Assembly (NCBI GenBank): GCA_002167285.1
Contig: NHDG01000094.1
Location: forward strand, 1 to 63,123
Source: Planctomycetia bacterium TMED53
GTDB taxonomy: Bacteria; Planctomycetota; UBA8108; UBA1146
Reading direction: 5' to 3'
DNA length: 63,123 nt
Position numbers and translations under genes: made by a program. The notes beneath the pieces are model-generated. The model saw only the letters and a program-made list of their open reading frames with translations, searched no databases and was not told where the DNA came from. Within the stretch, counting starts at the first letter, position 1, and every line of letters starts with the position of its first letter. Shown in pieces: positions 1 to 63,123 of the stretch.

Positions 1-65
1 GTCAGATTCGTCGGTCAGATTCGTCGGTCAGGTTCGTCGGTCAGGTTCGTCGGTCAGGTTCATTG
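1..65. repeat. 13-bp tandem repeat at left edge
   Basis: Five head-to-tail copies of the 13-mer GTCAGATTCGTCG or GTCAGGTTCGTCG fill the first 65 bases. The first two have A at the sixth base, the next three have G, and the last decays to GTCAGGTTCATTG. The array may continue beyond the window. It lies just upstream of the DksA-like gene, and no coding frame is evident across it. Confidence 0.85.
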
Positions 66-88
66 GTTGTAAGCGCTACTGAATTGTT

Positions 89-103
89 GCGACCAAAGGT
101 CGC
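89..103. promoter_or_regulatory. Small perfect hairpin in the DksA-like leader
   Basis: GCGACC, three A residues, then GGTCGC form a 6-bp stem with a triloop 25 nt before the DksA-like start codon. It could be a leader hairpin or an operator dyad. It does not resemble a Zur box I recognise and has no T-run, so no function is assigned. Confidence 0.3.
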
Positions 104-128
104 TGGGTAGATTCAAGAAGTGGGCAGC

Positions 129-479
129 ATGGCAAAAAGAAAATACACCAAGCGAGAGCTGGAATCCTTCAAGAAGATCCTGTTGCATCATCGCAATGTC
201 GTCACGGGGAATTTGAGTACCCTCGAAGGGGAGGGGCGTGGTTCCAGTGGAGACGAGGGTGATCTCAGCTCGGAAAACTTCGAGATCGAACTGACCCTCA
301 CTGCTATGCAAAGTGAAACAAACCTGATTCAGGAAATTGATGAAGCTCTCCAGCGCGTTGAGGATGGAACTTACGGAATTTGCGAAGATACTGCGGATCT
401 GATTCCGGAAGCACGCTTGCAGGCGATCCCTTGGACTCGTCTTTGCGTCGAGGCTCAGGCCCGTCGAGAAAGATCCTGA
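129..479 (+). CDS. DksA/TraR-family RNA polymerase-binding protein lacking the zinc site
   Basis: A 116-residue DksA-family regulator, expected to insert its coiled coil into the secondary channel of RNA polymerase and modulate initiation. Residues 1-80 are the helical hairpin, with an acidic tip (D42 and D45) in the usual place. Residues 81-109 match the DksA C-terminal fold, but the four-cysteine finger is reduced to C85-X2-T88-X17-C106-X2-A109. That is the arrangement known from zinc-independent DksA paralogues such as Pseudomonas aeruginosa DksA2, so the fold is probably kept without zinc. The start is ATG 129; a longer frame from GTG 120 is possible. pyrD follows after 29 nt. Confidence 0.88.
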   Translation: MAKRKYTKRELESFKKILLHHRNVVTGNLSTLEGEGRGSSGDEGDLSSENFEIELTLTAMQSETNLIQEIDEALQRVEDGTYGICEDTADLIPEARLQAIPWTRLCVEAQARRERS

Positions 480-508
480 TTACTGGAGGGGTATTGAATC
501 GTGATGCC

Positions 509-1480
509 ATGGATAAATCTGCCGTGGATCTCTCAGTCAGGATCCCCTCGCCAAAAGGGATACTCGAGTTAGCTCACCCCGTCCTTCCTGCTTCAGGAAC
601 TTTCGGATACGGGGAAGAGTTTGAGCCATTTCTTCCACCCGGGACATTCAGTGCCATCGTCCCAAAATCCATCTCTGTGGAACAGCGGCCTGGGAATCCA
701 CCTCCGAGAGCGATAGAGACACCCTCCGGATTACTGAATTCTATCGGTTTGCAAAACCCGGGGCTCGACCTCTTCATCAGCGATTACCTTCCCCGTCTTC
801 AGCGCTACGGAGTTCCAATTTTGGTCAACGTCGTTGGTAAGACGATCGAGGATTACTGCCAAGTCGTCGAGGCTCTCGAAGGGCGGGAGCTGGTCCTCGG
901 TTACGAGCTCAATGTCTCCTGTCCTAACGTGAAGGAAGGTTTGCGATTCGGTCTCGACCCAGAGGCGACCGCTGCACTGATTAGCGCGGTTCGAGAGAGA
1001 ACCGGCGGTGTGCTGATGGCCAAGTTGACACCGAATGTGACTGATATCGCAGAGCACGCGGTGGCTGCCCAAGAAGCGGGGGCTGATGCAGTCTCTTTGA
1101 TCAACACGATTCGAGCGATGGCGGTTGATTGGCGAAGCGGAAAATCAAGGATCGGTACTGATACCGGTGGACTCTCTGGCCCAGCGATTCGTCCGGTTGC
1201 GCTACGGATGGCTTGGGAAGCAGCCGAGGCGGTGGAGATTCCCGTTTGCGCGATCGGCGGAATTTCAAACGCCGAGGACATTCTTGAGTTCGTCAGTGTT
1301 GGCGCATCGATGGTTCAGGTTGGAACCCACCTTTATCGGGAGCCGACCTGCTTGATCGAAATTCTCCAACAACTACGAGAATTGTTGGCTCAAGAGGGGT
1401 ATGGCAGCCTCGAAGAGCTACGTGGGTCCTTTGGGCGCTCTTCAGATCGGTTGCCGGAAAGTTCCCGTCCAGTACGCTAG
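509..1480 (+). CDS. pyrD: Dihydroorotate dehydrogenase, class 1B catalytic subunit
   Basis: Oxidises dihydroorotate to orotate in pyrimidine synthesis using FMN. The 323-residue protein has the class 1 signature NVSCPNVKEG with its catalytic cysteine, the KLTPN strand, the GGLSGPAI loop and C-terminal GGIS and GTHLY motifs that bind the FMN phosphate. Class 1B enzymes normally partner an iron-sulfur/FAD subunit (PyrK), which is not in this window. Start choice is uncertain: a strong GGAGGGG at 485-491 lies 17 nt before ATG 509 but only 2 nt before an in-frame TTG at 494. It follows the DksA-like gene and precedes secA on the same strand. Confidence 0.93.
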   Translation: MDKSAVDLSVRIPSPKGILELAHPVLPASGTFGYGEEFEPFLPPGTFSAIVPKSISVEQRPGNPPPRAIETPSGLLNSIGLQNPGLDLFISDYLPRLQRYGVPILVNVVGKTIEDYCQVVEALEGRELVLGYELNVSCPNVKEGLRFGLDPEATAALISAVRERTGGVLMAKLTPNVTDIAEHAVAAQEAGADAVSLINTIRAMAVDWRSGKSRIGTDTGGLSGPAIRPVALRMAWEAAEAVEIPVCAIGGISNAEDILEFVSVGASMVQVGTHLYREPTCLIEILQQLRELLAQEGYGSLEELRGSFGRSSDRLPESSRPVR

Positions 1481-1518
1481 TACTCAGGATCATTAGCCGC
1501 TGTCAGGAGGGCTGAAAA

Positions 1519-4131
1519 ATGGGTCTCTTTGACGGTATCAAGGGAATCTTTGAAAAGATCGTTCCGTCTCGGAACGACAAGATCATCGGCGAGATCATGC
1601 CGCTGGTCGAAAAGATCAACGCTCTCGAGCCAGAGTTCGAAAAGATGGGCGACGATCAGCTCAGAGGTCTCACCCCTCGATTCCGGGAACGGTTGGACTC
1701 GGGTGAGTCCCTTGAAGATTTACTCCCCGAAGCGTACGCCGCGGTTCGCGAGTCTTCTCGTCGAAATCTTAAGACGGGGACTGGTGTCGCTATGCGGCAC
1801 TACGATGTTCAGCTGATCGGCGGCATCGTTCTCAATCATGGTGGAATTGCAGAGATGCGAACCGGTGAGGGTAAAACCCTGGTCGCAACCTTACCCGCAT
1901 ATTTGAACGCATTACCGGGTAAAGGTGTTCATGTTGTTACCGTCAACGATTATCTCGCCAAGCGTGATGCCGATTGGATGCGTCCCGTCTTCGGAGCTCT
2001 GGGCATGACTGTCGGTGCGATACAATCCAACATGCAGAGCCAAGAGCGACTCGAGCAATACGGCTGTGATGTCACCTACGGAACCAACAACGAATTCGGC
2101 TTCGATTACCTACGTGACAACATGAAAACTCGGCCTGAGGATCAGTGCCAAAAGAACAGGGCATTTGCCATCATCGATGAAGTTGATTCGATCCTCGTCG
2201 ATGAAGCACGAACTCCTCTGATCATTTCGGGTCCCGCCGAGAAATCGACCGACGTTTACTACAATGCTGACCGTGCTGTAAGAAAGCTGATTCGCGATAA
2301 ACACTTTGAGGTCAAAGAGAAGGAACAGCAGGTCATTCTGACCGAAGAGGGGATCGAAGCCGCTGAAAAGCTGGTCGGGGTGGATTCCTTCTACTCTTTC
2401 GAAAATATGCATTGGCCTCATCACATCGAGCAATCTTTAAAGGCCCATCATCTCTATCGCAAAGATGTGGATTACGTCGTCAATGAGGGGAATGTGGTCA
2501 TCGTTGACGAGTTCACCGGGCGATTGATGGATGGGCGTCGTTGGTCTGATGGGTTGCATCAAGCTGTCGAAGCTCGTGAGGGTTTGAAAATCAAGGACGA
2601 GAATCAAACTCTTGCGACGATCACATTCCAGAATTTCTTCCGCCTCTACGACAAGATCTCGGGGATGACAGGTACAGCCATCACCGAAGCAGAGGAATTT
2701 CGTGAGATCTATGGCCTTGAGGTGGTCGAGATCCCCACCAACAAGCCGGTTGCTCGAGATGACCAATCTGACATCGTCTACCGGACCACGCGTGAGAAAT
2801 GGAGCGCCGTCGTTGATCGAATTGCAGTCGAGAATGAGACTGGCAGGCCACTTCTCGTAGGTACGATTTCCATCGAAGACTCTGAGGCACTTTCCGCTGC
2901 CCTCACGCGACGTGGAATCAAGCACAACGTCCTCAATGCAAAGCACCATGCCCGTGAAGCGGAGATTATTTCCGAGGCGGGGCAGATGGGGCGGGTGACC
3001 ATCGCCACAAACATGGCGGGTAGGGGAACTGACATTGTTCTCGGTGACGGGGTCAAAGAAGTCGGCGGGCTGATGGTGATGGGGTCAGAACGGCATGAAT
3101 CGCGCCGGATCGATAACCAGCTGAGAGGGCGCTGCGGCCGCCAAGGGGATCCGGGAGCAACGCTCTTCTTCCTCTCCCTTGAGGACGACTTGATGCGGCT
3201 CTTTGCCAGTGACCGGGTTTCCGCCATGCTGAAGAGATTTGGTATGGATGAAGGCGTGGACATCTCTCATCCGATGGTCTCTCGCTCAATCGAGAAGGCA
3301 CAGAAAAAGGTCGAAGCGCGAAACTTCGAAATCCGAAAGAACCTCCTCGAGTACGACCAGGTCATGGACAGTCAGCGTAAAGCTGTATACCAGATCCGCG
3401 ACAGAATTTTGATTTCCGACAATCTGCCCGAACTGATTAGTGATCAATTCGAGGAAGTGTTGGAGGAGTACTACGCCGGACTCTTGCAAATTGAAGACCC
3501 TGATAAGCCGGTCTCCGAAATGCTCGCTGATCACGTTGAGCAACGCTTCGGAGTGGTGATTCCTGCCAGCGAACTAGAGTCAGAAGAAGCGGTCGAGGTC
3601 GTATCCGGGAAATGGAACGATGAAGTTTCCGACAAAAGGGATCGCGCTGGCGAAAAAGATTTCGACCGTTTGCTGCACTATATTTTACTTCGATCGTTGG
3701 ACGAGAAGTGGAAAGACCATTTGCATGCAATGGATCAATTGCGCACTGGGGTGAGTATGCGCAGTTATGCTCAGGTCGATCCTAAATTGGAATACAAGCG
3801 AGAAGGCTTCCGCATGTTTACGGGCATGCTGCATCAGTTCAAAGAGGATACTTCCGCTGTGATCTCGAGAATCCGTATCGAGAAGGTTGATGAATCGCGT
3901 CAGCAGGAGCAGCTGGCAAAAACTTGGAGTGGTGGATCAGAAGGAGTCACCGTTGAATCGGCAAAACAGCAGTTTCAATCGCACTCCCAGCAGATGGATC
4001 AAGGCGTCTCCGGTTCGCAAAAGACTGCGACGGTTGAGACGATTCGCAATGATCAACCAAAGGTGGGGCGCAACGACCCTTGTCCATGTGGCAGTGGCAA
4101 GAAGTACAAAAAGTGTTGCGGGAAACAGTAA
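1519..4131 (+). CDS. secA: Preprotein translocase ATPase SecA
   Basis: The motor that drives unfolded preproteins through SecYEG at the inner membrane. The 870-residue protein is full length. Walker A is MRTGEGKT (113-120), the DEVD Walker B and helicase-type motifs follow, and [10 protein letters not shown] marks the second nucleotide-binding fold. The C-terminus ends in the SEC-C zinc knuckle ([14 protein letters not shown]), preceded by a low-complexity linker, which fits SecB or ribosome contact. The start ATG has an AGGAGGG site 7 nt upstream. It lies between pyrD and waaA, both on the plus strand. Confidence 0.98.
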
Positions 4132-4176
4132 GGCTTTTTGTTTGCTGCACTGTTGGCCCCCGGCGGTAAGGCCAGA

Positions 4177-5466
4177 ATGAATCGTTCCTCGACAAGCACC
4201 CTTTCCGTCTCTGTTCTCGTATGCTCTATCCTGTTGGACGTTTTCGTCCTCTTGCCTCTTCTCGTCATTGCGACTCCTTGGCTTTTATTCAAAGTATTGG
4301 GAGAAGGGCGTGGGTTTGGGGATCTTCGGGATCGAGTCGGATTGTGGCAGATCTCACTTCCCGTCCGTCCGCGAATTTGGATTCACGCAGCGAGTGTGGG
4401 TGAGGTTCATGCCGCCAAGTCACTCTTGGTAGAGTTACAGCAGGCACATCCTGGCAAAGAATTTATTCTTACGACGATGACGACCGGTGCACGAGACTTG
4501 GCCAGAAAGATCATTCCCGATGTAGAGGTACGTCTTCTTCCGATTCCTCTCGGGCACTTTTTGTTCTCCATGGTCCGTAAGATGAGGCCGACCACATTGG
4601 TTCTTATCGAATTGGAGTATTGGCCGCAGTTGTTGTTGGCTTGCAAGGCTTATTCGATACCGGTGACAGTAGTCAACGGCAGAATCTCTGATCACGGATT
4701 ACGGCAATGGAATAATTGGATGCCATTCATCGGTTGGATGGCACGGATCCCAGAATTAATCCTCGCTAGAAGTGAAGAAGATTCTGATCGTTTTATCGCC
4801 ATAGGAACTCCAGCTGAGAAGGTAAGGGTTGGGGGGAATCTGAAATATGATTTCTCGACCACTGGAGTATTCGCGAAACAGCGAAGTCCCGGACAGCCTT
4901 TCACATGGATTGCAGGTTGTACCCATCTCGGCGAAGAGGGCGTCGTTCTCGAAGTCCATCGAAAACTTCTGGCGGAGCATCGAGACAGCAAGTGCTACCT
5001 GGCTCCCCGCCATATAGAGAGATGTACTGAGGTGCAACATATGGTGGAACAGGCTGGTTTCTCCTGTCAAAGATGGAGTGAGGCCAGTCAGAAAACCTCC
5101 GCAGAGATCATCATCATCGATCGCTTGGGGGTTCTAGGGGAGGCGTATTCACTTGCTGAGGCCGCATTTGTGGGTGGCAGTCTCGTCGATCGCGGGGGAC
5201 ACAATTTTCTTGAGCCGGTCCTTGCGGGTTGCTTCACCTGTCACGGGCCCCACATCGGGAATTTTCGCGATATGGAGCAACTGCTCAATCCGTGGAATGT
5301 GGTCGATCAGGTCGCCGACCCGGCGGAACTCACCAATTGGATCTTGGCGAGAGCAGCTTCCAGAGAATTGTTCAAAGAGCGGCAAATCGTCACCCAGGAG
5401 CTCCAGAAGAGTCTTGGGGGAATCTCTCGCAGGTGCGTAAATTTGCTGAGACCATGGTTTGAATAG
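4177..5466 (+). CDS. waaA: 3-deoxy-D-manno-octulosonic acid (Kdo) transferase
   Basis: Transfers Kdo from CMP-Kdo to lipid A precursor, making the inner core of lipopolysaccharide. The 429-residue protein has an N-terminal membrane anchor (about residues 12-35), then the family pattern IWIHAASVGEV, TTMTTGA, LIELEYWP, VNGRISD and a Rossmann-like C-terminal half ending in a GGHNFLEP motif typical of WaaA. ATG 4177 is preferred over an in-frame TTG at 4138. kdsB at 49121 makes its donor substrate, so both ends of the Kdo branch are represented here. This supports an LPS-bearing outer membrane. Confidence 0.93.
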   Translation: MNRSSTSTLSVSVLVCSILLDVFVLLPLLVIATPWLLFKVLGEGRGFGDLRDRVGLWQISLPVRPRIWIHAASVGEVHAAKSLLVELQQAHPGKEFILTTMTTGARDLARKIIPDVEVRLLPIPLGHFLFSMVRKMRPTTLVLIELEYWPQLLLACKAYSIPVTVVNGRISDHGLRQWNNWMPFIGWMARIPELILARSEEDSDRFIAIGTPAEKVRVGGNLKYDFSTTGVFAKQRSPGQPFTWIAGCTHLGEEGVVLEVHRKLLAEHRDSKCYLAPRHIERCTEVQHMVEQAGFSCQRWSEASQKTSAEIIIIDRLGVLGEAYSLAEAAFVGGSLVDRGGHNFLEPVLAGCFTCHGPHIGNFRDMEQLLNPWNVVDQVADPAELTNWILARAASRELFKERQIVTQELQKSLGGISRRCVNLLRPWFE

Positions 5467-5574
5467 CCGGAGTTGGTTGGCTCAGGCCTATCCATTGGCT
5501 AGATTATCCCGATTCACCTGAAACCCAAGCCTGTGGCTGGGAGCATGTTTAGAAACCACGCTGGAAGGAATCCG
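5467..5574 (+). other. metK leader, no recognised riboswitch
   Basis: 108 nt separate waaA from metK. Because metK is often controlled by SAM riboswitches, the leader was compared by eye with SAM-I and SAM-II core patterns. No match was seen. A GGAAGG ribosome-binding site lies at 5563-5568. Confidence 0.5.
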
Positions 5575-6735
5575 ATGCTTATCGAGAATGCGTTCTTCAC
5601 CTCAGAATCGGTGTCCTGTGGGCACCCGGACAAGATGGCAGATCAGATATCAGATGCCATTCTCGACGCCTATCTCGCTGGAGATCCAGGAAGCCGAGTC
5701 GCTTGTGAAACGATGATCACGACAGGCCTCGTCGTCGTCGCCGGGGAAGTCACCAGCAACACTGTCGTTGATGTTCCTGCCTTGGTTCGCCAAAAGGTTC
5801 GTGAGATTGGTTACACCGATTCTGCGATGGGATTCGATGCGGAGACTTGTTCCGTGATGGTGACCCTCGACAAGCAGAGCCCGGATATTGCCATGGGTGT
5901 TGATCGAGAAGGTGCAGGTGACCAAGGTTTAATGTTTGGTTACGCATGTGACGAAACGCCGGAGTTGATGCCAATGGCTATCAGCCTATCTCACAAGCTC
6001 GTCGAAGAGCACAAGCGCCTTCGGGATGCAGGAGAGGCTCCTTTCCTGAGACCGGATGCCAAAAGCCAAGTCACCGTTGAATATGTGGATGGTCAAGCTA
6101 GCCGCATCGACGCGGTCGTCTTTTCCTCTCAGCATTCCGACGATGTCAGCAATGAGAAATTGCACGACTACATCGAAAATCAGATTATTCGCAAAATCAT
6201 TCCGGCAAACTTGCTCGACGAGAATACCAAGTACTGGATCAATCCGACCGGTCGCTTCGTCGTTGGTGGCCCCCAAGGGGATTGCGGATTGACGGGACGG
6301 AAGATCATCGTCGATACCTACGGTGGAATGGGCAGGCACGGAGGAGGAGCCTTCAGTGGCAAGGATCCATCGAAAGTGGATCGCTCTGCTTGTTACATGG
6401 CACGCTTTGTCGCAAAGAACATCGTTGCCGCAGGTTTGGCAAAGCGTTGCGAGGTCCAGCTCGCCTACGCGATCGGTGTCGTCGAGCCGATGTCTGTGCT
6501 GGTCGATACCTTTGGAACTGGAACCGTGCCTGACACAGATCTACAGAAGATGGTGCGAGAGGTGTTCGATTTGACCCCCGCGGGCATCATCAACACCTTG
6601 GATCTCCGCCGCCCAATCTACGAGCCGACAGCAGCCCACGGGCACTTCGGCCGCGAGGATGCGGGCTTCCCTTGGGAAGAGTGCACCAAGGTTGAGGAGC
6701 TGAAATCACAGGCTGCTGGAGTTGCTGGCGCTTAG
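5575..6735 (+). CDS. metK: S-adenosylmethionine synthetase
   Basis: Makes S-adenosylmethionine from methionine and ATP. The 386-residue protein is of normal length. It has the N-terminal [13 protein letters not shown] substrate motif, the DQGLMFGYA signature, the [15 protein letters not shown] phosphate loop and a C-terminal [13 protein letters not shown] close to the usual GHFGR end. ATG 5575 has GGAAGG upstream; an upstream in-frame start at 5533 would add a non-conserved extension. Its TAG stop overlaps the TAA stop of the convergent downstream gene. Confidence 0.98.
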
Positions 6736-7574
6736 GCGAGTCCGAGTCGATCAACGTCGTCTTCGTCGAGGCCCAGATGATGACCGATCTCGTGGAGCAG
6801 GGTGATTTTCACCTGTTCCACGAGATCGTCTTCATTTTGGGACATCCGTTCCAGGTTTCTCCGATAGATACGTATCACCGCAGCGGTGGGCATTCCTTCA
6901 TGTGGAGAGAAACTGCTATCGTGTTTGTTGGCGATGGTGGATCCACTGTAGAGGCCCAGGGTATTAGGGCTTATTTGCCCTGAAGACTCTTGGATCAGTG
7001 AGAGATCGGGAAGATCCTCAAGGATGATCGGTACTTCTTCCAATTCCTTGCGGATTTTCTCAGGCAACTCACTCAGGACTTTGGCGATCAAATCATGGGC
7101 TTCGTCGATGGAGATATCAGGGATCGGTGGATTGCCTTCGGGATCCAATTCTGTAGCCCGAGCAAAGTGCTCATTGGCAGTTTCCGGGTCTCCCAAGTGG
7201 TCATGGCAAAGACCGATGAAGAACTCTCTATCTGAAGAGCTCGCTGCATCGATCGGTTTCAATGACCTCATTAATCTTAGAGCGCCCTGTGGGTCACCGG
7301 TGAGATACAAGGCCATCGTTTTGTTATGTTGAAGAACCCTATCCAAATCTCTTTCGTATCCGGGTACTGAGTTTCCCAGATCTTCTAGCTCATATATTTT
7401 GTCTAATGATTCACGGGGTAAGCCGATTTCAAGATACGTCACGATCACATGCAGGAAATCCTCCATGTAGACTGCATTCTTGGATTGTTGTTGGAGAATT
7501 TGAACACAGCGGTCTGCGTCAAAATTTTCCAATGCCTGATTGAGTTCGTTATTTAGCGAATCGGATTCCATCAT
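6732..7574 (-). CDS. TPR-like protein with C-terminal zincin metallopeptidase motif
   Basis: A 280-residue protein in two parts. Residues 1-150 look like a helical TPR-type repeat region. From about residue 165 it matches the small zincin family (PF06262-like): an IILEDLPD strand, a LGLYSG segment, [11 protein letters not shown], and the metal site [13 protein letters not shown] with H261, E262 and H265. The family is usually about 120-140 residues, so the TPR-like extension is unusual. No signal peptide is visible, so it is probably cytoplasmic. It overlaps the upstream esterase gene by ATGA and probably shares its transcript. The protease substrate is unknown. Confidence 0.75.
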
Positions 7575-8254
7575 AGATTACTGAATTCCTTTAACCACTG
7601 AGCGAGGTACTCGACACTCCCGGTGTCGAGCGAGTGTCCGTCATCATGCCACTTGATGGAGGATTTGACTCCTGCTCGCTCAAGAATTTTTTGTGATTCT
7701 TCAACAGGGTCAGCCTTGGTTAGGGGGTCATTTTTATCGTGGAGAAAGAGTACTTGTATGCCAGGTTTGTAGGTCAGTTCAGCCTCAAGAAACTCGTGCT
7801 TCAACCTCGCCGAAGCGATGATGCAGCTTCTGAACAACTGAGGCTGACGCAGGGCGACGAATCCACCGAGGTATCCTCCCTGACTAAATCCCAGAAGATC
7901 GATGGGAACCTCCGAGATATTGGTTTCCGCTTTGAACTGATGCAGTAGATCGAGAAGGTCCGCTTCGGACCGTTGCATCGAAGCCCTGAAAGCGGATTGA
8001 TCTCCGGTAAAGATGTACCATGCGTGACCTTGGCGGGCTCCGTTGCGACCACGTACTTCCATTGGGTATGGCCCTGAAGGCAAGATCAGCCCAATGCCCT
8101 GATCCAAAAGCGGCTCAAGTTTGCGACCGAGGTAGGCGCCATCCTGGGCCATGCCGTGTAATCCAAGGAGGATACTTCGGAGTTGACCCTTCGGAGGAAT
8201 CCAATACCAAGGGACTTCAAATTCAAATGAACGAGTGTTCGTCGAGGATGTCAA
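7571..8254 (-). CDS. Alpha/beta hydrolase, phospholipase/carboxylesterase type
   Basis: A 227-residue cytosolic serine hydrolase of the YpfH/carboxylesterase type. The oxyanion strand GLHGMAQDG (31-39), nucleophile elbow GFSQGG with S124, acid D176 in HDKNDP and histidine H207 in DDGHSL form a complete triad. Substrate cannot be read from sequence; short acyl esters are typical for the family. It is the first gene of a two-gene minus-strand unit with the TPR-zincin gene (ATGA overlap) and is divergent from the peroxiredoxin gene. Confidence 0.85.
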   Translation of the reverse strand: MTSSTNTRSFEFEVPWYWIPPKGQLRSILLGLHGMAQDGAYLGRKLEPLLDQGIGLILPSGPYPMEVRGRNGARQGHAWYIFTGDQSAFRASMQRSEADLLDLLHQFKAETNISEVPIDLLGFSQGGYLGGFVALRQPQLFRSCIIASARLKHEFLEAELTYKPGIQVLFLHDKNDPLTKADPVEESQKILERAGVKSSIKWHDDGHSLDTGSVEYLAQWLKEFSNL

Positions 8255-8371
8255 AGGTGTCAGCCTCTCTTGATCTGGCTGTGTAAAAACGTGACAGTAG
8301 GGTATCCGGATAAGGAGTCCAGATCAGTTTCTTCTATGGATCGTCACTCAAAAACGTGAATTGGACTATTG
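8255..8371. promoter_or_regulatory. Divergent intergenic region with duplicated AAAAACGTGA
   Basis: This 117-nt region must hold promoters for the esterase unit (minus) and the peroxiredoxin (plus). The 10-mer AAAAACGTGA occurs twice as a direct repeat, at 8285-8294 and 8350-8359, 65 bp apart. The repeats may be binding sites for a regulator. No clear -10/-35 pair could be assigned. Confidence 0.4.
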
Positions 8372-9031
8372 ATGAACGAGCCTACTTTCAACTCTTCCAG
8401 CCCTGGTCTGGGGGATTTAGCACCTGACTTTGAGGCCCAGACCACTCATGGAATGATTCGCTTTTCTGAGTGGCAAGAAGGGCGCTGGGTGATTTTGTTT
8501 TCTCACCCCGCTGATTTTACCCCGGTGTGTACGACCGAATTCGTCGAATTTTGTCATTCACAAGAGTTTATGGATGCAAAAGGAGTCGCCTTGTTGGGGT
8601 GCTCTGTCGATAGCATTTATTCTCATATTGCATGGGTTAGAGATATTGAAGAGAAGCATGGGGTGAAGGTTGGATTTCCGGTGATCGCAGATCTTGATCA
8701 GGCGGTCTCTCGAAAATTTGGCATGATATCTGAGCCTACTTCTGCGACTGCCCCGGTGAGGTCAGTGTTTTTCATCGATGGCTCTGGGGTGATTCGTGCA
8801 GTGATTAGTTACCCGCCAGAGGTTGGCCGTTCCTTCCTTGAAATTCGCAGGGTAATTGAAGCCCTTCAACTGGTAGATGAAAAAGGTGTCGCTTGCCCTG
8901 CAAATTGGCAGAGTGGGGAATCGGTCATCGTTCCGCCCCCGAAAACGACTGAAGAGGCAGAACGTCGGATGGAAGACCCTTCCGTCGAAGCTACCGATTG
9001 GTATCTGGCACGTAAAAAAATCGAGGACTAG
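8372..9031 (+). CDS. Peroxiredoxin, Prx6-like (AhpC/TSA)
   Basis: Thiol peroxidase that reduces hydrogen peroxide and organic hydroperoxides. The 219-residue protein has the Prx active site PADFTPVCTTE with peroxidatic C53, conserved R130 in the APVRSVFFID segment, and the Prx6-type C-terminal block PANWQSGESVIVPPP. A further cysteine, C175, lies just before that block and could act as an atypical resolving residue; C61 and C77 are also present. No reductant gene is adjacent. ATG 8372 is preferred to the TTG directly before it. Transcription ends in a hairpin overlapping the 3' end of the gene. Confidence 0.93.
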   Translation: MNEPTFNSSSPGLGDLAPDFEAQTTHGMIRFSEWQEGRWVILFSHPADFTPVCTTEFVEFCHSQEFMDAKGVALLGCSVDSIYSHIAWVRDIEEKHGVKVGFPVIADLDQAVSRKFGMISEPTSATAPVRSVFFIDGSGVIRAVISYPPEVGRSFLEIRRVIEALQLVDEKGVACPANWQSGESVIVPPPKTTEEAERRMEDPSVEATDWYLARKKIED

Positions 9032-9058
9032 CCGAAGCCAGTCCTCGAGTTCATTTTT
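9011..9058. terminator. Bidirectional intrinsic terminator
   Basis: CGAGGACT (9022-9029) pairs with AGTCCTCG (9040-9047) around a 10-nt loop. On the plus strand the stem is followed by a T-rich tract. On the minus strand it is followed by seven T residues (the A-run at 9014-9020). It can therefore stop both the peroxiredoxin transcript and the minus-strand dockerin cluster. Confidence 0.75.
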
Positions 9059-9083
9059 GATTTTTCGGTATCTGATAGCCAGA

Positions 9084-9908
9084 TTACGGACAGTTATTGT
9101 AGTTGCTACAACCGATTCCTGCGCTACCGAGAGGGTCACCACCACAGTTGGGGTAGGGGGCAGCTGGTGCAGAGCCATTAAGGAATTGGTGATTGATCAA
9201 AAAGATCGCATCTCCGATGTCTACCTTTAAATCCGCATTTGCATCGGCGCTTGCCGAACAACCAGGTTGGGCGCCGTCAGTAAAGAAGTAACCAATCAAG
9301 AAGATCGCATCGGCCAGATTTTCTACTCCATCAGTATTCGCATCGCCCCGAATATAGGGAGCCGAGTCGGAGAAGCAGATGTCTGCGCTGCTGAGGCTTG
9401 GCATATTGCTGACGCCTCCGATAGTCAGAATGTTATTGATCGGGGGAGATCCCAATCCATTGACCATCGAAACAGTACTACAGGATCCAACAAGTGCATT
9501 ATCGGCGACGCTTTCAAGCTCGAACTTGACCACAGAGTTGCCGCTACCTGCCGGAAGAGTTTGGCCCGAAAATGGAGGGCTGAAGTCGAAAATCGCTGCG
9601 CATGCTGCCCAGCCAACTCCATTCCCCATCTCTGCCTCATCTGTGTAAGTGAAGAACTCGATGGATTCAGGAGACAGGATGGCTTCAGCATCGGTCCCAT
9701 TGGTATGGGTGCTCAGAAAGCTAAACAAACTGGAGTCCCATGAGATGGCACATTGGAATCCCTGGACGGGGGCTTGGTTATCCAAGCGAACTACGACATC
9801 AACAACGGATCCAGGAAGAGTTGAAACTGAATCGAGACTAAATGAATTCTGACCTTGAACCGTCAGCGGTAAGCAGAAGACGACGGCCATAAGAAAGAGT
9901 AAGCGCAT
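9084..9908 (-). CDS. Secreted cohesin-like/dockerin-like protein 1
   Basis: A 274-residue exported protein. Residues 1-20 are a signal peptide (MRLLFLMAVVFCLPL, probable cleavage near VQGQ). Residues 22-165 resemble a cohesin-type beta sandwich, with a PGSVVDVVVRLDN strand, GFQCAISWD and FDFSPPFSGQTLPAG. Residues 185-250 carry two EF-hand-like calcium loops of the dockerin type, starting RGDANTDGVENLADA and ADANADLKVDIGDA, followed by a cysteine-containing tail. ATG 9908 has GAGGAGG 7 nt upstream. It is the last gene of a five-gene run of the same architecture. Its partner or ligand is unknown. Confidence 0.82.
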   Translation of the reverse strand: MRLLFLMAVVFCLPLTVQGQNSFSLDSVSTLPGSVVDVVVRLDNQAPVQGFQCAISWDSSLFSFLSTHTNGTDAEAILSPESIEFFTYTDEAEMGNGVGWAACAAIFDFSPPFSGQTLPAGSGNSVVKFELESVADNALVGSCSTVSMVNGLGSPPINNILTIGGVSNMPSLSSADICFSDSAPYIRGDANTDGVENLADAIFLIGYFFTDGAQPGCSASADANADLKVDIGDAIFLINHQFLNGSAPAAPYPNCGGDPLGSAGIGCSNYNNCP

Positions 9909-10005
9909 GAGGTACCTCCTCAATGGGGATGGGGAATCTCCCGAACGGATGGGGGGATCCGGGAAAAATTCTACGGTTTGTTAGGAACAGCGTTTCTGCT
10001 ATCGA

Positions 10006-11397
10006 TCAGCAGCCGCTGGCAAGAACACAATCGAGACTGTCATCAGTGGGGTCTGGTCCGCAATTCTGCGGCCCGGGGGCACCCGGGGGAGGGCCACTGA
10101 CGAAAAGGTAGTTCAAGAGGAAAATGGTATCTGAGATGTCGAGAGATCCATCGTCATTCATATCCGCCGAGTCCATGCAGGTCGGTTCTGAACCTCCAGC
10201 GAAGAGGTAATTCACCACGTACAAGGCGTCAGCGAGATCGACGCCACTGTCACTGTTTGTGTTACCTCTGCGGAATCCGGGAGTGCTGTCAAACTCGACT
10301 ACACCATCAATTTTGATCGGTGAAATCGAAAGCCCATCAAAAATGACGTAGTTGACGGCTGGACCGGGAACACAATTTGGATCTGCCGTTGGGCATGATG
10401 GCAGATTGTATGAATCGTCCAGAGCGATCGTTGTCGTTTGACCAATGACTGCAGAGGGCGAAACGGAGAAATCCAGTTTCAAGATCGATTGGTTCGATCC
10501 CGCAGGCAGAACTTGGCCACTGAATGGCGGCAGGAAATCAAAGATTGCCGCGAACGTTGCCAATCCCACACCTGGAGCGGCATCAGGATTCATTGCGGGG
10601 TAGAACAACTCGATTCCATTGAATGAACCGGGTCCACCCGGGAACACAGCGTCCGCACTTGTACCCTCGTAGTAGCCGAAGTCGCTGGAGGGTTCTAAGT
10701 GTGTGAGCAATGTATTGTCGTAGGTGATAGCAACCTGGTATCCCTGGATGGGTTCGATGTGCTCGTACTTCAGGACTGCGGTCAATGATCCACCTGGAGC
10801 AGCCAACATCGGATCAAAGCTGAAGATATGCTGATTGTTGACCGTAAATTCTCCGTCATGAAGCGTCGGGTTGAGTGTGAATCCTCCTGAAGAGAGAAGA
10901 TTGTCGATTCCCGGTTCTCCGAGACCGTCCACGAACTGCAGTGGCAGTGTTGCGGGGAGAGTCTCATTGTTCACAGAAAAGGTCAGGCGAATCAGTGTTT
11001 GTGGAATCGAAGGTGAGGCTGAAAGTGCAAGTGGAGCTTGGCCGACACTGCCGTAGCCAAAAATCACTCCCGCTGTCAGTACTCCGCTGTTCGAATCGAT
11101 TTCTATACCGGCGAAATCGGGCTGATTCCCTGAGAGCAGGTCCGATACTGCTGTTCCGGTAAAGTCTGCGCTGGTCAGAAACAGTTCAGGGATCGGATAC
11201 TGAATGGCGATGGAAAAGCCTTCGATGGGGCTGTCATTTGTCGCCGAGACAAAGCACTCAACACCTGATTCTCCCGCGTTGGCATTGGTATTGGAGATGT
11301 TCAGGGTGTTATCGGCAAACACATTCGAGGCGGGTAAGCAAATGTGAACGCAAACGAATGCGATAAGGATGATGAGATGCGACTGCTTGAATTGCAT
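10006..11397 (-). CDS. Secreted protein with two cohesin-like modules and dockerin-like repeats
   Basis: A 463-residue exported protein. A signal peptide (residues 1-28, ending near NVFAD) is followed by two cohesin-like sandwiches, about residues 30-180 and 185-345, each with an 'is followed over a central valued strand / IEGF or IQGY / hydrophobic strand' pattern. The second contains FDFLPPFSGQVLPAG. A pair of dockerin-type calcium loops (RGNTNSDSGVDLADA and ADMNDDGSLDISDT) and a short Cys-containing tail end the protein. ATG 11397 has AGGAG upstream. The modules are close paralogues of those in the flanking genes, so the cluster probably grew by duplication. Confidence 0.8.
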   Translation of the reverse strand: MQFKQSHLIILIAFVCVHICLPASNVFADNTLNISNTNANAGESGVECFVSATNDSPIEGFSIAIQYPIPELFLTSADFTGTAVSDLLSGNQPDFAGIEIDSNSGVLTAGVIFGYGSVGQAPLALSASPSIPQTLIRLTFSVNNETLPATLPLQFVDGLGEPGIDNLLSSGGFTLNPTLHDGEFTVNNQHIFSFDPMLAAPGGSLTAVLKYEHIEPIQGYQVAITYDNTLLTHLEPSSDFGYYEGTSADAVFPGGPGSFNGIELFYPAMNPDAAPGVGLATFAAIFDFLPPFSGQVLPAGSNQSILKLDFSVSPSAVIGQTTTIALDDSYNLPSCPTADPNCVPGPAVNYVIFDGLSISPIKIDGVVEFDSTPGFRRGNTNSDSGVDLADALYVVNYLFAGGSEPTCMDSADMNDDGSLDISDTIFLLNYLFVSGPPPGAPGPQNCGPDPTDDSLDCVLASGC

Positions 11398-11689
11398 GTC
11401 TGTAGATCTCCTCAGCTTGAACACCTGATTGAAACAGAAGTAGTCGCAGTTTTTAGTTCGGGACAAGAGGTCGTTCGGGGGATCGAGCCTCTAAATACCT
11501 AAATTCCGTCGCGACTAGATTTATTCACTAAAACCCATGGTACCACCCCTACTGCGGCCATCCACCTCCTGGGTTACTCATGTCAGGCCCGATTGTTGCG
11601 TTTGGCAAAAGTCGGAAAAAATTGGGCCCCGAAGTCTCCTTCGGGGCCTGAAACTCATTACGAGCGATTAGATATTGAAGGAATTAAGC
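11398..11689 (-). other. Intergenic region between dockerin-like genes
   Basis: This 292-nt gap holds the terminator of the upstream gene (11612-11648) and the presumed promoter region of the gene at 10006-11397. Short minus-strand start-less frames run through it, but none has coding character or a ribosome-binding site. No other feature was recognised. Confidence 0.5.
11612..11648 (-). terminator. Intrinsic terminator of the 11690-12988 gene
   Basis: GGCCCCGAAG (11625-11634) and CTTCGGGGCC (11639-11648) form a perfect 10-bp stem with a 4-nt loop. On the minus strand the stem is followed by a T-rich tract (the A-run at 11616-11621). It lies 42 nt beyond the stop codon. Confidence 0.85.
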
Positions 11690-12988
11690 CTAACTATCGT
11701 CAGCGTCTCCGTCACAACCGATGCCATCCCCGGTTGTCGGGTCGATGCCCAAGCTTGGGAAGGGAGCAGGAGGAGGGCTTCCACCGGCAAACTGGTAGGT
11801 GAACACGTAAACCGCGTCGCCAATACCGATGCCAGGGTTACCGCCGCCGGCGCTGTCGTCCACGTCACAGGCGTCAAGACAAGGACCGGAGCTACCTCCG
11901 ACTGGCTGCGACTGGAAAAGATAGGCAAGGATTGCGATTCCGTCAGCGATGTCGACAGAAGAATCCCTGTTGCAGTCACCACGAACAAAGGGATTGAAGT
12001 CGACGAGCTCGATGGAACCGTCTACCAAATTAGGTGTTTCACTGTAGCTACCATCCACGATTCTGTTAGTGATCGGCGGTTGGCCGGAACTGGGGATGAA
12101 GCTGATGCTTGTGGTCAGCGGTGCAGGTTGACCTCCGAGGTCATTGGCAACACTGAAGTTCAACAGCATGATCTCCTGATCATCACCGACTGGAATCTCA
12201 TTTGTAAGGCTGAAGCTCATCACTAAGCCAACGCCGAGTGTACCCGGCTCTGAAGTTTGAGAGACCTCAACGAAATCTGCATCGATCGCAGTGCCTGAAG
12301 CCGTCGCTCCCAAGAAGGTCAACAAGGAGACGTCGTAGCCGGCTGCGATGGAGAGTCCGTCGATGGGACGCTCCGTGGAAACCGATACGGGGGTGCTTGC
12401 TTCTTGCCCGACGATTCCAAAGCCACTTCCGATGGTGAGGAAGTTCGGGCTCAAGATGTCGATGGTGCTGTTTTGTGCGGAGGGAGCAACACTCTCTCCG
12501 TTGATCACCATGACAGTTGTAACGAGAGGAGATCCGTAGGAGCAAAACTGCAAATCAGTTGTGCTTCCAACTTCCCCAAGAACGTCATAGTCGATTTGGA
12601 GAAGTTCAAAATCAGTAACCTCTCCGAGAGTTGCGCAACCCGTGAAGCAGATGACGACCCCTTGGGTGACAGCTTCAGAGGCGAGAATCATCGTCTCGAA
12701 GTCTGGCATATCCCCATTTTTGATGGTGGTCGCGTCTGATCCCAGAGAAGAAGCTGACGGGATCAAGGAAGCTGGGTCATTGCAGACACCGAGGCTCCAG
12801 CCCTGAATCCCGACTGTTTGCATGTTGTCCAGGTGGACCGACTGAGAGAGGCTTCCACCGCCAAATGCCTGTCCATCGGACAGTTTGACCAAAATATCCG
12901 GGTTCTGTGCTCCGGCAATTCCTGCCAGGCAAACTGTTGTAATCAAGAAAGCAAACGCTGCTTTCTCTAGAGTCTTGAGATTGAGCAT
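11690..12988 (-). CDS. Secreted protein with two cohesin-like modules and dockerin-like repeats
   Basis: A 432-residue exported protein. The signal peptide runs to about residue 27 (FAFLITTVCLAGIAGAQ). Residues 28-175 and 180-330 are two beta-rich modules of the cohesin-like type; the second includes RPIDGLSIAAGYD. Residues 335-410 carry two dockerin-type calcium loops (RGDCNRDSSVDIADG and a second DVDDSAGGGNPGIGIGDA that is longer than usual). An acidic tail (GDGIGCDGDADD) ends the protein. ATG 12988 has GGAAGGA upstream. It ends at a strong intrinsic terminator, so it may be transcribed separately from the gene at 10006-11397. Confidence 0.8.
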   Translation of the reverse strand: MLNLKTLEKAAFAFLITTVCLAGIAGAQNPDILVKLSDGQAFGGGSLSQSVHLDNMQTVGIQGWSLGVCNDPASLIPSASSLGSDATTIKNGDMPDFETMILASEAVTQGVVICFTGCATLGEVTDFELLQIDYDVLGEVGSTTDLQFCSYGSPLVTTVMVINGESVAPSAQNSTIDILSPNFLTIGSGFGIVGQEASTPVSVSTERPIDGLSIAAGYDVSLLTFLGATASGTAIDADFVEVSQTSEPGTLGVGLVMSFSLTNEIPVGDDQEIMLLNFSVANDLGGQPAPLTTSISFIPSSGQPPITNRIVDGSYSETPNLVDGSIELVDFNPFVRGDCNRDSSVDIADGIAILAYLFQSQPVGGSSGPCLDACDVDDSAGGGNPGIGIGDAVYVFTYQFAGGSPPPAPFPSLGIDPTTGDGIGCDGDADDS

Positions 12989-13078
12989 CTCGTGTTCCTT
13001 CCTCGCTATCGACGATCGTGTCGATGAGCTCGCAATAGAGTTACCCCTCATTGATTTGGGGCTTTTGTGTTAGTCGTC

Positions 13079-14935
13079 CTAAGGTTGTCCAGCACAGCCA
13101 GTGTCATGACTGTTGCAAACTGGTAATTCATCGTTAGTCGGATCGGATCCATTATCGAATGGGCCCGGATCAGGTGGAGTTGGTCCAAACTTGAAGAGCC
13201 AATTCATCAAGAAGACAGAATCGGCAAGATTGATGAATCCATCGTCATTCGCGTCGCATGCGTCTGCGCAGCTGATGGGTAGTCCCTGAAACTGCGAACC
13301 GATGACGGTCGCGGCATCTGCAAGGTCTACCTTGTCATCGCTGTTGCAGTCTCCACGCTGAAAGATTTCTTCTGGAACAACATGAATCGCGGTATCGATT
13401 CTTTCGTAGTCTTGTATCGACTGGTAATCGATGACCACGTTGTTGTACAGGAACACAGAGCCGAGCCCGTTAATGTCGTCACAGAAGTAAATCTCCTGCA
13501 GCTCATCGCACTCAGCAGTTTCGTCAACGGTGACCGCAATCGAACCGATGAGCAAATCCTCATCGGTTGGAGGCAATGTTTGGCCTTCGAATGGAGGCAA
13601 TGCGTCGAGCAGTATCGCTAGAATCAGCTCTCCGGTTTCTCCATCGGAGCAATCGTCGTCAACTTGATGATTGAGGTACTCAGCACCGATCTCAGCGACG
13701 ATGGATCCTTCTAAGCTGAGAGTTCCATCCTCGATCGTCAGGTCACAGTCGTAGCAGATCGTGATAGTGAAACCTTGAATCTCATCATCCGGATCCCGGT
13801 AGTAGAGGTTTAAGGTCCCTGTTTGGCCTGAGAACGCGTAGTTTCCGACTGAGCCATCAAAGTCTGCTTCAGCAGTGACGACGGTGTTGTGTTCCGGAGG
13901 CGGTTCCACAGCTTCGCAAGTCAAGGACCCCGCTTCTAGAGAGGGATTCAGGGAAAGCCCGCCGACGACGATCACATTTTCCAGTGGAGGTTCTCCAATG
14001 AAGTTGTTGATCGGAGTCAATGGCGTTTCCAAATCTGCTTCTGGCAGATAAATGATGTTGTTACAGCTGTAACGGTAAAAAGCGACCACTTGGTCCGTGC
14101 CGATTGGAATCACCTGACCATCGAATGGCGGCATAAAGTCGAGAACCACTCCGATGGTTCCACCGTCGGCGTAAAGATTTGTCACTTCAAATTCTGCACC
14201 GACACTCTCCGTCAAGGTTCCAGCGAGAGAGATCTCCTCAAGAGTTAATTCGTCGGGACCATGGGCAATGGCAACTACGAAGCCTTGCACGGGCCCTGTG
14301 CTATTGGAAAGCAGAACCGGGATGTCAGCGACGGCGCTTCCGTCTGCCAAGACCGATCCGGATCCCATTCTCAAATTGTCAGGGGGTGGTGGCGTAAGGG
14401 TGACAGTTCCATCGTTCAGAATCAGACCCTCTACTACACCGAGTGAGAGGCCATTTTGAACGATGAGATTGTCCAGGGGTGGAGAGTTGAATGTTCCATC
14501 GACAAAACTCAACTGGGTTGTCGAGTCGGTTGTAACGATGGTTGCAGGTGTGAACGAAAGTCTGCCGACAGTCGATTCCCCTTCGGGGATTGCCGTACCG
14601 TCGAACGGACTTTGTGCATCGAGAATGACACCAAGGGTCATACCCCCGGCGAGAATCTCTGCTGCAATTAGTTCAGCCCCGATGCTCTCCACATCAGTCC
14701 CTTCCACGCTAAAGTCAGTGGCAGTGAGCACGCTGGAGTCGAAACCTACGGCCAGGACATAGCCTTGAGTTTCGGCAGTGCTCTGCAGAACCACCTCCGT
14801 ATTGAATTCTGATAGCCCCTGAGTCGTGGCATCCGCGATGGTGAGGGATTGCTGAGCGGTTACAGAACCGGCCAACAAGACACACAGACACACCGCCGCG
14901 AATACCTGCTGTATGCAGGTACCCATCATCTTCAT
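13079..14935 (-). CDS. Secreted protein with three cohesin-like modules and dockerin-like repeats
   Basis: A 618-residue exported protein. The signal peptide ends near residue 27 (LLAGSVTAQQ). Three beta-sandwich modules follow, about residues 28-175, 185-345 and 355-535; each has the recurring aliphatic-QGY/GF-strand and FDG(T/Q)-IP or FEGQTLPP motif. Residues 545-605 contain two dockerin-type calcium loops (RGDCNSDDKVDLADA and DANDDGFINLADS) and the end has two cysteines. ATG 14935 has AGAGGAG immediately upstream. The triple module makes it the largest cohesin-like member of the cluster. Confidence 0.8.
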   Translation of the reverse strand: MKMMGTCIQQVFAAVCLCVLLAGSVTAQQSLTIADATTQGLSEFNTEVVLQSTAETQGYVLAVGFDSSVLTATDFSVEGTDVESIGAELIAAEILAGGMTLGVILDAQSPFDGTAIPEGESTVGRLSFTPATIVTTDSTTQLSFVDGTFNSPPLDNLIVQNGLSLGVVEGLILNDGTVTLTPPPPDNLRMGSGSVLADGSAVADIPVLLSNSTGPVQGFVVAIAHGPDELTLEEISLAGTLTESVGAEFEVTNLYADGGTIGVVLDFMPPFDGQVIPIGTDQVVAFYRYSCNNIIYLPEADLETPLTPINNFIGEPPLENVIVVGGLSLNPSLEAGSLTCEAVEPPPEHNTVVTAEADFDGSVGNYAFSGQTGTLNLYYRDPDDEIQGFTITICYDCDLTIEDGTLSLEGSIVAEIGAEYLNHQVDDDCSDGETGELILAILLDALPPFEGQTLPPTDEDLLIGSIAVTVDETAECDELQEIYFCDDINGLGSVFLYNNVVIDYQSIQDYERIDTAIHVVPEEIFQRGDCNSDDKVDLADAATVIGSQFQGLPISCADACDANDDGFINLADSVFLMNWLFKFGPTPPDPGPFDNGSDPTNDELPVCNSHDTGCAGQP

Positions 14936-15112
14936 CTCCTCTGCTTGCCTCCTGGGAGGCCCCCGCATGAATATCTTCCCCCTTGCAGCGAGAGTTCTGC
15001 TGCAAGACTCTTCCCCACCATGCTTGCTTGCGGTGCAAGTTGGGCGGTGTCTCCCATCAAGGGAGATATACAAAGTTTATTAACAAAGGCTTACAAGTCA
15101 ACTCGGGATTGG

Positions 15113-17203
15113 TTAACAGCCCAAGTTGTCGAGGAAGGTGGGATCTTCTCCCGGTAGTGGGAAAGGTGAGGGAGGAGGGGCAGATCCGCCGAATAAGTAG
15201 AGCAACGTGTACAACGGATCCGATATGTCTAAGCTGCCGTCGTCATTGGCATCGCTAGCGTCGAAACAAGGAGAGGCAGGCCCTCCGGAATAGAGCCAGC
15301 TGGCCGTGTAGATCGCATCAGCGAGATTCACGAGACCATTCCCGTCTGAATCCCCGCGCAAGAAATCGGGGCCGTCGCTGACGAGAATCAACTTATAGAG
15401 AGTGCTGGTGGCGTTTCCTGCGACGATCAAGGTGCTCCCAATCGTCTCCATCCCGGTCCATGGGTTGTTGAGCTCAGACATGGAGTTGCCAATCGCAGAC
15501 ATCGACATGTTGTAAGAGAGCGGAAATCCGAATGAGGTCAGCTGACTGATGCTGGTTGCTTGCCCACCACTGTCTACTCCCAATAACAGACTGCCATCAT
15601 CGAGGGAGGCCAAGCCACCACTCAGAACAAGGCCAGAAGTTTGTGGGGGAGAGATGGATCCTAAAGGATTTCCTTCGAGACCATCAGCCGCATCCATACG
15701 GAGGACCTCAGCCTCGCTCGTACCGGTGTTTCTGAAGAGAAGCCAATCGTCGTTATTGACGTCGTACGAAATCGAAGTGATCTCTTGGCTGGAGCTCGGG
15801 AATGATGAAGCAGGTACACCGGTCAATGGGTCGATGAATGTCACTAGGCTGCTATTTGCTCGACTTACGAGAAGCACGTCCATCAGGGAGTTGTATCCGA
15901 TTCCTCGAAGGTTACTGAGACCGGTGTCGATCACTCTTTTCTCGACGAGATCGGAGCCGAAGACGCGGATTTCTCCAGAGAAGCTGTCGGTGACGTAGAG
16001 ATCATCCATTACCGAGTCGTAAGCCAAATCCCGTGGAAAGAAGTTGGGAATCGACACGAACTGAGCGAGTCCCCCGGGCGCGTTATTCACCGTCACTGAG
16101 GAGGTCGCGAGATTCGATCCGACGACTCCTTGAACCTGGTAAAGGATGCCTGATTCGTTGGGTGGGGAGTTGTCGGTCCAGGACGCCGCAGATCCGCTGA
16201 TCGTATCGACGATGGCCCCATTACGAGTGATTCTGATCGAGTTGTAGATTCCGTTGAGGCCAGGGCCGCAGTTTCTCCATGAGAGCTCTGTGCTCCCTTC
16301 ACCGTCTACAAGAGCGAAGAGCTCAGCAGGGGGTGTAACGTTCCCTTGGCTACCGTCAATCTCGTATACATCACAGCAGGTGGTGGCGTAGATCGAGCTT
16401 GAAGCGGGTTTGAGGGTGAAGCCCATCACGTTGTGACTCGACTCAATCTGGCCTAAGTCGGTTCTTTGGCTGGTCAGTTCACCGCTGGCGAGATCCACTT
16501 CGAGAATCTCCACAACCTTTGCATCGAAGACATCTCCGTATGAAAAATTCAGCAGCGGATTGCCATTGTCGAGACGAATGTCGAGGCCGCTGCTGTAGCG
16601 CACCGAATTGCCAGGTATCGACAACTCGGTCAAAACAGATCCGGTTATCGGGTCGATCTCGATGGCGGTGTTGTTTTGATTGTCCAGCGACCAGAGGTTG
16701 CCATCGAGGGGATTGAGGGCAAGGCCGACGAGGGTGCTGGCACTTTGGATCACGACTGGTGCTCCCAGAGAAGTGCCGGTGGCGTCCATTTCGGCGAGTT
16801 CCTGACCCGTTGAATTCAGCAGCCAGAAAGTATCTGTCGCTGCCGAATAGGCGATTCCAGCACACTGGGGTTGGAAAAGAGGAGCAATGGCCGCTCCGAT
16901 GGGGTGATCAAAGCTATTGAGTTCTGCCAGGGGCCCGGTAGTGGAGTAAACACAGATTTTTCCACTGGTGGCATCGATGCCCCAGAGGGTGCCATCGGTG
17001 AGGCGAACAGTCAGATCTACGCTTTTAGGATTGGTGCCACAGGTTGGAAGTTGTTGAAGAACGGTACCATTCTGGGCACAGAGGGGGGCAGAGACGAAGA
17101 GCGAGAGGGTAAAAAATGCCAGGAGAGTCAGCGTGAGATGTCCGGACTTTGAGCCGGTAATCATAAGAATGTTAGGCATGAAACTCATTAGCCTCGCTGA
17201 CAT
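15113..17203 (-). CDS. Secreted beta-propeller protein with dockerin-like repeats
   Basis: A 696-residue exported protein. A long N-region precedes the signal core LTLLAFFTLSLFVSAPLCAQ (about residues 24-43). Residues 50-300 and 390-600 look like propeller blades, with repeats such as GLALNPLDGNLWSLD, GIAYSAATDTFWLL, DLAYDSVMDDLYVTDS and GIGYNSLMDVLLVS. A fibronectin-III-like stretch (about 300-385) lies between them. Residues 620-680 carry two dockerin-type loops (RGDSDGNGLVNLADA, DANDDGSLDISDP). ATG 17203 has GGGAGG 8 nt upstream. It is probably surface-attached or extracellular, and its ligand is unknown. Confidence 0.75.
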   Translation of the reverse strand: MSARLMSFMPNILMITGSKSGHLTLTLLAFFTLSLFVSAPLCAQNGTVLQQLPTCGTNPKSVDLTVRLTDGTLWGIDATSGKICVYSTTGPLAELNSFDHPIGAAIAPLFQPQCAGIAYSAATDTFWLLNSTGQELAEMDATGTSLGAPVVIQSASTLVGLALNPLDGNLWSLDNQNNTAIEIDPITGSVLTELSIPGNSVRYSSGLDIRLDNGNPLLNFSYGDVFDAKVVEILEVDLASGELTSQRTDLGQIESSHNVMGFTLKPASSSIYATTCCDVYEIDGSQGNVTPPAELFALVDGEGSTELSWRNCGPGLNGIYNSIRITRNGAIVDTISGSAASWTDNSPPNESGILYQVQGVVGSNLATSSVTVNNAPGGLAQFVSIPNFFPRDLAYDSVMDDLYVTDSFSGEIRVFGSDLVEKRVIDTGLSNLRGIGYNSLMDVLLVSRANSSLVTFIDPLTGVPASSFPSSSQEITSISYDVNNDDWLLFRNTGTSEAEVLRMDAADGLEGNPLGSISPPQTSGLVLSGGLASLDDGSLLLGVDSGGQATSISQLTSFGFPLSYNMSMSAIGNSMSELNNPWTGMETIGSTLIVAGNATSTLYKLILVSDGPDFLRGDSDGNGLVNLADAIYTASWLYSGGPASPCFDASDANDDGSLDISDPLYTLLYLFGGSAPPPSPFPLPGEDPTFLDNLGC

Positions 17204-17420
17204 GCTGTCGCCTCCCAAACTGTTGGATCCGCGGATTGCCTCTTCCGGGTGCGCCCATTTTCCACTGGTGAACAGAATATTCTCGAACTGTGTTCACCAA
17301 GAGGCGGGCGAAGGTAATTGGGGGATCAGGTTATGGCTCCGAATTCCATCGGAACAATTGGAACATACATCCCTCAATGTAAACCTCATTGTATCGGTGG
17401 TAGGGCTAGCCGCAAGGGTG

Positions 17421-18716
17421 CTAAGGGTAGATCCGATAAAGCATGCGTGGAAAAGGAATGCATTCCCGAACGTGTTCTATTCCTGCTAACCAGCACACTG
17501 TGCGCTCGACTCCGAGGCCAAATCCTCCATGTGGAACCGATCCATAGCGTCGCAGATCGAGATACCAGGCAAAATCTTCCGGGTCGAGTTCATGCTCATT
17601 GATTCTCGAGAGCAGGGTGTCCAGGCACTCTTCGCGTTGACCTCCACCGATGATCTCCCCATATCCCTCAGGTGCGAGAACGTCTACACCCAGGGCAACT
17701 CGTGCGTCTTCAGGATCCCGCTTCATATAAAACGCTTTCACCGCTTCAGGATATCGGTGAACCATGACAGGGGTGTCGTACCAGGATGAAATTTTCGTTT
17801 CATCGGGAGCTCCCAAGTCGCCGCCCCATTCGAAGGGGTGCCCTTCGTCATTGAGACGTTCCACCGCTTCCGAATATGAGATTCGCGGGAATGGAGCCAG
17901 AGCTTTTTTGAGTTGCTCAGTGTCTCGTTCGAGAACCTCGAGGTCTGCTTGGCAGTTTTCCAGGACTCGTGAGGCGATCTTTTGGAGCATCGATTCGGCG
18001 AGATCCATGACGTCATCGATTCCTGCAAATGCCATTTCCGGTTCAAACATCCAGAACTCTGTCAGGTGACGGCGAGTTTTTGATTTTTCAGCACGGAAAG
18101 TGGGGCCCAGGCAGTAAACATCGCCCAGCGCCATCGCTGCAGCCTCCATGTACAACTGGCCACTTTGGGTCAGGTATGCCTTTTCGCCATCGAAATAATC
18201 GACTTCGAAGAGGGTGCTCGTTCCCTCGCAGGAGTTGGGAGTAAAGACCGGTGCATCGATACATTGAAAGCCGCGCTCGAACATGTCATCGCGAATACAC
18301 CTCAGCACTTCATTGCGAATGTGCATGATGGCGACTTGTTTTTTAGAGCGCAGCCACAGGTGTCTGTGGGAGAGGAGGAAATCTGGACCGTGTTCTTGTT
18401 TCGAGATCGGATATTCTTCTGCTTCGCTGAGGACTTTTACAGCACTTGCGTGAATCTCGACCCCTCCGGGAGATCTCTCATCCGCGTTGGCATTTCCATG
18501 GATTTCGATGGCGGATTCGTAGGGGATCTTGCCGATGCTCTCAAATACATCCTCATCGATCTCTGCTTTGGTGACGATGCATTGAACGATTCCAGATCCG
18601 TCACGGAGGAGTAGGAAGTGAAACTTCTTCGATGATCGGCGATTGTAAAGCCAGCCCTTGAGGACGACTTCCTCGCCGGTGTGGTTGAGAAGATCTTTGA
18701 CGCGAATTCTCGACAT
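17421..18716 (-). CDS. asnS: Asparaginyl-tRNA synthetase
   Basis: Charges tRNA-Asn with asparagine. The 431-residue class II enzyme has the N-terminal OB-fold anticodon-binding domain (residues 1-105), motif 2 [21 protein letters not shown]-type sequence and motif 3 [10 protein letters not shown] near the C-terminus. The 'EFWMLEPE'-like segment favours AsnS over AspS, and no GAD insert is present. It follows nadD on the same strand after a 218-nt gap. Presence of AsnS implies direct Asn-tRNA charging rather than sole reliance on GatCAB. Confidence 0.95.
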
Positions 18717-18815
18717 GGTCCTGGCTTCCTTCCGGGAAGTTCAAATTTGCTGGAGCAATCGGATCAGCTTCAGTATCGACCCGGTTCGATCTGGGGTCAA
18801 ATTCGAGCTATCGAT

Positions 18816-18855
18816 CCTCCACCCCAATGCTTCCTCCACCCCAGTGCTTCCTCCA
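18816..18855. repeat. 17-bp direct repeat between nadD and asnS
   Basis: CCTCCACCCCAATGCTT and CCTCCACCCCAGTGCTT lie head to tail, followed by a partial third copy (CCTCCA). It is in the nadD-asnS gap. No function is evident; it is probably a slippage product. Confidence 0.7.
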
Positions 18856-18934
18856 AACAAGTGATGGTGCCCTTCAACTGCCGTGAATCAAGTTGATCCC
18901 AACGAGGTTCTTGCCGAGGAGTTCGGTGAACCCT

Positions 18935-19630
18935 TCAGCTTTGGTACCAACCTCCAGCCACAATAAAGTCGAGAACAGCAGAGGGAATTCCCAGTCCTTC
19001 GGCGGACAACTTGTCGAAATCCTTGGAATTACGCAAGGACTCGCGAATTTGACTGGAAGAGATTTGTGCCGATACCGGAGGTAGTTGCCACTGACAAAAT
19101 AGCTGCCAGCGTGAGTCGTCGATGTAGGGGAAGTCTTCCCTGTGGAGGTAGCTCGATTCTGCGGGTGCTGGGGCGCCTCTTGAGTTCGGTTTGACTCCAG
19201 GTCTGGGAGCGACGAGGGGAATCGCAATATTCCACAATTCCTCTGCAGACTTCCACTTTGCGAGATTGCGGGCATTGTCGGCTCCGACGATCCACAGCAG
19301 AGTCTCCCCTTGTGATTGAGTCGCGATGGATTTCACGGTGTCGGCGGTATAGGAAGGCCCCTCCCGGTGATACTCAATATCGTCGATCACGAAACCATCG
19401 GTTCCTGAGCAGGCGATATGGACCATTTCCAAGCGGGCCTGGGCAGGGGCGATCGGCGCAGATTTGTGGTGGGGAATTCGTGCGCATGGAATCCAGTGGA
19501 CCGCTGAAATTTGCGGGTGGTGCAGTGCGGAGAGAGCGATGTCGACATGACCCTGATGGACAGGATCGAAGACTCCTCCGAGGAGGGCGATGGCACCCGT
19601 ATTGTTGGAATCGCCACCGTGATGAATCAC
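18935..19630 (-). CDS. nadD: Nicotinate-nucleotide adenylyltransferase
   Basis: Adenylates nicotinate mononucleotide in NAD synthesis. The 231-residue protein has the nucleotidyltransferase signature GGVFDPVHQGH, the PPHK-equivalent IPHHKSAP, the WIVGADNA segment and the ISSSQIRESL motif near the C-terminus. The start is GTG 19630 with AAAGGA about 10 nt upstream. In many bacteria rsfS follows nadD; here it does not. The frame stays open for about 45 codons past the TGA stop, but the enzyme is already full length (see rejected items). Confidence 0.9.
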   Translation of the reverse strand: MIHHGGDSNNTGAIALLGGVFDPVHQGHVDIALSALHHPQISAVHWIPCARIPHHKSAPIAPAQARLEMVHIACSGTDGFVIDDIEYHREGPSYTADTVKSIATQSQGETLLWIVGADNARNLAKWKSAEELWNIAIPLVAPRPGVKPNSRGAPAPAESSYLHREDFPYIDDSRWQLFCQWQLPPVSAQISSSQIRESLRNSKDFDKLSAEGLGIPSAVLDFIVAGGWYQS

Positions 19631-19961
19631 CAGCCAGGGTCCTTTCAGCAGCAGGTCATATTCCAGGGACTTCCCGTTTCAGGGGGCTTCCCAATTTCTA
19701 CTTCAGCCAGAGGCTCCAGCATCGGCCCTGGCTTGGGGGCCATCCACAGTTATGGGCTAATTTTGTGCTGAATTGGCCTCTTCTCGGTCACAGAAGCACG
19801 CCATCGCTTGTCAGTTTATGGCCTCACCTCTAGAATCCGGATTCGGTCTGAGGAACATGGGTCATTTGTTCCCCTGGATCGTTGGAGCGACCCTGAAGCA
19901 GTCATAAAAAACAATCTCGGGGCGGTCCGGGCAAATCCCAACTGGTCTCAAAGGAGTGAAA
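19631..19961. other. Divergent intergenic region nadD / ald
   Basis: This 331-nt region should contain promoters for nadD (minus) and ald (plus). It has short GC-rich palindromic scraps around GGCCCTGGCTTGGGGGCC (19729-19742) but no open frame with a credible ribosome-binding site and no recognised riboswitch. An AAGGAG site at 19951-19956 serves ald. Confidence 0.45.
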
Positions 19962-21104
19962 ATGAGTTCCCGCACCATCGGTGTTCCCAAAGAAATCAAA
20001 CAGCAGGAGCAACGGGTTTCAGTGGTCCCTTCGGGAGCGTTTCTGCTGGTCAAGGCAGGTCATAAAGTTCTCGTCGAAAAGGGAGCAGGCCTTGGCAGTG
20101 GAATCCAGGATCAAGAATACCTCGATGCAGGGTGTGAAATTGTCGAGGCGGCTGCAGATGTATGGAGTCGAGCAGAGATCATCGTCAAGGTCAAAGAACC
20201 TTTGGCCGCAGAGTATGGTTATCTGCGCCCGGACTTGATCGTGTTCACTTACTTCCATTTTGCTGCTTCAAGAGAACTGACAGATGCATGTCTCGATTCT
20301 GGAGTCGCCGCGATCGCCTACGAGACGATCGAGGATTCACGGGGTGCATTGCCTTTGTTGACTCCGATGAGTGAAGTTGCCGGAAGAATGTCGGTACTCG
20401 CTGGAGCAACAGTCCTGCAGAGACAAAATGGTGGCCGTGGAGTGTTGCTCCCGGGTGTCCCTGGAGTGGAACCGGGTAGAGTCGTCGTTCTTGGCGGTGG
20501 AGTTGTTGGTGCGAATGCTGCTCGTATGGCTGCTGGCCTCGGTGCCAGGGTCAAGATTTTTGATATCGATCTCGATCGCCTGCGCTACCTCGATGACACC
20601 ATGCCAGCGAACGTTAATACCTGCTTCTCTACGCCATTCTCAGTGCATGAGGCTGTTCAACAGGCGGACCTCATCATCGGAGCGGTTCTCGTCGCAGGTG
20701 ACCGTGCTCCAGTGTTGGTTCCTAGGAAGTGGTTGGCAGAAATGCCAGAAGGATCCGTGATCGTCGACGTGGCGGTTGATCAGGGTGGTTGCGTGGAAAC
20801 CTGTCGAGCGACGACCCATGCAGATCCCACCTACGTCATCGATGGGGTGGTCCACTATTGTGTCGCCAATATGCCGGGTGCTGTATCCCGGACTTCAACC
20901 TTCGCTTTGACCAATGCGACTCAGCCTTACCTGGTCGATCTTGCAAATGACGGGCTAGAGGCATTTGTCAAACGGGATCCGTTGAGAGCACAAGGCTTAA
21001 ATGTCTACGCCGGAAAAGTATTTCACAGGGGAGTGAGCAAGGCCTTTGAGCTACCTCTGCACCCCATCGATGATCTTCCAGCTATCGGCGGGCCAGTCCG
21101 GTGA
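19962..21104 (+). CDS. ald: Alanine dehydrogenase
   Basis: NAD-dependent reversible deamination of L-alanine to pyruvate and ammonium. The 380-residue protein has the N-terminal substrate domain with IGVPKEIK, catalytic lysine in VKVKEP (76-78) and FTYFHFAA with the catalytic histidine, then the NAD-binding GGGVVGANAA and C-terminal NMPGAVSRTST. These are diagnostic for Ald rather than the transhydrogenase alpha subunit. ATG 19962 has AAGGAG at the right spacing. Its stop overlaps the GTG start of the prenyl synthase gene (GTGA), which suggests coupled translation. Confidence 0.95.
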   Translation: MSSRTIGVPKEIKQQEQRVSVVPSGAFLLVKAGHKVLVEKGAGLGSGIQDQEYLDAGCEIVEAAADVWSRAEIIVKVKEPLAAEYGYLRPDLIVFTYFHFAASRELTDACLDSGVAAIAYETIEDSRGALPLLTPMSEVAGRMSVLAGATVLQRQNGGRGVLLPGVPGVEPGRVVVLGGGVVGANAARMAAGLGARVKIFDIDLDRLRYLDDTMPANVNTCFSTPFSVHEAVQQADLIIGAVLVAGDRAPVLVPRKWLAEMPEGSVIVDVAVDQGGCVETCRATTHADPTYVIDGVVHYCVANMPGAVSRTSTFALTNATQPYLVDLANDGLEAFVKRDPLRAQGLNVYAGKVFHRGVSKAFELPLHPIDDLPAIGGPVR

Positions 21105-22129
21105 TCTCTGAGGGCCTTGCAGCAGAGGAGAGTCCGATTGATCGCTCGCAGGTGTTGTCGCACCTGTACGAGCCGATCTCTGCTGACATGGACCAACTGC
21201 GTGAATTCCTCTCTGAGGAGTTCAAATCGAGTGAGCCTTACGTTCATGAACTGTTGGAACACCTCTCCCAGTTTAGAGGAAAACAGATCAGGCCTGCATG
21301 TGTCTTCCTTGCTGGGCGCTGCTTCGGCGACATTTCTCAGGATCATGTCCGCTGTGCTGCGGTTGTTGAGTTAATCCACACAGCGACTTTGGTTCACGAT
21401 GATCTTCTCGATCAATCGGATGTTCGCCGCCGGGTGGAGACGATTCACACTCGATTTGGTGACAGGGCCTCCATCCTTCTCGGGGATATCATCTATGCCC
21501 GAGGATTCGTTATCTCCACCGAGGTGAATGGCGCTGCACGGCTTCTTGCCGAATGTACACGGGAGATCTGCATCGGTGAAATTATGCAGGTTGGTAATGC
21601 CGGTAACCTTGAGCTGACCCTCAATGAGTATGAAGAAATCATCCATCGCAAGACTGCGATCCTTTACGGCCTTTCATGTCGCCTCGGTGCGATGCTCTCC
21701 GGGGCGTCAGAGGAAGAGGTCTCTGCCATGGAGGTTTATGGTTTGCGCATGGGTGAGGCATTTCAAATTATCGATGACTTCCTCGACCTCACCGGTGATG
21801 CCTCGGTGGTTGGTAAATCATTGGGAACAGATCTCGCCAATGGAAAGTTGACACTGCCGATCCTCCTGTTGAGAGAGGAATTGGACTCTGAAGGCCGTGA
21901 TCGTTTACTGGATCTGTTGCGGATCTGTCACACCTCCGCAGAATCGGAGAGTGAGCGCATCGAGGTCGCGAGTCTCTTGCAGCAATACGGGATTATGGAA
22001 AAGGTCAGGGAGAAAGCCCGGTCTGTGATCGGTGAAGCTCTCGATTCATTGCGGGCTGCAGCTGTTCCCGGTCCAGCACGCAAACGGCTGGAAGACTTGG
22101 CGGAATACATCCTTCAGAGAGAACTGTAG
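21101..22129 (+). CDS. Long-chain trans-polyprenyl diphosphate synthase
   Basis: Chain-elongating prenyltransferase that makes the side chain of quinones, or possibly geranylgeranyl diphosphate. The 342-residue protein has the first aspartate-rich motif DDLLD (100-104), the GKQIRP substrate motif and the second DDFLD motif. Small residues before the first motif (HTATLVHDD) fit the long-chain IspB/HepT group, but chain length cannot be fixed from sequence. It starts with GTG overlapping the ald stop. moaC follows after 7 nt. Confidence 0.88.
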   Translation: MISEGLAAEESPIDRSQVLSHLYEPISADMDQLREFLSEEFKSSEPYVHELLEHLSQFRGKQIRPACVFLAGRCFGDISQDHVRCAAVVELIHTATLVHDDLLDQSDVRRRVETIHTRFGDRASILLGDIIYARGFVISTEVNGAARLLAECTREICIGEIMQVGNAGNLELTLNEYEEIIHRKTAILYGLSCRLGAMLSGASEEEVSAMEVYGLRMGEAFQIIDDFLDLTGDASVVGKSLGTDLANGKLTLPILLLREELDSEGRDRLLDLLRICHTSAESESERIEVASLLQQYGIMEKVREKARSVIGEALDSLRAAAVPGPARKRLEDLAEYILQREL

Positions 22130-22136
22130 GTGGCCC

Positions 22137-22625
22137 ATGAACGATGGTGAAAAACTGTCCCATGTGAATGAGGATGGGGAAGCCAGCATGGTTGATGTCG
22201 GAGATAAATCGATCAGTGATCGCAAAGCGATCGCCGAAGGATCGATTCGCATGAGGCCTGCAACTTTGGAAAAGATCACCTCTGGCGGAGTTGAAAAGGG
22301 AGACGTTCTGACTGTCGCAAGAATTGCTGCAATTCAGGGCGCGAAAGAGACTTCTCGTTGGATTCCTATGTGCCACCCCTTACCCCTCGATCATGTTGAT
22401 GTGGACATCGACCACGGTCATGAGGGAGAGGAGGCATGGATCAGGCTCAGGGTCGAAACTCGTGTGCAGGCGAGAACCGGAGTTGAAATGGAAGCACTGG
22501 TGGCGGTCAGTAATGGATTGCTAACCATCTACGACATGTGCAAAGCGGTCGACAGAGGTATGGAGATCGGTGAGATCCGACTGATTGAAAAATCAGGCGG
22601 GCGGTCCGGGCATTGGACCCGCTGA
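22137..22625 (+). CDS. moaC: Cyclic pyranopterin monophosphate synthase
   Basis: Second step of molybdenum cofactor synthesis, which forms cyclic pyranopterin monophosphate. The 162-residue protein is a normal-length MoaC with MVDVGDK, the ETSRWIPMCHPLPLDHV core, TGVEMEALVAVSNGLLTIYDMCKAVD and the C-terminal KSGGRSGHW. ATG 22137 matches the family start; the frame extends upstream into the prenyl synthase gene without conservation. mobA-like (55368) and moeA (61671) genes are elsewhere in the window, so pathway genes are scattered. Confidence 0.95.
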   Translation: MNDGEKLSHVNEDGEASMVDVGDKSISDRKAIAEGSIRMRPATLEKITSGGVEKGDVLTVARIAAIQGAKETSRWIPMCHPLPLDHVDVDIDHGHEGEEAWIRLRVETRVQARTGVEMEALVAVSNGLLTIYDMCKAVDRGMEIGEIRLIEKSGGRSGHWTR

Positions 22626-22662
22626 AGCCTGGTGCTGATCAGGAAATTGGAAAGAGGAAGAG

Positions 22663-23532
22663 ATGACGCGAGTGATCGATGGAAAAGCTCGAGCGAAGGA
22701 GTTGCGCAAAGAACTCAAGGGGCGGGTCAGCGACTTCACGGAGCAAGCGGGGCATCCACCAGGACTGGGAGTCCTTCTTGTGGGTGGTGATCCTGCTAGT
22801 GCTGTTTATGTTCGCAACAAGGAGAGGGCATGTGAAAAGGTTGGCATGCGCTCCTTCCACCATCAGCTTCCCGATGACGCAACGCAGGAGCAGGTCGAAG
22901 CGATTATCGATCAATTGAATGACGACCCGCAGGTTCACGGAATACTGCTGCAATTGCCTCTTCCTGACCATCTCGATGCTGAGCCGCTGCTATTGAGGAT
23001 TCTGCCCGAAAAGGATGCGGATGGTTTTCATCCCGTCAATGTGGGGCACCTCGCTGTAGGGCAGCCCACCTTTGTTCCGTGCACGCCTTTGGGGTGTATC
23101 GATCTTCTGCGTCATGCGGGGGTTGAGATGAAGGGGGCCGATGCGGTCGTAGTTGGAAGATCGAATATCGTCGGTAAACCGGTTGCTCAGTTACTCCTTG
23201 CTGAAGGTGCAACGGTGACCGTCTGCCATTCTAAAACCCGAGACCTTGCCGCCCATGTTGGCAGGGCAGATATCGTTGTCGCTGCAGTAGGGGTTCCAGA
23301 AATGATTCAGGGAGAGTGGATCAAGGAAGGAGCTGCAGTCATCGATGTGGGGATCAATCGCCTCGACGATGGCCGTCTCGTCGGCGATGTGGATTACGAA
23401 TCCGCAGCAGAAAGAGCGGCTTGTATCACTCCGGTTCCGGGCGGTGTCGGCCCCATGACCGTGGCGAAGTTGTTGGAAAACACGCTTGAAGGAGCGATTC
23501 GTCACGAGTCGCGGAGAAGCAACAAGGTATAG
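22663..23532 (+). CDS. folD: Methylenetetrahydrofolate dehydrogenase/cyclohydrolase
   Basis: Bifunctional interconversion of methylene-, methenyl- and formyl-tetrahydrofolate. The 289-residue protein has the active-site [13 protein letters not shown] with its catalytic lysine, the [10 protein letters not shown] motif, [16 protein letters not shown] for NADP binding and a C-terminal [16 protein letters not shown]. An AAGAGGAAGAG purine tract precedes ATG 22663. It lies in a plus-strand series between moaC and mutL. Confidence 0.97.
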
Positions 23533-23578
23533 TTTTTTCTTCAGTTCGCATTCGTTGTGCGTTCAGTGAAGGGGCGAG

Positions 23579-25384
23579 ATGAGTCGTAAGATCCAACAAC
23601 TTCCACAGCTGCTCATCGATCAAATTGCAGCGGGTGAAGTCATCGAGCGACCCGCCTCAGTCGTAAAAGAACTGATTGAAAATTGTCTCGATGCGGGCTC
23701 CACAAGAATTGATGTCGACCTGGAAGAGGGCGGCAAGCGCTTAATTCAGGTGGTCGACGATGGGCAGGGGATTGAGGAAGATCAGTTGCCCCTGGCATTA
23801 GCGAGCCATGCGACTTCAAAACTTCGGGAAGCCGAAGAGCTCGATCGAATCCTCACGCTAGGATTCAGGGGAGAAGCTCTCTCGAGTATGTGTGCAGTAG
23901 CAACGGTTGAGATCGCTTCGAGAACAGCGGCTTCGGATGTGGCCCATAGAATCGTCGGCCGTCACGGTCAAGTGGAGCTCTCTTCCCCAGTGGCACTCCG
24001 GCACGGAACCAGAATCCGTGTCGAGGACCTCTTCTCTTCGGTTCCGGCGCGACGCAAGTTTCTCAAATCCAACTCTGCGGAGGTCGCCCGCTGTTCTGCA
24101 GTCATCAAGGCGGCAGCAATGGCTCACCCGACAGTGGGTTTTAGTCTGACTCATGATGGCCGAACGATTTTGAAGTATCCGGCAGATCAATCACTTCCCC
24201 AGAGAATCGCAGAGGTCTTGGGGGAAGATTTGCAGGACAGGATGCTGCCGATCGTTGAGTCGGAAGGGGTCTCCGGCTGGATCGCCAGACCCGATGTTCA
24301 ACGTAGGAATTCAGATGGAATCTGGACTTTTTTAAATGGACGAACCCTCAAGGATTCCGTGTTGCAGCACGGAGTGAGGGAAGGCTTCAAGGGCTACCAG
24401 ATTCCCGGGTTTTTCCCGGTGGCGGTGGTCGGTGTGGAAGTGGATCCAGGGGAGGTTGATGTCAATGTTCATCCATCGAAGCTGGAAGTTCGCTTCAGAA
24501 ATCGTGAATCGATTCACCGCCGAATACGTCGGGCGATTCGTGCAACGCTTGAGCAAGAAGGTTCGGTTCCGAAGTTACAGATGGACGCCGCTGTTTCGAC
24601 GGTCAGTGAAACGGTCGCCGTTGCCGACGCCTCGATACAGCCGACAAAGATGGACCACGGCGAGATTCTCTCCGAGTCCGGTTCAAAGTGGCGGGGTGCT
24701 GGGCAAGATTCGGACCATGGGTTACATGAAGCCGTCGCAACAATCTCGACGAGTCCGACAGCCCGGGTGGAGCCGGCAACCGTCGAAGCGGGTGAACCCG
24801 GACTGGTCGGAGAGTCGGTAAGGGTTTTTCAGGTCAATGATGCGTTTCTGATTCTTGAAGAAGAAGAGGGATTGCGAGTCATCGATCAGCACGCCCTGCA
24901 CGAAAAGGTTTTGTACGAAGAAATTCTGGAGAATCGTGAACAAGGCGGAGCTTCCCAAGGGCTTCTGGTTCCTGAAACCGTGCCCCTCGATCCGAGAGCC
25001 TGGGCGATCTTTGTCGAGACACGGGAGTCCCTCTCTGAATTGGGCTTGGAAGCGGAAGAGTTTGGGGAGGGCGTAGCCCTGATCAGGGCGATCCCCCACG
25101 GATTTGAGGGGCGCGCACCCGCAAATCTACTTCGAGACATCTTGTCCCTCATGGAGCCTGTGGTTTCAGCAGGGGCCCCATTGCCCGATCTCAAGGAGCG
25201 CTTATTGCAAACGATGGCTTGCAAGGCCGCCGTCAAAGCGGGTCAGCCCCTGAGTCAGGAAGCGATGGAGGACCTGGTTCGGGCGAGAGGCAGAGCTTTT
25301 CAGCCGGAAAACTGCCCACATGGACGTCCCTCTGAATTGTTTATTTCTTGGCTGGAATTACAGCGGCGATTCGATCGTAAATAG
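23579..25384 (+). CDS. mutL: DNA mismatch repair protein MutL with endonuclease motif
   Basis: Links mismatch recognition by MutS to strand removal. The 601-residue protein has the GHKL ATPase domain (ELIENCLDAG, VVDDGQGIEE, ATSKL, GFRGEALSSM) in residues 1-330, a variable linker, and the dimerisation domain from about residue 405. The C-terminal part contains DQHALHEKVLYE, which fits the DQHA-X2-E-X4-E metal site of endonuclease-active MutL, and CPHGRPSEL. Nicking activity is therefore expected, as in bacteria that lack MutH. mutS is not in the window. Confidence 0.97.
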   Translation: MSRKIQQLPQLLIDQIAAGEVIERPASVVKELIENCLDAGSTRIDVDLEEGGKRLIQVVDDGQGIEEDQLPLALASHATSKLREAEELDRILTLGFRGEALSSMCAVATVEIASRTAASDVAHRIVGRHGQVELSSPVALRHGTRIRVEDLFSSVPARRKFLKSNSAEVARCSAVIKAAAMAHPTVGFSLTHDGRTILKYPADQSLPQRIAEVLGEDLQDRMLPIVESEGVSGWIARPDVQRRNSDGIWTFLNGRTLKDSVLQHGVREGFKGYQIPGFFPVAVVGVEVDPGEVDVNVHPSKLEVRFRNRESIHRRIRRAIRATLEQEGSVPKLQMDAAVSTVSETVAVADASIQPTKMDHGEILSESGSKWRGAGQDSDHGLHEAVATISTSPTARVEPATVEAGEPGLVGESVRVFQVNDAFLILEEEEGLRVIDQHALHEKVLYEEILENREQGGASQGLLVPETVPLDPRAWAIFVETRESLSELGLEAEEFGEGVALIRAIPHGFEGRAPANLLRDILSLMEPVVSAGAPLPDLKERLLQTMACKAAVKAGQPLSQEAMEDLVRARGRAFQPENCPHGRPSELFISWLELQRRFDRK

Positions 25385-25484
25385 CCCAGTTGTCTTCCTG
25401 CTTCAGGACGGACATGGTAATTTTTAATAGATCATGATGAATGCGGCCCAATCTTGGGCTAACGAAGTTGACGAAAGGTGCCCG

Positions 25485-26612
25485 ATGGATCACTCCACTG
25501 ACGAACCTGCGCTGCTGATCGCTCTAGAGGCGGGTCTTGCAGCCACATTCCGTAGAAGGGTCAGGGATCGCCTGGCTTCCTTTGGAGTGCAGGTTTCTCT
25601 GGTGGAGGGCCAAGGTCGTAACTATTTGGAAGTGCATGGCGACGTCGAGCCTCTACGGACCTTGGCGCTCGATTCCTGGAAAGGGATCGACAAGGCACTT
25701 TTTCTTGGAGCAGCCCATCTTCACGTCACCAGGACCAAGACCGGTAAAGATGATCCTGCCGGGAAAGTTGCTGAGACCTCCTCTGCAGTGCAGGTGGGTG
25801 ATCTTGCCATTGGAGGCGGAAGCTTTTCGGTGATCGCTGGCCCCTGTGCCGTCGAGGAGGAAGAGCGCACTCTTCGGTTGGCGGCGGCTGTTTCTGCTTC
25901 AGGTTGTCACCTTTTCCGCGGTGGGGCATTTAAGCCGCGAACTTCGCCATATGCTTTTCAGGGCCTCGGTGACAAAGCGTTACAGATCTTGGCTCGAGCC
26001 CGGGAGGAATCGGGGCTCGGCATCGTCACAGAAATTCTGGATCCCAGAGATGTCGAAAAGGTGTCGTCTGTCGCTGACCTGTTGCAGGTTGGCAGTCGGA
26101 ATATGCACAATTACTCTTTGCTTAAAGAGTTGGGGCAAACACGGATTCCAATTCTGTTGAAGCGAGGATTCTCTTCGACTAGTGAAGAGTTCTTGCTGGC
26201 TGCTGAATATATCCTTTCCGGTGGTAACCCGAATGTCATCCTGTGTGAACGGGGGATACGTTGCGCAGCCGCGACTCGACAGGTGGTCCTCGACTTGGGA
26301 ATCGTTCCAGAGTTGAAAAAGAAAACCCACCTCCCAGTGGTCGTGGACCCTTCACATGGTTCTGCTGAGGCCTATAGGGTTCCGGCATTGGCTCGTGCAG
26401 CGGTGGCAGCAGGAGCGGATGGAGTCTTGGTCGAAGTCCACGATCACCCGGAAGAAGCGCTCTCAGATGGCCGTCAGGCACTGTCTCCCGAGGAGCTCAA
26501 AGAGTTAGTTCCGGTTTTGAATTCTCTCCATGGGTTGTTGAACAATGCCGAAACCCGGCAGCTAAACCCACTACCAGGCGGAACGGTCGCGAGCACCATG
26601 GAGGAGAATTGA
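25485..26612 (+). CDS. aroF: 3-deoxy-7-phosphoheptulonate (DAHP) synthase, type I-beta
   Basis: Condenses phosphoenolpyruvate and erythrose 4-phosphate, the first step of the shikimate pathway. The 375-residue protein has an N-terminal ferredoxin-like domain (about 1-75), typical of regulated I-beta enzymes, and the barrel with VIAGPCAVE, FRGGAFKPRTSPYAFQG, GSRNMHNYSLL, LLKRGFSS and VVDPSHGS. The start is uncertain: ATG 25485 follows GAAAGGTG, but an in-frame ATG at 25434 would add 17 residues. The chorismate synthase gene aroC is at 34257. The TGA overlaps a TTG start of the next gene. Confidence 0.9.
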   Translation: MDHSTDEPALLIALEAGLAATFRRRVRDRLASFGVQVSLVEGQGRNYLEVHGDVEPLRTLALDSWKGIDKALFLGAAHLHVTRTKTGKDDPAGKVAETSSAVQVGDLAIGGGSFSVIAGPCAVEEEERTLRLAAAVSASGCHLFRGGAFKPRTSPYAFQGLGDKALQILARAREESGLGIVTEILDPRDVEKVSSVADLLQVGSRNMHNYSLLKELGQTRIPILLKRGFSSTSEEFLLAAEYILSGGNPNVILCERGIRCAAATRQVVLDLGIVPELKKKTHLPVVVDPSHGSAEAYRVPALARAAVAAGADGVLVEVHDHPEEALSDGRQALSPEELKELVPVLNSLHGLLNNAETRQLNPLPGGTVASTMEEN

Positions 26613-27907
26613 CACCCTCTCAATCGACACACATCCCTGGATTTGTGACCCGTGAAGTGGGAGAGGGTGGATTCCTCCATGTACGACCGGAAGAGCGGCG
26701 CAAAACCAGTCACCTGAAACTAACATGGATCGCCGATCTGGGACCCCACAATGCCAGGCGTTGCCTTATTCCTGCATGCCTCATGCGCGGGACGCGCGCA
26801 TATCCGTCACAAAGGTTACTCAATCGTCGTACGGAACAGTTGTGGGGCCTCTCGGGGACAACATCCATCGATCGTTGGGGGCAGCGTCACTTGGTTTCCC
26901 TAGTCGCCGAATTTCCGGATGAGGGACATCTTCCGGGGGGTGAAACAGTCTTCGACGAAGCGATCGACTTCGTCGATCAGTTGATTCATGAGCCGCACTT
27001 AGTCGATGGCTACTTTTCCAAAGATTATGTCGATTCAGAGATTCTTCAGCATCGCAGATCGATCGAAGGAAGAATCGACAACAAGTCTGGCTGGGCTTAT
27101 CAGAGATGCCTGGAAGAGGCATGTTTTGACGAGCCATGGCGCTACCATCAATTGGGAACGATCGAAGATCTGGATGGTGTAGAGCCAGCTTCCTTGACAG
27201 CACTTTGGAAAGAGCTGAAATCTCATCAGCCGCTTCATGTGCATTTCAGCGGCAATATGCCTTCAGGCAGGGTCTTTGAGAGTTTGCAAAAACTGTTCAG
27301 AGATAACTGCGCAACAAAAGATTCCCTAGCCGGCGTTCAAGGAATACGGGCAGCTGCAGAACCACGACAAGTCACAGAATTTGCCAAGGTTCAACAGGCT
27401 AACTTGGTGATGTCCTATCGGACGATGATTTCCAATGATCATCCCCTCTATGAACCACTCATGGTAGCCAACGGAATTCTTGGTGGCTTTCCCCATTCTC
27501 GCCTCTTTACCCAGGTCAGGGAAAAGGAGAGCCTTTGCTATTCGATTCATTCACAGGTCGATAGCAACATCGGAATGATGTTTATCACCGCCGGTGTCGA
27601 TCATGATTCTGTGGGCAAAGCAACGGACGGCATCAGCGAGCAGATTGATTTTGTGCGCGGTGGAGAGTTCAGCGAAGAGGAGTATTTGATGACCCTCTCG
27701 GCTCTGGATTCGAGATTGCGCATGGTTCAAGACAGTCCTGCAGCCCTCGCGGATTATGATCTTCGAACCCGACTCTCTGGAAAGTCTCCTGGTTTGGAAG
27801 ATCTTCGAAAGAGGGTCGCTGCCGTGACTCGGGACGACGTGGTTGCAGCGCTTGAGCTGGTTCATCCGGATGTGACCTTCCTGCTCGCACCTGAGGAGGA
27901 TTCATGA
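26609..27907 (+). CDS. M16 peptidase-like protein without the zinc motif (YfmF-like)
   Basis: A 432-residue member of the M16/insulinase fold. The usual HXXEH zinc site is absent from its N-terminal domain, while the second domain (about 240-430) keeps ILGGFPHSRLFTQVREKESLCYSI, the Arg/Tyr substrate-binding element of M16. It is therefore probably the catalytically inactive partner of the gene that follows, as in Bacillus YmfF/YmfH. The start is TTG 26609, overlapping the aroF stop, with GGAGGAG just upstream. Its own stop overlaps the next start (ATGA). Confidence 0.82.
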   Translation: MTPSQSTHIPGFVTREVGEGGFLHVRPEERRKTSHLKLTWIADLGPHNARRCLIPACLMRGTRAYPSQRLLNRRTEQLWGLSGTTSIDRWGQRHLVSLVAEFPDEGHLPGGETVFDEAIDFVDQLIHEPHLVDGYFSKDYVDSEILQHRRSIEGRIDNKSGWAYQRCLEEACFDEPWRYHQLGTIEDLDGVEPASLTALWKELKSHQPLHVHFSGNMPSGRVFESLQKLFRDNCATKDSLAGVQGIRAAAEPRQVTEFAKVQQANLVMSYRTMISNDHPLYEPLMVANGILGGFPHSRLFTQVREKESLCYSIHSQVDSNIGMMFITAGVDHDSVGKATDGISEQIDFVRGGEFSEEEYLMTLSALDSRLRMVQDSPAALADYDLRTRLSGKSPGLEDLRKRVAAVTRDDVVAALELVHPDVTFLLAPEEDS

Positions 27908-29202
27908 GTTGGAGTGCTGATTCGACCACCCTCGAAAACGGAACCCTGAGAGAAAGGGTTGTCGAAAGGGTGCATTCCAGCGGAGCGAGAGTCGCTTTCT
28001 GTCATAAGACTGGTTATCTGCGTACCTACGCTTGTTTTGCCACTAACTTCGGTAGCATTGATGATCGCTACCGGATTGGTGGAGGTTCTGAAGTCGTTCT
28101 TCCTGATGGGGTTGCACACTTTCTCGAGCACAAGATGTTCGAAGGTGTGAATGAGGATGCTTTTCAGGAGTTCAGCAGGTTGGGTGCGAGTGCAAATGCA
28201 TTCACTGGATTTAATGGAACTTCTTATCTGTTTTCCTGCACCGATCGATTCTATGAATGTCTCGATCACTTGGTGAGGTTTGTGCAAGAGCCGCACTTCA
28301 CAGCAGAAAATGTCGAAAAAGAAAAAGGCATCATCGGCCAAGAGATTCGAATGTATGAAGATATGCCTGGCTGGCGAGTCTACTTCAACCTGCTCGAGGG
28401 AATGTATCAAAGTCACCCGGTCTCCAAAGATATCGCTGGTACGGAGGAGACGATCTCAGGAATCACAGCACCTCTACTCGATCGGTGTTGGGAAGCATTT
28501 TATCACCCTTCCAACATGATCCTCTTTGCGGTCGGTGATCAGTCTGAAGATGAGTTCTTTGATCATGCCGATCGCTTGCTGTCGGAAAAAGATTTGGGCC
28601 CAGCCCCCGACATTGAAAAGATTACGACCGCTGAAAATTTGGACGTCGCCAAGAGCCGAGTAGAACAATCGATGCAGGTGGGCCGATCAAAGCTTCTCTT
28701 CGGGTGGAAAGATGTTCATCCGGGCTTGAACGGGCCTGATTTGGTTCGCAAGGAATTGGTGACGGATCTGGTTCTCGAATGCGTCTTCGGGCAAAGCGGC
28801 GCACTCTTCGAGAAGTTGCAGGAAGCCAACCTTGTCGATGACTCATTCGGCGGCGGCTACATGATCTACGGCGATGTCGGACATTCGGCGATCGGCGGTG
28901 ATGTCGTTGATCCGGAAAAGGTCGTCGAAGTGATCAAGTCGGAGCTGCCCGGAGTCCTTTCACAAGGAATCGCCGAAGAAGATATCGATCGGCAGAGACG
29001 AGCTGCTACAGGACAGCTGCTAAAGAGTTTCAACTCCTTGGAGAACATTGCAGGCAGTTATTGCAGTTCCCGATTTATGGGAGCAGACCCCTTTGAGGTG
29101 GTTGACCTTCTGAGCAAAATTGAGCCCTCTGAAGTGGTTGATAGGCTCCAAGAGCATGTGCAGCCGGAAAGATTGGTCAGTTCAGTCATCACTCCTGCCT
29201 GA
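27904..29202 (+). CDS. M16 zinc metallopeptidase (YmfH-like)
   Basis: A 432-residue M16 peptidase with the inverted zinc motif HFLEH in DGVAHFLEHKMFEG and the downstream glutamate region NGTSYLFSC/EKEKGIIGQEIRMYEDMPG. No signal peptide is visible, so a cytoplasmic role such as peptide turnover is more likely than secretion. Translation is coupled to the inactive homologue (ATGA overlap), so a heterodimer of inactive and active subunits is expected from the family. Confidence 0.9.
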   Translation: MSWSADSTTLENGTLRERVVERVHSSGARVAFCHKTGYLRTYACFATNFGSIDDRYRIGGGSEVVLPDGVAHFLEHKMFEGVNEDAFQEFSRLGASANAFTGFNGTSYLFSCTDRFYECLDHLVRFVQEPHFTAENVEKEKGIIGQEIRMYEDMPGWRVYFNLLEGMYQSHPVSKDIAGTEETISGITAPLLDRCWEAFYHPSNMILFAVGDQSEDEFFDHADRLLSEKDLGPAPDIEKITTAENLDVAKSRVEQSMQVGRSKLLFGWKDVHPGLNGPDLVRKELVTDLVLECVFGQSGALFEKLQEANLVDDSFGGGYMIYGDVGHSAIGGDVVDPEKVVEVIKSELPGVLSQGIAEEDIDRQRRAATGQLLKSFNSLENIAGSYCSSRFMGADPFEVVDLLSKIEPSEVVDRLQEHVQPERLVSSVITPA

Positions 29203-29283
29203 CAGTGAATCTGTTCTTTGCTATCTTTTGACGCGAGCAGCAGCCGTAAAAAAATTCAAAACAGGAATTTGGTGGGGAGCAGT

Positions 29284-30846
29284 ATGGCACAGCACTGGAA
29301 AATTCTGGTTTGGCTCATTGCTGGAGTCTTCGTCGGTTTAGCCCTTCAACAGCTTACGGATGCCCCTGGATCGATAGGGGCAAAGCTGGGCGTCGAATCT
29401 GACGGAGTTGTGGTGGTGCGCTCGATTTCAAAAGAACTGACCCCCAAGGGACGAGCTTCTGCTGAAAGACTGCGTGTTGGAGATCAGATTCGTAGCATCG
29501 TCCTCAATGCTGGCATGGAGGACGAAGCCAGTTTGGAGAGTGTCTCGAGCCCTGAAGAAGTCACCGGTTTTCTTTCGGCGGCCGGAGCGGGAGGGGTTGC
29601 AAGTATCACACTGACAGATGGAACTGTCCGTAGTTGTCAGGTGGTCTTGGATCCCGGTTCCGATCGCTCCAGATGGCTTTATCCCTTTGTTTTCCTCGCC
29701 GACATTTTTATGCGACTCCTCAAAATGTTGATCATGCCATTGGTCTTCACTTCCATCGTGACAGGGGTTGCTGGCCTGGGCGGAGGAGAGGACTTTGGCC
29801 GATTGGGTCGTAGGACCTTTGGTTATTACATCACGACTTCTTTCTTGGCAGTGGGATTGGGTTTGATTCTGGTCAATCTGATCCGTCCCGGTGACGGAGC
29901 TCAATTGGGTCTCTCCACCCAAGCTCAAATTGGTCAAGAGTCGGAAAATTGGCTCGATATCCTGCGCAGGATGGTTCCGGAAAATGTCTTCGATGCATTT
30001 ACCGGTAACGGCAATATGCTGCAGGTGATTTTCTTTGCATTGCTCTTCGGCTTTTTCATCACTCGTGCTCCAGAAAAGCCGAGAAAGATATTGTCTGATC
30101 TGCTCGATTCGGCATTTCAGGTCGTCATGTTGATGGCCTCTTGGGTGATGAAGCTGGTTCCATATGGAGTCTTTTGTTTGCTGGTGAAGGTGGTCGGCGA
30201 AACGGGCTTCGATGTTTTCATTCCTTTGAGCACCTACATGTTGACAGTCTTCCTGGCGCTGGTGATCCACGCGGGTGTGGTGTTGCCGTTGCTGTTGAGC
30301 ATCGTCGGCAGAGTTTCACCACTGAAGTGGTTCAGGGCGATGAGTCCGGTTCTGATGACTGCATTCTCGACCTCCTCTTCTTCGCTGACATTGCCGACTA
30401 CCCTCAATACCCTTAAAAGCAGAGGCAAGGTATCCAACAAAACCAGTTCATTCGTCGCGCCATTGGGAGCAACTGTCAATATGGATGGCACCGCTCTCTA
30501 CGAGTGCATCGGAGTCGTCTTCCTAGCGCAGTACTATGCTTCGACAGGCGATTACGCCCTGACCTTCGGATCACAACTTACGGTGGTGATGGCAGCATTC
30601 CTTGCTTCCATCGGTGCCGCTGGAATTCCGTCGGCAGGCTTGATCATGATGCTGACGATCCTCAGTGCGCTGAATTTGCCTTTGGAGGGTGCGGCCCTAT
30701 TGTTGGCGGTCGATCGTCCTCTCGATATGTGCCGTACGATGGTCAATGTATGGAGCGATACGGTGGGATCCGCCATCGTCGCCACTCGCGAGGGTGAAAC
30801 CGGCTTGGGAGATTTTGAAACACCGCAACAGGCGGCAGAGAGCTGA
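29284..30846 (+). CDS. Dicarboxylate/amino acid:cation symporter with a PDZ-like insert
   Basis: A 520-residue SDF/glutamate-transporter family protein (GltP/DctA type). TM1 is residues 5-23. Residues 33-122 form an extra soluble module whose GVVVVRSISKE and AERLRVGDQIRSI resemble a PDZ domain. The transporter core resumes at about 131 with FMRLLKMLIMPLVFTSIVTGV, followed by the serine-rich hairpin TSSSSLTLPTT and the NMDGTALY motif. Ordinary SDF proteins are about 400-440 residues and have no such insert. ATG 29284 has a GGTGGGGA site; the frame extends upstream without conservation. The substrate is not predictable. Confidence 0.88.
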   Translation: MAQHWKILVWLIAGVFVGLALQQLTDAPGSIGAKLGVESDGVVVVRSISKELTPKGRASAERLRVGDQIRSIVLNAGMEDEASLESVSSPEEVTGFLSAAGAGGVASITLTDGTVRSCQVVLDPGSDRSRWLYPFVFLADIFMRLLKMLIMPLVFTSIVTGVAGLGGGEDFGRLGRRTFGYYITTSFLAVGLGLILVNLIRPGDGAQLGLSTQAQIGQESENWLDILRRMVPENVFDAFTGNGNMLQVIFFALLFGFFITRAPEKPRKILSDLLDSAFQVVMLMASWVMKLVPYGVFCLLVKVVGETGFDVFIPLSTYMLTVFLALVIHAGVVLPLLLSIVGRVSPLKWFRAMSPVLMTAFSTSSSSLTLPTTLNTLKSRGKVSNKTSSFVAPLGATVNMDGTALYECIGVVFLAQYYASTGDYALTFGSQLTVVMAAFLASIGAAGIPSAGLIMMLTILSALNLPLEGAALLLAVDRPLDMCRTMVNVWSDTVGSAIVATREGETGLGDFETPQQAAES

Positions 30847-30927
30847 TCGCATCCGATCGACTCGCCCCGGCATGGAAGAGCATGGTATGCTTTTCTCGGT
30901 AAGATTAGAGCAAGGAAGGATCGCACC

Positions 30928-31494
30928 ATGGGAGTACCCGCAACACAACTGAGGGTTGGCCAGGTCATCAACTTTGAGGACGATCTCTGGGTTTGTGTCA
31001 AGCTTGAGCAGAAGAAGCTCTCCAAAGGCGGAGGTGCGGTTCAGGCCAAGCTCAAGAATCTCCAGCGCGGTGATCACATCACCCATCGCTTTCGCTCTGC
31101 GGACAAAGTGGAGACGGCATTCCTCGATAAGAAAAATTGTGAATACCTCTATCCAGAAGGTGAAAATTTCGTCTTCATGGATACAGAGGATTATGAGCAG
31201 TACCAGTTACACAACGACTTCGTCGGCGACCTGATGCCGTTCGTTAAGCACAATGAACATGTCACTGTGACATTCTATGAAGAGAAACCGGTATCGGTGG
31301 ATCTTCCCCCTGCGGTGGTTTTGCAGATTGCAGAAACTGAGCCAGGATTCAAAGGGGATAGCGTCAACAACGTCTACAAACCAGCGAAGCTTGAGACCGG
31401 TTTGGAAGTGAAGATCCCTAACCACGTCAATGAGGGGGATCTGGTTAAGATTTCCACGGAGACCGGTGATTTCATCGAGCGGGTCAAAGCCTGA
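30928..31494 (+). CDS. efp: Translation elongation factor P
   Basis: Relieves ribosome stalling at polyproline. The 188-residue three-domain protein has normal length and ends with the KIPNHVNEGDLVKISTETGDFIER pattern. The tip loop that normally reads PGKGGA is here KLSKGGGAVQ, keeping a lysine (K33) at the modifiable position but replacing the preceding Pro-Gly with Leu-Ser. No modification gene (epmA, earP or similar) is in the window, so the modification type is unknown. An AAGGAAGGA site precedes ATG. It ends at an intrinsic terminator. Confidence 0.93.
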   Translation: MGVPATQLRVGQVINFEDDLWVCVKLEQKKLSKGGGAVQAKLKNLQRGDHITHRFRSADKVETAFLDKKNCEYLYPEGENFVFMDTEDYEQYQLHNDFVGDLMPFVKHNEHVTVTFYEEKPVSVDLPPAVVLQIAETEPGFKGDSVNNVYKPAKLETGLEVKIPNHVNEGDLVKISTETGDFIERVKA

Positions 31495-31527
31495 AGGCTG
31501 CTCCGTTTACCGCTGATATCGATCAGG

Positions 31528-31567
31528 AAAACCTCGTCAGGTCGTTAGTGACCTGTCGAGGTTTTTT
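31528..31567. terminator. Bidirectional intrinsic terminator
   Basis: AAAACCTCG (31528-31536) pairs with CGAGGTTTT (31557-31565), and inside it CAGGTC (31538-31543) pairs with GACCTG (31550-31555). A T-run follows on the plus strand (to 31567), and the A residues at the left arm give a T-run on the minus strand. It sits between convergent efp and the uracil-DNA glycosylase-like gene, overlapping the stop codon of the latter. Confidence 0.85.
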
Positions 31568-32205
31568 CGTAGGGCTCTCATTCCGGTGCAAAACTTCTTT
31601 TGTCCGCCCATCGATGGATGACGGATGTAACCCGCTTCGATCCCCAAGTTGGCGAGGGTTTGCTGCGACACTCTACCGATGGCGTGGACGCTGGCAGCAG
31701 GAAAGAGATCGATAAACAACTTGAGAATCTCTTCTCCAATGCGTTCCTCTTCACGGCGCGGTTTCCTGTTGCTGAGAGGGCTGCCGGGCTTGAAGGGGTG
31801 CCAAGGGACCGCATTCCACAGAACCAGGCGTGGATCTCCAGCGATCTCACCCCAGACGATGGTTGCAGATCTTTCCTTGTAGGGCTTATCCGCTTTGGAA
31901 GATCGTTTCATGGGGCGACCTTTTGCCCAATCGAGGCATTCTGGGCCTTGGATCAGGTTTTCTCCGGTGAATGGGATTCCAGTGAAACGACACCCTGCCC
32001 AACCCGCGGCTTCGCCAACGAGAACCGCTTCAGCATTTTCGTGGGCGAGGAGGTATTGGCGCAAATTGCCTCGGCGAATCGCTGCGGCATCGGCGAGATC
32101 TAACTCGCGGTCGACCTGACGCCAAGGATTGAAGAGAGTCTCGGGCGATTCCCCTGAAATTTTGCGCAAGAATCGATCGACTGATCTTCTGAAATCAGCG
32201 GGCAT
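31537..32205 (-). CDS. Uracil-DNA glycosylase superfamily protein
   Basis: A 222-residue protein of the UDG superfamily. Motif A is VLVGEAAGWAGCRFTGIPFT, the central strand is VLWNAVPWHPF, and the C-terminal HPSMGGQ replaces the usual HPS loop. There is no obvious four-cysteine cluster, so it is not a typical family 4 enzyme; lesion specificity is unresolved. It is the last of a minus-strand trio with an amidinotransferase and mutY, overlapping the former by 11 nt. The mutY link supports a base-excision repair role. Confidence 0.8.
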   Translation of the reverse strand: MPADFRRSVDRFLRKISGESPETLFNPWRQVDRELDLADAAAIRRGNLRQYLLAHENAEAVLVGEAAGWAGCRFTGIPFTGENLIQGPECLDWAKGRPMKRSSKADKPYKERSATIVWGEIAGDPRLVLWNAVPWHPFKPGSPLSNRKPRREEERIGEEILKLFIDLFPAASVHAIGRVSQQTLANLGIEAGYIRHPSMGGQKKFCTGMRALRKNLDRSLTT

Positions 32206-33097
32206 TTCGAATCTCCTGTCTCATGCAAAAGACGCTACCTCCGGACTTGAGGAACTCCCCAGTATCCAGCTCTCGTGGATGGAAGCCAGCGGCTTCCAAT
32301 CGGCGTGAAGTGATGGGAGTGCCACTGGTGATGAAGACATGTTTTCCATCAGGACACCACATATTTCCAGCGAGTCTCCCTTCCGCCTCAGCAGAATCGA
32401 CTTCAATCAACCGCTCAAACGCTGCACTGAGGAGGTGGAGACCTTCCTCTGTGAATGCTTCCTTGACGAAGGCGGCTGTCGAGCCATCGAGCAATGCGAG
32501 TGCAGTGTCGAGGTGGTAGTAACGTGGATCGCTGAGTTTCAAGAGGGCAATGTCGAGTTGTAAAATCTCTCCGGCGGCGAGATGTCCTTCGATTTCACTG
32601 CGTGGGCCGACTCCGCACCATAGCAGCGGTCGTTCTAAATCCCTGAGGGTGTCACCATTCCCTTCCCAGGAAGTGATCGCTGCGGGTAACTCTTCACAAA
32701 CGATTCCATAGTTCTCAAAGGCGCTGCGATGAAATTCACTCTCGGGGATGCGATTGGGATGGTTCATGCGCCCCAGGATGACTCTCGGCCTTCCTGATCT
32801 GTCCGAGGTGCTCAATGAAGGATTGGCGGTGAAGACCGCATCGACCTGTTCTGGGGCGGGGTCTATTTCTAGAACATCGAGACCGATATCGCGGATTGAA
32901 GTGCAGAATCTATTCCACTGATCCATGGCTATTTCAATATCGATGCTTCCGATTTGGCCTTCCATGTGGGCATTGCGGACGTCAGTGATCGCAAAGTGGC
33001 AAGGTGGCCCAACGAGAACCGCTTTTACCTTTCCCGGTGGAGAGTCTCCGACCAGCGGGTTTTCCAGCCAATCTTCAACACTACGAATGCATTTCAT
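32195..33097 (-). CDS. Amidinotransferase-fold protein (DDAH/arginine deiminase-like)
   Basis: A 300-residue protein of the pentein fold. It has VDAVFTANP (85-93), the acidic WEGNGDTL (144-151), YYHLDTALALL with catalytic histidine H195 and KSGGSVFCM with catalytic cysteine C291, so the triad is complete. This matches dimethylargininase-type or related guanidino-group hydrolases; the substrate is not known. ATG 33097 follows GAAGGAAT and is preferred. The start overlaps the end of mutY by 17 nt and the stop overlaps the glycosylase start by 11 nt, so the three are co-transcribed. Confidence 0.8.
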   Translation of the reverse strand: MKCIRSVEDWLENPLVGDSPPGKVKAVLVGPPCHFAITDVRNAHMEGQIGSIDIEIAMDQWNRFCTSIRDIGLDVLEIDPAPEQVDAVFTANPSLSTSDRSGRPRVILGRMNHPNRIPESEFHRSAFENYGIVCEELPAAITSWEGNGDTLRDLERPLLWCGVGPRSEIEGHLAAGEILQLDIALLKLSDPRYYHLDTALALLDGSTAAFVKEAFTEEGLHLLSAAFERLIEVDSAEAEGRLAGNMWCPDGKHVFITSGTPITSRRLEAAGFHPRELDTGEFLKSGGSVFCMRQEIRNAR

Positions 33098-34193
33098 CGG
33101 TGATTCCTTCAGCATGATCGCCAATAGAAGCGTTGCTCAGGAGAGGCATGATGCTCTCGATCGCTTTTCTGTGCAGAACTGGCAACTTACCAGCTGCATG
33201 AGGAACAATTTTTTTCACATCTTCGGGGATAGGCCCACACCAACGGCAGAGGATCGGCTGAACTTCCAGTTGGCGATGGGTGATGCTGTGTCGATAGGGA
33301 TCCCCGTATCCGAGGATCTCCTGTAGGGGGATGGTTCGTTCTTTCAATTCCCTCTTCAACGCCTGCTCGATATTACCGTCAGGCTGTGTGACTCTTGAAA
33401 GAATCGGCCCTCGATGCCCCTTTAGGAGTTCAGTATTCCCTGGGAAGAGTAGTAACTCTTCTCCGCAGATAAAGAGAGCGCTGATCCACTGCTGCTTTTC
33501 GATGGGACGTCGCTTTTTCGGTTGCGGCCAGCGGTGGGGATCACCACTGGCATAAGCGTTGCAATCTTCTGCGATGGGGCAATTCTCGCAATCTGGATTT
33601 CGCGGAGTACAGACTTTACGGCCGAGATCCATGACTGCTTGGTTGTGGTCGCCAGGTTGATCTGTGCAAAGCCAAGTGTTGGCGATTTGACGAAGCTGAA
33701 CTTTTGTATCGCCCTTCCGAGGATCACCGGAGAGGGTTTGGTGCCTGCAAATGACACGTTCAACATTGCCATCGATGACAGCGAGATTTTTGCCAAATGC
33801 GATGCTACAGATTGCTGCAGTGGTGTACTCACCGATGCCGGGAAGAGATCGGATTTCTTCAGGGTCTTCTGGAAACTGGCCAGCGTGATCGGTCATCACT
33901 TGTCTGGCAGCTCGGTGTAGATTTCGCCCTCGGGAGTAGTATCCCAGTCCTGCCCAGTCCTCCAGGACCGCTTCCTCATCTGCAGCCGCAAGCGCTTTGA
34001 TATCCGGGTAGTGGGCCATGAATTTATGCCAATAAGGGATGACGGTACTGATTTGGGTCTGCTGAAGCATCACTTCGGAGAGCCAAATTCCGTAAGGATC
34101 GCCGCAGCCACGCCACGGCATTTCGTCCTGATTTGCGGAATACCAGCCCAATAGCCGTTTGGGGACGGGTGGTGTCATTCCCATATCATTCAT
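33081..34193 (-). CDS. mutY: A/G-specific adenine DNA glycosylase
   Basis: Removes adenine mispaired with 8-oxoguanine. The 370-residue protein has the catalytic glutamate E40 in SEVMLQQTQ, helix-hairpin-helix LPGIGEYTTAAI (117-128), catalytic D141 in VIDGNVERV, and the iron-sulfur loop C195-X6-C202-X2-C205-X5-C211. The C-terminal third (from about 240) corresponds to the MutT-like domain that senses 8-oxoG. Start choice among ATG 34193, 34184 and 34178 is not certain; the frame itself is open to 34310. It is divergent from aroC. Confidence 0.93.
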   Translation of the reverse strand: MNDMGMTPPVPKRLLGWYSANQDEMPWRGCGDPYGIWLSEVMLQQTQISTVIPYWHKFMAHYPDIKALAAADEEAVLEDWAGLGYYSRGRNLHRAARQVMTDHAGQFPEDPEEIRSLPGIGEYTTAAICSIAFGKNLAVIDGNVERVICRHQTLSGDPRKGDTKVQLRQIANTWLCTDQPGDHNQAVMDLGRKVCTPRNPDCENCPIAEDCNAYASGDPHRWPQPKKRRPIEKQQWISALFICGEELLLFPGNTELLKGHRGPILSRVTQPDGNIEQALKRELKERTIPLQEILGYGDPYRHSITHRQLEVQPILCRWCGPIPEDVKKIVPHAAGKLPVLHRKAIESIMPLLSNASIGDHAEGITDEMHS

Positions 34194-34256
34194 AGATCTT
34201 CGCCAGTCCTGTTCATGTTGTTGGCAATGGTCTCCAGATTGACTAAATTCCATGTC

Positions 34257-35351
34257 ATGAGCAATACCTTCGGCGAGTACCTTCGCATTACTACTTGGGG
34301 AGAATCCCACGGTCCGGGAATCGGTGTGGTTGTGGATGGCCTCCCAGCAGGGCTGCCAGTCACACCTCAGTTGCTACAGCAGCAGTTGAAGAGACGGCGT
34401 CCAGGTGGGAGCTTGGCCTCACCACGAAAAGAGCCAGACGAACCTATGATCTTGTCGGGAGTCTACGAGGGTAAAACTTTGGGCACGCCCGTCTCGATCT
34501 ACATCGAGAGCAGTGATGTTCGATCTGCAGATTACGAATCATTGGCAGAGATCTATCGCCCCGGACATGCAGATTTCACGACCGAAGCACGCTATGGCCA
34601 TCGGGATCCCCGCGGCGGTGGAAGAGCGAGTGCTCGAGAAACTGCTGCCCGTGTTGCGGCGGGAGCTATCGCTGCGGAGTTTTTGCGCCTCGAGCACGGA
34701 ATTGAAATCGTTGGCTGGGTTTCGGAAGTTGCGGGACAGCGATCTCCAGTCGATTTGGAGACTGTGACAGTTGAGCAGGTCGATCAGAATGTGGTTCGTT
34801 GTCCCGATGAAGCCTCCGCGACTCGCTTCGCAGACGCCATCTCGAGAGCTCGCGATGAAGGCGAGAGTCTGGGCGGCTGGGTGGGCGTCGTTGCTAGAGG
34901 AGTCCCTGCAGGTTGGGGAGATCCAGTCTTCGGTAAGTTGAAGGCATGGATCGGCCAAGCGATGCTTTCAATCCCGGCGACGGTCGCCCTTGAGATCGGG
35001 GATGGTTTTGCAGCAACGAGCAGAACTGGTAGTGAAAACAATGATTCCTTTGGCGTTTCAGAAGCTGGAGAAGTCAGCCCTGTCACCAATCGCAGTGGAG
35101 GAATGTTGGGTGGGATCTCCAGCGGTGCGCCAGTGTGGCTCAGGGTCGGGTTCAAACCGACTTCGACGGTGCTCAAATCTCAGGATTCCGTCAATAAGAC
35201 TGGCGAAAAGGTAAAGTTTTCGGGCACCGGCCGGCATGATCCTTGTGTTTTGCCGCGGGCTGTGCCCATCGTTGAATCGATGCTGGCATTGGTTTTAGCG
35301 GATCGCCTTCTCGCTAGAAGATCACTGCCGCCATTCGAAGGGCGTGAATGA
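34257..35351 (+). CDS. aroC: Chorismate synthase
   Basis: Final step of the shikimate pathway, making chorismate with reduced FMN. The 364-residue protein starts with NTFGEYLRITTWGESHGPGIG and has RPGHADFT, RHGDPRGGGRASARET-type sequence, GEVSPVTNRSGGMLGGISSG and the C-terminal RHDPCVLPRAVPIVES. ATG 34257 is the family start; the longer frame from 34215 is not conserved. Its TGA overlaps the ATG of the AhpD-like selenoprotein candidate (ATGA at 35348), so translation of the two is probably coupled. Confidence 0.97.
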   Translation: MSNTFGEYLRITTWGESHGPGIGVVVDGLPAGLPVTPQLLQQQLKRRRPGGSLASPRKEPDEPMILSGVYEGKTLGTPVSIYIESSDVRSADYESLAEIYRPGHADFTTEARYGHRDPRGGGRASARETAARVAAGAIAAEFLRLEHGIEIVGWVSEVAGQRSPVDLETVTVEQVDQNVVRCPDEASATRFADAISRARDEGESLGGWVGVVARGVPAGWGDPVFGKLKAWIGQAMLSIPATVALEIGDGFAATSRTGSENNDSFGVSEAGEVSPVTNRSGGMLGGISSGAPVWLRVGFKPTSTVLKSQDSVNKTGEKVKFSGTGRHDPCVLPRAVPIVESMLALVLADRLLARRSLPPFEGRE

Positions 35352-35914
35352 TGTCTTGGATACGCCAGGGGAATCCCACAGACGAGCCTGGGGGGTTATT
35401 AGATCAAGTTTATTCGGCGGCGAAGACGAGGGCTGGTGACGTCGCAGAGATCCTCAAAGTGATGTCTTTGCGCCCAGATCTTTTGCAGTCCTTTATGCAA
35501 TTTTACGTTCAACTGATGAAGGGCCCCGGTGCCCTGACTACCGCTGAGCGCGAGTGGATCGCTGTATTGACCAGCGAGGCCAATAACTGCCATTACTGAA
35601 TCGAGTCCCACCTCAGAGATCTCGCTGCTCAAGAGGGTGGTGATCTTCTGGCTCGGTCGGTTCGGTCGAGTGAAGATTCAGGTGTCGTAGAAGTGAGTGA
35701 CAAAATGTCAGCTCTACGCAACTTCGTTTTAAAAATCGCCAAGCTCTCAGAGGCGACCTCCGAGGAGGATCTTCAGTTGCTTAGGGATCATGGATTTTCC
35801 GATGAGCAGATTCTCGAGGTGATCCATGTCGTTGGGTTTTTCTGCCATATCAACAGGGTTGCTGAGGCCACCGGAGTAGACCTGGAGTCATGGATGAAGC
35901 CCTATGAGCCCTAG
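35348..35914 (+). CDS. AhpD-like peroxidase-related protein, candidate selenoprotein (in-frame TGA as Sec84)
   Basis: The frame is interrupted by one TGA at 35597-35599 and then stays open to 35914, giving 188 residues. The first 83 end in SEANNCHY, and translation past the TGA gives IESHLRDLA. In the AhpD/carboxymuconolactone decarboxylase-like family ('uncharacterised peroxidase-related enzyme') this site reads E-...-C-X2-C-X3-H. Here C81, the TGA (84) and H88 fall exactly at C, C and H, so selenocysteine giving C-X2-U is the simplest reading. The C-terminal half (residues 110-188) is a normal family sequence. AhpD-like Sec proteins are known from marine metagenome surveys. A hairpin follows the TGA (35614-35650). 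Alternatives are a nonsense mutation or a sequence error. It overlaps aroC by ATGA. Confidence 0.85.
35614..35650 (+). promoter_or_regulatory. Candidate SECIS hairpin of the AhpD-like gene
   Basis: CAGAGATC (35614-35621) pairs with GATCTTCTG (35642-35650), leaving one bulged T, starting 14 nt after the TGA. Inside, GCTGCTC (35624-35630) can pair with GGGTGGT (35635-35641) using several G-T wobbles, leaving loop AAGA 31 nt after the TGA. A bulged U and this distance fit bacterial SECIS elements. The apical loop does not show the usual GGU, and an alternative fold pairs CCACCTC (35608-35614) with GAGGGTGG (35633-35640), so this is weaker than the second element. Confidence 0.5.
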
Positions 35915-36089
35915 AGGGCGGCTGGGTGCTTAATAGCGCCTGTATGCAGATCTTCGGCGTGAAGAATGATTGCGCCTGAAATAGGCACTCGCCTGCGTTA
36001 CCATGGGAATAGGCCCTTGAGATTGGAATCATGGAACTCCGGATATTAGCCGGATCGTTTACCAGCCAGTCTTTTTGAAGGAGAACCTG
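35915..36089 (+). other. Intergenic region between the two selenoprotein candidates
   Basis: This 175-nt gap separates the AhpD-like gene from the membrane coiled-coil gene. No T-run terminator was seen. GAAGGAG at 36077-36083 serves ATG 36090. Confidence 0.4.
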
Positions 36090-37718
36090 ATGAGTGATTC
36101 GGAGACAAACAAGCTCGATCAGATGCTTCGACGTATTCGTCGGCGCACGACGATTGTTGCGACCTTCCGCTCACTAGAGGGTGCTCTTTGTTCTGTGCTT
36201 TTGATCTCCGCCCTTTTGATCGCCGTCGATCGCTTTTATGAACCGAGCACGGATTTGAACCAGAAGGTTTGGTTTGCTAGCACCGTTTTTGTGACATATC
36301 TGGCGACAGCGGCTATCAGGGCTGGCAAGTCTGACATCGCTGGTGCCGTTGAAGTTGAAAAGAACCAATCGATTCCGCAAACGATTTCGACAGCGATCTT
36401 CGCTAAGAAGGGCCAACTTCGAGATTCGACAGCGGAAAAAGTTTTGCAAGAGGCGCACAAGGTTTCCGAATCACTGGATGTTCAAAGAGCGCTTCCAGTT
36501 GGCACTATTCGTTTCGGCGTACCGACCCTGGTTTGCAGCTTGGTCTTTGCAGTGGCAATGGTTTTGCCTCCCATCGATTTGTTGGGGGTTCAGGCCGAGG
36601 TCGAAAATGATCGTAAGGAAAATGCCAGGGTGATGCGCAAGGAAAAAGCGCTAGTTCGCCGCCTAGATAAGGTCGAAGAGGTCGCCAAGAAGCACGCTTC
36701 TGAAGAGGTTCAAAAGACGATTCAAAAAGTTGCTGAGAATCAGAGAAAAAATCTTGAGAAATCGAAATCAAATCCTGATCAATGGAGAAGTTCTGAGGAT
36801 TTGAAGCAGCAATTGAAAGAACAAAAGTCCAGGGTCCTGTCGAGGAAGAAAACCACGGATACCGATGCTGCAAACAAGGCCGTCAGCCGTATGAACAAAG
36901 CGATCGATCAGATTCGACAGCAATCGACGCCTGAAATGAAACGACTCGCAAAGGCTTTGCAGGAGGATGACCCAGGAGAGTTGGCGACCGCTCTCGATGC
37001 GTTGGCGAAAAAGTTATCTTCTAATCCTTCGGCCCTCGGAGAAATGAAGGACACACTGGAGCAAATGCTGGGGGAAAAACTTGGTGGCAAACAGGGGCGT
37101 TCAGGTCAGCAGGGCCCCAAGGATGAAGGCCTGGTTGAAGACCTGGAGCAGCTTTCTCGAGCCCTGAAAGATTTAGCATTACTGGATCAGGTCAAGGATC
37201 AGCTGGAGTTCACAGAGGCTGAGTTGAGTCAGTTGGCGAAGGAGTGGCCCAAAGGAGAGCCTCCTGAGATTTGCCCCGATTGCTTGGCTGGGAAGTGTCA
37301 GGCCAAATCGGGTGGCACGTGAAGTGGCAACCCTTCCGGTGAGCGAGGTCTCGTTCACCTCACCAAGGAAAGTCAGAGTTCAAGTTCAACCGCTGGCAGC
37401 GGTTCGGGAGGTCAAATCCCTTCCCCCGGTGTCGGTACCAATCTTGGGCTCGGTGGTGGTCCTGTTGAGACTGGCGGGACTCCAGGGCAACTTAAGCCTG
37501 AGCAGCTGCCGGGTGGGGGATCCAATGGCCAGATCGTCTCGACCTTTTTGACTCGAGGAAAATCTCCGACCGGTGAAGTCAAGAAGGAGTTTGTCGAAGC
37601 CGTCCAAAGCAGCGGCAGGCTGGCGGAGTCGGAGATTGAAAAGCAACGACTTCCGGCCTCCTTGCGCAAAGTGACACGGGATTATTTTGACCGGCTGCAG
37701 GGTCGTACAGACGACTGA
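36090..37718 (+). CDS. Membrane-anchored coiled-coil protein, candidate novel selenoprotein (in-frame TGA as Sec411)
   Basis: One TGA at 37320-37322 interrupts a frame of 542 codons ending at TGA 37716-37718. Residues 28-50, 60-78 and about 141-163 are predicted membrane segments. About 170-400 is a charged coiled coil ending in CPDCLAGKC (about residues 396-404) and KSGGT. The Sec codon follows, then a Gly/Ser-rich stretch and a helical end LRKVTRDYFDRLQ. The post-TGA part is intact, and the final stop overlaps the next gene's ATG (TGATG at 37716-37720), which argues for real translation to this end. A 9-bp hairpin with loop GGTC lies 16-37 nt after the TGA. ATG 36090 has GAAGGAG. No function is known; the neighbours are NHL and VWA envelope proteins. 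A nonsense mutation is the main alternative. Confidence 0.72.
37338..37359 (+). promoter_or_regulatory. Candidate SECIS hairpin with GGTC apical loop
   Basis: GGTGAGCGA (37338-37346) pairs with TCGTTCACC (37351-37359), nine pairs with a single G-T wobble, closing the tetraloop GGTC (37347-37350). The loop begins 25 nt after the TGA at 37320-37322, within the 16-37 nt seen for bacterial SECIS elements. The E. coli fdhF element also presents GGUC in its loop. The stem lies inside the coding frame. Confidence 0.7.
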
Positions 37719-38683
37719 TGACTCCGATCTCGTGGGGCCCCCTATATTTTAAAAAGCACCTGCTCACCCGCGTTCTTTTTCCGCTGTGTATTTTTCTTTC
37801 CTCCTGCTCTGGAGTCGAAGGAGAAATAGATCTTCCCGATGTGACCTTGTTGGGAGGCCCTGGCAGGGGTGTCGGAAAGCTGTTTCAGCCGCGGGCGATT
37901 GCGACTCGGAAATCCGGTGGCTGTGTCATTATCGATCGCAGTGGTCGAGCCCAAGTCTTCGATGCTTCAGGGAGTGTGACGATGGTCTGGGCGCTTCCAG
38001 AATGGTCGTCAGGTCACCCCATCGATCTCTGTGAAACCCCTGAGGGAACCTTTCTCGTTGCCGACACTCACTACATGAGGATTCTTGAATTCGACAAGGA
38101 TGGAGTGGAGATCCGTCGTTTCGGAGAGGGGAGTGGCCTCGAATTGGTTCGTGGGATAGATCTCGCTGCAGATGGCACCATCTACGTGGCGTCCTACGGA
38201 GAACACGATCGAATCTTTAAATTTTCCAGAAGTGGTGAGTTCCTTGGATTTTGGGGTGAACGTGGGGATGGAACAGACCAGTTTCTTCGACCGGAGGGCC
38301 TGGCAGTTGCTCCGGATAGTTCCATCTTGGTGGTCGATTGTGGGCACCAGAGGGTCTTGCGCTTTAGCGTAGACGGACAGCTACTCCAGCAAATCGGTGG
38401 ACCCGGACCAGGGAAGGGCAAATTCCAAGTTCCTTTTGATATTGATGTCCTCGAAGACGGAACCATTCTGGTAGTTGACAGATCAGGGTGTCGCTTACAG
38501 ATTTTTTCAGCAGCTGGAGAGAGCCTCGCTGAGTTTGGGGGCTTAGGCAGAGGAAGAGGTCGATTGCATGAACCCCGGGGTATCGCCGCGGTAAAGCGGG
38601 GGGCAGTGGTAGAGGTATTCATCGCGGATACTGGGAATAATCGAATTAGTACTTTTGTGCTTTCAGGAGAGGAGCTGAGGTGA
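37718..38683 (+). CDS. NHL-repeat lipoprotein (six-bladed propeller)
   Basis: A 321-residue exported lipoprotein. The signal has a lipobox LSSC ending at C30. Residues 45-320 form NHL/SMP-type propeller blades, e.g. FQPRAIATRKSGGCVIIDR, PIDLCETPEGTFLVADT, RPEGLAVAPDSSILVVDCG, VPFDIDVLEDGTILVVDR and EPRGIAAVKRGAVVEVFIADTGNNRI. Propellers of this type usually bind peptides or sugars or act as scaffolds. Its ATG overlaps the stop of the candidate selenoprotein (TGATG) and its stop overlaps the VWA gene (GTGA), so the three are one translational unit. Confidence 0.85.
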   Translation: MTPISWGPLYFKKHLLTRVLFPLCIFLSSCSGVEGEIDLPDVTLLGGPGRGVGKLFQPRAIATRKSGGCVIIDRSGRAQVFDASGSVTMVWALPEWSSGHPIDLCETPEGTFLVADTHYMRILEFDKDGVEIRRFGEGSGLELVRGIDLAADGTIYVASYGEHDRIFKFSRSGEFLGFWGERGDGTDQFLRPEGLAVAPDSSILVVDCGHQRVLRFSVDGQLLQQIGGPGPGKGKFQVPFDIDVLEDGTILVVDRSGCRLQIFSAAGESLAEFGGLGRGRGRLHEPRGIAAVKRGAVVEVFIADTGNNRISTFVLSGEELR

Positions 38684-41454
38684 CCAGCATCGATTTTGCA
38701 CAGCCTTGGATCCTGCTGTGGGCTTTACCCGCACTTGCGATCACATTCTGGCTGTGGCGGTCGAGCAGGGCTTCCACTTCTCCACAAGTACGAAACTCTT
38801 CCCTTACATTGAGAGTTGTAGCTGTTCTGCTGTTGGTCGCCAGTTTAGCAGGAGTGTCCCTCGACCGTGATGGTGACGGGCTAACTCTCGTAATCCTCAG
38901 AGATCTTTCCGATTCGGTATCAAGGCTCGAAACAGACGCGGCACTGGAAGAGATCTCCCGCAGACTGGGAACTCTGAAGACCCCCGATCAAGTGGCTTTG
39001 ATTTCTTTTGGCGGTGACCCGGCACTCGAACAGGGTTTGGCACTTCGCTTAGGGCCTGGAAAACAGGTCACTCTCGACCAATCTGCAACCGATATCAGTT
39101 CGGCTTTCCGATATGCAGCCAGCTTTTTGTCTGCAAATGCACCCGGTGGAGGAAAGCGCGTCATTCTGTTGAGTGATGGTAATCCCACTGAAGGCGATGT
39201 GATCAGGGAGGCGCGGAATCTTGCGGTGGCAGGGATATCGGTAGACGTTTGGCCATTGATCTATGACCGGGTGAATGAAGTTTTATTGGAGTCAGTATCT
39301 GCACCTCAAGAGGTTGAACCTGGTCAAACATATGAAATCGATGCGGTGATCGAATCGACCGTTGATACGACGGCAATGGTCACGCTCCTTGAAGGAAATT
39401 CTGCGATTGCGACGAAAGAGGTCCTCGTCGGCGCAGGTAGAAACCGTGTTTCATTTCCGGTTATTTCAGAAAAAGGCACGAAGCGGTTTCAGATTTTGTT
39501 GGAGCCTGCTGAGGGAACAGATTCGATCCAGGTGAATAATGCCGGTTCTGTTCTGGTGACTTCCCGGGAAAATTCGAGAGTGCTACTTGTCTCCGCTGAT
39601 GGGCAATCGCCCATTGGGGAATACCTGTCAGGGTCACAAATATTGGTGGAGCAGATACCCGTCTCCGGTCTCTCCTCTGTGGTCACCGATTACACGAATT
39701 ATTCAGCGGTGATATTGGACAATGTCTCGTACTTTTCGATGCGCAAGGAGACAGCTCAACTGTTGGAGCGATTGGTTTATTCCAATGGATTAGGGCTGCT
39801 GATGGTTGGAGGTGCCGATTCTTTTGGCGCAGGTGGTTGGAAAGGTACTCCAGTCGAAGAAGCATTGCCTGTGACGATGGATATTCGCCAAAGGAAAATC
39901 ATTCCTAATGGAGCACTCGCGATCATCTTGCATACCTGTGAGTTTCCTCAAGGAAATTTGTGGGCACGACAGATCAGTATGAGTGCTTTGGATGCTCTCA
40001 CTGCAAAAGATTACTTTGGTCTTTTGATCTACAAAAATGGTGTCGATGGCTGGGGCATCCCGATGAGGCTGTGTGAAGACAAGGAATCACTCAAGAGCAT
40101 CATCAATACCCTGTCTCCTGAAGACATGCTTCAATTTACGCCTTCGATGCAGCTGGCCCTCACTGGGCTTAACTCTGTCGACGCATACTCTAAACACATG
40201 ATTATCATCTCGGATGGGGATCCCGTATTACCCAGCGAAGCCCTACTTCAGGGGTACGTGGATCAGGGGATCAAAATTTCGACAATTTGCATTCAGCCGC
40301 ACTCGGGACAATTCCCAGAGCTGACTTTGCGAAAGATTGCGAAGACGACCGGTGGCCGCTTTTACAGAATGGATGACCCCACTCAGCTTCCCAGAATCTT
40401 TTTTAGGGAAGCATTGCAGGTGCGAAAAAACCTGATCGATGAAAGTACTTTTCAACCGGTTATTGGTGAGAGTGCCGGTCCAATACAGGGTCTCGACTCC
40501 TTTCCTCCAATCGAGGGAATCGTGTTGACCACGACCAAGCCACTCGCAACGGAGGTTTTGCTGAATGATGAGGAGGATCCTCTGGTGTCACTGTATCGCC
40601 ACGGCATCGGCATCAGTGCGGTATTCACCAGTGATTCAGGGGAGCGATGGAGCTCGGCATGGTCCGGTTGGGAGGGGAATCCTACATTTTGGGCTCAAAT
40701 GGTGAGGACGATTTCTCGGCCTGATGATTCAGGGGCTCTCCAGGCGGTGACTAAAGTCGATGGGCGTGGTGGTGTAATCTTGCTCGATGCCATCGATGAA
40801 GCGGGCCAATTTGTCGATGGGCTTGATCTCAAAGGGAGTGTTATCAATCCCGATTTGAAGAGTCAAGAGATTGAAATCACTCAAGATGGTCCAGGTCGAT
40901 ACATCGGAAATTTTCCGGTTCGGCAGCAAGGAGATTATCTCGTTCGAATAGAAGGAGCATTTCCTGATGGTAGCAGCGCTGGATTGACGCGAACTTTTTC
41001 AGTGGGATACCCCGCTGAATTTAGATCATTGCGATCCGATGAAGAACTTCTGGGAGAGATCGCTCTCGAATCAGGTGGTCGAATCATCGATGATCAGACG
41101 GACTTGTTGGAGCGAAGTAGTAATATTTCCAGCAGTCAGCAACCGTTGTGGCCGTTGTTGATTCGCGTTGCGCTGTTACTCTTTTTTGTCGATGTGGTGA
41201 TTCGAAGAATCCACTTTGGACCGCTGACTTCCAAGACAGCTGATTCGGCGACTACTGTGACAGAGACTCAGACCTCCACCATCGCGGCAAAGGGGAGAGA
41301 TCCCATCCTCAGTCGCAAGCCGCTGAGGGTGGCTCCTCCCGCCGAGAAACCGGCGACCGAGGCCGAAGTGACTGCTGAAGAGGAGAGCGGCGATCTCAAA
41401 GCTCTGCTGAAGGCCCGTAAACGGTCGCAAAGAGGGCATAAAGACGGAAAGTGA
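38680..41454 (+). CDS. VWA-domain membrane protein with glutamine amidotransferase-like fold
   Basis: A 924-residue inner-membrane protein. Two N-terminal membrane segments (about 8-27 and 40-58) precede a von Willebrand A domain with MIDAS DLSDS and SDGNPTEGD, then a class I glutamine amidotransferase-like region (SYFSMRKETAQLL ... LMVGGADSFGAGGWKGTPVE) without a recognisable catalytic cysteine, a second VWA-like segment (IIISDGDPV), Ig-like sheets and a C-terminal membrane segment (about 828-845) with a basic tail. Such proteins occur in Planctomycetota operons near MoxR and DUF58 genes, but those partners are absent here. It starts with GTG overlapping the NHL gene. Confidence 0.85.
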   Translation: MTSIDFAQPWILLWALPALAITFWLWRSSRASTSPQVRNSSLTLRVVAVLLLVASLAGVSLDRDGDGLTLVILRDLSDSVSRLETDAALEEISRRLGTLKTPDQVALISFGGDPALEQGLALRLGPGKQVTLDQSATDISSAFRYAASFLSANAPGGGKRVILLSDGNPTEGDVIREARNLAVAGISVDVWPLIYDRVNEVLLESVSAPQEVEPGQTYEIDAVIESTVDTTAMVTLLEGNSAIATKEVLVGAGRNRVSFPVISEKGTKRFQILLEPAEGTDSIQVNNAGSVLVTSRENSRVLLVSADGQSPIGEYLSGSQILVEQIPVSGLSSVVTDYTNYSAVILDNVSYFSMRKETAQLLERLVYSNGLGLLMVGGADSFGAGGWKGTPVEEALPVTMDIRQRKIIPNGALAIILHTCEFPQGNLWARQISMSALDALTAKDYFGLLIYKNGVDGWGIPMRLCEDKESLKSIINTLSPEDMLQFTPSMQLALTGLNSVDAYSKHMIIISDGDPVLPSEALLQGYVDQGIKISTICIQPHSGQFPELTLRKIAKTTGGRFYRMDDPTQLPRIFFREALQVRKNLIDESTFQPVIGESAGPIQGLDSFPPIEGIVLTTTKPLATEVLLNDEEDPLVSLYRHGIGISAVFTSDSGERWSSAWSGWEGNPTFWAQMVRTISRPDDSGALQAVTKVDGRGGVILLDAIDEAGQFVDGLDLKGSVINPDLKSQEIEITQDGPGRYIGNFPVRQQGDYLVRIEGAFPDGSSAGLTRTFSVGYPAEFRSLRSDEELLGEIALESGGRIIDDQTDLLERSSNISSSQQPLWPLLIRVALLLFFVDVVIRRIHFGPLTSKTADSATTVTETQTSTIAAKGRDPILSRKPLRVAPPAEKPATEAEVTAEEESGDLKALLKARKRSQRGHKDGK

Positions 41455-41521
41455 AACGAATCGCCCACCTCCGGTTGACCTTCGGAGAGTCCATCCGCAC
41501 CATCTTCATATAGACAGTTCC

Positions 41522-42394
41522 GTGCAGAGGGATCGTGAAGGTGGAGGCCCCTTGACTTCAGCAGAGGTATTACCGACAGAGGCGAATCGTCTTGGGGAGG
41601 GCAAAAAGCCATCTCTGACCGTCGTCGCTGCGATGCTGAATGAAAGAGACCACCTTGAATCTTGGTTGGAGAATCTAGATTGGGTAGATCGCATCATCCT
41701 GATTGATCACGGTAGTAAAGACGGCTCCCTCGAAATTGCGCGATCCCAACCTCGTTGTGAGTGTATCTCTGCTCCTGAGGGGGAAGGGTTGATTGAAGAC
41801 ATTCGCTCTCTGGGCCTTGAAGCTGTAAATGAAGGTTGGGTGCTGGTTCTGGATCTTGATGAGCGAGTCTCTCAGGGGCTGAAAGAAGAAATCACAGATT
41901 TGTTATCCCGAGAGCAACATGCGGATGGCTATCTGATCCCCTTTCGACATTACGTTTTTGGGCACTGGCTACGCTACGGCGGTTGGGATGACAAGCACCT
42001 TCGCTTATTCAAGTCGGGAAAAGGTCATTACACGCCAGGAAAGATTCATGCAGATGCTGTCGTCGAAGGTGAAGTTGAATCCCTTGAGCAGGCGGTTCTT
42101 CACTATGCACATCCGACGATTCATGACTTCATTATGAGGATGAATCGTTACACGACCCAGAGTGCAGAGGTCCTTGCCAACGGAAAGCCTGGGGGACTAC
42201 GTAAAAGGGTGCGTCTACCCGAATCACGCTGGCGTTGGTTTCAGGCGAGTGCTTCCTTCTTTTGGACGCGATTCATTAAGCACCGAGGGTTTCGTGATGG
42301 AATGCCCGGCTTCATCATCGCATTTTTACTGGCGGCATATCTCTTTGTAGAACAAGCCAAAGCTTGGGAGTTCGCCCGGGAGAATTCACGATGA
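41522..42394 (+). CDS. Glycosyltransferase family 2, WaaE/KdtX-like
   Basis: A 290-residue GT2 with VVAAMLNERDHLESWLENL, IILIDHGSKDG and the metal-binding DLDERVS (about 113-119), followed by the family's YVFGHWLRYGGW..HLRLF and HYAHPTIHDF motifs. This is the pattern of WaaE-type LPS core glucosyltransferases. The start is uncertain: GTG 41522, or TTG 41552 behind a GGTGGAGG site. Its stop overlaps the start of the MsbA-like exporter (ATGA). Both probably serve envelope glycan or lipid A-core export. Confidence 0.82.
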   Translation: MQRDREGGGPLTSAEVLPTEANRLGEGKKPSLTVVAAMLNERDHLESWLENLDWVDRIILIDHGSKDGSLEIARSQPRCECISAPEGEGLIEDIRSLGLEAVNEGWVLVLDLDERVSQGLKEEITDLLSREQHADGYLIPFRHYVFGHWLRYGGWDDKHLRLFKSGKGHYTPGKIHADAVVEGEVESLEQAVLHYAHPTIHDFIMRMNRYTTQSAEVLANGKPGGLRKRVRLPESRWRWFQASASFFWTRFIKHRGFRDGMPGFIIAFLLAAYLFVEQAKAWEFARENSR

Positions 42395-44526
42395 CGAATG
42401 AGCATGCTGCCCACGGAATCTGGAGAATGCTCGGGCACGTCAAGCCCTACCGGAGGGAAATCCTATTCGTACTGTTTCTGCTGGTTCTTTATTCTGGAGC
42501 AAACAGTATCAGGATTGCGACGATCGGGCTTGTGATCGATGGGGTCGTCTCTCCTGGGGTTCGTGAGGATAGAGGGCGTGCCAGTGCATTTTTTGAAGAT
42601 CACATTCTTCCCAATCTCCCAGGTGATATCGAACTTCCAAGTGAGGCGGTATCGACACTTCAGCTTGAGGCAGTATCAATTTCCGGGATTCCTACCCCAG
42701 TAGATCCGTCAGGGATAGTGCAGGTGGAATCTGCCGTTATCGAAAAGGCGACTTTGGTAGGAGGTGCAGAAGTTGCGAGTACTCCAGCTGGAGAAGCGCT
42801 GCTCCTTCGTTTTCGGACAGGGGCTGAAGTCGATTGGCTTGCAGACCCGCGGGGCGAGGAGTTCCGGCGAACAAGTTTGACAGAGCCCGTTGAGCTTTCC
42901 ATCGTCGCGGGCACTCCAGGTACGGGGGCCAATGAATTGTTGTGGTTCTGTGCTGGATTCATCGCAATCCTTTCGATGGTGATTGCGATTTCAGGTTTTT
43001 ATCGAATGATCATCGGCCAAGAAGTTCGTATTCGAGTCCTCATCGATATTCGTAGGCTGCTCTTTGGTAAGTTGTCACGTCAATCCCTCGATTTTTACGA
43101 GTCGAGAACCCACGGTGACGTGGTTTCCAGATCGGTGGGAGATGTCAATACTCTCTCGTCCTCGATTCAGCTGTTGTTTGGCGACTTCTTGCAAAGCCCT
43201 CTGACGTTATTGTTTTCATTGGCTTTGGCGTTTTTTGCTTCTTGGAAGTTGACTCTGATCACCGCTCCTTTGCTCCTTTTATTGACGATCCCTGTCTTTA
43301 GGCAAGCGAAGAAAGTCCGTCGAGGTGCAAGAGGAGCGTTGTCTCATGTTGGCGAAACGACAGAGGGACTCTCCCAGTTAATGTCAGGGATCAGAATTGT
43401 GAAAACATTTGGGTTGGAAGAGCAGCGGCAAGATCAGTTTGCGCAGACTTCTAGCTCACTACAGAAGGCGCAAATCAAAACGGAAATCGCCAGAGCCAAG
43501 GGACGCAGCATCGTAGAGGGGTTGTACAACTTGCTCTCTGCAGCAGTGATCGGGATTGGTGGTTGGTTGCTGCTCAAGGATCAGGTTTCACTGAGTTTAG
43601 GTGATTTCACCATTTTCCTGGCAGCCATCGTTTCCTGTTACGCACCTATTAAAAACTTTGCCAAAATCATCACTACCCTGGCGGAATCAGCTGCTGCAAC
43701 CGACAGGATCTTCGATCTCATCGATACTCCTTTGGTTTTTGAAGATTCGCCTGGAGCTTCTGAATTCCCAGGGCTTCAAAATCGTATCGATTTTAAGGAT
43801 GTAAAGTTTCGTTATCCTGGTCAGGAAACGAATGCGATCGATGGAGTCAGCTTTGATATTTTGCAGGGGCAAACAGTGGCTCTAGTGGGTCCATCCGGTT
43901 CCGGAAAATCGACCTTGTTTGACTTACTGGCCCGATTGCGTGAGCAAGATTCCGGGCAGATTTGCTTTGACGGCAGCGATACAAAAACCTGGAGTAGAAG
44001 TTCGTTATTGGCGCACATCGCCTTCGTGGGCCAAGAGCCATTTTTGTTCAATACGACAGTCGAGAGTAACATTCGGGGAGCAGAAACAGACGCAACCCAC
44101 GACCGGGTAGTGGAAGCCGCAAAGGCGGCTGCCATTCATGACGACATCATGGCTCTCCCGGAGGGGTATCAGACAAACCTGGGGGAGAGGGGAGACCGTC
44201 TTTCGGGGGGCCAGCGGCAGCGCCTGACGATCGCCAGGGCTTTTCTTCGTAATGCTCCTATTTTGCTTCTCGATGAGGCGACCGCCGCCTTGGATTCTGA
44301 AAGCGAACAACTGGTACAGTCTGCATTGGAACGCCTGATGAAAGATCGCACGGTCTTGGTGATCGCACACAGACTGGCGACGGTTCAGGATGCGGATCGC
44401 GTGATCGTTCTCGAGGGGGGAAAGATCATCGAAGAGGGATCTGACCAGGAGTTACGATCTCAGGGAGGGCTTTATTCTCGACTCCGGAATCTTCAGGAGT
44501 TGGGTTTGGCCGACAAAAGCCAGTAA
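42391..44526 (+). CDS. MsbA-like ABC exporter with a large extracytoplasmic insert
   Basis: A 711-residue half-transporter. TM1 (about 22-50) is followed by a 125-residue beta-rich insert (about 55-182), TM2 at about 184-204, the remaining helices, and the nucleotide-binding domain from 465 with Walker A GPSGSGKST, signature LSGGQRQR and Walker B ILLLDEAT, then the H-loop histidine in IAHRLAT. Typical MsbA is about 580 residues with no such insert. Neighbouring GT2, waaA and kdsB support a lipid A-core flippase. It is co-translated with GT2 by an ATGA overlap. Confidence 0.87.
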   Translation: MTNEHAAHGIWRMLGHVKPYRREILFVLFLLVLYSGANSIRIATIGLVIDGVVSPGVREDRGRASAFFEDHILPNLPGDIELPSEAVSTLQLEAVSISGIPTPVDPSGIVQVESAVIEKATLVGGAEVASTPAGEALLLRFRTGAEVDWLADPRGEEFRRTSLTEPVELSIVAGTPGTGANELLWFCAGFIAILSMVIAISGFYRMIIGQEVRIRVLIDIRRLLFGKLSRQSLDFYESRTHGDVVSRSVGDVNTLSSSIQLLFGDFLQSPLTLLFSLALAFFASWKLTLITAPLLLLLTIPVFRQAKKVRRGARGALSHVGETTEGLSQLMSGIRIVKTFGLEEQRQDQFAQTSSSLQKAQIKTEIARAKGRSIVEGLYNLLSAAVIGIGGWLLLKDQVSLSLGDFTIFLAAIVSCYAPIKNFAKIITTLAESAAATDRIFDLIDTPLVFEDSPGASEFPGLQNRIDFKDVKFRYPGQETNAIDGVSFDILQGQTVALVGPSGSGKSTLFDLLARLREQDSGQICFDGSDTKTWSRSSLLAHIAFVGQEPFLFNTTVESNIRGAETDATHDRVVEAAKAAAIHDDIMALPEGYQTNLGERGDRLSGGQRQRLTIARAFLRNAPILLLDEATAALDSESEQLVQSALERLMKDRTVLVIAHRLATVQDADRVIVLEGGKIIEEGSDQELRSQGGLYSRLRNLQELGLADKSQ

Positions 44527-44821
44527 GCTTGGCCATATCTGGCCCTATCGCATCTACGCCAGCTGTATGTATTGAATGAATGGCGTGAAAGTCAATCCTA
44601 TTAAGGTTTCGTTGGTTTGGTAATATGCCCTTAGTCGCCGAGTGGAGCCTTTTTCGGCAATTTTAGGGAAAATTGCCCGGGAATTGGCACCGGCATTGCA
44701 TTATTAACAAACAGACGGCGCCCAACCCTTTGGGGCTGTCACTAAATACGACTCTTCCTCGCTGTTTGGGAGTGTGCATGCCGGTCCCTCATATTTGCCG
44801 GAAGCACCTCCCAAATTTTTT
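44527..44821. other. Intergenic region with palindrome and terminator
   Basis: This 295-nt gap between the convergent ABC exporter and sugar aminotransferase genes contains a perfect 9-bp palindromic hairpin, GGCAATTTT (44656-44664) with AAAATTGCC (44669-44677) around loop AGGG, and a terminator at 44765-44823. The palindrome lacks a T-run on either strand. No open frame with a ribosome-binding site was found. Confidence 0.5.
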
Positions 44822-44823
44822 TT
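44765..44823 (+). terminator. Intrinsic terminator after the ABC exporter gene
   Basis: TTTGGGAGTGTGC (44765-44777) pairs with GCACCTCCCAAA (44804-44815) with one bulge. GCCGG and CCGG can add pairs in the loop. Eight T residues follow (44816-44823). It should end the plus-strand transcript and overlaps the stop codon of the convergent aminotransferase gene. Confidence 0.65.
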
Positions 44824-45970
44824 ATCGAGTTGCTGTTCCCACCAACTCGGCGAGAGCTGCGACAACCCTCGAGGGGTCCCCCTGCTGAAGGCGATGATGA
44901 ATTGGTAGTGCGAGTACTCTACTCGCAGCTCTTTGAGCCACAGGGTATTTACCCTCGTCGTAGCCCAAATCACTAAAGCAGGGTTGGCCAGGGAGGGTTC
45001 CGGGGTAGTAGATCCCACTGTCGATCCCGCGTTGAGAAAGTTGCTCACGGATTCGATCTCGATCGTCCATTTGAATGATGAATTGATGCCAACAGTGGTC
45101 AGAACCAGATGTTTGAGCAAGGGTTTCAATTTTGTCGGTCAACTGGTGGGACTTCAAGGCTTCAAGGTACTCATTGGCATTGCGCGCTCTGGCCTCCTGC
45201 TGGGTTGCCAGTCGTTCTAGCCTTATCGAGAGAATGGCCCCCTGGAATCCGTCCATACGGGCATTCCAGCCAAGAGTTTGATGTTGATAGCCACCGATAT
45301 CGCCGTGGACGCGAAGGCGTCGCATCTTTTCAGCGATCTCCTCGTTTTGGGTAACGACCATTCCTGCATCACCCGCAGCAGCCAGGTTTTTGGTTGGGTA
45401 GAAGGAAAAGGCTCCGGCGGCTCCAATCGCACCTGCTGGTTGATCTTTGTATCTAACACCAAATGCCTGTGCCGCGTCCTCTACAACGGGGATACCTGTT
45501 TGCTCAGAGAGCTTCATAATGGTGTCCATCTCTGCTGTTTGCCCATAGAGCTGGACCGGCATGATGGCTCGGGTCTTGTCAGTGATCGCTGCTGAAATCT
45601 GATCTACATCGATCAGTAGGGTCTTCGGGTCGATGTCGACGAAAACAGGTTTAGCTCCCAAATGGGCGATCACTGAAGCGGTCGAGAAGAAACTGTATGC
45701 GGGAAGAATCACTTCGTCGCCGCTGTTTACTCCAACCGCTCGAAGTGCAAGCTTGAGACCATCGGTTCCATTTGAAACCCCGAAAGCGTGGTCGACCCCA
45801 AGGTACTGTTTACATTGCTCTTCGAACTCGCCGACAGCATTTCCGAGACAGTAGCTATTTTGGTCGATGACGCCTTCGAGGGCCTCAAGCCAAAGCTTTT
45901 TTTCCGCTTCGTCATCGGGGCCGACCGCCACCATTTGGATCCGTTGATCTTCTCTCAGATCATCACTCAT
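44822..45970 (-). CDS. DegT/DnrJ/EryC1-family sugar aminotransferase
   Basis: A 382-residue PLP-dependent aminotransferase that acts on a nucleotide-linked keto-sugar. It has the N-terminal GVSNGTDGLKLALRAVG, the PLP phosphate region VVEDAAQAFG and the lysine Schiff-base segment FYPTKNLAAAGDAG. The C-terminal QRAASRVLALPIHHRL is family-typical. It follows the epimerase gene by 12 nt in the same direction, which suggests a modified sugar for LPS or O-antigen. The exact sugar is unknown. ATG 45970 has a GAAGGTTA site. Confidence 0.9.
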   Translation of the reverse strand: MSDDLREDQRIQMVAVGPDDEAEKKLWLEALEGVIDQNSYCLGNAVGEFEEQCKQYLGVDHAFGVSNGTDGLKLALRAVGVNSGDEVILPAYSFFSTASVIAHLGAKPVFVDIDPKTLLIDVDQISAAITDKTRAIMPVQLYGQTAEMDTIMKLSEQTGIPVVEDAAQAFGVRYKDQPAGAIGAAGAFSFYPTKNLAAAGDAGMVVTQNEEIAEKMRRLRVHGDIGGYQHQTLGWNARMDGFQGAILSIRLERLATQQEARARNANEYLEALKSHQLTDKIETLAQTSGSDHCWHQFIIQMDDRDRIREQLSQRGIDSGIYYPGTLPGQPCFSDLGYDEGKYPVAQRAASRVLALPIHHRLQQGDPSRVVAALAELVGTATR

Positions 45971-45982
45971 AGGTAACCTTCT

Positions 45983-46951
45983 CTAGCAGTGGTACTTTTC
46001 CTGTTTGGTGTCGAACCAGGCGACGAATTTTTCAATTCCAGACTCGATGGTTGTCGCTGGATCGTAGCCCAAAATCTCTCTTGCCTTATCGATGGAGGCG
46101 CACGTTTTGGAGACGTCTCCTGCTGGCGCAGGTTGACGATCGATCAAAACTTCTTTGCCACACGCTGTACCTATCAACTCGATGAGCTTATCTAGGCGTA
46201 TGCTGCGGTGATTTCCAAGATTAAGAACTTCAAATCCGTTGACCCTGTCGAGGGCATTGATGGTGCCATTGACGATGTCATCGATGTAGGTGAAGTCTCT
46301 TTCCATCGAACCATCCCCAAACATGGGGATCGCCAATCCTTGTTGGATCATTGAGGTAAATCTGTGAATCGCCATCTCTGGCCGTTGGCGTGGGCCGTAG
46401 ACGGTGAAGTACCTGAGACAAAAGATGTTGATCCCATGCAGATGGTGAAATGCATGGCATAAAACCTCTCCTGCTTTTTTGGTGGCAGCATAGGGCGATA
46501 CAGGTTTATCGACAGGATCACTTTCGTGAAATGGAACGGTGTTTCTATCCCCATAAACAGATGAAGAGGAAGCAAACACAAACTGATCGATGGAGTGATT
46601 CCTCGCCATCTCCAGTAACTGTGTTGTTCCATTCAGATTGACGTCCACATAGAGACTCGGCTCTTGAATCGAGGGGCGGACCCCTGCTCTCGCTGCTAAA
46701 TGAACGATGCCATCGATGGGGTGGTTTTTAGCGATCTGTTCAAGGAGGTTGCCATCGCGGATATCACCCATCAGGAATGTGAATCCTGGGTGCTGACTGA
46801 GGTGATCCAAATGGGACTTCTTAATCTCTGGATCGTAATACTCATCAAGGTTGTCGAGACAGATGACCTCATCTCCACGAGTGAGCAATTGCTCGCAAAC
46901 GTGGCTTCCAATAAAACCAGCACCACCTGTGACGAGAACACTTCTTGGCAT
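45983..46951 (-). CDS. NAD-dependent nucleotide-sugar epimerase (extended SDR)
   Basis: A 322-residue extended SDR. It has the Rossmann GGAGFIGSHV, the catalytic SSSSVYG and YAATKKAGE (Tyr-X3-Lys), and RYFTVYGPRQRPEMAIHRF near the UDP-sugar site. The RPEMA motif and the length are typical of UDP-glucuronate 4-epimerases, though UDP-glucose or dTDP-sugar substrates cannot be ruled out. It sits upstream of the DegT aminotransferase in a likely two-gene unit. Confidence 0.88.
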   Translation of the reverse strand: MPRSVLVTGGAGFIGSHVCEQLLTRGDEVICLDNLDEYYDPEIKKSHLDHLSQHPGFTFLMGDIRDGNLLEQIAKNHPIDGIVHLAARAGVRPSIQEPSLYVDVNLNGTTQLLEMARNHSIDQFVFASSSSVYGDRNTVPFHESDPVDKPVSPYAATKKAGEVLCHAFHHLHGINIFCLRYFTVYGPRQRPEMAIHRFTSMIQQGLAIPMFGDGSMERDFTYIDDIVNGTINALDRVNGFEVLNLGNHRSIRLDKLIELIGTACGKEVLIDRQPAPAGDVSKTCASIDKAREILGYDPATTIESGIEKFVAWFDTKQEKYHC

Positions 46952-47138
46952 AACATCGATCCTCTCGGAGAGCTCGATCGTGGAAGAACCCTGAACTTGT
47001 TTAGAAGTCCGGGATCATCCAACCCCTTTCACCAGAAACGGCCCGCTGTCGATCAAGGCCTGTTTCGAGGGATGCTAACGTCCAAGAGTGCCGGACTGCA
47101 GGGTTAATTGCCCTGAAGAGCGAGTTTTTTTCTCTGCT
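46952..47138 (-). other. Intergenic region between queC and the epimerase gene
   Basis: 187 nt between queC (stop 47139) and the epimerase gene, both minus strand. A short hairpin CAGGG (47099-47103) with CCCTG (47111-47115) lies here, but without an adjacent T-run. It may be part of the queC 3' end or the promoter region of the epimerase gene. Confidence 0.35.
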
Positions 47139-47864
47139 TCATGCGTAGATGGTTGGATCCTTGATTCCTGCTTCTTCAAAACCGCGCTTGCGAAGGCCAC
47201 ACGAATCGCAAATCCCACAAGCGAGCCCATTCTCACGTGGGTCGTAGCAGGAATGGGTGAGGGATAAATCTAGCCCCAAACCAGCTGCGGTTTGAATAAT
47301 TTCAGCTTTACTCATTTCTGCAAGTGGGGCGTGCATCCGCCAATAGGGTTCGTTCACCGTGTCGTCGGTCGTTGCACCGTCTCTCGTTCCCAATTCCACA
47401 GTTTCAAGGAATGCCTTCAGGAATTCGGGCCGGCAATCGGGGTAGCCGCTATAGTCGAGTGCGTTCACTCCGATCCAAAGGTCGCGGATTCCACGCGCTT
47501 CAGCGACAGCAGTGGCAATGGAAAGGAACACGAGATTTCTTGCGGGGACATAAGTGCTGGGGATCTCTTCTCGGGCTTGTGCCCCATCTTGAGGCTCAGC
47601 AGGGATGGCCCCTTCTCCCAAGAGAGCGGAACCGCCTATCGCCTGATATGGCAATTCGAGGATGAGGGGTTCTGGTAACCCTAGGAATGAGGTTACTTTT
47701 CGAAGGGAATCCAATTCGATCTCATGCTTCTGCCCGTATCGAAATGCCAAGGGGAGCGGTCGGAAGCCTCGATCGACCGCAATGCTGAGTACCGTGGAAG
47801 AGTCGAGTCCACCACTGGCGAGTGCTATGGAATCAAAACCCTGTGGATTCGTCTGTTGAGACAT
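47139..47864 (-). CDS. queC: 7-cyano-7-deazaguanine synthase
   Basis: Converts 7-carboxy-7-deazaguanine to preQ0, for queuosine in tRNA or deazaguanine in DNA. The 241-residue protein has the PP-loop SGGLDSS (17-23), STYVPARNLVFLSIA and the zinc site CYDPRENGLACGICDSC. ATG 47864 has CAGGAGATC upstream; the frame runs on to 48011 without conservation. Other que genes are absent here. The region upstream contains nested inverted repeats (47887-47943). Confidence 0.96.
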   Translation of the reverse strand: MSQQTNPQGFDSIALASGGLDSSTVLSIAVDRGFRPLPLAFRYGQKHEIELDSLRKVTSFLGLPEPLILELPYQAIGGSALLGEGAIPAEPQDGAQAREEIPSTYVPARNLVFLSIATAVAEARGIRDLWIGVNALDYSGYPDCRPEFLKAFLETVELGTRDGATTDDTVNEPYWRMHAPLAEMSKAEIIQTAAGLGLDLSLTHSCYDPRENGLACGICDSCGLRKRGFEEAGIKDPTIYA

Positions 47865-47886
47865 GATCGATCTCCTGTTGGTTGTT

Positions 47887-47943
47887 GGGGCCCTTGTCGT
47901 ATATCCTGACAACTGTCGGGCGACAAGCCCCGTGTGACAGTTG
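47887..47943. promoter_or_regulatory. Nested inverted repeats between queC and the GT4 gene
   Basis: CAACTGTC (47910-47917) pairs with GACAGTTG (47936-47943). Between them, CGACAAG (47921-47927) can pair with CTTGTCG (47893-47899), and GGGC with GCCC. On the minus strand this gives a P1 stem, a small GGGC-GCCC hairpin with loop TTGTC, and a downstream CGACAAG that can pair with the loop, ahead of the queC ribosome-binding site. It could be a riboswitch-like leader of queC, a leader of the GT4 gene, or an operator. Confidence 0.4.
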
Positions 47944-47964
47944 GAATCCTGGTCAGGGGGAATC

Positions 47965-49014
47965 ATGAGAATGCTGGTCGTTTCAGGTCGACTCGATTGG
48001 TCTGTTCCCACAACTTACGCTTTGAGTCTGGTGAAGGGGCTCCAGCAACGAGGTTATGAAATTCAAATGATTTGCCGGGGCGGGGTGTTTTTGCCCCTGT
48101 TTCGTTCCTTGGGAATCGAAGTCTATGAAAATCCAATCTCATGGTTGGCACGCAGAAGGCTGCAAGGTTTCCTTCAGGAGTTTGATCCTCAGTTTATTCA
48201 TGCGACAGGGGGGGCCGGTTCTCTCAGGATTGGTAAGCGCTGGTCTTCTGCGTTGGACAAGCCTCTGATTCACACGGTTCATTCATGGTTGAAATCGGAA
48301 AGATCTGCGAGGTCGACTCGATCGGCAGCAGCGGTCGTGGTTGTAAATCAGGATCTTCGCGAGCATTTGGTCAATGAGTTGGGAATTTTCAAAGATAAGA
48401 TCAGGGTTATTCCATACGGCATCGAGGTTCCTTCAGCAGAGCGAGAAAAGAGATCTACTACAGACATTCCTGTGGTTGGAACAGTTGGTCGACTGGAGAA
48501 GGGGCGTCGCCTCGATGATTTTATTCATGCTGCTAGCATCATGAGAAAGTCTACCCACGAAAAGATCTTCACGATCTTGGGTGAGGGGCCCGATGAATCT
48601 AGGTTGCGAAGTGTTAGTAAGTCATTGGATATGGATGGATCTCTGACCTTCGTGGCTCCTCCTGCAGATCCTGATTCTGTCTACCGGGCGGTCGATCTAC
48701 TTATGCTCGTGAGTGACTGGGGTGGATCAGGATTGCACCTGCTCGAAGGGCTTGCTCGAGGAGTGCCGACCATCGCAACAGGGGGTGGTGAAATCCTTTC
48801 GCTATTGGGTGAGGAAGGAATCTGCACTTTGGTCCGGCCAGGAGATCCAGAAGCTTTGGCTGAGGCGGGTTTGAGCTTGCTATCAGATCCAGAGACGGCC
48901 CTCGAGCAATCTCGAAGGGGAATCGAACATGTTCGAGAGCATTTCCCCATGAGAGCCATGCTCGACAATTTAGAAGCTCTTCACGAGAACATTTGTACTC
49001 AGGTGGTTCGCTAA
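47965..49014 (+). CDS. Glycosyltransferase family 4-like protein
   Basis: A 349-residue GT-B enzyme. The N-terminal half (ALSLVKGLQQRGYEIQMICRGG ... HATGGAGSLRIG) resembles GT4 acceptor domains, and the C-terminal half has VVGTVGRLEKGRRLDDFIHAA, FTILGEGPDESRL and the E-X7-E region SDWGGSGLHLLEGLARGVPTIATGGGE. The donor is not predictable. ATG 47965 has CAGGGGG upstream. It is divergent from queC and precedes kdsB, which fits LPS or capsule glycan assembly. Confidence 0.85.
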   Translation: MRMLVVSGRLDWSVPTTYALSLVKGLQQRGYEIQMICRGGVFLPLFRSLGIEVYENPISWLARRRLQGFLQEFDPQFIHATGGAGSLRIGKRWSSALDKPLIHTVHSWLKSERSARSTRSAAAVVVVNQDLREHLVNELGIFKDKIRVIPYGIEVPSAEREKRSTTDIPVVGTVGRLEKGRRLDDFIHAASIMRKSTHEKIFTILGEGPDESRLRSVSKSLDMDGSLTFVAPPADPDSVYRAVDLLMLVSDWGGSGLHLLEGLARGVPTIATGGGEILSLLGEEGICTLVRPGDPEALAEAGLSLLSDPETALEQSRRGIEHVREHFPMRAMLDNLEALHENICTQVVR

Positions 49015-49120
49015 ATATCAGCCTTATCTGCCTTCATCCAGAGTAGGGGATTACCGAGCAGGTACATCGTTACTACTCAGGTTGCTGGACAGCGCCTAAT
49101 TTGCGACTTAACTTATCACG

Positions 49121-49888
49121 ATGCCAAGAGTGATCATCATCCCTGCGAGACTGGAATCCCGGCGACTGCCGAGGAAAATGTTGCTCGACCGTACCGGTTG
49201 GCCACTGATTCGCCATGTCTATGAAGTGTGTATGTCTGTTCCCGATGTATCACGGGTGGTGGTCGCTGCAGATGGACCAGAAATCGGCTCGGCTGTGCAA
49301 AAATTTGGTGGCGAAGTTTTTGAGACTGACCCCGGTTTGGCCAGCGGAACTGATCGAGTTGCAGCTGTGGCTGACCACTTGAATCTCACCGACGACACCA
49401 TGCTGGTCAATGTTCAAGGCGATGAACCTGAGTTGGATCCAGATCATGTCCTCAGGTTGTTTGAGTTGTTGGAATCTTGCAACGAATGCTCTGTTGCGAC
49501 CCTCGTTACTCGGCACCAGAACCCGGGCTCGGAGGTCGATTTCCGTAATCCGAACAGGGTAAAAGTTGTGCTCGATGATTTTGGCAGAGCACGATTTTTC
49601 AGCCGGCAGGCGATTCCCCACTGCGAGATGGGCCAAATTCCCGAAGATGGGTGGCTTCAGCACATAGGAATTTATGGGTTCAGACCCTCTTCCTTGCGAG
49701 AATTTACCCGATTACCGAAGGGGAAATTAGAAACCCAAGAGCGGCTGGAACAACTCAGATTGCTGGAATTCGGCCATGAAATCGCTGTTGGAGAGGTTTC
49801 GGGTGCAGCCCCCGGAATCGATACCAAAGAAGATTATGAACGATTCGTGGAGAAGACGCTCAGGATGCGGGAAGATGCAGGAAGTTGA
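49121..49888 (+). CDS. kdsB: 3-deoxy-manno-octulosonate cytidylyltransferase
   Basis: Makes CMP-Kdo, the donor used by WaaA. The 255-residue protein has the diagnostic IIPARLESRRLPRKMLLD and GWPLIRHVYE at the N-terminus, VNVQGDEPELD, FSRQAIPH and HIGIYGFR, and ends with GVDTKEDYE-like GIDTKEDYERF. waaA is 45 kb away at 4177. The pyrG gene follows after 132 nt; CTP made by PyrG is its substrate, a loose but sensible neighbourhood. Confidence 0.95.
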   Translation: MPRVIIIPARLESRRLPRKMLLDRTGWPLIRHVYEVCMSVPDVSRVVVAADGPEIGSAVQKFGGEVFETDPGLASGTDRVAAVADHLNLTDDTMLVNVQGDEPELDPDHVLRLFELLESCNECSVATLVTRHQNPGSEVDFRNPNRVKVVLDDFGRARFFSRQAIPHCEMGQIPEDGWLQHIGIYGFRPSSLREFTRLPKGKLETQERLEQLRLLEFGHEIAVGEVSGAAPGIDTKEDYERFVEKTLRMREDAGS

Positions 49889-49978
49889 TCTGAAAACAGG
49901 AACCTTGGTAGGCACCGTTTGCTGGCGGAGCCTGTCGGTAGGTTGTGTAATTGTGTGTGTTGAAGTGTGGGGGAGTGA

Positions 49979-52055
<2,077 letters not shown>

Positions 52056-52066
52056 GCCGGAGCGCC

Positions 52067-53740
52067 ATGAACCCTAATCGACGGGTGTTGATCACTGCCG
52101 CACTTCCTTACGCGAATAATCATCCACACCTTGGCCATGTCGCAGGTGTCTACCTCCCCGCAGATACTTATAACCGCTATTTAAGACTCAAAGGTGTTGA
52201 GACCGTCTTCATCTGTGGAAGTGATGATCACGGTGTTCCAGTCACCATCTCTGCCCAGAAAGAGAAGAGCTCTCCTCAGGAGGTGGTCGCTCGGTATCGG
52301 GGAATTCAGGAAAAAGTCTTTGGTTCCCTCGGGATTGAGTTCGATCACTACAGTGGTACCTCCACATGCGAAGGGCACGCGGAGCTTTCACAGCAATTCT
52401 TCACAAAGATCTTTGAGCGAGGAGATATCGAGGAGAGGGTCACCGAGCAATTCTATTGCGATCCTTGCAGCATGTTTCTTCCTGACCGATACGTGGAAGG
52501 TCAGTGCCCAATCTGCGAGGCAGAGGGGGCGAGGGGGGATCAATGCGATGCTTGTGGCCAATCGTATGAACAAGAGCAACTTAAAGATCCGGAGTGCGCA
52601 GTCTGTAGAGGCAATCCTAAAATCATTCCTACCAAACATTGGTTTTTCAGACTTGATCGTTATGAAGATCGATTGGAAGAGTGGCTCAAGTCCTGTGAAG
52701 GCTGGCGTGACAACGTTAGAAACTACTCGAGGGGAATAGTTCGAGAAGGATTGCCAGCGCGATCTATTACTCGGGACCTTGAATGGGGAGTGCCTGTCCC
52801 TCTGGAAGAGGCTAAGGATAAAGTTCTGTATGTTTGGTTCGATGCTCCCATTGGATATATCTCATTCACGAAAGAATTTTTTGAGTCCAAAGGTGATACT
52901 GAAAGCTGGCGAGAGTGGTGGAGTGATCCGGATGTGGAGTTAGTTCACTTCCTCGGTAAAGACAACATCATTTTTCATGCAGTGATTTGGCCAGCAATGT
53001 TGATGGGGCAGGGTGATTTCCATCTGCCTACTTCGATTCCTGCCAATGAGTACCTCAATTTCAAAGGTGAAAAGTTTTCCAAATCGAAGGGCGTTGGTGT
53101 CACGGCAGAAGAGATTCTCGAGCTTTATGACGCTGACAGAGTTCGGTACTACCTGACGGTGGTTGCTCCTGAAGGAAAAGATACATCGTTCACCTGGGAA
53201 GATTTCATTCAGCGTAACAATGATGAGCTTTCAGACGTGGTTGGTAACTTCGCTCATCGCATGCTGACTTTCACCGCCAAGAATTTCGATTCCAGAGTTC
53301 CTCATGGGGCTTCAAATTCAGCATTCATCGAAGAGACCTTGGCTGTGATTAAGGAGTCTCGTCTCCAATGGGATGATGCTTTAAATCGGCAAAAGTTCCG
53401 GGAGGGGCTTGATAGGGTTCTGACTCTCGCTCGTCATGGCAATCGTCTCTTTGATTTGGCAGAGCCTTGGAAGAGTCGTAAAGAGGATGAGCAGCGCTGC
53501 GGAGCGGATCTCGCCGCACTTCTTGAGATCGTTCATGCATTGGGAGTGTTGTTGCTGCCTTTCCTGCCCTCCACCAGTAAGAAGCTATTGGAAGCATTCC
53601 GATCTTGCTCTCCTCAGCCGGAGAAAGCATTGGCGAGCTTGGGTGAAAGTTGTGTTCTTATGGAGGGTGAAGAGTTGCACCCGCCGGGAATCATTTATCC
53701 CCGTCTGGAATTGACTTCAGAAGAATCGGATCTGTCCTAG
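52067..53740 (+). CDS. metG: Methionyl-tRNA synthetase
   Basis: Charges initiator and elongator tRNA-Met. The 557-residue class I enzyme has HIGH-equivalent PYANNHPHLGH, a four-knuckle zinc region (CDPCSMF ... CPIC ... CDAC ... CAVC), the KMSKS-equivalent KFSKSKG and an alpha-helical anticodon domain. The C-terminal EMAP-type dimerisation domain is missing, as in the shorter MetG forms. ATG 52067 has CGGAG; the frame runs to TTG 52052. Its TAG overlaps, in the sequence CTAG, the TAG of the convergent ChaN-like gene. Confidence 0.95.
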   Translation: MNPNRRVLITAALPYANNHPHLGHVAGVYLPADTYNRYLRLKGVETVFICGSDDHGVPVTISAQKEKSSPQEVVARYRGIQEKVFGSLGIEFDHYSGTSTCEGHAELSQQFFTKIFERGDIEERVTEQFYCDPCSMFLPDRYVEGQCPICEAEGARGDQCDACGQSYEQEQLKDPECAVCRGNPKIIPTKHWFFRLDRYEDRLEEWLKSCEGWRDNVRNYSRGIVREGLPARSITRDLEWGVPVPLEEAKDKVLYVWFDAPIGYISFTKEFFESKGDTESWREWWSDPDVELVHFLGKDNIIFHAVIWPAMLMGQGDFHLPTSIPANEYLNFKGEKFSKSKGVGVTAEEILELYDADRVRYYLTVVAPEGKDTSFTWEDFIQRNNDELSDVVGNFAHRMLTFTAKNFDSRVPHGASNSAFIEETLAVIKESRLQWDDALNRQKFREGLDRVLTLARHGNRLFDLAEPWKSRKEDEQRCGADLAALLEIVHALGVLLLPFLPSTSKKLLEAFRSCSPQPEKALASLGESCVLMEGEELHPPGIIYPRLELTSEESDLS

Positions 53741-55371
53741 AGGCCTACTTTTGTGAGCCAGGTTCCGAAGAGGCGTGAGCCTGAATCCTCGACATTGAGA
53801 GATTCCGAATACAAGTTGCGGACCTCTGAAGGCTCAATAACTCCCTCAAGAAGGGCGTTATAGATCCAGTCTCCTAATAGGTATCCGACGAGATGAGCAA
53901 CACCTGAGCTGATCTCTTGATTGACCTTTTCCGGCAAGAACTCCTCTGCAACCGGAACTGAGCCTGAAGAGATTGCTGAAAGAAATCGGCGTGTTGCGAG
54001 GAGAGATTCACGGGTTTCAGCATGGAAAGGATGGGAATAGCCAGATTCCAAATCTTCAAGGACACGATCGATATCTTCAAGGGTGATAGGTTTTCTGGTG
54101 TGGTCCATTACTTTTGTTCCGAGATAGCCAAGGCATTCGCGAATGGTGGTTTCGTAGAAGCTAGCGATGGGAGCTTTGGCAGTCGGCAAATCTCCCGAGA
54201 GAACAAAATTGATGTGGTGAGCGGCCTCCTCTGCAGCGTGTCTCATCGACAGATTGCCCAAAAAGATGATTCGAGGACGTGGGAGATAGCATGACTCCTC
54301 CCTTTCAAATTGGTCCTGCACGATCTGGACTTCAGCAGCGGTCAGCTTTCGATCTCCCGTGAGATGGTCGAGGAGATCTAGATTCCTGTTTGTGTACACA
54401 CTGAAGTCTTGGAACTTTTCTGTCGAAACCTCGAGGAAGTCTGAGATGGCTTCGATAATTAACCATATTTGATCATTCATCACCGATGATGAAATGGTTG
54501 GGGGCTGATCTAAGCCGAGAGATTCTTCAAGCTCCATTTCATTGGAATACCAGTTTAAAGCCGATTGAAACTTGACCAATGGAGTGGTTCCGAGGAAGCA
54601 GTAGTTGCCGTCTTGAAGCCTGACAGTAGTGACTGTCTGCTCAAGTCCGGTATCTGCTAGTCGCCAATAAACTTCATCGACATTTTGAAACAGTATCGTG
54701 GAAGGCTTGGGATTTTCGCCAATGGATGTGAGTACACGATCTACTTCGCTAGGGAGATGATCGTGCGCCATGTGAAGATCGCCAAAAGAGACGATCAGTA
54801 TGGATTCCGGGTTTTCTCGGAGAATCTCGACGATGCGCATCGCCGCAATCCGATCTCTGGCTGCAAATGACTTCCCGACGATCTTCTCAGAAGAGTTAAG
54901 CGCCATAATTGGAATTGAGCGCTCCTTGAAGAACTGCATTTGCATACCGAAATTTCTCCATGGGAATCCCCACTTGGAGTTCCATTCCGTCTTAAGTAGC
55001 AACTCTTGGTCATCAATCTCATCGTTGAGCCAACTTTGAAGAGAGGGTTGATCATCGATATGGAACGCCTCAGTGCAAAAGATGAGTTGATTGGTGTTTT
55101 TCAATATTTGGTTGGCGAGTCTCAGGGGCGTTTTCTGGGATTCTCGAAGTGTATGGTAATCACCTACATAAACGATACGTGAGTGAAGGGCTGACTCGAC
55201 TAAGTCAGAAAATCGAACCGGTTCAAATGGTTGACTCGTGCAATCCAGATATCTTTTCTCGATCTCTTTTAAGTGCTCACTATTCCAATTGATCTCTTGG
55301 TGGGCATGTTCAGCGAGGTCTTTTTGAATTCTTAGTAATCTTGCCCGTGTGGACTCATTTTGAGGGTTCAA
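53737..55371 (-). CDS. ChaN-like (haem-binding/Tiki superfamily) protein
   Basis: A 544-residue protein whose residues 45-235 match the ChaN/PF04187 family: IVYVGDYHTLRESQKTPLRLANQIL, LIFCTEAF, and the glycine/histidine-rich FGDLHMAHDHLPSEV. ChaN proteins bind haem or act as metallo-proteases of the Tiki type. The second half (about 300-544) has RPRIIFLGNLSMRHAAEEAAHHINFVL and is of unknown function. No signal peptide is seen, which is unusual for ChaN. The TTG start overlaps the mobA-like stop (TTGA) and has GGAG upstream. Confidence 0.7.
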   Translation of the reverse strand: MNPQNESTRARLLRIQKDLAEHAHQEINWNSEHLKEIEKRYLDCTSQPFEPVRFSDLVESALHSRIVYVGDYHTLRESQKTPLRLANQILKNTNQLIFCTEAFHIDDQPSLQSWLNDEIDDQELLLKTEWNSKWGFPWRNFGMQMQFFKERSIPIMALNSSEKIVGKSFAARDRIAAMRIVEILRENPESILIVSFGDLHMAHDHLPSEVDRVLTSIGENPKPSTILFQNVDEVYWRLADTGLEQTVTTVRLQDGNYCFLGTTPLVKFQSALNWYSNEMELEESLGLDQPPTISSSVMNDQIWLIIEAISDFLEVSTEKFQDFSVYTNRNLDLLDHLTGDRKLTAAEVQIVQDQFEREESCYLPRPRIIFLGNLSMRHAAEEAAHHINFVLSGDLPTAKAPIASFYETTIRECLGYLGTKVMDHTRKPITLEDIDRVLEDLESGYSHPFHAETRESLLATRRFLSAISSGSVPVAEEFLPEKVNQEISSGVAHLVGYLLGDWIYNALLEGVIEPSEVRNLYSESLNVEDSGSRLFGTWLTKVGL

Positions 55372-55994
55372 CTTGCAAGATCTCCATCGGATAGGTCTTC
55401 AGGGCGGTTCAGATTTCTAAACGGGTTTTCCTCTGATTGAAATTTGAAATCTTTCGGCCAGTTTAACACTTTAAAAGGCGCTCGCCGTACCCATGCAAGA
55501 AGGGCGAGGTCTCCATCTTCGGGTGTTGAAAAATCTAAAGCTGAGGGATCCCAGACGGCAGCCAATGGTTGAGGTCTTTCTTCCGCGACCCCGATGACTG
55601 AAGTGCCTGGATTGTATGAAGAACAAAGTTCTCGAATCAGTTTTTGAGAGACTTGGGGCAAGTCAACCGCGACGATGAAGGTCGGGGCTTGAACAGTCTC
55701 GATGATGTTAACAAGGACCTCTTGAAGAGAAGTTGCTGTGGGGGGGTCTTCAAGAACGGCATGCCACTCTAGATCAGGAACCCGACTGAGACTCTCGGTG
55801 GATTTAACTGAGGCGCACACACGATCAAAGAGAGGCTCGACGGTGGAATAGATGCGCTCAATCAATAATTTGCCGTCGTAGTTGAGAAAGGCTTTTGGCT
55901 CACCCATTCTGCTGCCGGCGCCACCAGCCAGAATCACGCAATCGGAAACCTCTTCGATGGTTAATTTCGCATCACTGTCTGGCTGGTGAGTCAC
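55368..55994 (-). CDS. mobA: Molybdenum cofactor guanylyltransferase-like protein
   Basis: A 208-residue nucleotidyltransferase with the N-terminal VILAGGAGSRMGEPKAFL, FIVAVDLPQVS and a C-terminal NPFRNLNRPEDL typical of MobA. It would attach GMP to molybdopterin. The GTG start at 55994 gives a 16-residue extension before the conserved motif. MocA-like cytidylyltransferase activity cannot be ruled out. moaC and moeA are elsewhere in the window. It is translationally coupled to the ChaN-like gene. Confidence 0.82.
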   Translation of the reverse strand: MTHQPDSDAKLTIEEVSDCVILAGGAGSRMGEPKAFLNYDGKLLIERIYSTVEPLFDRVCASVKSTESLSRVPDLEWHAVLEDPPTATSLQEVLVNIIETVQAPTFIVAVDLPQVSQKLIRELCSSYNPGTSVIGVAEERPQPLAAVWDPSALDFSTPEDGDLALLAWVRRAPFKVLNWPKDFKFQSEENPFRNLNRPEDLSDGDLAS

Positions 55995-56066
55995 TGTTCC
56001 CCCTTGGAATATTACAGGGTAAGTGCAGGATGCCAGCTATCAAGTAAGTCTGGGGGAAAGCGTTGA

Positions 56067-56825
56067 TCAGTGACGTGACCAGCGCTCCAGCTGGCGTAAG
56101 CTCGCTCGAAGATCCTTCGGTAGTGGAGCTTCGATCACCAAGTTTGCTCCATCTTCAGGGTGCTGAATTTCAAGGCGAAGGGCATGGAGACCCAGCCTTG
56201 CCAGCAACGGCCGTTCTTCTTGACCCCTTCCCGGGCGATAACTGCGCTTGTATGTCGATAGAAGAAGGGGGGCTCCAGATCCGTAGACGGAGTCGCAACA
56301 GCAGGGTGCCCCTGTTTGGAGCATTGTCAGCCGGACCTGATGGGTGCGACCAGTCTTAGGGCGAACTTCCACCCACGAATGGTGGTCGAATGCTTTCAAG
56401 AGTTCGAATTCTGATTGGCACTCTTTGCCTTGCCTGTTGATCCTCATCGTTCCTGGTTTGGCGGGGTTTTCTTCGACATGAAAGATGAGTTTTCCATGTG
56501 CGGGCTCAGGGATTCCTTCGACCAGAGTGTGGTAGGTTTTTTTTGTCGTTCGCTCCATAAATTGTTTGCGCAATCCTGCTTGTGCTTCTCCATGGCGAGC
56601 GAAAAGAATGACCCCGGTCGTCTCTTTGTCGAGTCGATGCACAACATGGGGTTTGGGAGCATTAGGGTCTTCGATTTTCCAACGATCCCATACAAGATCG
56701 ATCAAGCATTTCTGATCAGGTGACCAGCGCTCGCTGACGGAGCTGATCCCCGCGGGTTTATTGATGGCAACAAAATGCTCATCGGAGTAGATCACTGATT
56801 GATCTGTCAGCTTCACGGGTCTCAA
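56067..56825 (-). CDS. RluA-family pseudouridine synthase
   Basis: A 252-residue pseudouridine synthase that modifies uridine in rRNA or tRNA. The catalytic aspartate is D66 in HRLDKETTGV. KPAGISS precedes it and KTGRTHQVRLTM follows. No S4 domain is present at the N-terminus, so it is not RluD-like; the position modified is unknown. Start is TTG 56825 overlapping the previous stop (TTGA) or GTG 56816. Confidence 0.9.
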   Translation of the reverse strand: MRPVKLTDQSVIYSDEHFVAINKPAGISSVSERWSPDQKCLIDLVWDRWKIEDPNAPKPHVVHRLDKETTGVILFARHGEAQAGLRKQFMERTTKKTYHTLVEGIPEPAHGKLIFHVEENPAKPGTMRINRQGKECQSEFELLKAFDHHSWVEVRPKTGRTHQVRLTMLQTGAPCCCDSVYGSGAPLLLSTYKRSYRPGRGQEERPLLARLGLHALRLEIQHPEDGANLVIEAPLPKDLRASLRQLERWSRH

Positions 56826-57613
56826 GAAGTCTGTTCCTGTCCTGGAAGTCTTTGGGCAGCGATTTGAAGTTGCTGAACACCCACCAGGGCTTCATCTCTT
56901 CCTTCGTCGTCACGATCGATCTGTTTGGAAAAAGCTCCCATCGCTTCCAAGAATCGATCATAGGAGGAGCTGTCGCCACTGCGCCACCGGGCGAATTCGA
57001 GCCAGCCAGAAGAGATGTTGATGGTGAAGCTGGCTTCTGGTCCGACCGTTTCGGGAGTGCCATTCTCGCGGGCGTCATCAATTGCGGCGTCGAGGGCAGA
57101 TTGAAATGCCTCACATGCTCGATTCCAACGCCCCAAGCCTGCATGGTGCACGCCTTGGGCCCACCACGCCATGCTGAAGGCTACCGCGCCTTTCTGCAGC
57201 TGTTCACGCCAACGTAAGCAGTCATCGGCACATCTGAGACCTTCTTCAAAGTGCCGTGTTTCACGGACTTCTTCATCGTCGGGCCAGCATGGAGCCAGAT
57301 CTGCAGAGAGGTTATAGGATAGAATGTTGGCTCCCTGAAGCCTCAGGAGAGTTTGTTCCTCATCGGCTTCAGATACGGACTGTTCATAGAACTCATCGAT
57401 GGCGGCTCTTGAAATAGTGACGACATCATCGAGGCCTCGCGAAAGATCTTGGCCTTGAGAGATCCGTTGGCTTGCCATTAGGAATAATGCTCTGCGTTCA
57501 AGAAGGTCTTCGCGAGCAGAGATGAATGTAACGAGTGCTTGTGCTCCACCGGTCTCAAACATCTCTTTGAGTAGCGGCCAGCGATCCTCGAATGGGTTCT
57601 GTTGGATATTCAT
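56822..57613 (-). CDS. Hypothetical protein
   Basis: A 263-residue protein that I do not recognise. It is mostly helical and acidic, without a signal peptide or membrane segment. A Trp-rich stretch (CADDCLRWREQLQKGAVAFSMAWWAQGVHHAGLGRWNRACEAFQSALDAAIDDA) and a possible TPR-like spacing suggest a helical-repeat adaptor. ATG 57613 has AAGGAGC and overlaps the end of the FHA gene by ATGA. It may work with that membrane protein. Confidence 0.75.
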   Translation of the reverse strand: MNIQQNPFEDRWPLLKEMFETGGAQALVTFISAREDLLERRALFLMASQRISQGQDLSRGLDDVVTISRAAIDEFYEQSVSEADEEQTLLRLQGANILSYNLSADLAPCWPDDEEVRETRHFEEGLRCADDCLRWREQLQKGAVAFSMAWWAQGVHHAGLGRWNRACEAFQSALDAAIDDARENGTPETVGPEASFTINISSGWLEFARWRSGDSSSYDRFLEAMGAFSKQIDRDDEGRDEALVGVQQLQIAAQRLPGQEQTS

Positions 57614-60600
57614 GGAAGCTCCTTGAATTCGATTTCGTCGAACCAAACTGTTCCCTCTAGCCCTTGAACATAACACGCAATGTAGGTAGTTCGACTCTGT
57701 CCAGGGGACCATTCGAATTTAATTTTGCGCCAATCGGAGTCCCCTCTTAGAGGCTTTGATCTACCTGACCAAGACCCGATTCTGCCAGTAAAGAAGCCGA
57801 TCAATGCTTCACCCTTGAACCCCTCTGACTTCAGGATGCCGCTGACTTCATATCTCTTTCCTGGGGTCACCACGATCCGCTGGATGATACCACCAGCGCC
57901 AGGTTCACGAATTTCGGCGCGCATGGCACAGGAACCGGTTCCAATCGATTCTGTCTCAGGTTCAAAGCGAATTGAGCCACCGGGGTCAACCTCGCCTCGA
58001 ATCCAGCCATCGAGGAAACCCTCAGATTCAAAATCGCCATTCAGGAGGGGCTGATGACTTTCCACCCGCACGATTTCATCGAGCAGCTCTTCCCCGGGAG
58101 GCCCTTCATCGAGGACCCCCATTGGGACTGGAATTCCATCTGGGGTCATCAACTCAACTCTGAATCCACGAGTTCCAACGACTTGGGTTGCTGAGATCTC
58201 AATGATGTTTTCACCTTTGAGGAGGTTTACAGGAAATGGTTTCTTTTGGTTCAGCATTAACTCGTCATGCATCGGTTGAGTCATTTGTGCACTGGCATCG
58301 ACGAATCCAATGGGTGAACTATTAACACTCACTTGTAGTTTGACATCAGCAGCGATGGCCAGACGAGCTTCCATATCTCGATTTACGGCAATCCTCCTGA
58401 ACAAAATCCATCTTCTTGCGCGTGTTGCAGGGTCATGTCCTGCGGCGAGGTCGGTGAAAGGGCTTGGCCATACAACCCGTTTCCAAGGGGAGTTGTCTGC
58501 ATCTTTTCCTTCAACGGGACCACGTACCCACCAGCCATTAATGATCGTTCCATCGAGACGGTTATAATTCAGTTTCTTGGGGTGCTTTTTGACAAACTTG
58601 ACCGAGGATCCACCTACGTCGACACGTTCATCAAACACCGGCCAGCCATTTGCTCTGAAAATCCACGCAATGTTTTCTCCCAATGCCAGAGAGTACAAAG
58701 CTGCGATCCGCTCGATGCTGGAGAGACCATGAAGTAATAGGGTGACTTCGGAAGCTCTACGCTCGGTAAACATTTTGCGGTGAACTCCAAGGCCATGGAG
58801 GAAGCGAATGGCGGCAAAAACGGAGGCATTTGGTTGCCACCTTTGAGGGCCGTCACTGGTCCTGTTCAAAAGCCAATCGATGGTATTTTGGAAAGCTTGC
58901 GCATTGAGTAATCGGTAACCCAATTCGCCGTAGAGCCCTTCATCCACTCCGGAATCAGCAAGCAGCATGTATGGATCGTGCCCGAACCCGATGTTGTGCC
59001 CCAACTCATGGGTGAATGCGAATGGAAGAATATCACCGCTACCCGTGTACTGGTGGAGCTGAGCAGCATCAAGAACGATGACTCCGCCACCCCCGAGACC
59101 TCCGACTCCCGGTGGGAGGAAGATGTCAAAGTCCATATGGAGTCTTTGAACGCCATCCGCACATCCGAGATGATCGCGGCAACCGATCAAGCTTTTCGAA
59201 ACTTCCGGCATCATGTCAGTCATTCGACGTCTGAAAACACTGGGGCCAGAAGCACTGCTTCCAGCGGCATTAACTGTTACAGGCGTCTCAGCAGTGGCCA
59301 GCCCTTGAATCGGGGAGTTTCCAAATGGGATATCGACCTGGATATTGAGCTTGTCGAGATCGACTCGCACCAGAGTTCCTGGTTCCTGCCAGCTCATCGG
59401 GCCCAATTCACGTTCGATCAGGACGTTTCCTCTGGAGTCTACTGCGGCGAGGGACCCGGTGCCTGAAGGTACTCCATCCAGTACGCGTCCTTTGGCATCG
59501 CTGATCGACAAACGCATCTGTAGAGCATCGTCCTTGCGTTCGTAATGCAAGATAGAGGTCCAGGGGCTACTTGGCTGGAGATCGTGCCGCTCACCAGATC
59601 CGACGGTAGTTCGATATGGCAGGAAGCGGCAAGTTCCTCCTTCAGGCAGCTGACTACTCACCGTCAATCGATAAGTTCCAGGGAAGACCCATGCGCGCTT
59701 TGCTTCTCGAGTGTTCATCGAGAAGCGTTCTCTGAAACCATCGGTGGAGATGACATCGACACTGCCGTCGGTGGCCCCGCCGTAGGCTGCTGCGTCCCGA
59801 TATTCGAGTCTTCCCATGACGGAACGATCGAAGATGACATTGATCAGAGAGCGATCTCCAGCGGTTCTCTGACGCAAGAGGGCTGGCTCACCATCTGTGG
59901 TACGGCCAAGGATACATATCTCGACAGCCATTCCTGATAGCAACAGGCGAAAGCGCCCTCCAGGAGCTTCTTTTTGTGATTCAAGTCGTCCTCGGGCACC
60001 CACTTCCCGAGCGACTCTTTCGGTCGTGTACGCTTGGGCGATGCTCTCTGGAGTGATCCAGATTTTTTCGACGGCAACCGGCTTTTGGTTCTCGTCGACC
60101 ACTTGTATCTCGGCGTCTTTTTTGGGAGCAAGGGTGATTTCGCTCTGATCTGCAGGCAGAACGTCTTGAAGAAGAAAAACCCTCGGTAGTCTAAAGACTG
60201 CGGTCGTCGCATCCGGGTCGATTTCGTCTTCGATTTCTCCATGGGCGACAACGGTCCAGGCACCGGGAACAACCAGCGATTGCCAGCGTCCAGCCTCGTT
60301 GGTACGCCCCTCAACAACGGCAAGGCTTTCTTTGTTGAGGAGTAAGACGCGTGCATCCTTGATAGGATTACCAGCTTCGTCTACGACACCAACCTCTATG
60401 GGTCTTAATTGAAACTGCTCTCGAATCCATTCTTCCCGTTCTCTCTCCTGAGCGACTGCGAGTGCTTCGCGGAGGTTTTCTGTACGGTGTCCGGGTGCCA
60501 GAATTCTTTCCTCAGACTGCAGGATCTCGCCTTCGTTATCGAGCATTTGAACGAAGACAGGACTTTGGCCCGGATCTTCTATCGCAAGATAGCGCCGAAG

Positions 60601-61674
60601 GCTTCTGCCAGCGGGAACCTTGAATCGCATCTGTAGATCCTTGCGAAGCGGCGTGACCAGTTGGATCAGCCGTTCTACGGATTCACCATTGTTCACTTCG
60701 AGGGCGATGACGCGGTAGGCTTTACGGTTGCTGGATCCACGCCGTTCGATGGGGGTACCCATCCGGTCGATGAAATCAGGACCGCCATGGTGGTCCTTCT
60801 GATGGAATTCGTAGGCGATGATTCTTTCCGCTGGTGGCCAAGCTTCATCTAGAATTCTAAAGCTGAGTGTCGCGTTAGAGCCTGTTTCTTCGATGGGCAG
60901 CATCGTGTCGGCGCTAGAGTCTCTCTCTGCAGAATCTTCAGGGCTATCGAGGCTATCGAGATCTACCTCGAAACGAGAATCCGCATCAAATGAGGAACCC
61001 CTGCGTTCAATGACTTCTACTTCCGAGACAGGATCTGTTTCCGCCGGAATCTTCTGAGTTGCGGTTTCCAAGGGCTTTGGTGTTGGAATAGAGAAGCCTG
61101 AGTTTGTGGGTTCTGTGATGGCGGGCTGATCACTGTTGAGAGCAGTCCGTCCAGGATCAGAATCTAACTCCGGTTCTTGGTTTTGAGGCATGTTGCTGGA
61201 GACCAGCCAACCGATGGCGACAATCGCGCCAACGAGGATCAGAATCGCCCCGGTAGAGGACTCTTTTCTACGCCCTGATGAACGAACCCTTGTTGAGGTG
61301 GATTGCTTATTTCGGGAACTTCTATCTTCCCGATCTCCTCTTTTCTTTTCGGCGATAGGCTTTGTTCGAGCGGGATTTTTGAGCCGGATTCGGGAATCTC
61401 CGATGGCGATGAGAGAATCTGATTTAATTCGATTCTCACTTTTCAATCGCTTTCCGTCGAAGAGGGTTCCATTGGTACTGCCCAAGTCCCTGATGAAGAG
61501 TGAGCCTTCTTTGAGAAAGATCTCCGCATGTTTTCTGGAGCAGCGCTCTTCGCCCAAACTTACAGCTGGGCCATCTCCACGACCGACGAGCCAAGGCCCC
61601 GAACCTGTTAACTCCAGTTGTCGGGTACCATTAGAGTCTGATATTTGTAAAACAAGGTTTGTCTTTTGATTCAT
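57610..61674 (-). CDS. FHA-domain membrane protein with extracytoplasmic metzincin-like module
   Basis: A 1354-residue protein in four parts. Residues 20-100 are an FHA phosphopeptide-binding domain (GRGDG, SRKHAEI, DLGSTNGT). 101-140 is a basic linker, and 142-161 is a membrane segment. The long outer part has Ser-rich linker, Ig/carboxypeptidase-regulatory-like sheets (VGVVDEAGNPIKDARVLLLN near 415), and HELGHNIGFGHD (889-900), which fits the metzincin HEXXHXXGXXHD zinc motif. The C-terminus from about 1200 is a CBM-like jelly roll. The FHA side faces the cytoplasm and the protease side the outside. It overlaps moeA and the next hypothetical gene by ATGA. Substrates are unknown. Confidence 0.78.
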   Translation of the reverse strand: MNQKTNLVLQISDSNGTRQLELTGSGPWLVGRGDGPAVSLGEERCSRKHAEIFLKEGSLFIRDLGSTNGTLFDGKRLKSENRIKSDSLIAIGDSRIRLKNPARTKPIAEKKRGDREDRSSRNKQSTSTRVRSSGRRKESSTGAILILVGAIVAIGWLVSSNMPQNQEPELDSDPGRTALNSDQPAITEPTNSGFSIPTPKPLETATQKIPAETDPVSEVEVIERRGSSFDADSRFEVDLDSLDSPEDSAERDSSADTMLPIEETGSNATLSFRILDEAWPPAERIIAYEFHQKDHHGGPDFIDRMGTPIERRGSSNRKAYRVIALEVNNGESVERLIQLVTPLRKDLQMRFKVPAGRSLRRYLAIEDPGQSPVFVQMLDNEGEILQSEERILAPGHRTENLREALAVAQEREREEWIREQFQLRPIEVGVVDEAGNPIKDARVLLLNKESLAVVEGRTNEAGRWQSLVVPGAWTVVAHGEIEDEIDPDATTAVFRLPRVFLLQDVLPADQSEITLAPKKDAEIQVVDENQKPVAVEKIWITPESIAQAYTTERVAREVGARGRLESQKEAPGGRFRLLLSGMAVEICILGRTTDGEPALLRQRTAGDRSLINVIFDRSVMGRLEYRDAAAYGGATDGSVDVISTDGFRERFSMNTREAKRAWVFPGTYRLTVSSQLPEGGTCRFLPYRTTVGSGERHDLQPSSPWTSILHYERKDDALQMRLSISDAKGRVLDGVPSGTGSLAAVDSRGNVLIERELGPMSWQEPGTLVRVDLDKLNIQVDIPFGNSPIQGLATAETPVTVNAAGSSASGPSVFRRRMTDMMPEVSKSLIGCRDHLGCADGVQRLHMDFDIFLPPGVGGLGGGGVIVLDAAQLHQYTGSGDILPFAFTHELGHNIGFGHDPYMLLADSGVDEGLYGELGYRLLNAQAFQNTIDWLLNRTSDGPQRWQPNASVFAAIRFLHGLGVHRKMFTERRASEVTLLLHGLSSIERIAALYSLALGENIAWIFRANGWPVFDERVDVGGSSVKFVKKHPKKLNYNRLDGTIINGWWVRGPVEGKDADNSPWKRVVWPSPFTDLAAGHDPATRARRWILFRRIAVNRDMEARLAIAADVKLQVSVNSSPIGFVDASAQMTQPMHDELMLNQKKPFPVNLLKGENIIEISATQVVGTRGFRVELMTPDGIPVPMGVLDEGPPGEELLDEIVRVESHQPLLNGDFESEGFLDGWIRGEVDPGGSIRFEPETESIGTGSCAMRAEIREPGAGGIIQRIVVTPGKRYEVSGILKSEGFKGEALIGFFTGRIGSWSGRSKPLRGDSDWRKIKFEWSPGQSRTTYIACYVQGLEGTVWFDEIEFKELP

Positions 61675-62906
61675 GCTTCTTCTTCTGTCAGTGACCAGTA
61701 CTCGACGGTGGAACCTTCAGCGAGCTCAAGCTCACTTGCAGGAATACGGACGAGGCAATTTGCAGTTGAGAAACCAGTTAACAGATGCGAGCCTTGCCCA
61801 GAAGGCAAGTCAATCATATCGGCAGCTCCTACACCCCCTGGATTCACCCTTCCCCTGAGCCAGCGGAGTCGCTGCCCGGGAGAGAGATGGCACCCGGCAG
61901 AGAGAACACCACTTCTCAGTGGTGGAGTGCCATCGGTTCTTCCCTCCATTTGGGCGAGAGCGGGCCTTACGAACATTTCGAAAGAAACCAGGCATGCCGC
62001 AGGATTTCCTGGCAAACCAAAGAATGGAACCCCACCCAGTGAGCCGTCGACCAAGGGTTTACCAGGTTTCATAGAGACTTTACGAATCTGAACGTCTTCA
62101 CCCATCTCTCTTGCAACATCGCGAATGAAATCGAGATCCCCAGCACTGATACCACCAGTGGTCAAAATGGCATCGGGTTTTTCTTCAAGGGTCTCTTTTA
62201 GGCCTTTACGGATTTCATCGAGGTCGTCACGAAGAACAGGCCTCGGCAATGGAATCGCTCCCCAGCGTTTCAGCCTTGCACAAAGAGAGTAAAGATTTGA
62301 ATTGCGGATTTTTCCAGGTGAGAGTTCTGAATCGATAGGGATCAGTTCATTTCCACTAGAGTGAACAGCAACTCTGGGACGCCGAAATACCGATACACGA
62401 CTGGCTCCAACACTGGCGAGAAGCCCGATCGCTGCAGGGCTCAAACGAGTTCCTGCGGACAGCACCTCTCCGCCTTGAGGGACATCTTCTCCCCGGCGTC
62501 GAATATGATCACCGTGCCGTGCAGCTCTCGTGAAGGTAACGGCGTCAGTGCCATCTTGTTGGCAAATCTCAAAGGGAACGATCGCATCTCCTCCAGGGGG
62601 GATCACCGCACCCGTGTAAATTCGCATCGCTTCACCTGGGCTTAGAGGAGTATCTCCTGGCATCCCCGCCTCGATGATTCCAGCGACTGGCAAAGTCGTC
62701 GGTGAAGATTCACTGGCACCACTGATGTCGTCACTGTGAATGACGAATCCATCCATCGCAGTGTTATCAAAGGGAGGGATTGCATCGTTTGAATGCACCG
62801 ATTTTGCCAGAGTTCTCCCAGTGGCCTCGCTAAGGTCGATCTCTTCGATGGATAGGGGCTGAATACGCTCAAGGATTTTTTGGCGAACTTCTTCCAGTGA
62901 TATCAC
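61671..62906 (-). CDS. moeA: Molybdopterin molybdenumtransferase
   Basis: Inserts molybdate into adenylated molybdopterin. The 411-residue protein has the N-terminal PPFDNTAMDGFV, PGEAMRIYTGAVIPPGGDAIVPFE and the MoeA/Gephyrin core TTGGISAGDLDFIRDV, FFGLPGNPAACLVSFE. The GTG start at 62906 overlaps the cutA stop (GTGA), and the stop overlaps the FHA gene start (ATGA), so cutA, moeA, FHA and the next gene may form one transcript. Confidence 0.94.
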   Translation of the reverse strand: MISLEEVRQKILERIQPLSIEEIDLSEATGRTLAKSVHSNDAIPPFDNTAMDGFVIHSDDISGASESSPTTLPVAGIIEAGMPGDTPLSPGEAMRIYTGAVIPPGGDAIVPFEICQQDGTDAVTFTRAARHGDHIRRRGEDVPQGGEVLSAGTRLSPAAIGLLASVGASRVSVFRRPRVAVHSSGNELIPIDSELSPGKIRNSNLYSLCARLKRWGAIPLPRPVLRDDLDEIRKGLKETLEEKPDAILTTGGISAGDLDFIRDVAREMGEDVQIRKVSMKPGKPLVDGSLGGVPFFGLPGNPAACLVSFEMFVRPALAQMEGRTDGTPPLRSGVLSAGCHLSPGQRLRWLRGRVNPGGVGAADMIDLPSGQGSHLLTGFSTANCLVRIPASELELAEGSTVEYWSLTEEEA

Positions 62907-63123
62907 GAGTCACCTTTCGACAATTGTTCTATCCAGTCGAGATACTCTCGATGTCCTTCAGAAACTTCGAAGCCGATGATTTCTGGACACTCATAGGGGT
63001 GAGCATCGAGAACTCGCTCAGTGAAGATCTTTGGATCAGCCGCAGTTTTAATCATTAGAAGAGTTTCTTTTTCCTGGCAGATTTCGTTCTTCCAAGAGTA
63101 GATCGACTCTCCGGCGGGCAGCA
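62903..63123 (-). CDS. cutA: CutA1 divalent-ion tolerance protein, N-terminal part missing
   Basis: The window's right edge cuts the 5' end; 73 codons of a CutA1 protein are visible. The sequence includes LPAGESIYSWKNEI, EKETLLMIKTAADPK and HPYECPEIIGFEVSEGH, then YLDWIEQL, matching the C-terminal two-thirds of the ~110-residue trimeric protein. CutA1 is linked to copper and other metal tolerance, but its exact role is unclear. Its TGA overlaps the GTG of moeA. Confidence 0.9.
   Translation of the reverse strand, partial: LPAGESIYSWKNEICQEKETLLMIKTAADPKIFTERVLDAHPYECPEIIGFEVSEGHREYLDWIEQLSKGDS

Follow-up and report, generated by a model that had tools for sequence, protein, structure and literature searches.

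A conserved family of predicted membrane coiled-coil selenoproteins in Planctomycetota

An in-frame TGA at codon 411

The window analysed here is the whole stretch of 63,123 nucleotides, and the gene, its parts and its two downstream neighbours lie on its plus strand. The frame from 36090 to 37718 contains a single internal TGA, at 37320–37322 (codon 411), which raises the question of whether this codon ends the protein or is read as selenocysteine (Sec). A sequence-only reading of this DNA had favoured Sec at residue 411, a proposal that is now supported by comparative evidence from the selenocysteine machinery, the homologues and a downstream hairpin. Selenium insertion was not assayed; on the comparative evidence, decoding of UGA411 as Sec appears very nearly certain. 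The particulars of that reading were also borne out in the frame. The TGA is followed by 131 open codons up to the true stop (TGA, 37716–37718), the A of this stop also opens the ATG of the following gene (a TGATG overlap), and 7 codons separate codon 411 from the motif CPDCLAGKC (residues 395–403, 37272–37298), which places three Cys beside Sec411 and is supported by conservation in an alignment of 21 family members (A1). The gene starts with ATG at 36090, with AAGGAG at 36078–36083. Translated through the TGA, the coding sequence (36090–37718) gives 542 residues with Sec at 411, and homologues align with it over the full length.

The interval upstream of the gene, about 740 bp between the gene for chorismate synthase and the selenoprotein gene (35352–36089), contains no ORF of at least 100 aa. 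A promoter and terminator scan returned no more sites than chance, including no promoter-like site beyond chance in this interval, and Rfam gave no match in the window at gathering thresholds.

TGA is the commonest stop codon of the window, ending 23 of its 40 genes, and a fraction of ribosomes terminates at any Sec codon. Both points would be compatible with a plain stop at codon 411, in which case a truncated protein of 410 residues would be made, and what lies beyond would be either a separate gene or a remnant in decay. The same count speaks on another explanation, namely that UGA has been reassigned to Trp or Gly in this organism. The open frame alone would fit such a reassignment, but since TGA ends 23 of the 40 genes, the codon is not reassigned. 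Moreover, the residue aligned with codon 411 is mostly Cys and the genome has a tRNA-Sec gene whose anticodon is TCA, so that we give reassignment next to no chance.

Selenocysteine machinery and the downstream hairpin

The source genome is a marine Planctomycetota MAG of 2.98 Mb that is 83% complete. A search for selA, selB, selC and selD, which had been suggested as a check, found the complete set: SelB (360 bits), SelA (526 bits), SelD (350 bits) and a tRNA-Sec (67.5 bits) that was also called by ARAGORN. The genes selA, selD and selC are neighbours on a single contig. SelD (L047, contig C8:19509–20435 of genome G000) is itself a selenoprotein with an in-frame TGA in the active-site loop (CAG-U-AAK). 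This TGA is followed by an 8-bp hairpin with the loop GGUCG; this loop type is thus also used by an established selenoprotein gene of the organism.

A SECIS-type hairpin was located at 37338–37359, where the sequence-only reading had described one. Its 9-bp stem is formed by 37338–37346 and 37351–37359 and encloses the loop GGUC at 37347–37350. The hairpin has the sequence GGTGAGCGA-GGTC-TCGTTCACC and begins 15 nt past the TGA. Folding of the TGA region, another of the suggested checks, gave −17.8 kcal/mol for the hairpin within 46 nt (z −2.07). The published model of bacterial SECIS elements (bSECIS) requires a loop of 3–9 nt on a stem of 4–16 bp, a G in the first two loop positions, a distance of 16–37 nt from the UGA and an MFE of at most −7.5 kcal/mol (PMC13188914). 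These constraints are met by the window hairpin, with its GGUC loop beginning 25 nt after UGA411 (24 nt in between), its 9 bp and its −14.2 kcal/mol when folded alone. When all 2,550 TGAs of the window were considered, both strands included, that of codon 411 was the only one followed in SECIS register by a GGTC loop on a stem of at least 5 bp.

The hairpin was then compared across the family and against three controls. A stem of at least 6 bp (loop of 3–5 nt, starting 17–29 nt downstream) follows 45 of the 57 in-frame TGAs of the family. In the controls the proportion was 10.7% (other codons), 9.5% (GC-matched codons) and 8% (Cys codons of TGA-free homologues). A GGUC loop on at least 5 bp is found after 22 of the 57 TGAs but after only 7 of 21,223 other codons, and after none of 6,814 GC-matched codons or 142 Cys codons of TGA-free homologues. 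The 22 sites span about ten family-level lineages. Because related genes are not independent, we do not rely on p-values of these counts. Covariation was assessed on 18 distinct hairpins with GGUC or AGUU loops. Changes on both sides were observed at all nine pairs, and the score was 0.728, compared with 0.223 for shuffled and at most 0.26 for slid pairings. Because these 18 hairpins had been selected for loop and stem, the score is inflated, a bias that does not affect the counts for the full set of 57 sites. By these comparisons the predicted hairpin is conserved across the family, which argues against a plain stop at codon 411.

In the mechanism that we propose, SelB and tRNA-Sec(UCA) would bind the GGUC-loop hairpin downstream of UGA411, and the ribosome would insert Sec at 411 and continue to the true stop at 37716. 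Insertion would thus be of the standard bacterial kind. The locus shares with bacterial SelB/bSECIS selenoproteins the in-frame UGA, a hairpin 16–37 nt downstream with an early-loop G, the presence of SelA, SelB, SelC and SelD, and Cys homologues (PMC13188914).

Sec, Cys and other states among homologues

A homologue is present in 6 of 6 other sampled genomes of the genus, in 8 of 9 genomes of the same family and in one genome of the same order. TGA occupies site 411 in all 15 of the other homologues sampled at these three levels, and the same-order homologue has it at the aligned site despite only 29% identity. Neither the family gene nor SelA was matched in the ninth family genome (G007); SelB is present in it. 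The sequence-only reading had advised confirming the TGA independently, and the codon does recur in independent assemblies, so that it is no sequencing error. With its recurrence in homologues as well, sequencing error, pseudogene and split gene were all rejected as explanations.

A profile of 21 members detected the family in 180 of 392 genomes of the phylum. Family loci also occur in published assemblies, mostly titled Planctomycetota, Planctomycetes or Planctomycetia; a scan of the contigs of these assemblies with a single protein returned no match, and alignment A2 recovered 12 loci there. One MAG titled Bacillota (L123, QNYK01000107.1) has a close family member on the same contig as genome G013, which belongs to the family of the window's organism; its title is probably a mislabel.

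Among the 69 family members examined, 38 carry one to three in-frame TGAs, 57 in total, and no internal TAA or TAG was found in these or in the other members. In alignment A1, all 21 members have Cys or Sec in the column of residue 411, C395 and C398 are invariant, and residue 403 is nearly invariant as Cys or Sec. Of the 31 non-Sec members, 27 have a Cys in the aligned segment, among them every one of the 12 from SelA-negative genomes. Homologues therefore show TGA or, mostly, Cys at the site, the pattern that had been named in advance as supporting Sec. The remaining four non-Sec members lack Cys in that segment, and two of these have none after residue 300, indicating that a thiol or selenol is not essential in every relative.

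The region past the TGA also behaves as coding sequence. In most close pairs, post-TGA changes are mostly synonymous or at the third position. The C-terminal end had been noted as coding-like and helical; it forms a predicted helical domain (residues 496–536, 37575–37697) with conserved helices at 496–518 and 523–536, and the domain is kept, without a preceding stop, in the Cys homologues that lack the TGA. A plain stop would leave these features unaccounted for, as well as the maintenance of TGA, never TAA or TAG, at the site across families and many lineages. We consider termination at codon 411 as the gene's normal outcome very improbable and continue with the Sec reading.

Consistent with this reading, 36 of the 38 genomes with a TGA form have a SelA above the cut-off; one of the other two has SelB and the other a SelA fragment at a contig end. 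For genomes with TGA-free members the figure was 19 of 35 (Fisher p 7e-5, uncorrected for kinship), and none of the 16 SelA-negative genomes in this 35-genome comparison has the TGA form. With the Sec segment left out, the family tree contains 12 parsimonious changes between Sec and non-Sec states, at least 7 of them on well-supported branches. The tree is unrooted, so that gain and loss cannot be distinguished, and the pairs informative for an independent-pairs test of Sec against SelA were too few. With Sec and non-Sec homologues, and genomes with and without the machinery, on one tree with about 12 switches, the family offers a natural experiment on selenium versus sulfur.

Several members have more than one Sec codon. 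Two Sec codons, 7–12 codons apart, were found in L023–L028, L030, L034, L036, L038 and L040. Three in-frame TGAs occur in L077 and L078 (CPSU..GU..GU), where a hairpin follows each TGA and the last hairpin has a GGUC loop in both genes. In ten of the two-Sec genes (L023–L028, L030, L034, L036 and L040), the best hairpin that follows the first UGA has the second UGA at its apex; one Sec codon thus lies inside the putative SECIS loop of the other. That the nested second UGA serves SelB binding is an inference. In L025 and L028, the stem after the second TGA is imperfect. Processive Sec insertion in bacteria becomes open to testing in such members, with their two or three Sec and overlapping hairpins.

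None of the 119 selenoprotein families and subfamilies in the 2026 catalogue fits the window protein, and none listed there is a membrane coiled-coil protein with a GGTU arm (PMC13188914). Matches of the 21 A1 members to NCBIfam 20.0 and Pfam included no selenoprotein-family model. An earlier listing of a single member among planctomycete candidates (PMC4807772) is not excluded. Judged from sequence comparison, these proteins constitute a conserved, uncatalogued family of bacterial selenoproteins. Unlike most known selenoproteins, they would bring to the bacterial repertoire a membrane coiled coil that lacks a recognisable enzyme domain and bears Sec on a flexible arm. Since standard gene callers stop at TGA, proteins of this family are probably truncated in annotated planctomycete genomes.

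Protein architecture, neighbouring genes and inferred role

The predicted order of the protein is three membrane helices, a long helical coiled coil, a Gly-rich disordered arm and the C-terminal helical domain. The membrane helices span residues of about 28–46, 57–79 and 147–165 (36171–36584); they are seen in the structure model, and the hydropathy recurs in related members. The Gly-rich segment (residues 403–494, 37296–37571) starts beside CPDCLAGKC and contains GGTUSG with Sec411; it is predicted to be disordered, with pLDDT below 50. The motifs of the arm are CxxC, C and GGTU. In L084, L087 and L088, Sec occurs in UxxC (URGC, UEGC and URGC, respectively), elsewhere on the arm than GGTU, and relatives have CxxC there. 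We hold with high confidence that the window protein is a selenoprotein whose Sec lies on the flexible arm of a membrane coiled-coil protein. The structure model had a mean pLDDT of 65, too weak for a fold search. No Pfam or NCBIfam model scored above cut-off for the window protein. A match to PDB 7bqs ('Nomur') at E 0.008 was weak, confined to the coiled coil and not informative. Unlike Trx-fold selenoproteins, the window protein has no Trx domain match, and its Sec region is predicted to be disordered.

Placement of the coiled coil and arm on the extracytoplasmic face is fairly likely, because the protein has three membrane helices and a positive N-terminus and the next gene is lipoprotein-like. 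The charges past the third helix are balanced, which leaves the topology open.

Sec is generally employed for redox reactivity, and we lean towards a redox role for Sec411, although this is inferred. U411 and C395, C398 or C403 may form a reversible selenenylsulfide or disulfide on the flexible arm, outside the cytoplasm. The main alternative accepts a selenoprotein and assigns to the Cys/Sec arm the binding of a metal or metalloid (e.g., Zn, Cu, Hg or As), as a structural site or a sensor. Known selenoproteins do include metal-binding families. Furthermore, Cys-only relatives such as L039 have, in the same segment, CxxCxGxG runs resembling the zinc-binding domain of DnaJ (PF00684), and 1 of 21 members scanned matched Pfam DnaJ_CXXCXGXG at 1.3e-4. 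The window protein, in contrast, has no such repeats and no match to the model, and its arm has only three Cys and one Sec. The UxxC motif of several members (L081, L084, L087 and L088) is of redox type, and the general use of Sec also points away from metal binding, which we regard as unlikely without dismissing it. The most likely role, still an inference, is that of a thiol/selenol redox switch, belonging to an envelope complex and facing outside the cytoplasm.

This redox-switch reading draws on the neighbouring genes. The next gene (37718–38683) encodes an NHL-repeat beta-propeller (Pfam NHL, 1e-18), a probable lipoprotein by the LSSC lipobox near its N-terminus. It is followed by a gene for a VWA/GATase1-like membrane protein (38680–41454; Pfam VWA 4.5e-12, GATase1_like 6e-13), a conserved neighbour that adjoins the family gene or lies one or two genes downstream in lineages f1, f4, f6, f32, f53 and f54. 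Positions of TGA-split family genes were taken from the profile search of phylum genomes. In lineage f53, MoxR and DUF58 come next after VWA, and at locus L133 the family gene is followed by the NHL propeller, the VWA protein, MoxR and DUF58. The order at L133 resembles that of the MoxR-vWA-beta-propeller ternary systems (PMC7159879, subsystem 4). The window locus differs in that no MoxR lies beside the gene, where vWA and NHL are present, and in that its VWA protein has a GATase1-like domain. The passages of PMC7159879 consulted describe no selenoprotein as a component of these systems. The bond on the arm would control, or serve to reduce, an envelope complex with the NHL propeller and the VWA/GATase protein, perhaps worked in some lineages by the AAA+ protein MoxR. 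We see the inferred link to a VWA-type complex as evenly balanced between true and false.

A functional parallel may be drawn with eukaryotic SELENOS (VIMP), which is membrane-bound, partly helical and has Cys and Sec on a disordered segment (PMC3628699), and whose AAA+ partner is p97 (PMC5725882). The window protein is predicted to share the membrane anchoring, the helical part and the disordered Cys/Sec segment, and the likeness is one of working only; no homology is claimed and no sequence relationship was shown. In SELENOS, Sec188 is the penultimate of 189 residues, whereas Sec411 of 542 lies 132 residues from the end of the window protein, which also has three predicted membrane helices. 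The broadest picture can be offered only tentatively and would be doubtful if taken as a whole: phylum-wide membrane coiled-coil selenoproteins with one to three Sec on a disordered arm, which would switch an AAA+/VWA envelope complex by redox chemistry in a manner functionally parallel to SELENOS, some having their second Sec codon nested within the first SECIS, at its apex.

The VWA partnership is not universal. Elsewhere in the family, the gene has ABC-2 transporter genes as neighbours, or a solute-binding ABC system, or a kinase accompanied by a SpoIIE phosphatase. At L135, L142 and L143, from three lineages, a solute-binding protein follows the family gene in place of NHL/VWA, and at two of these loci a binding-protein-dependent permease comes next.
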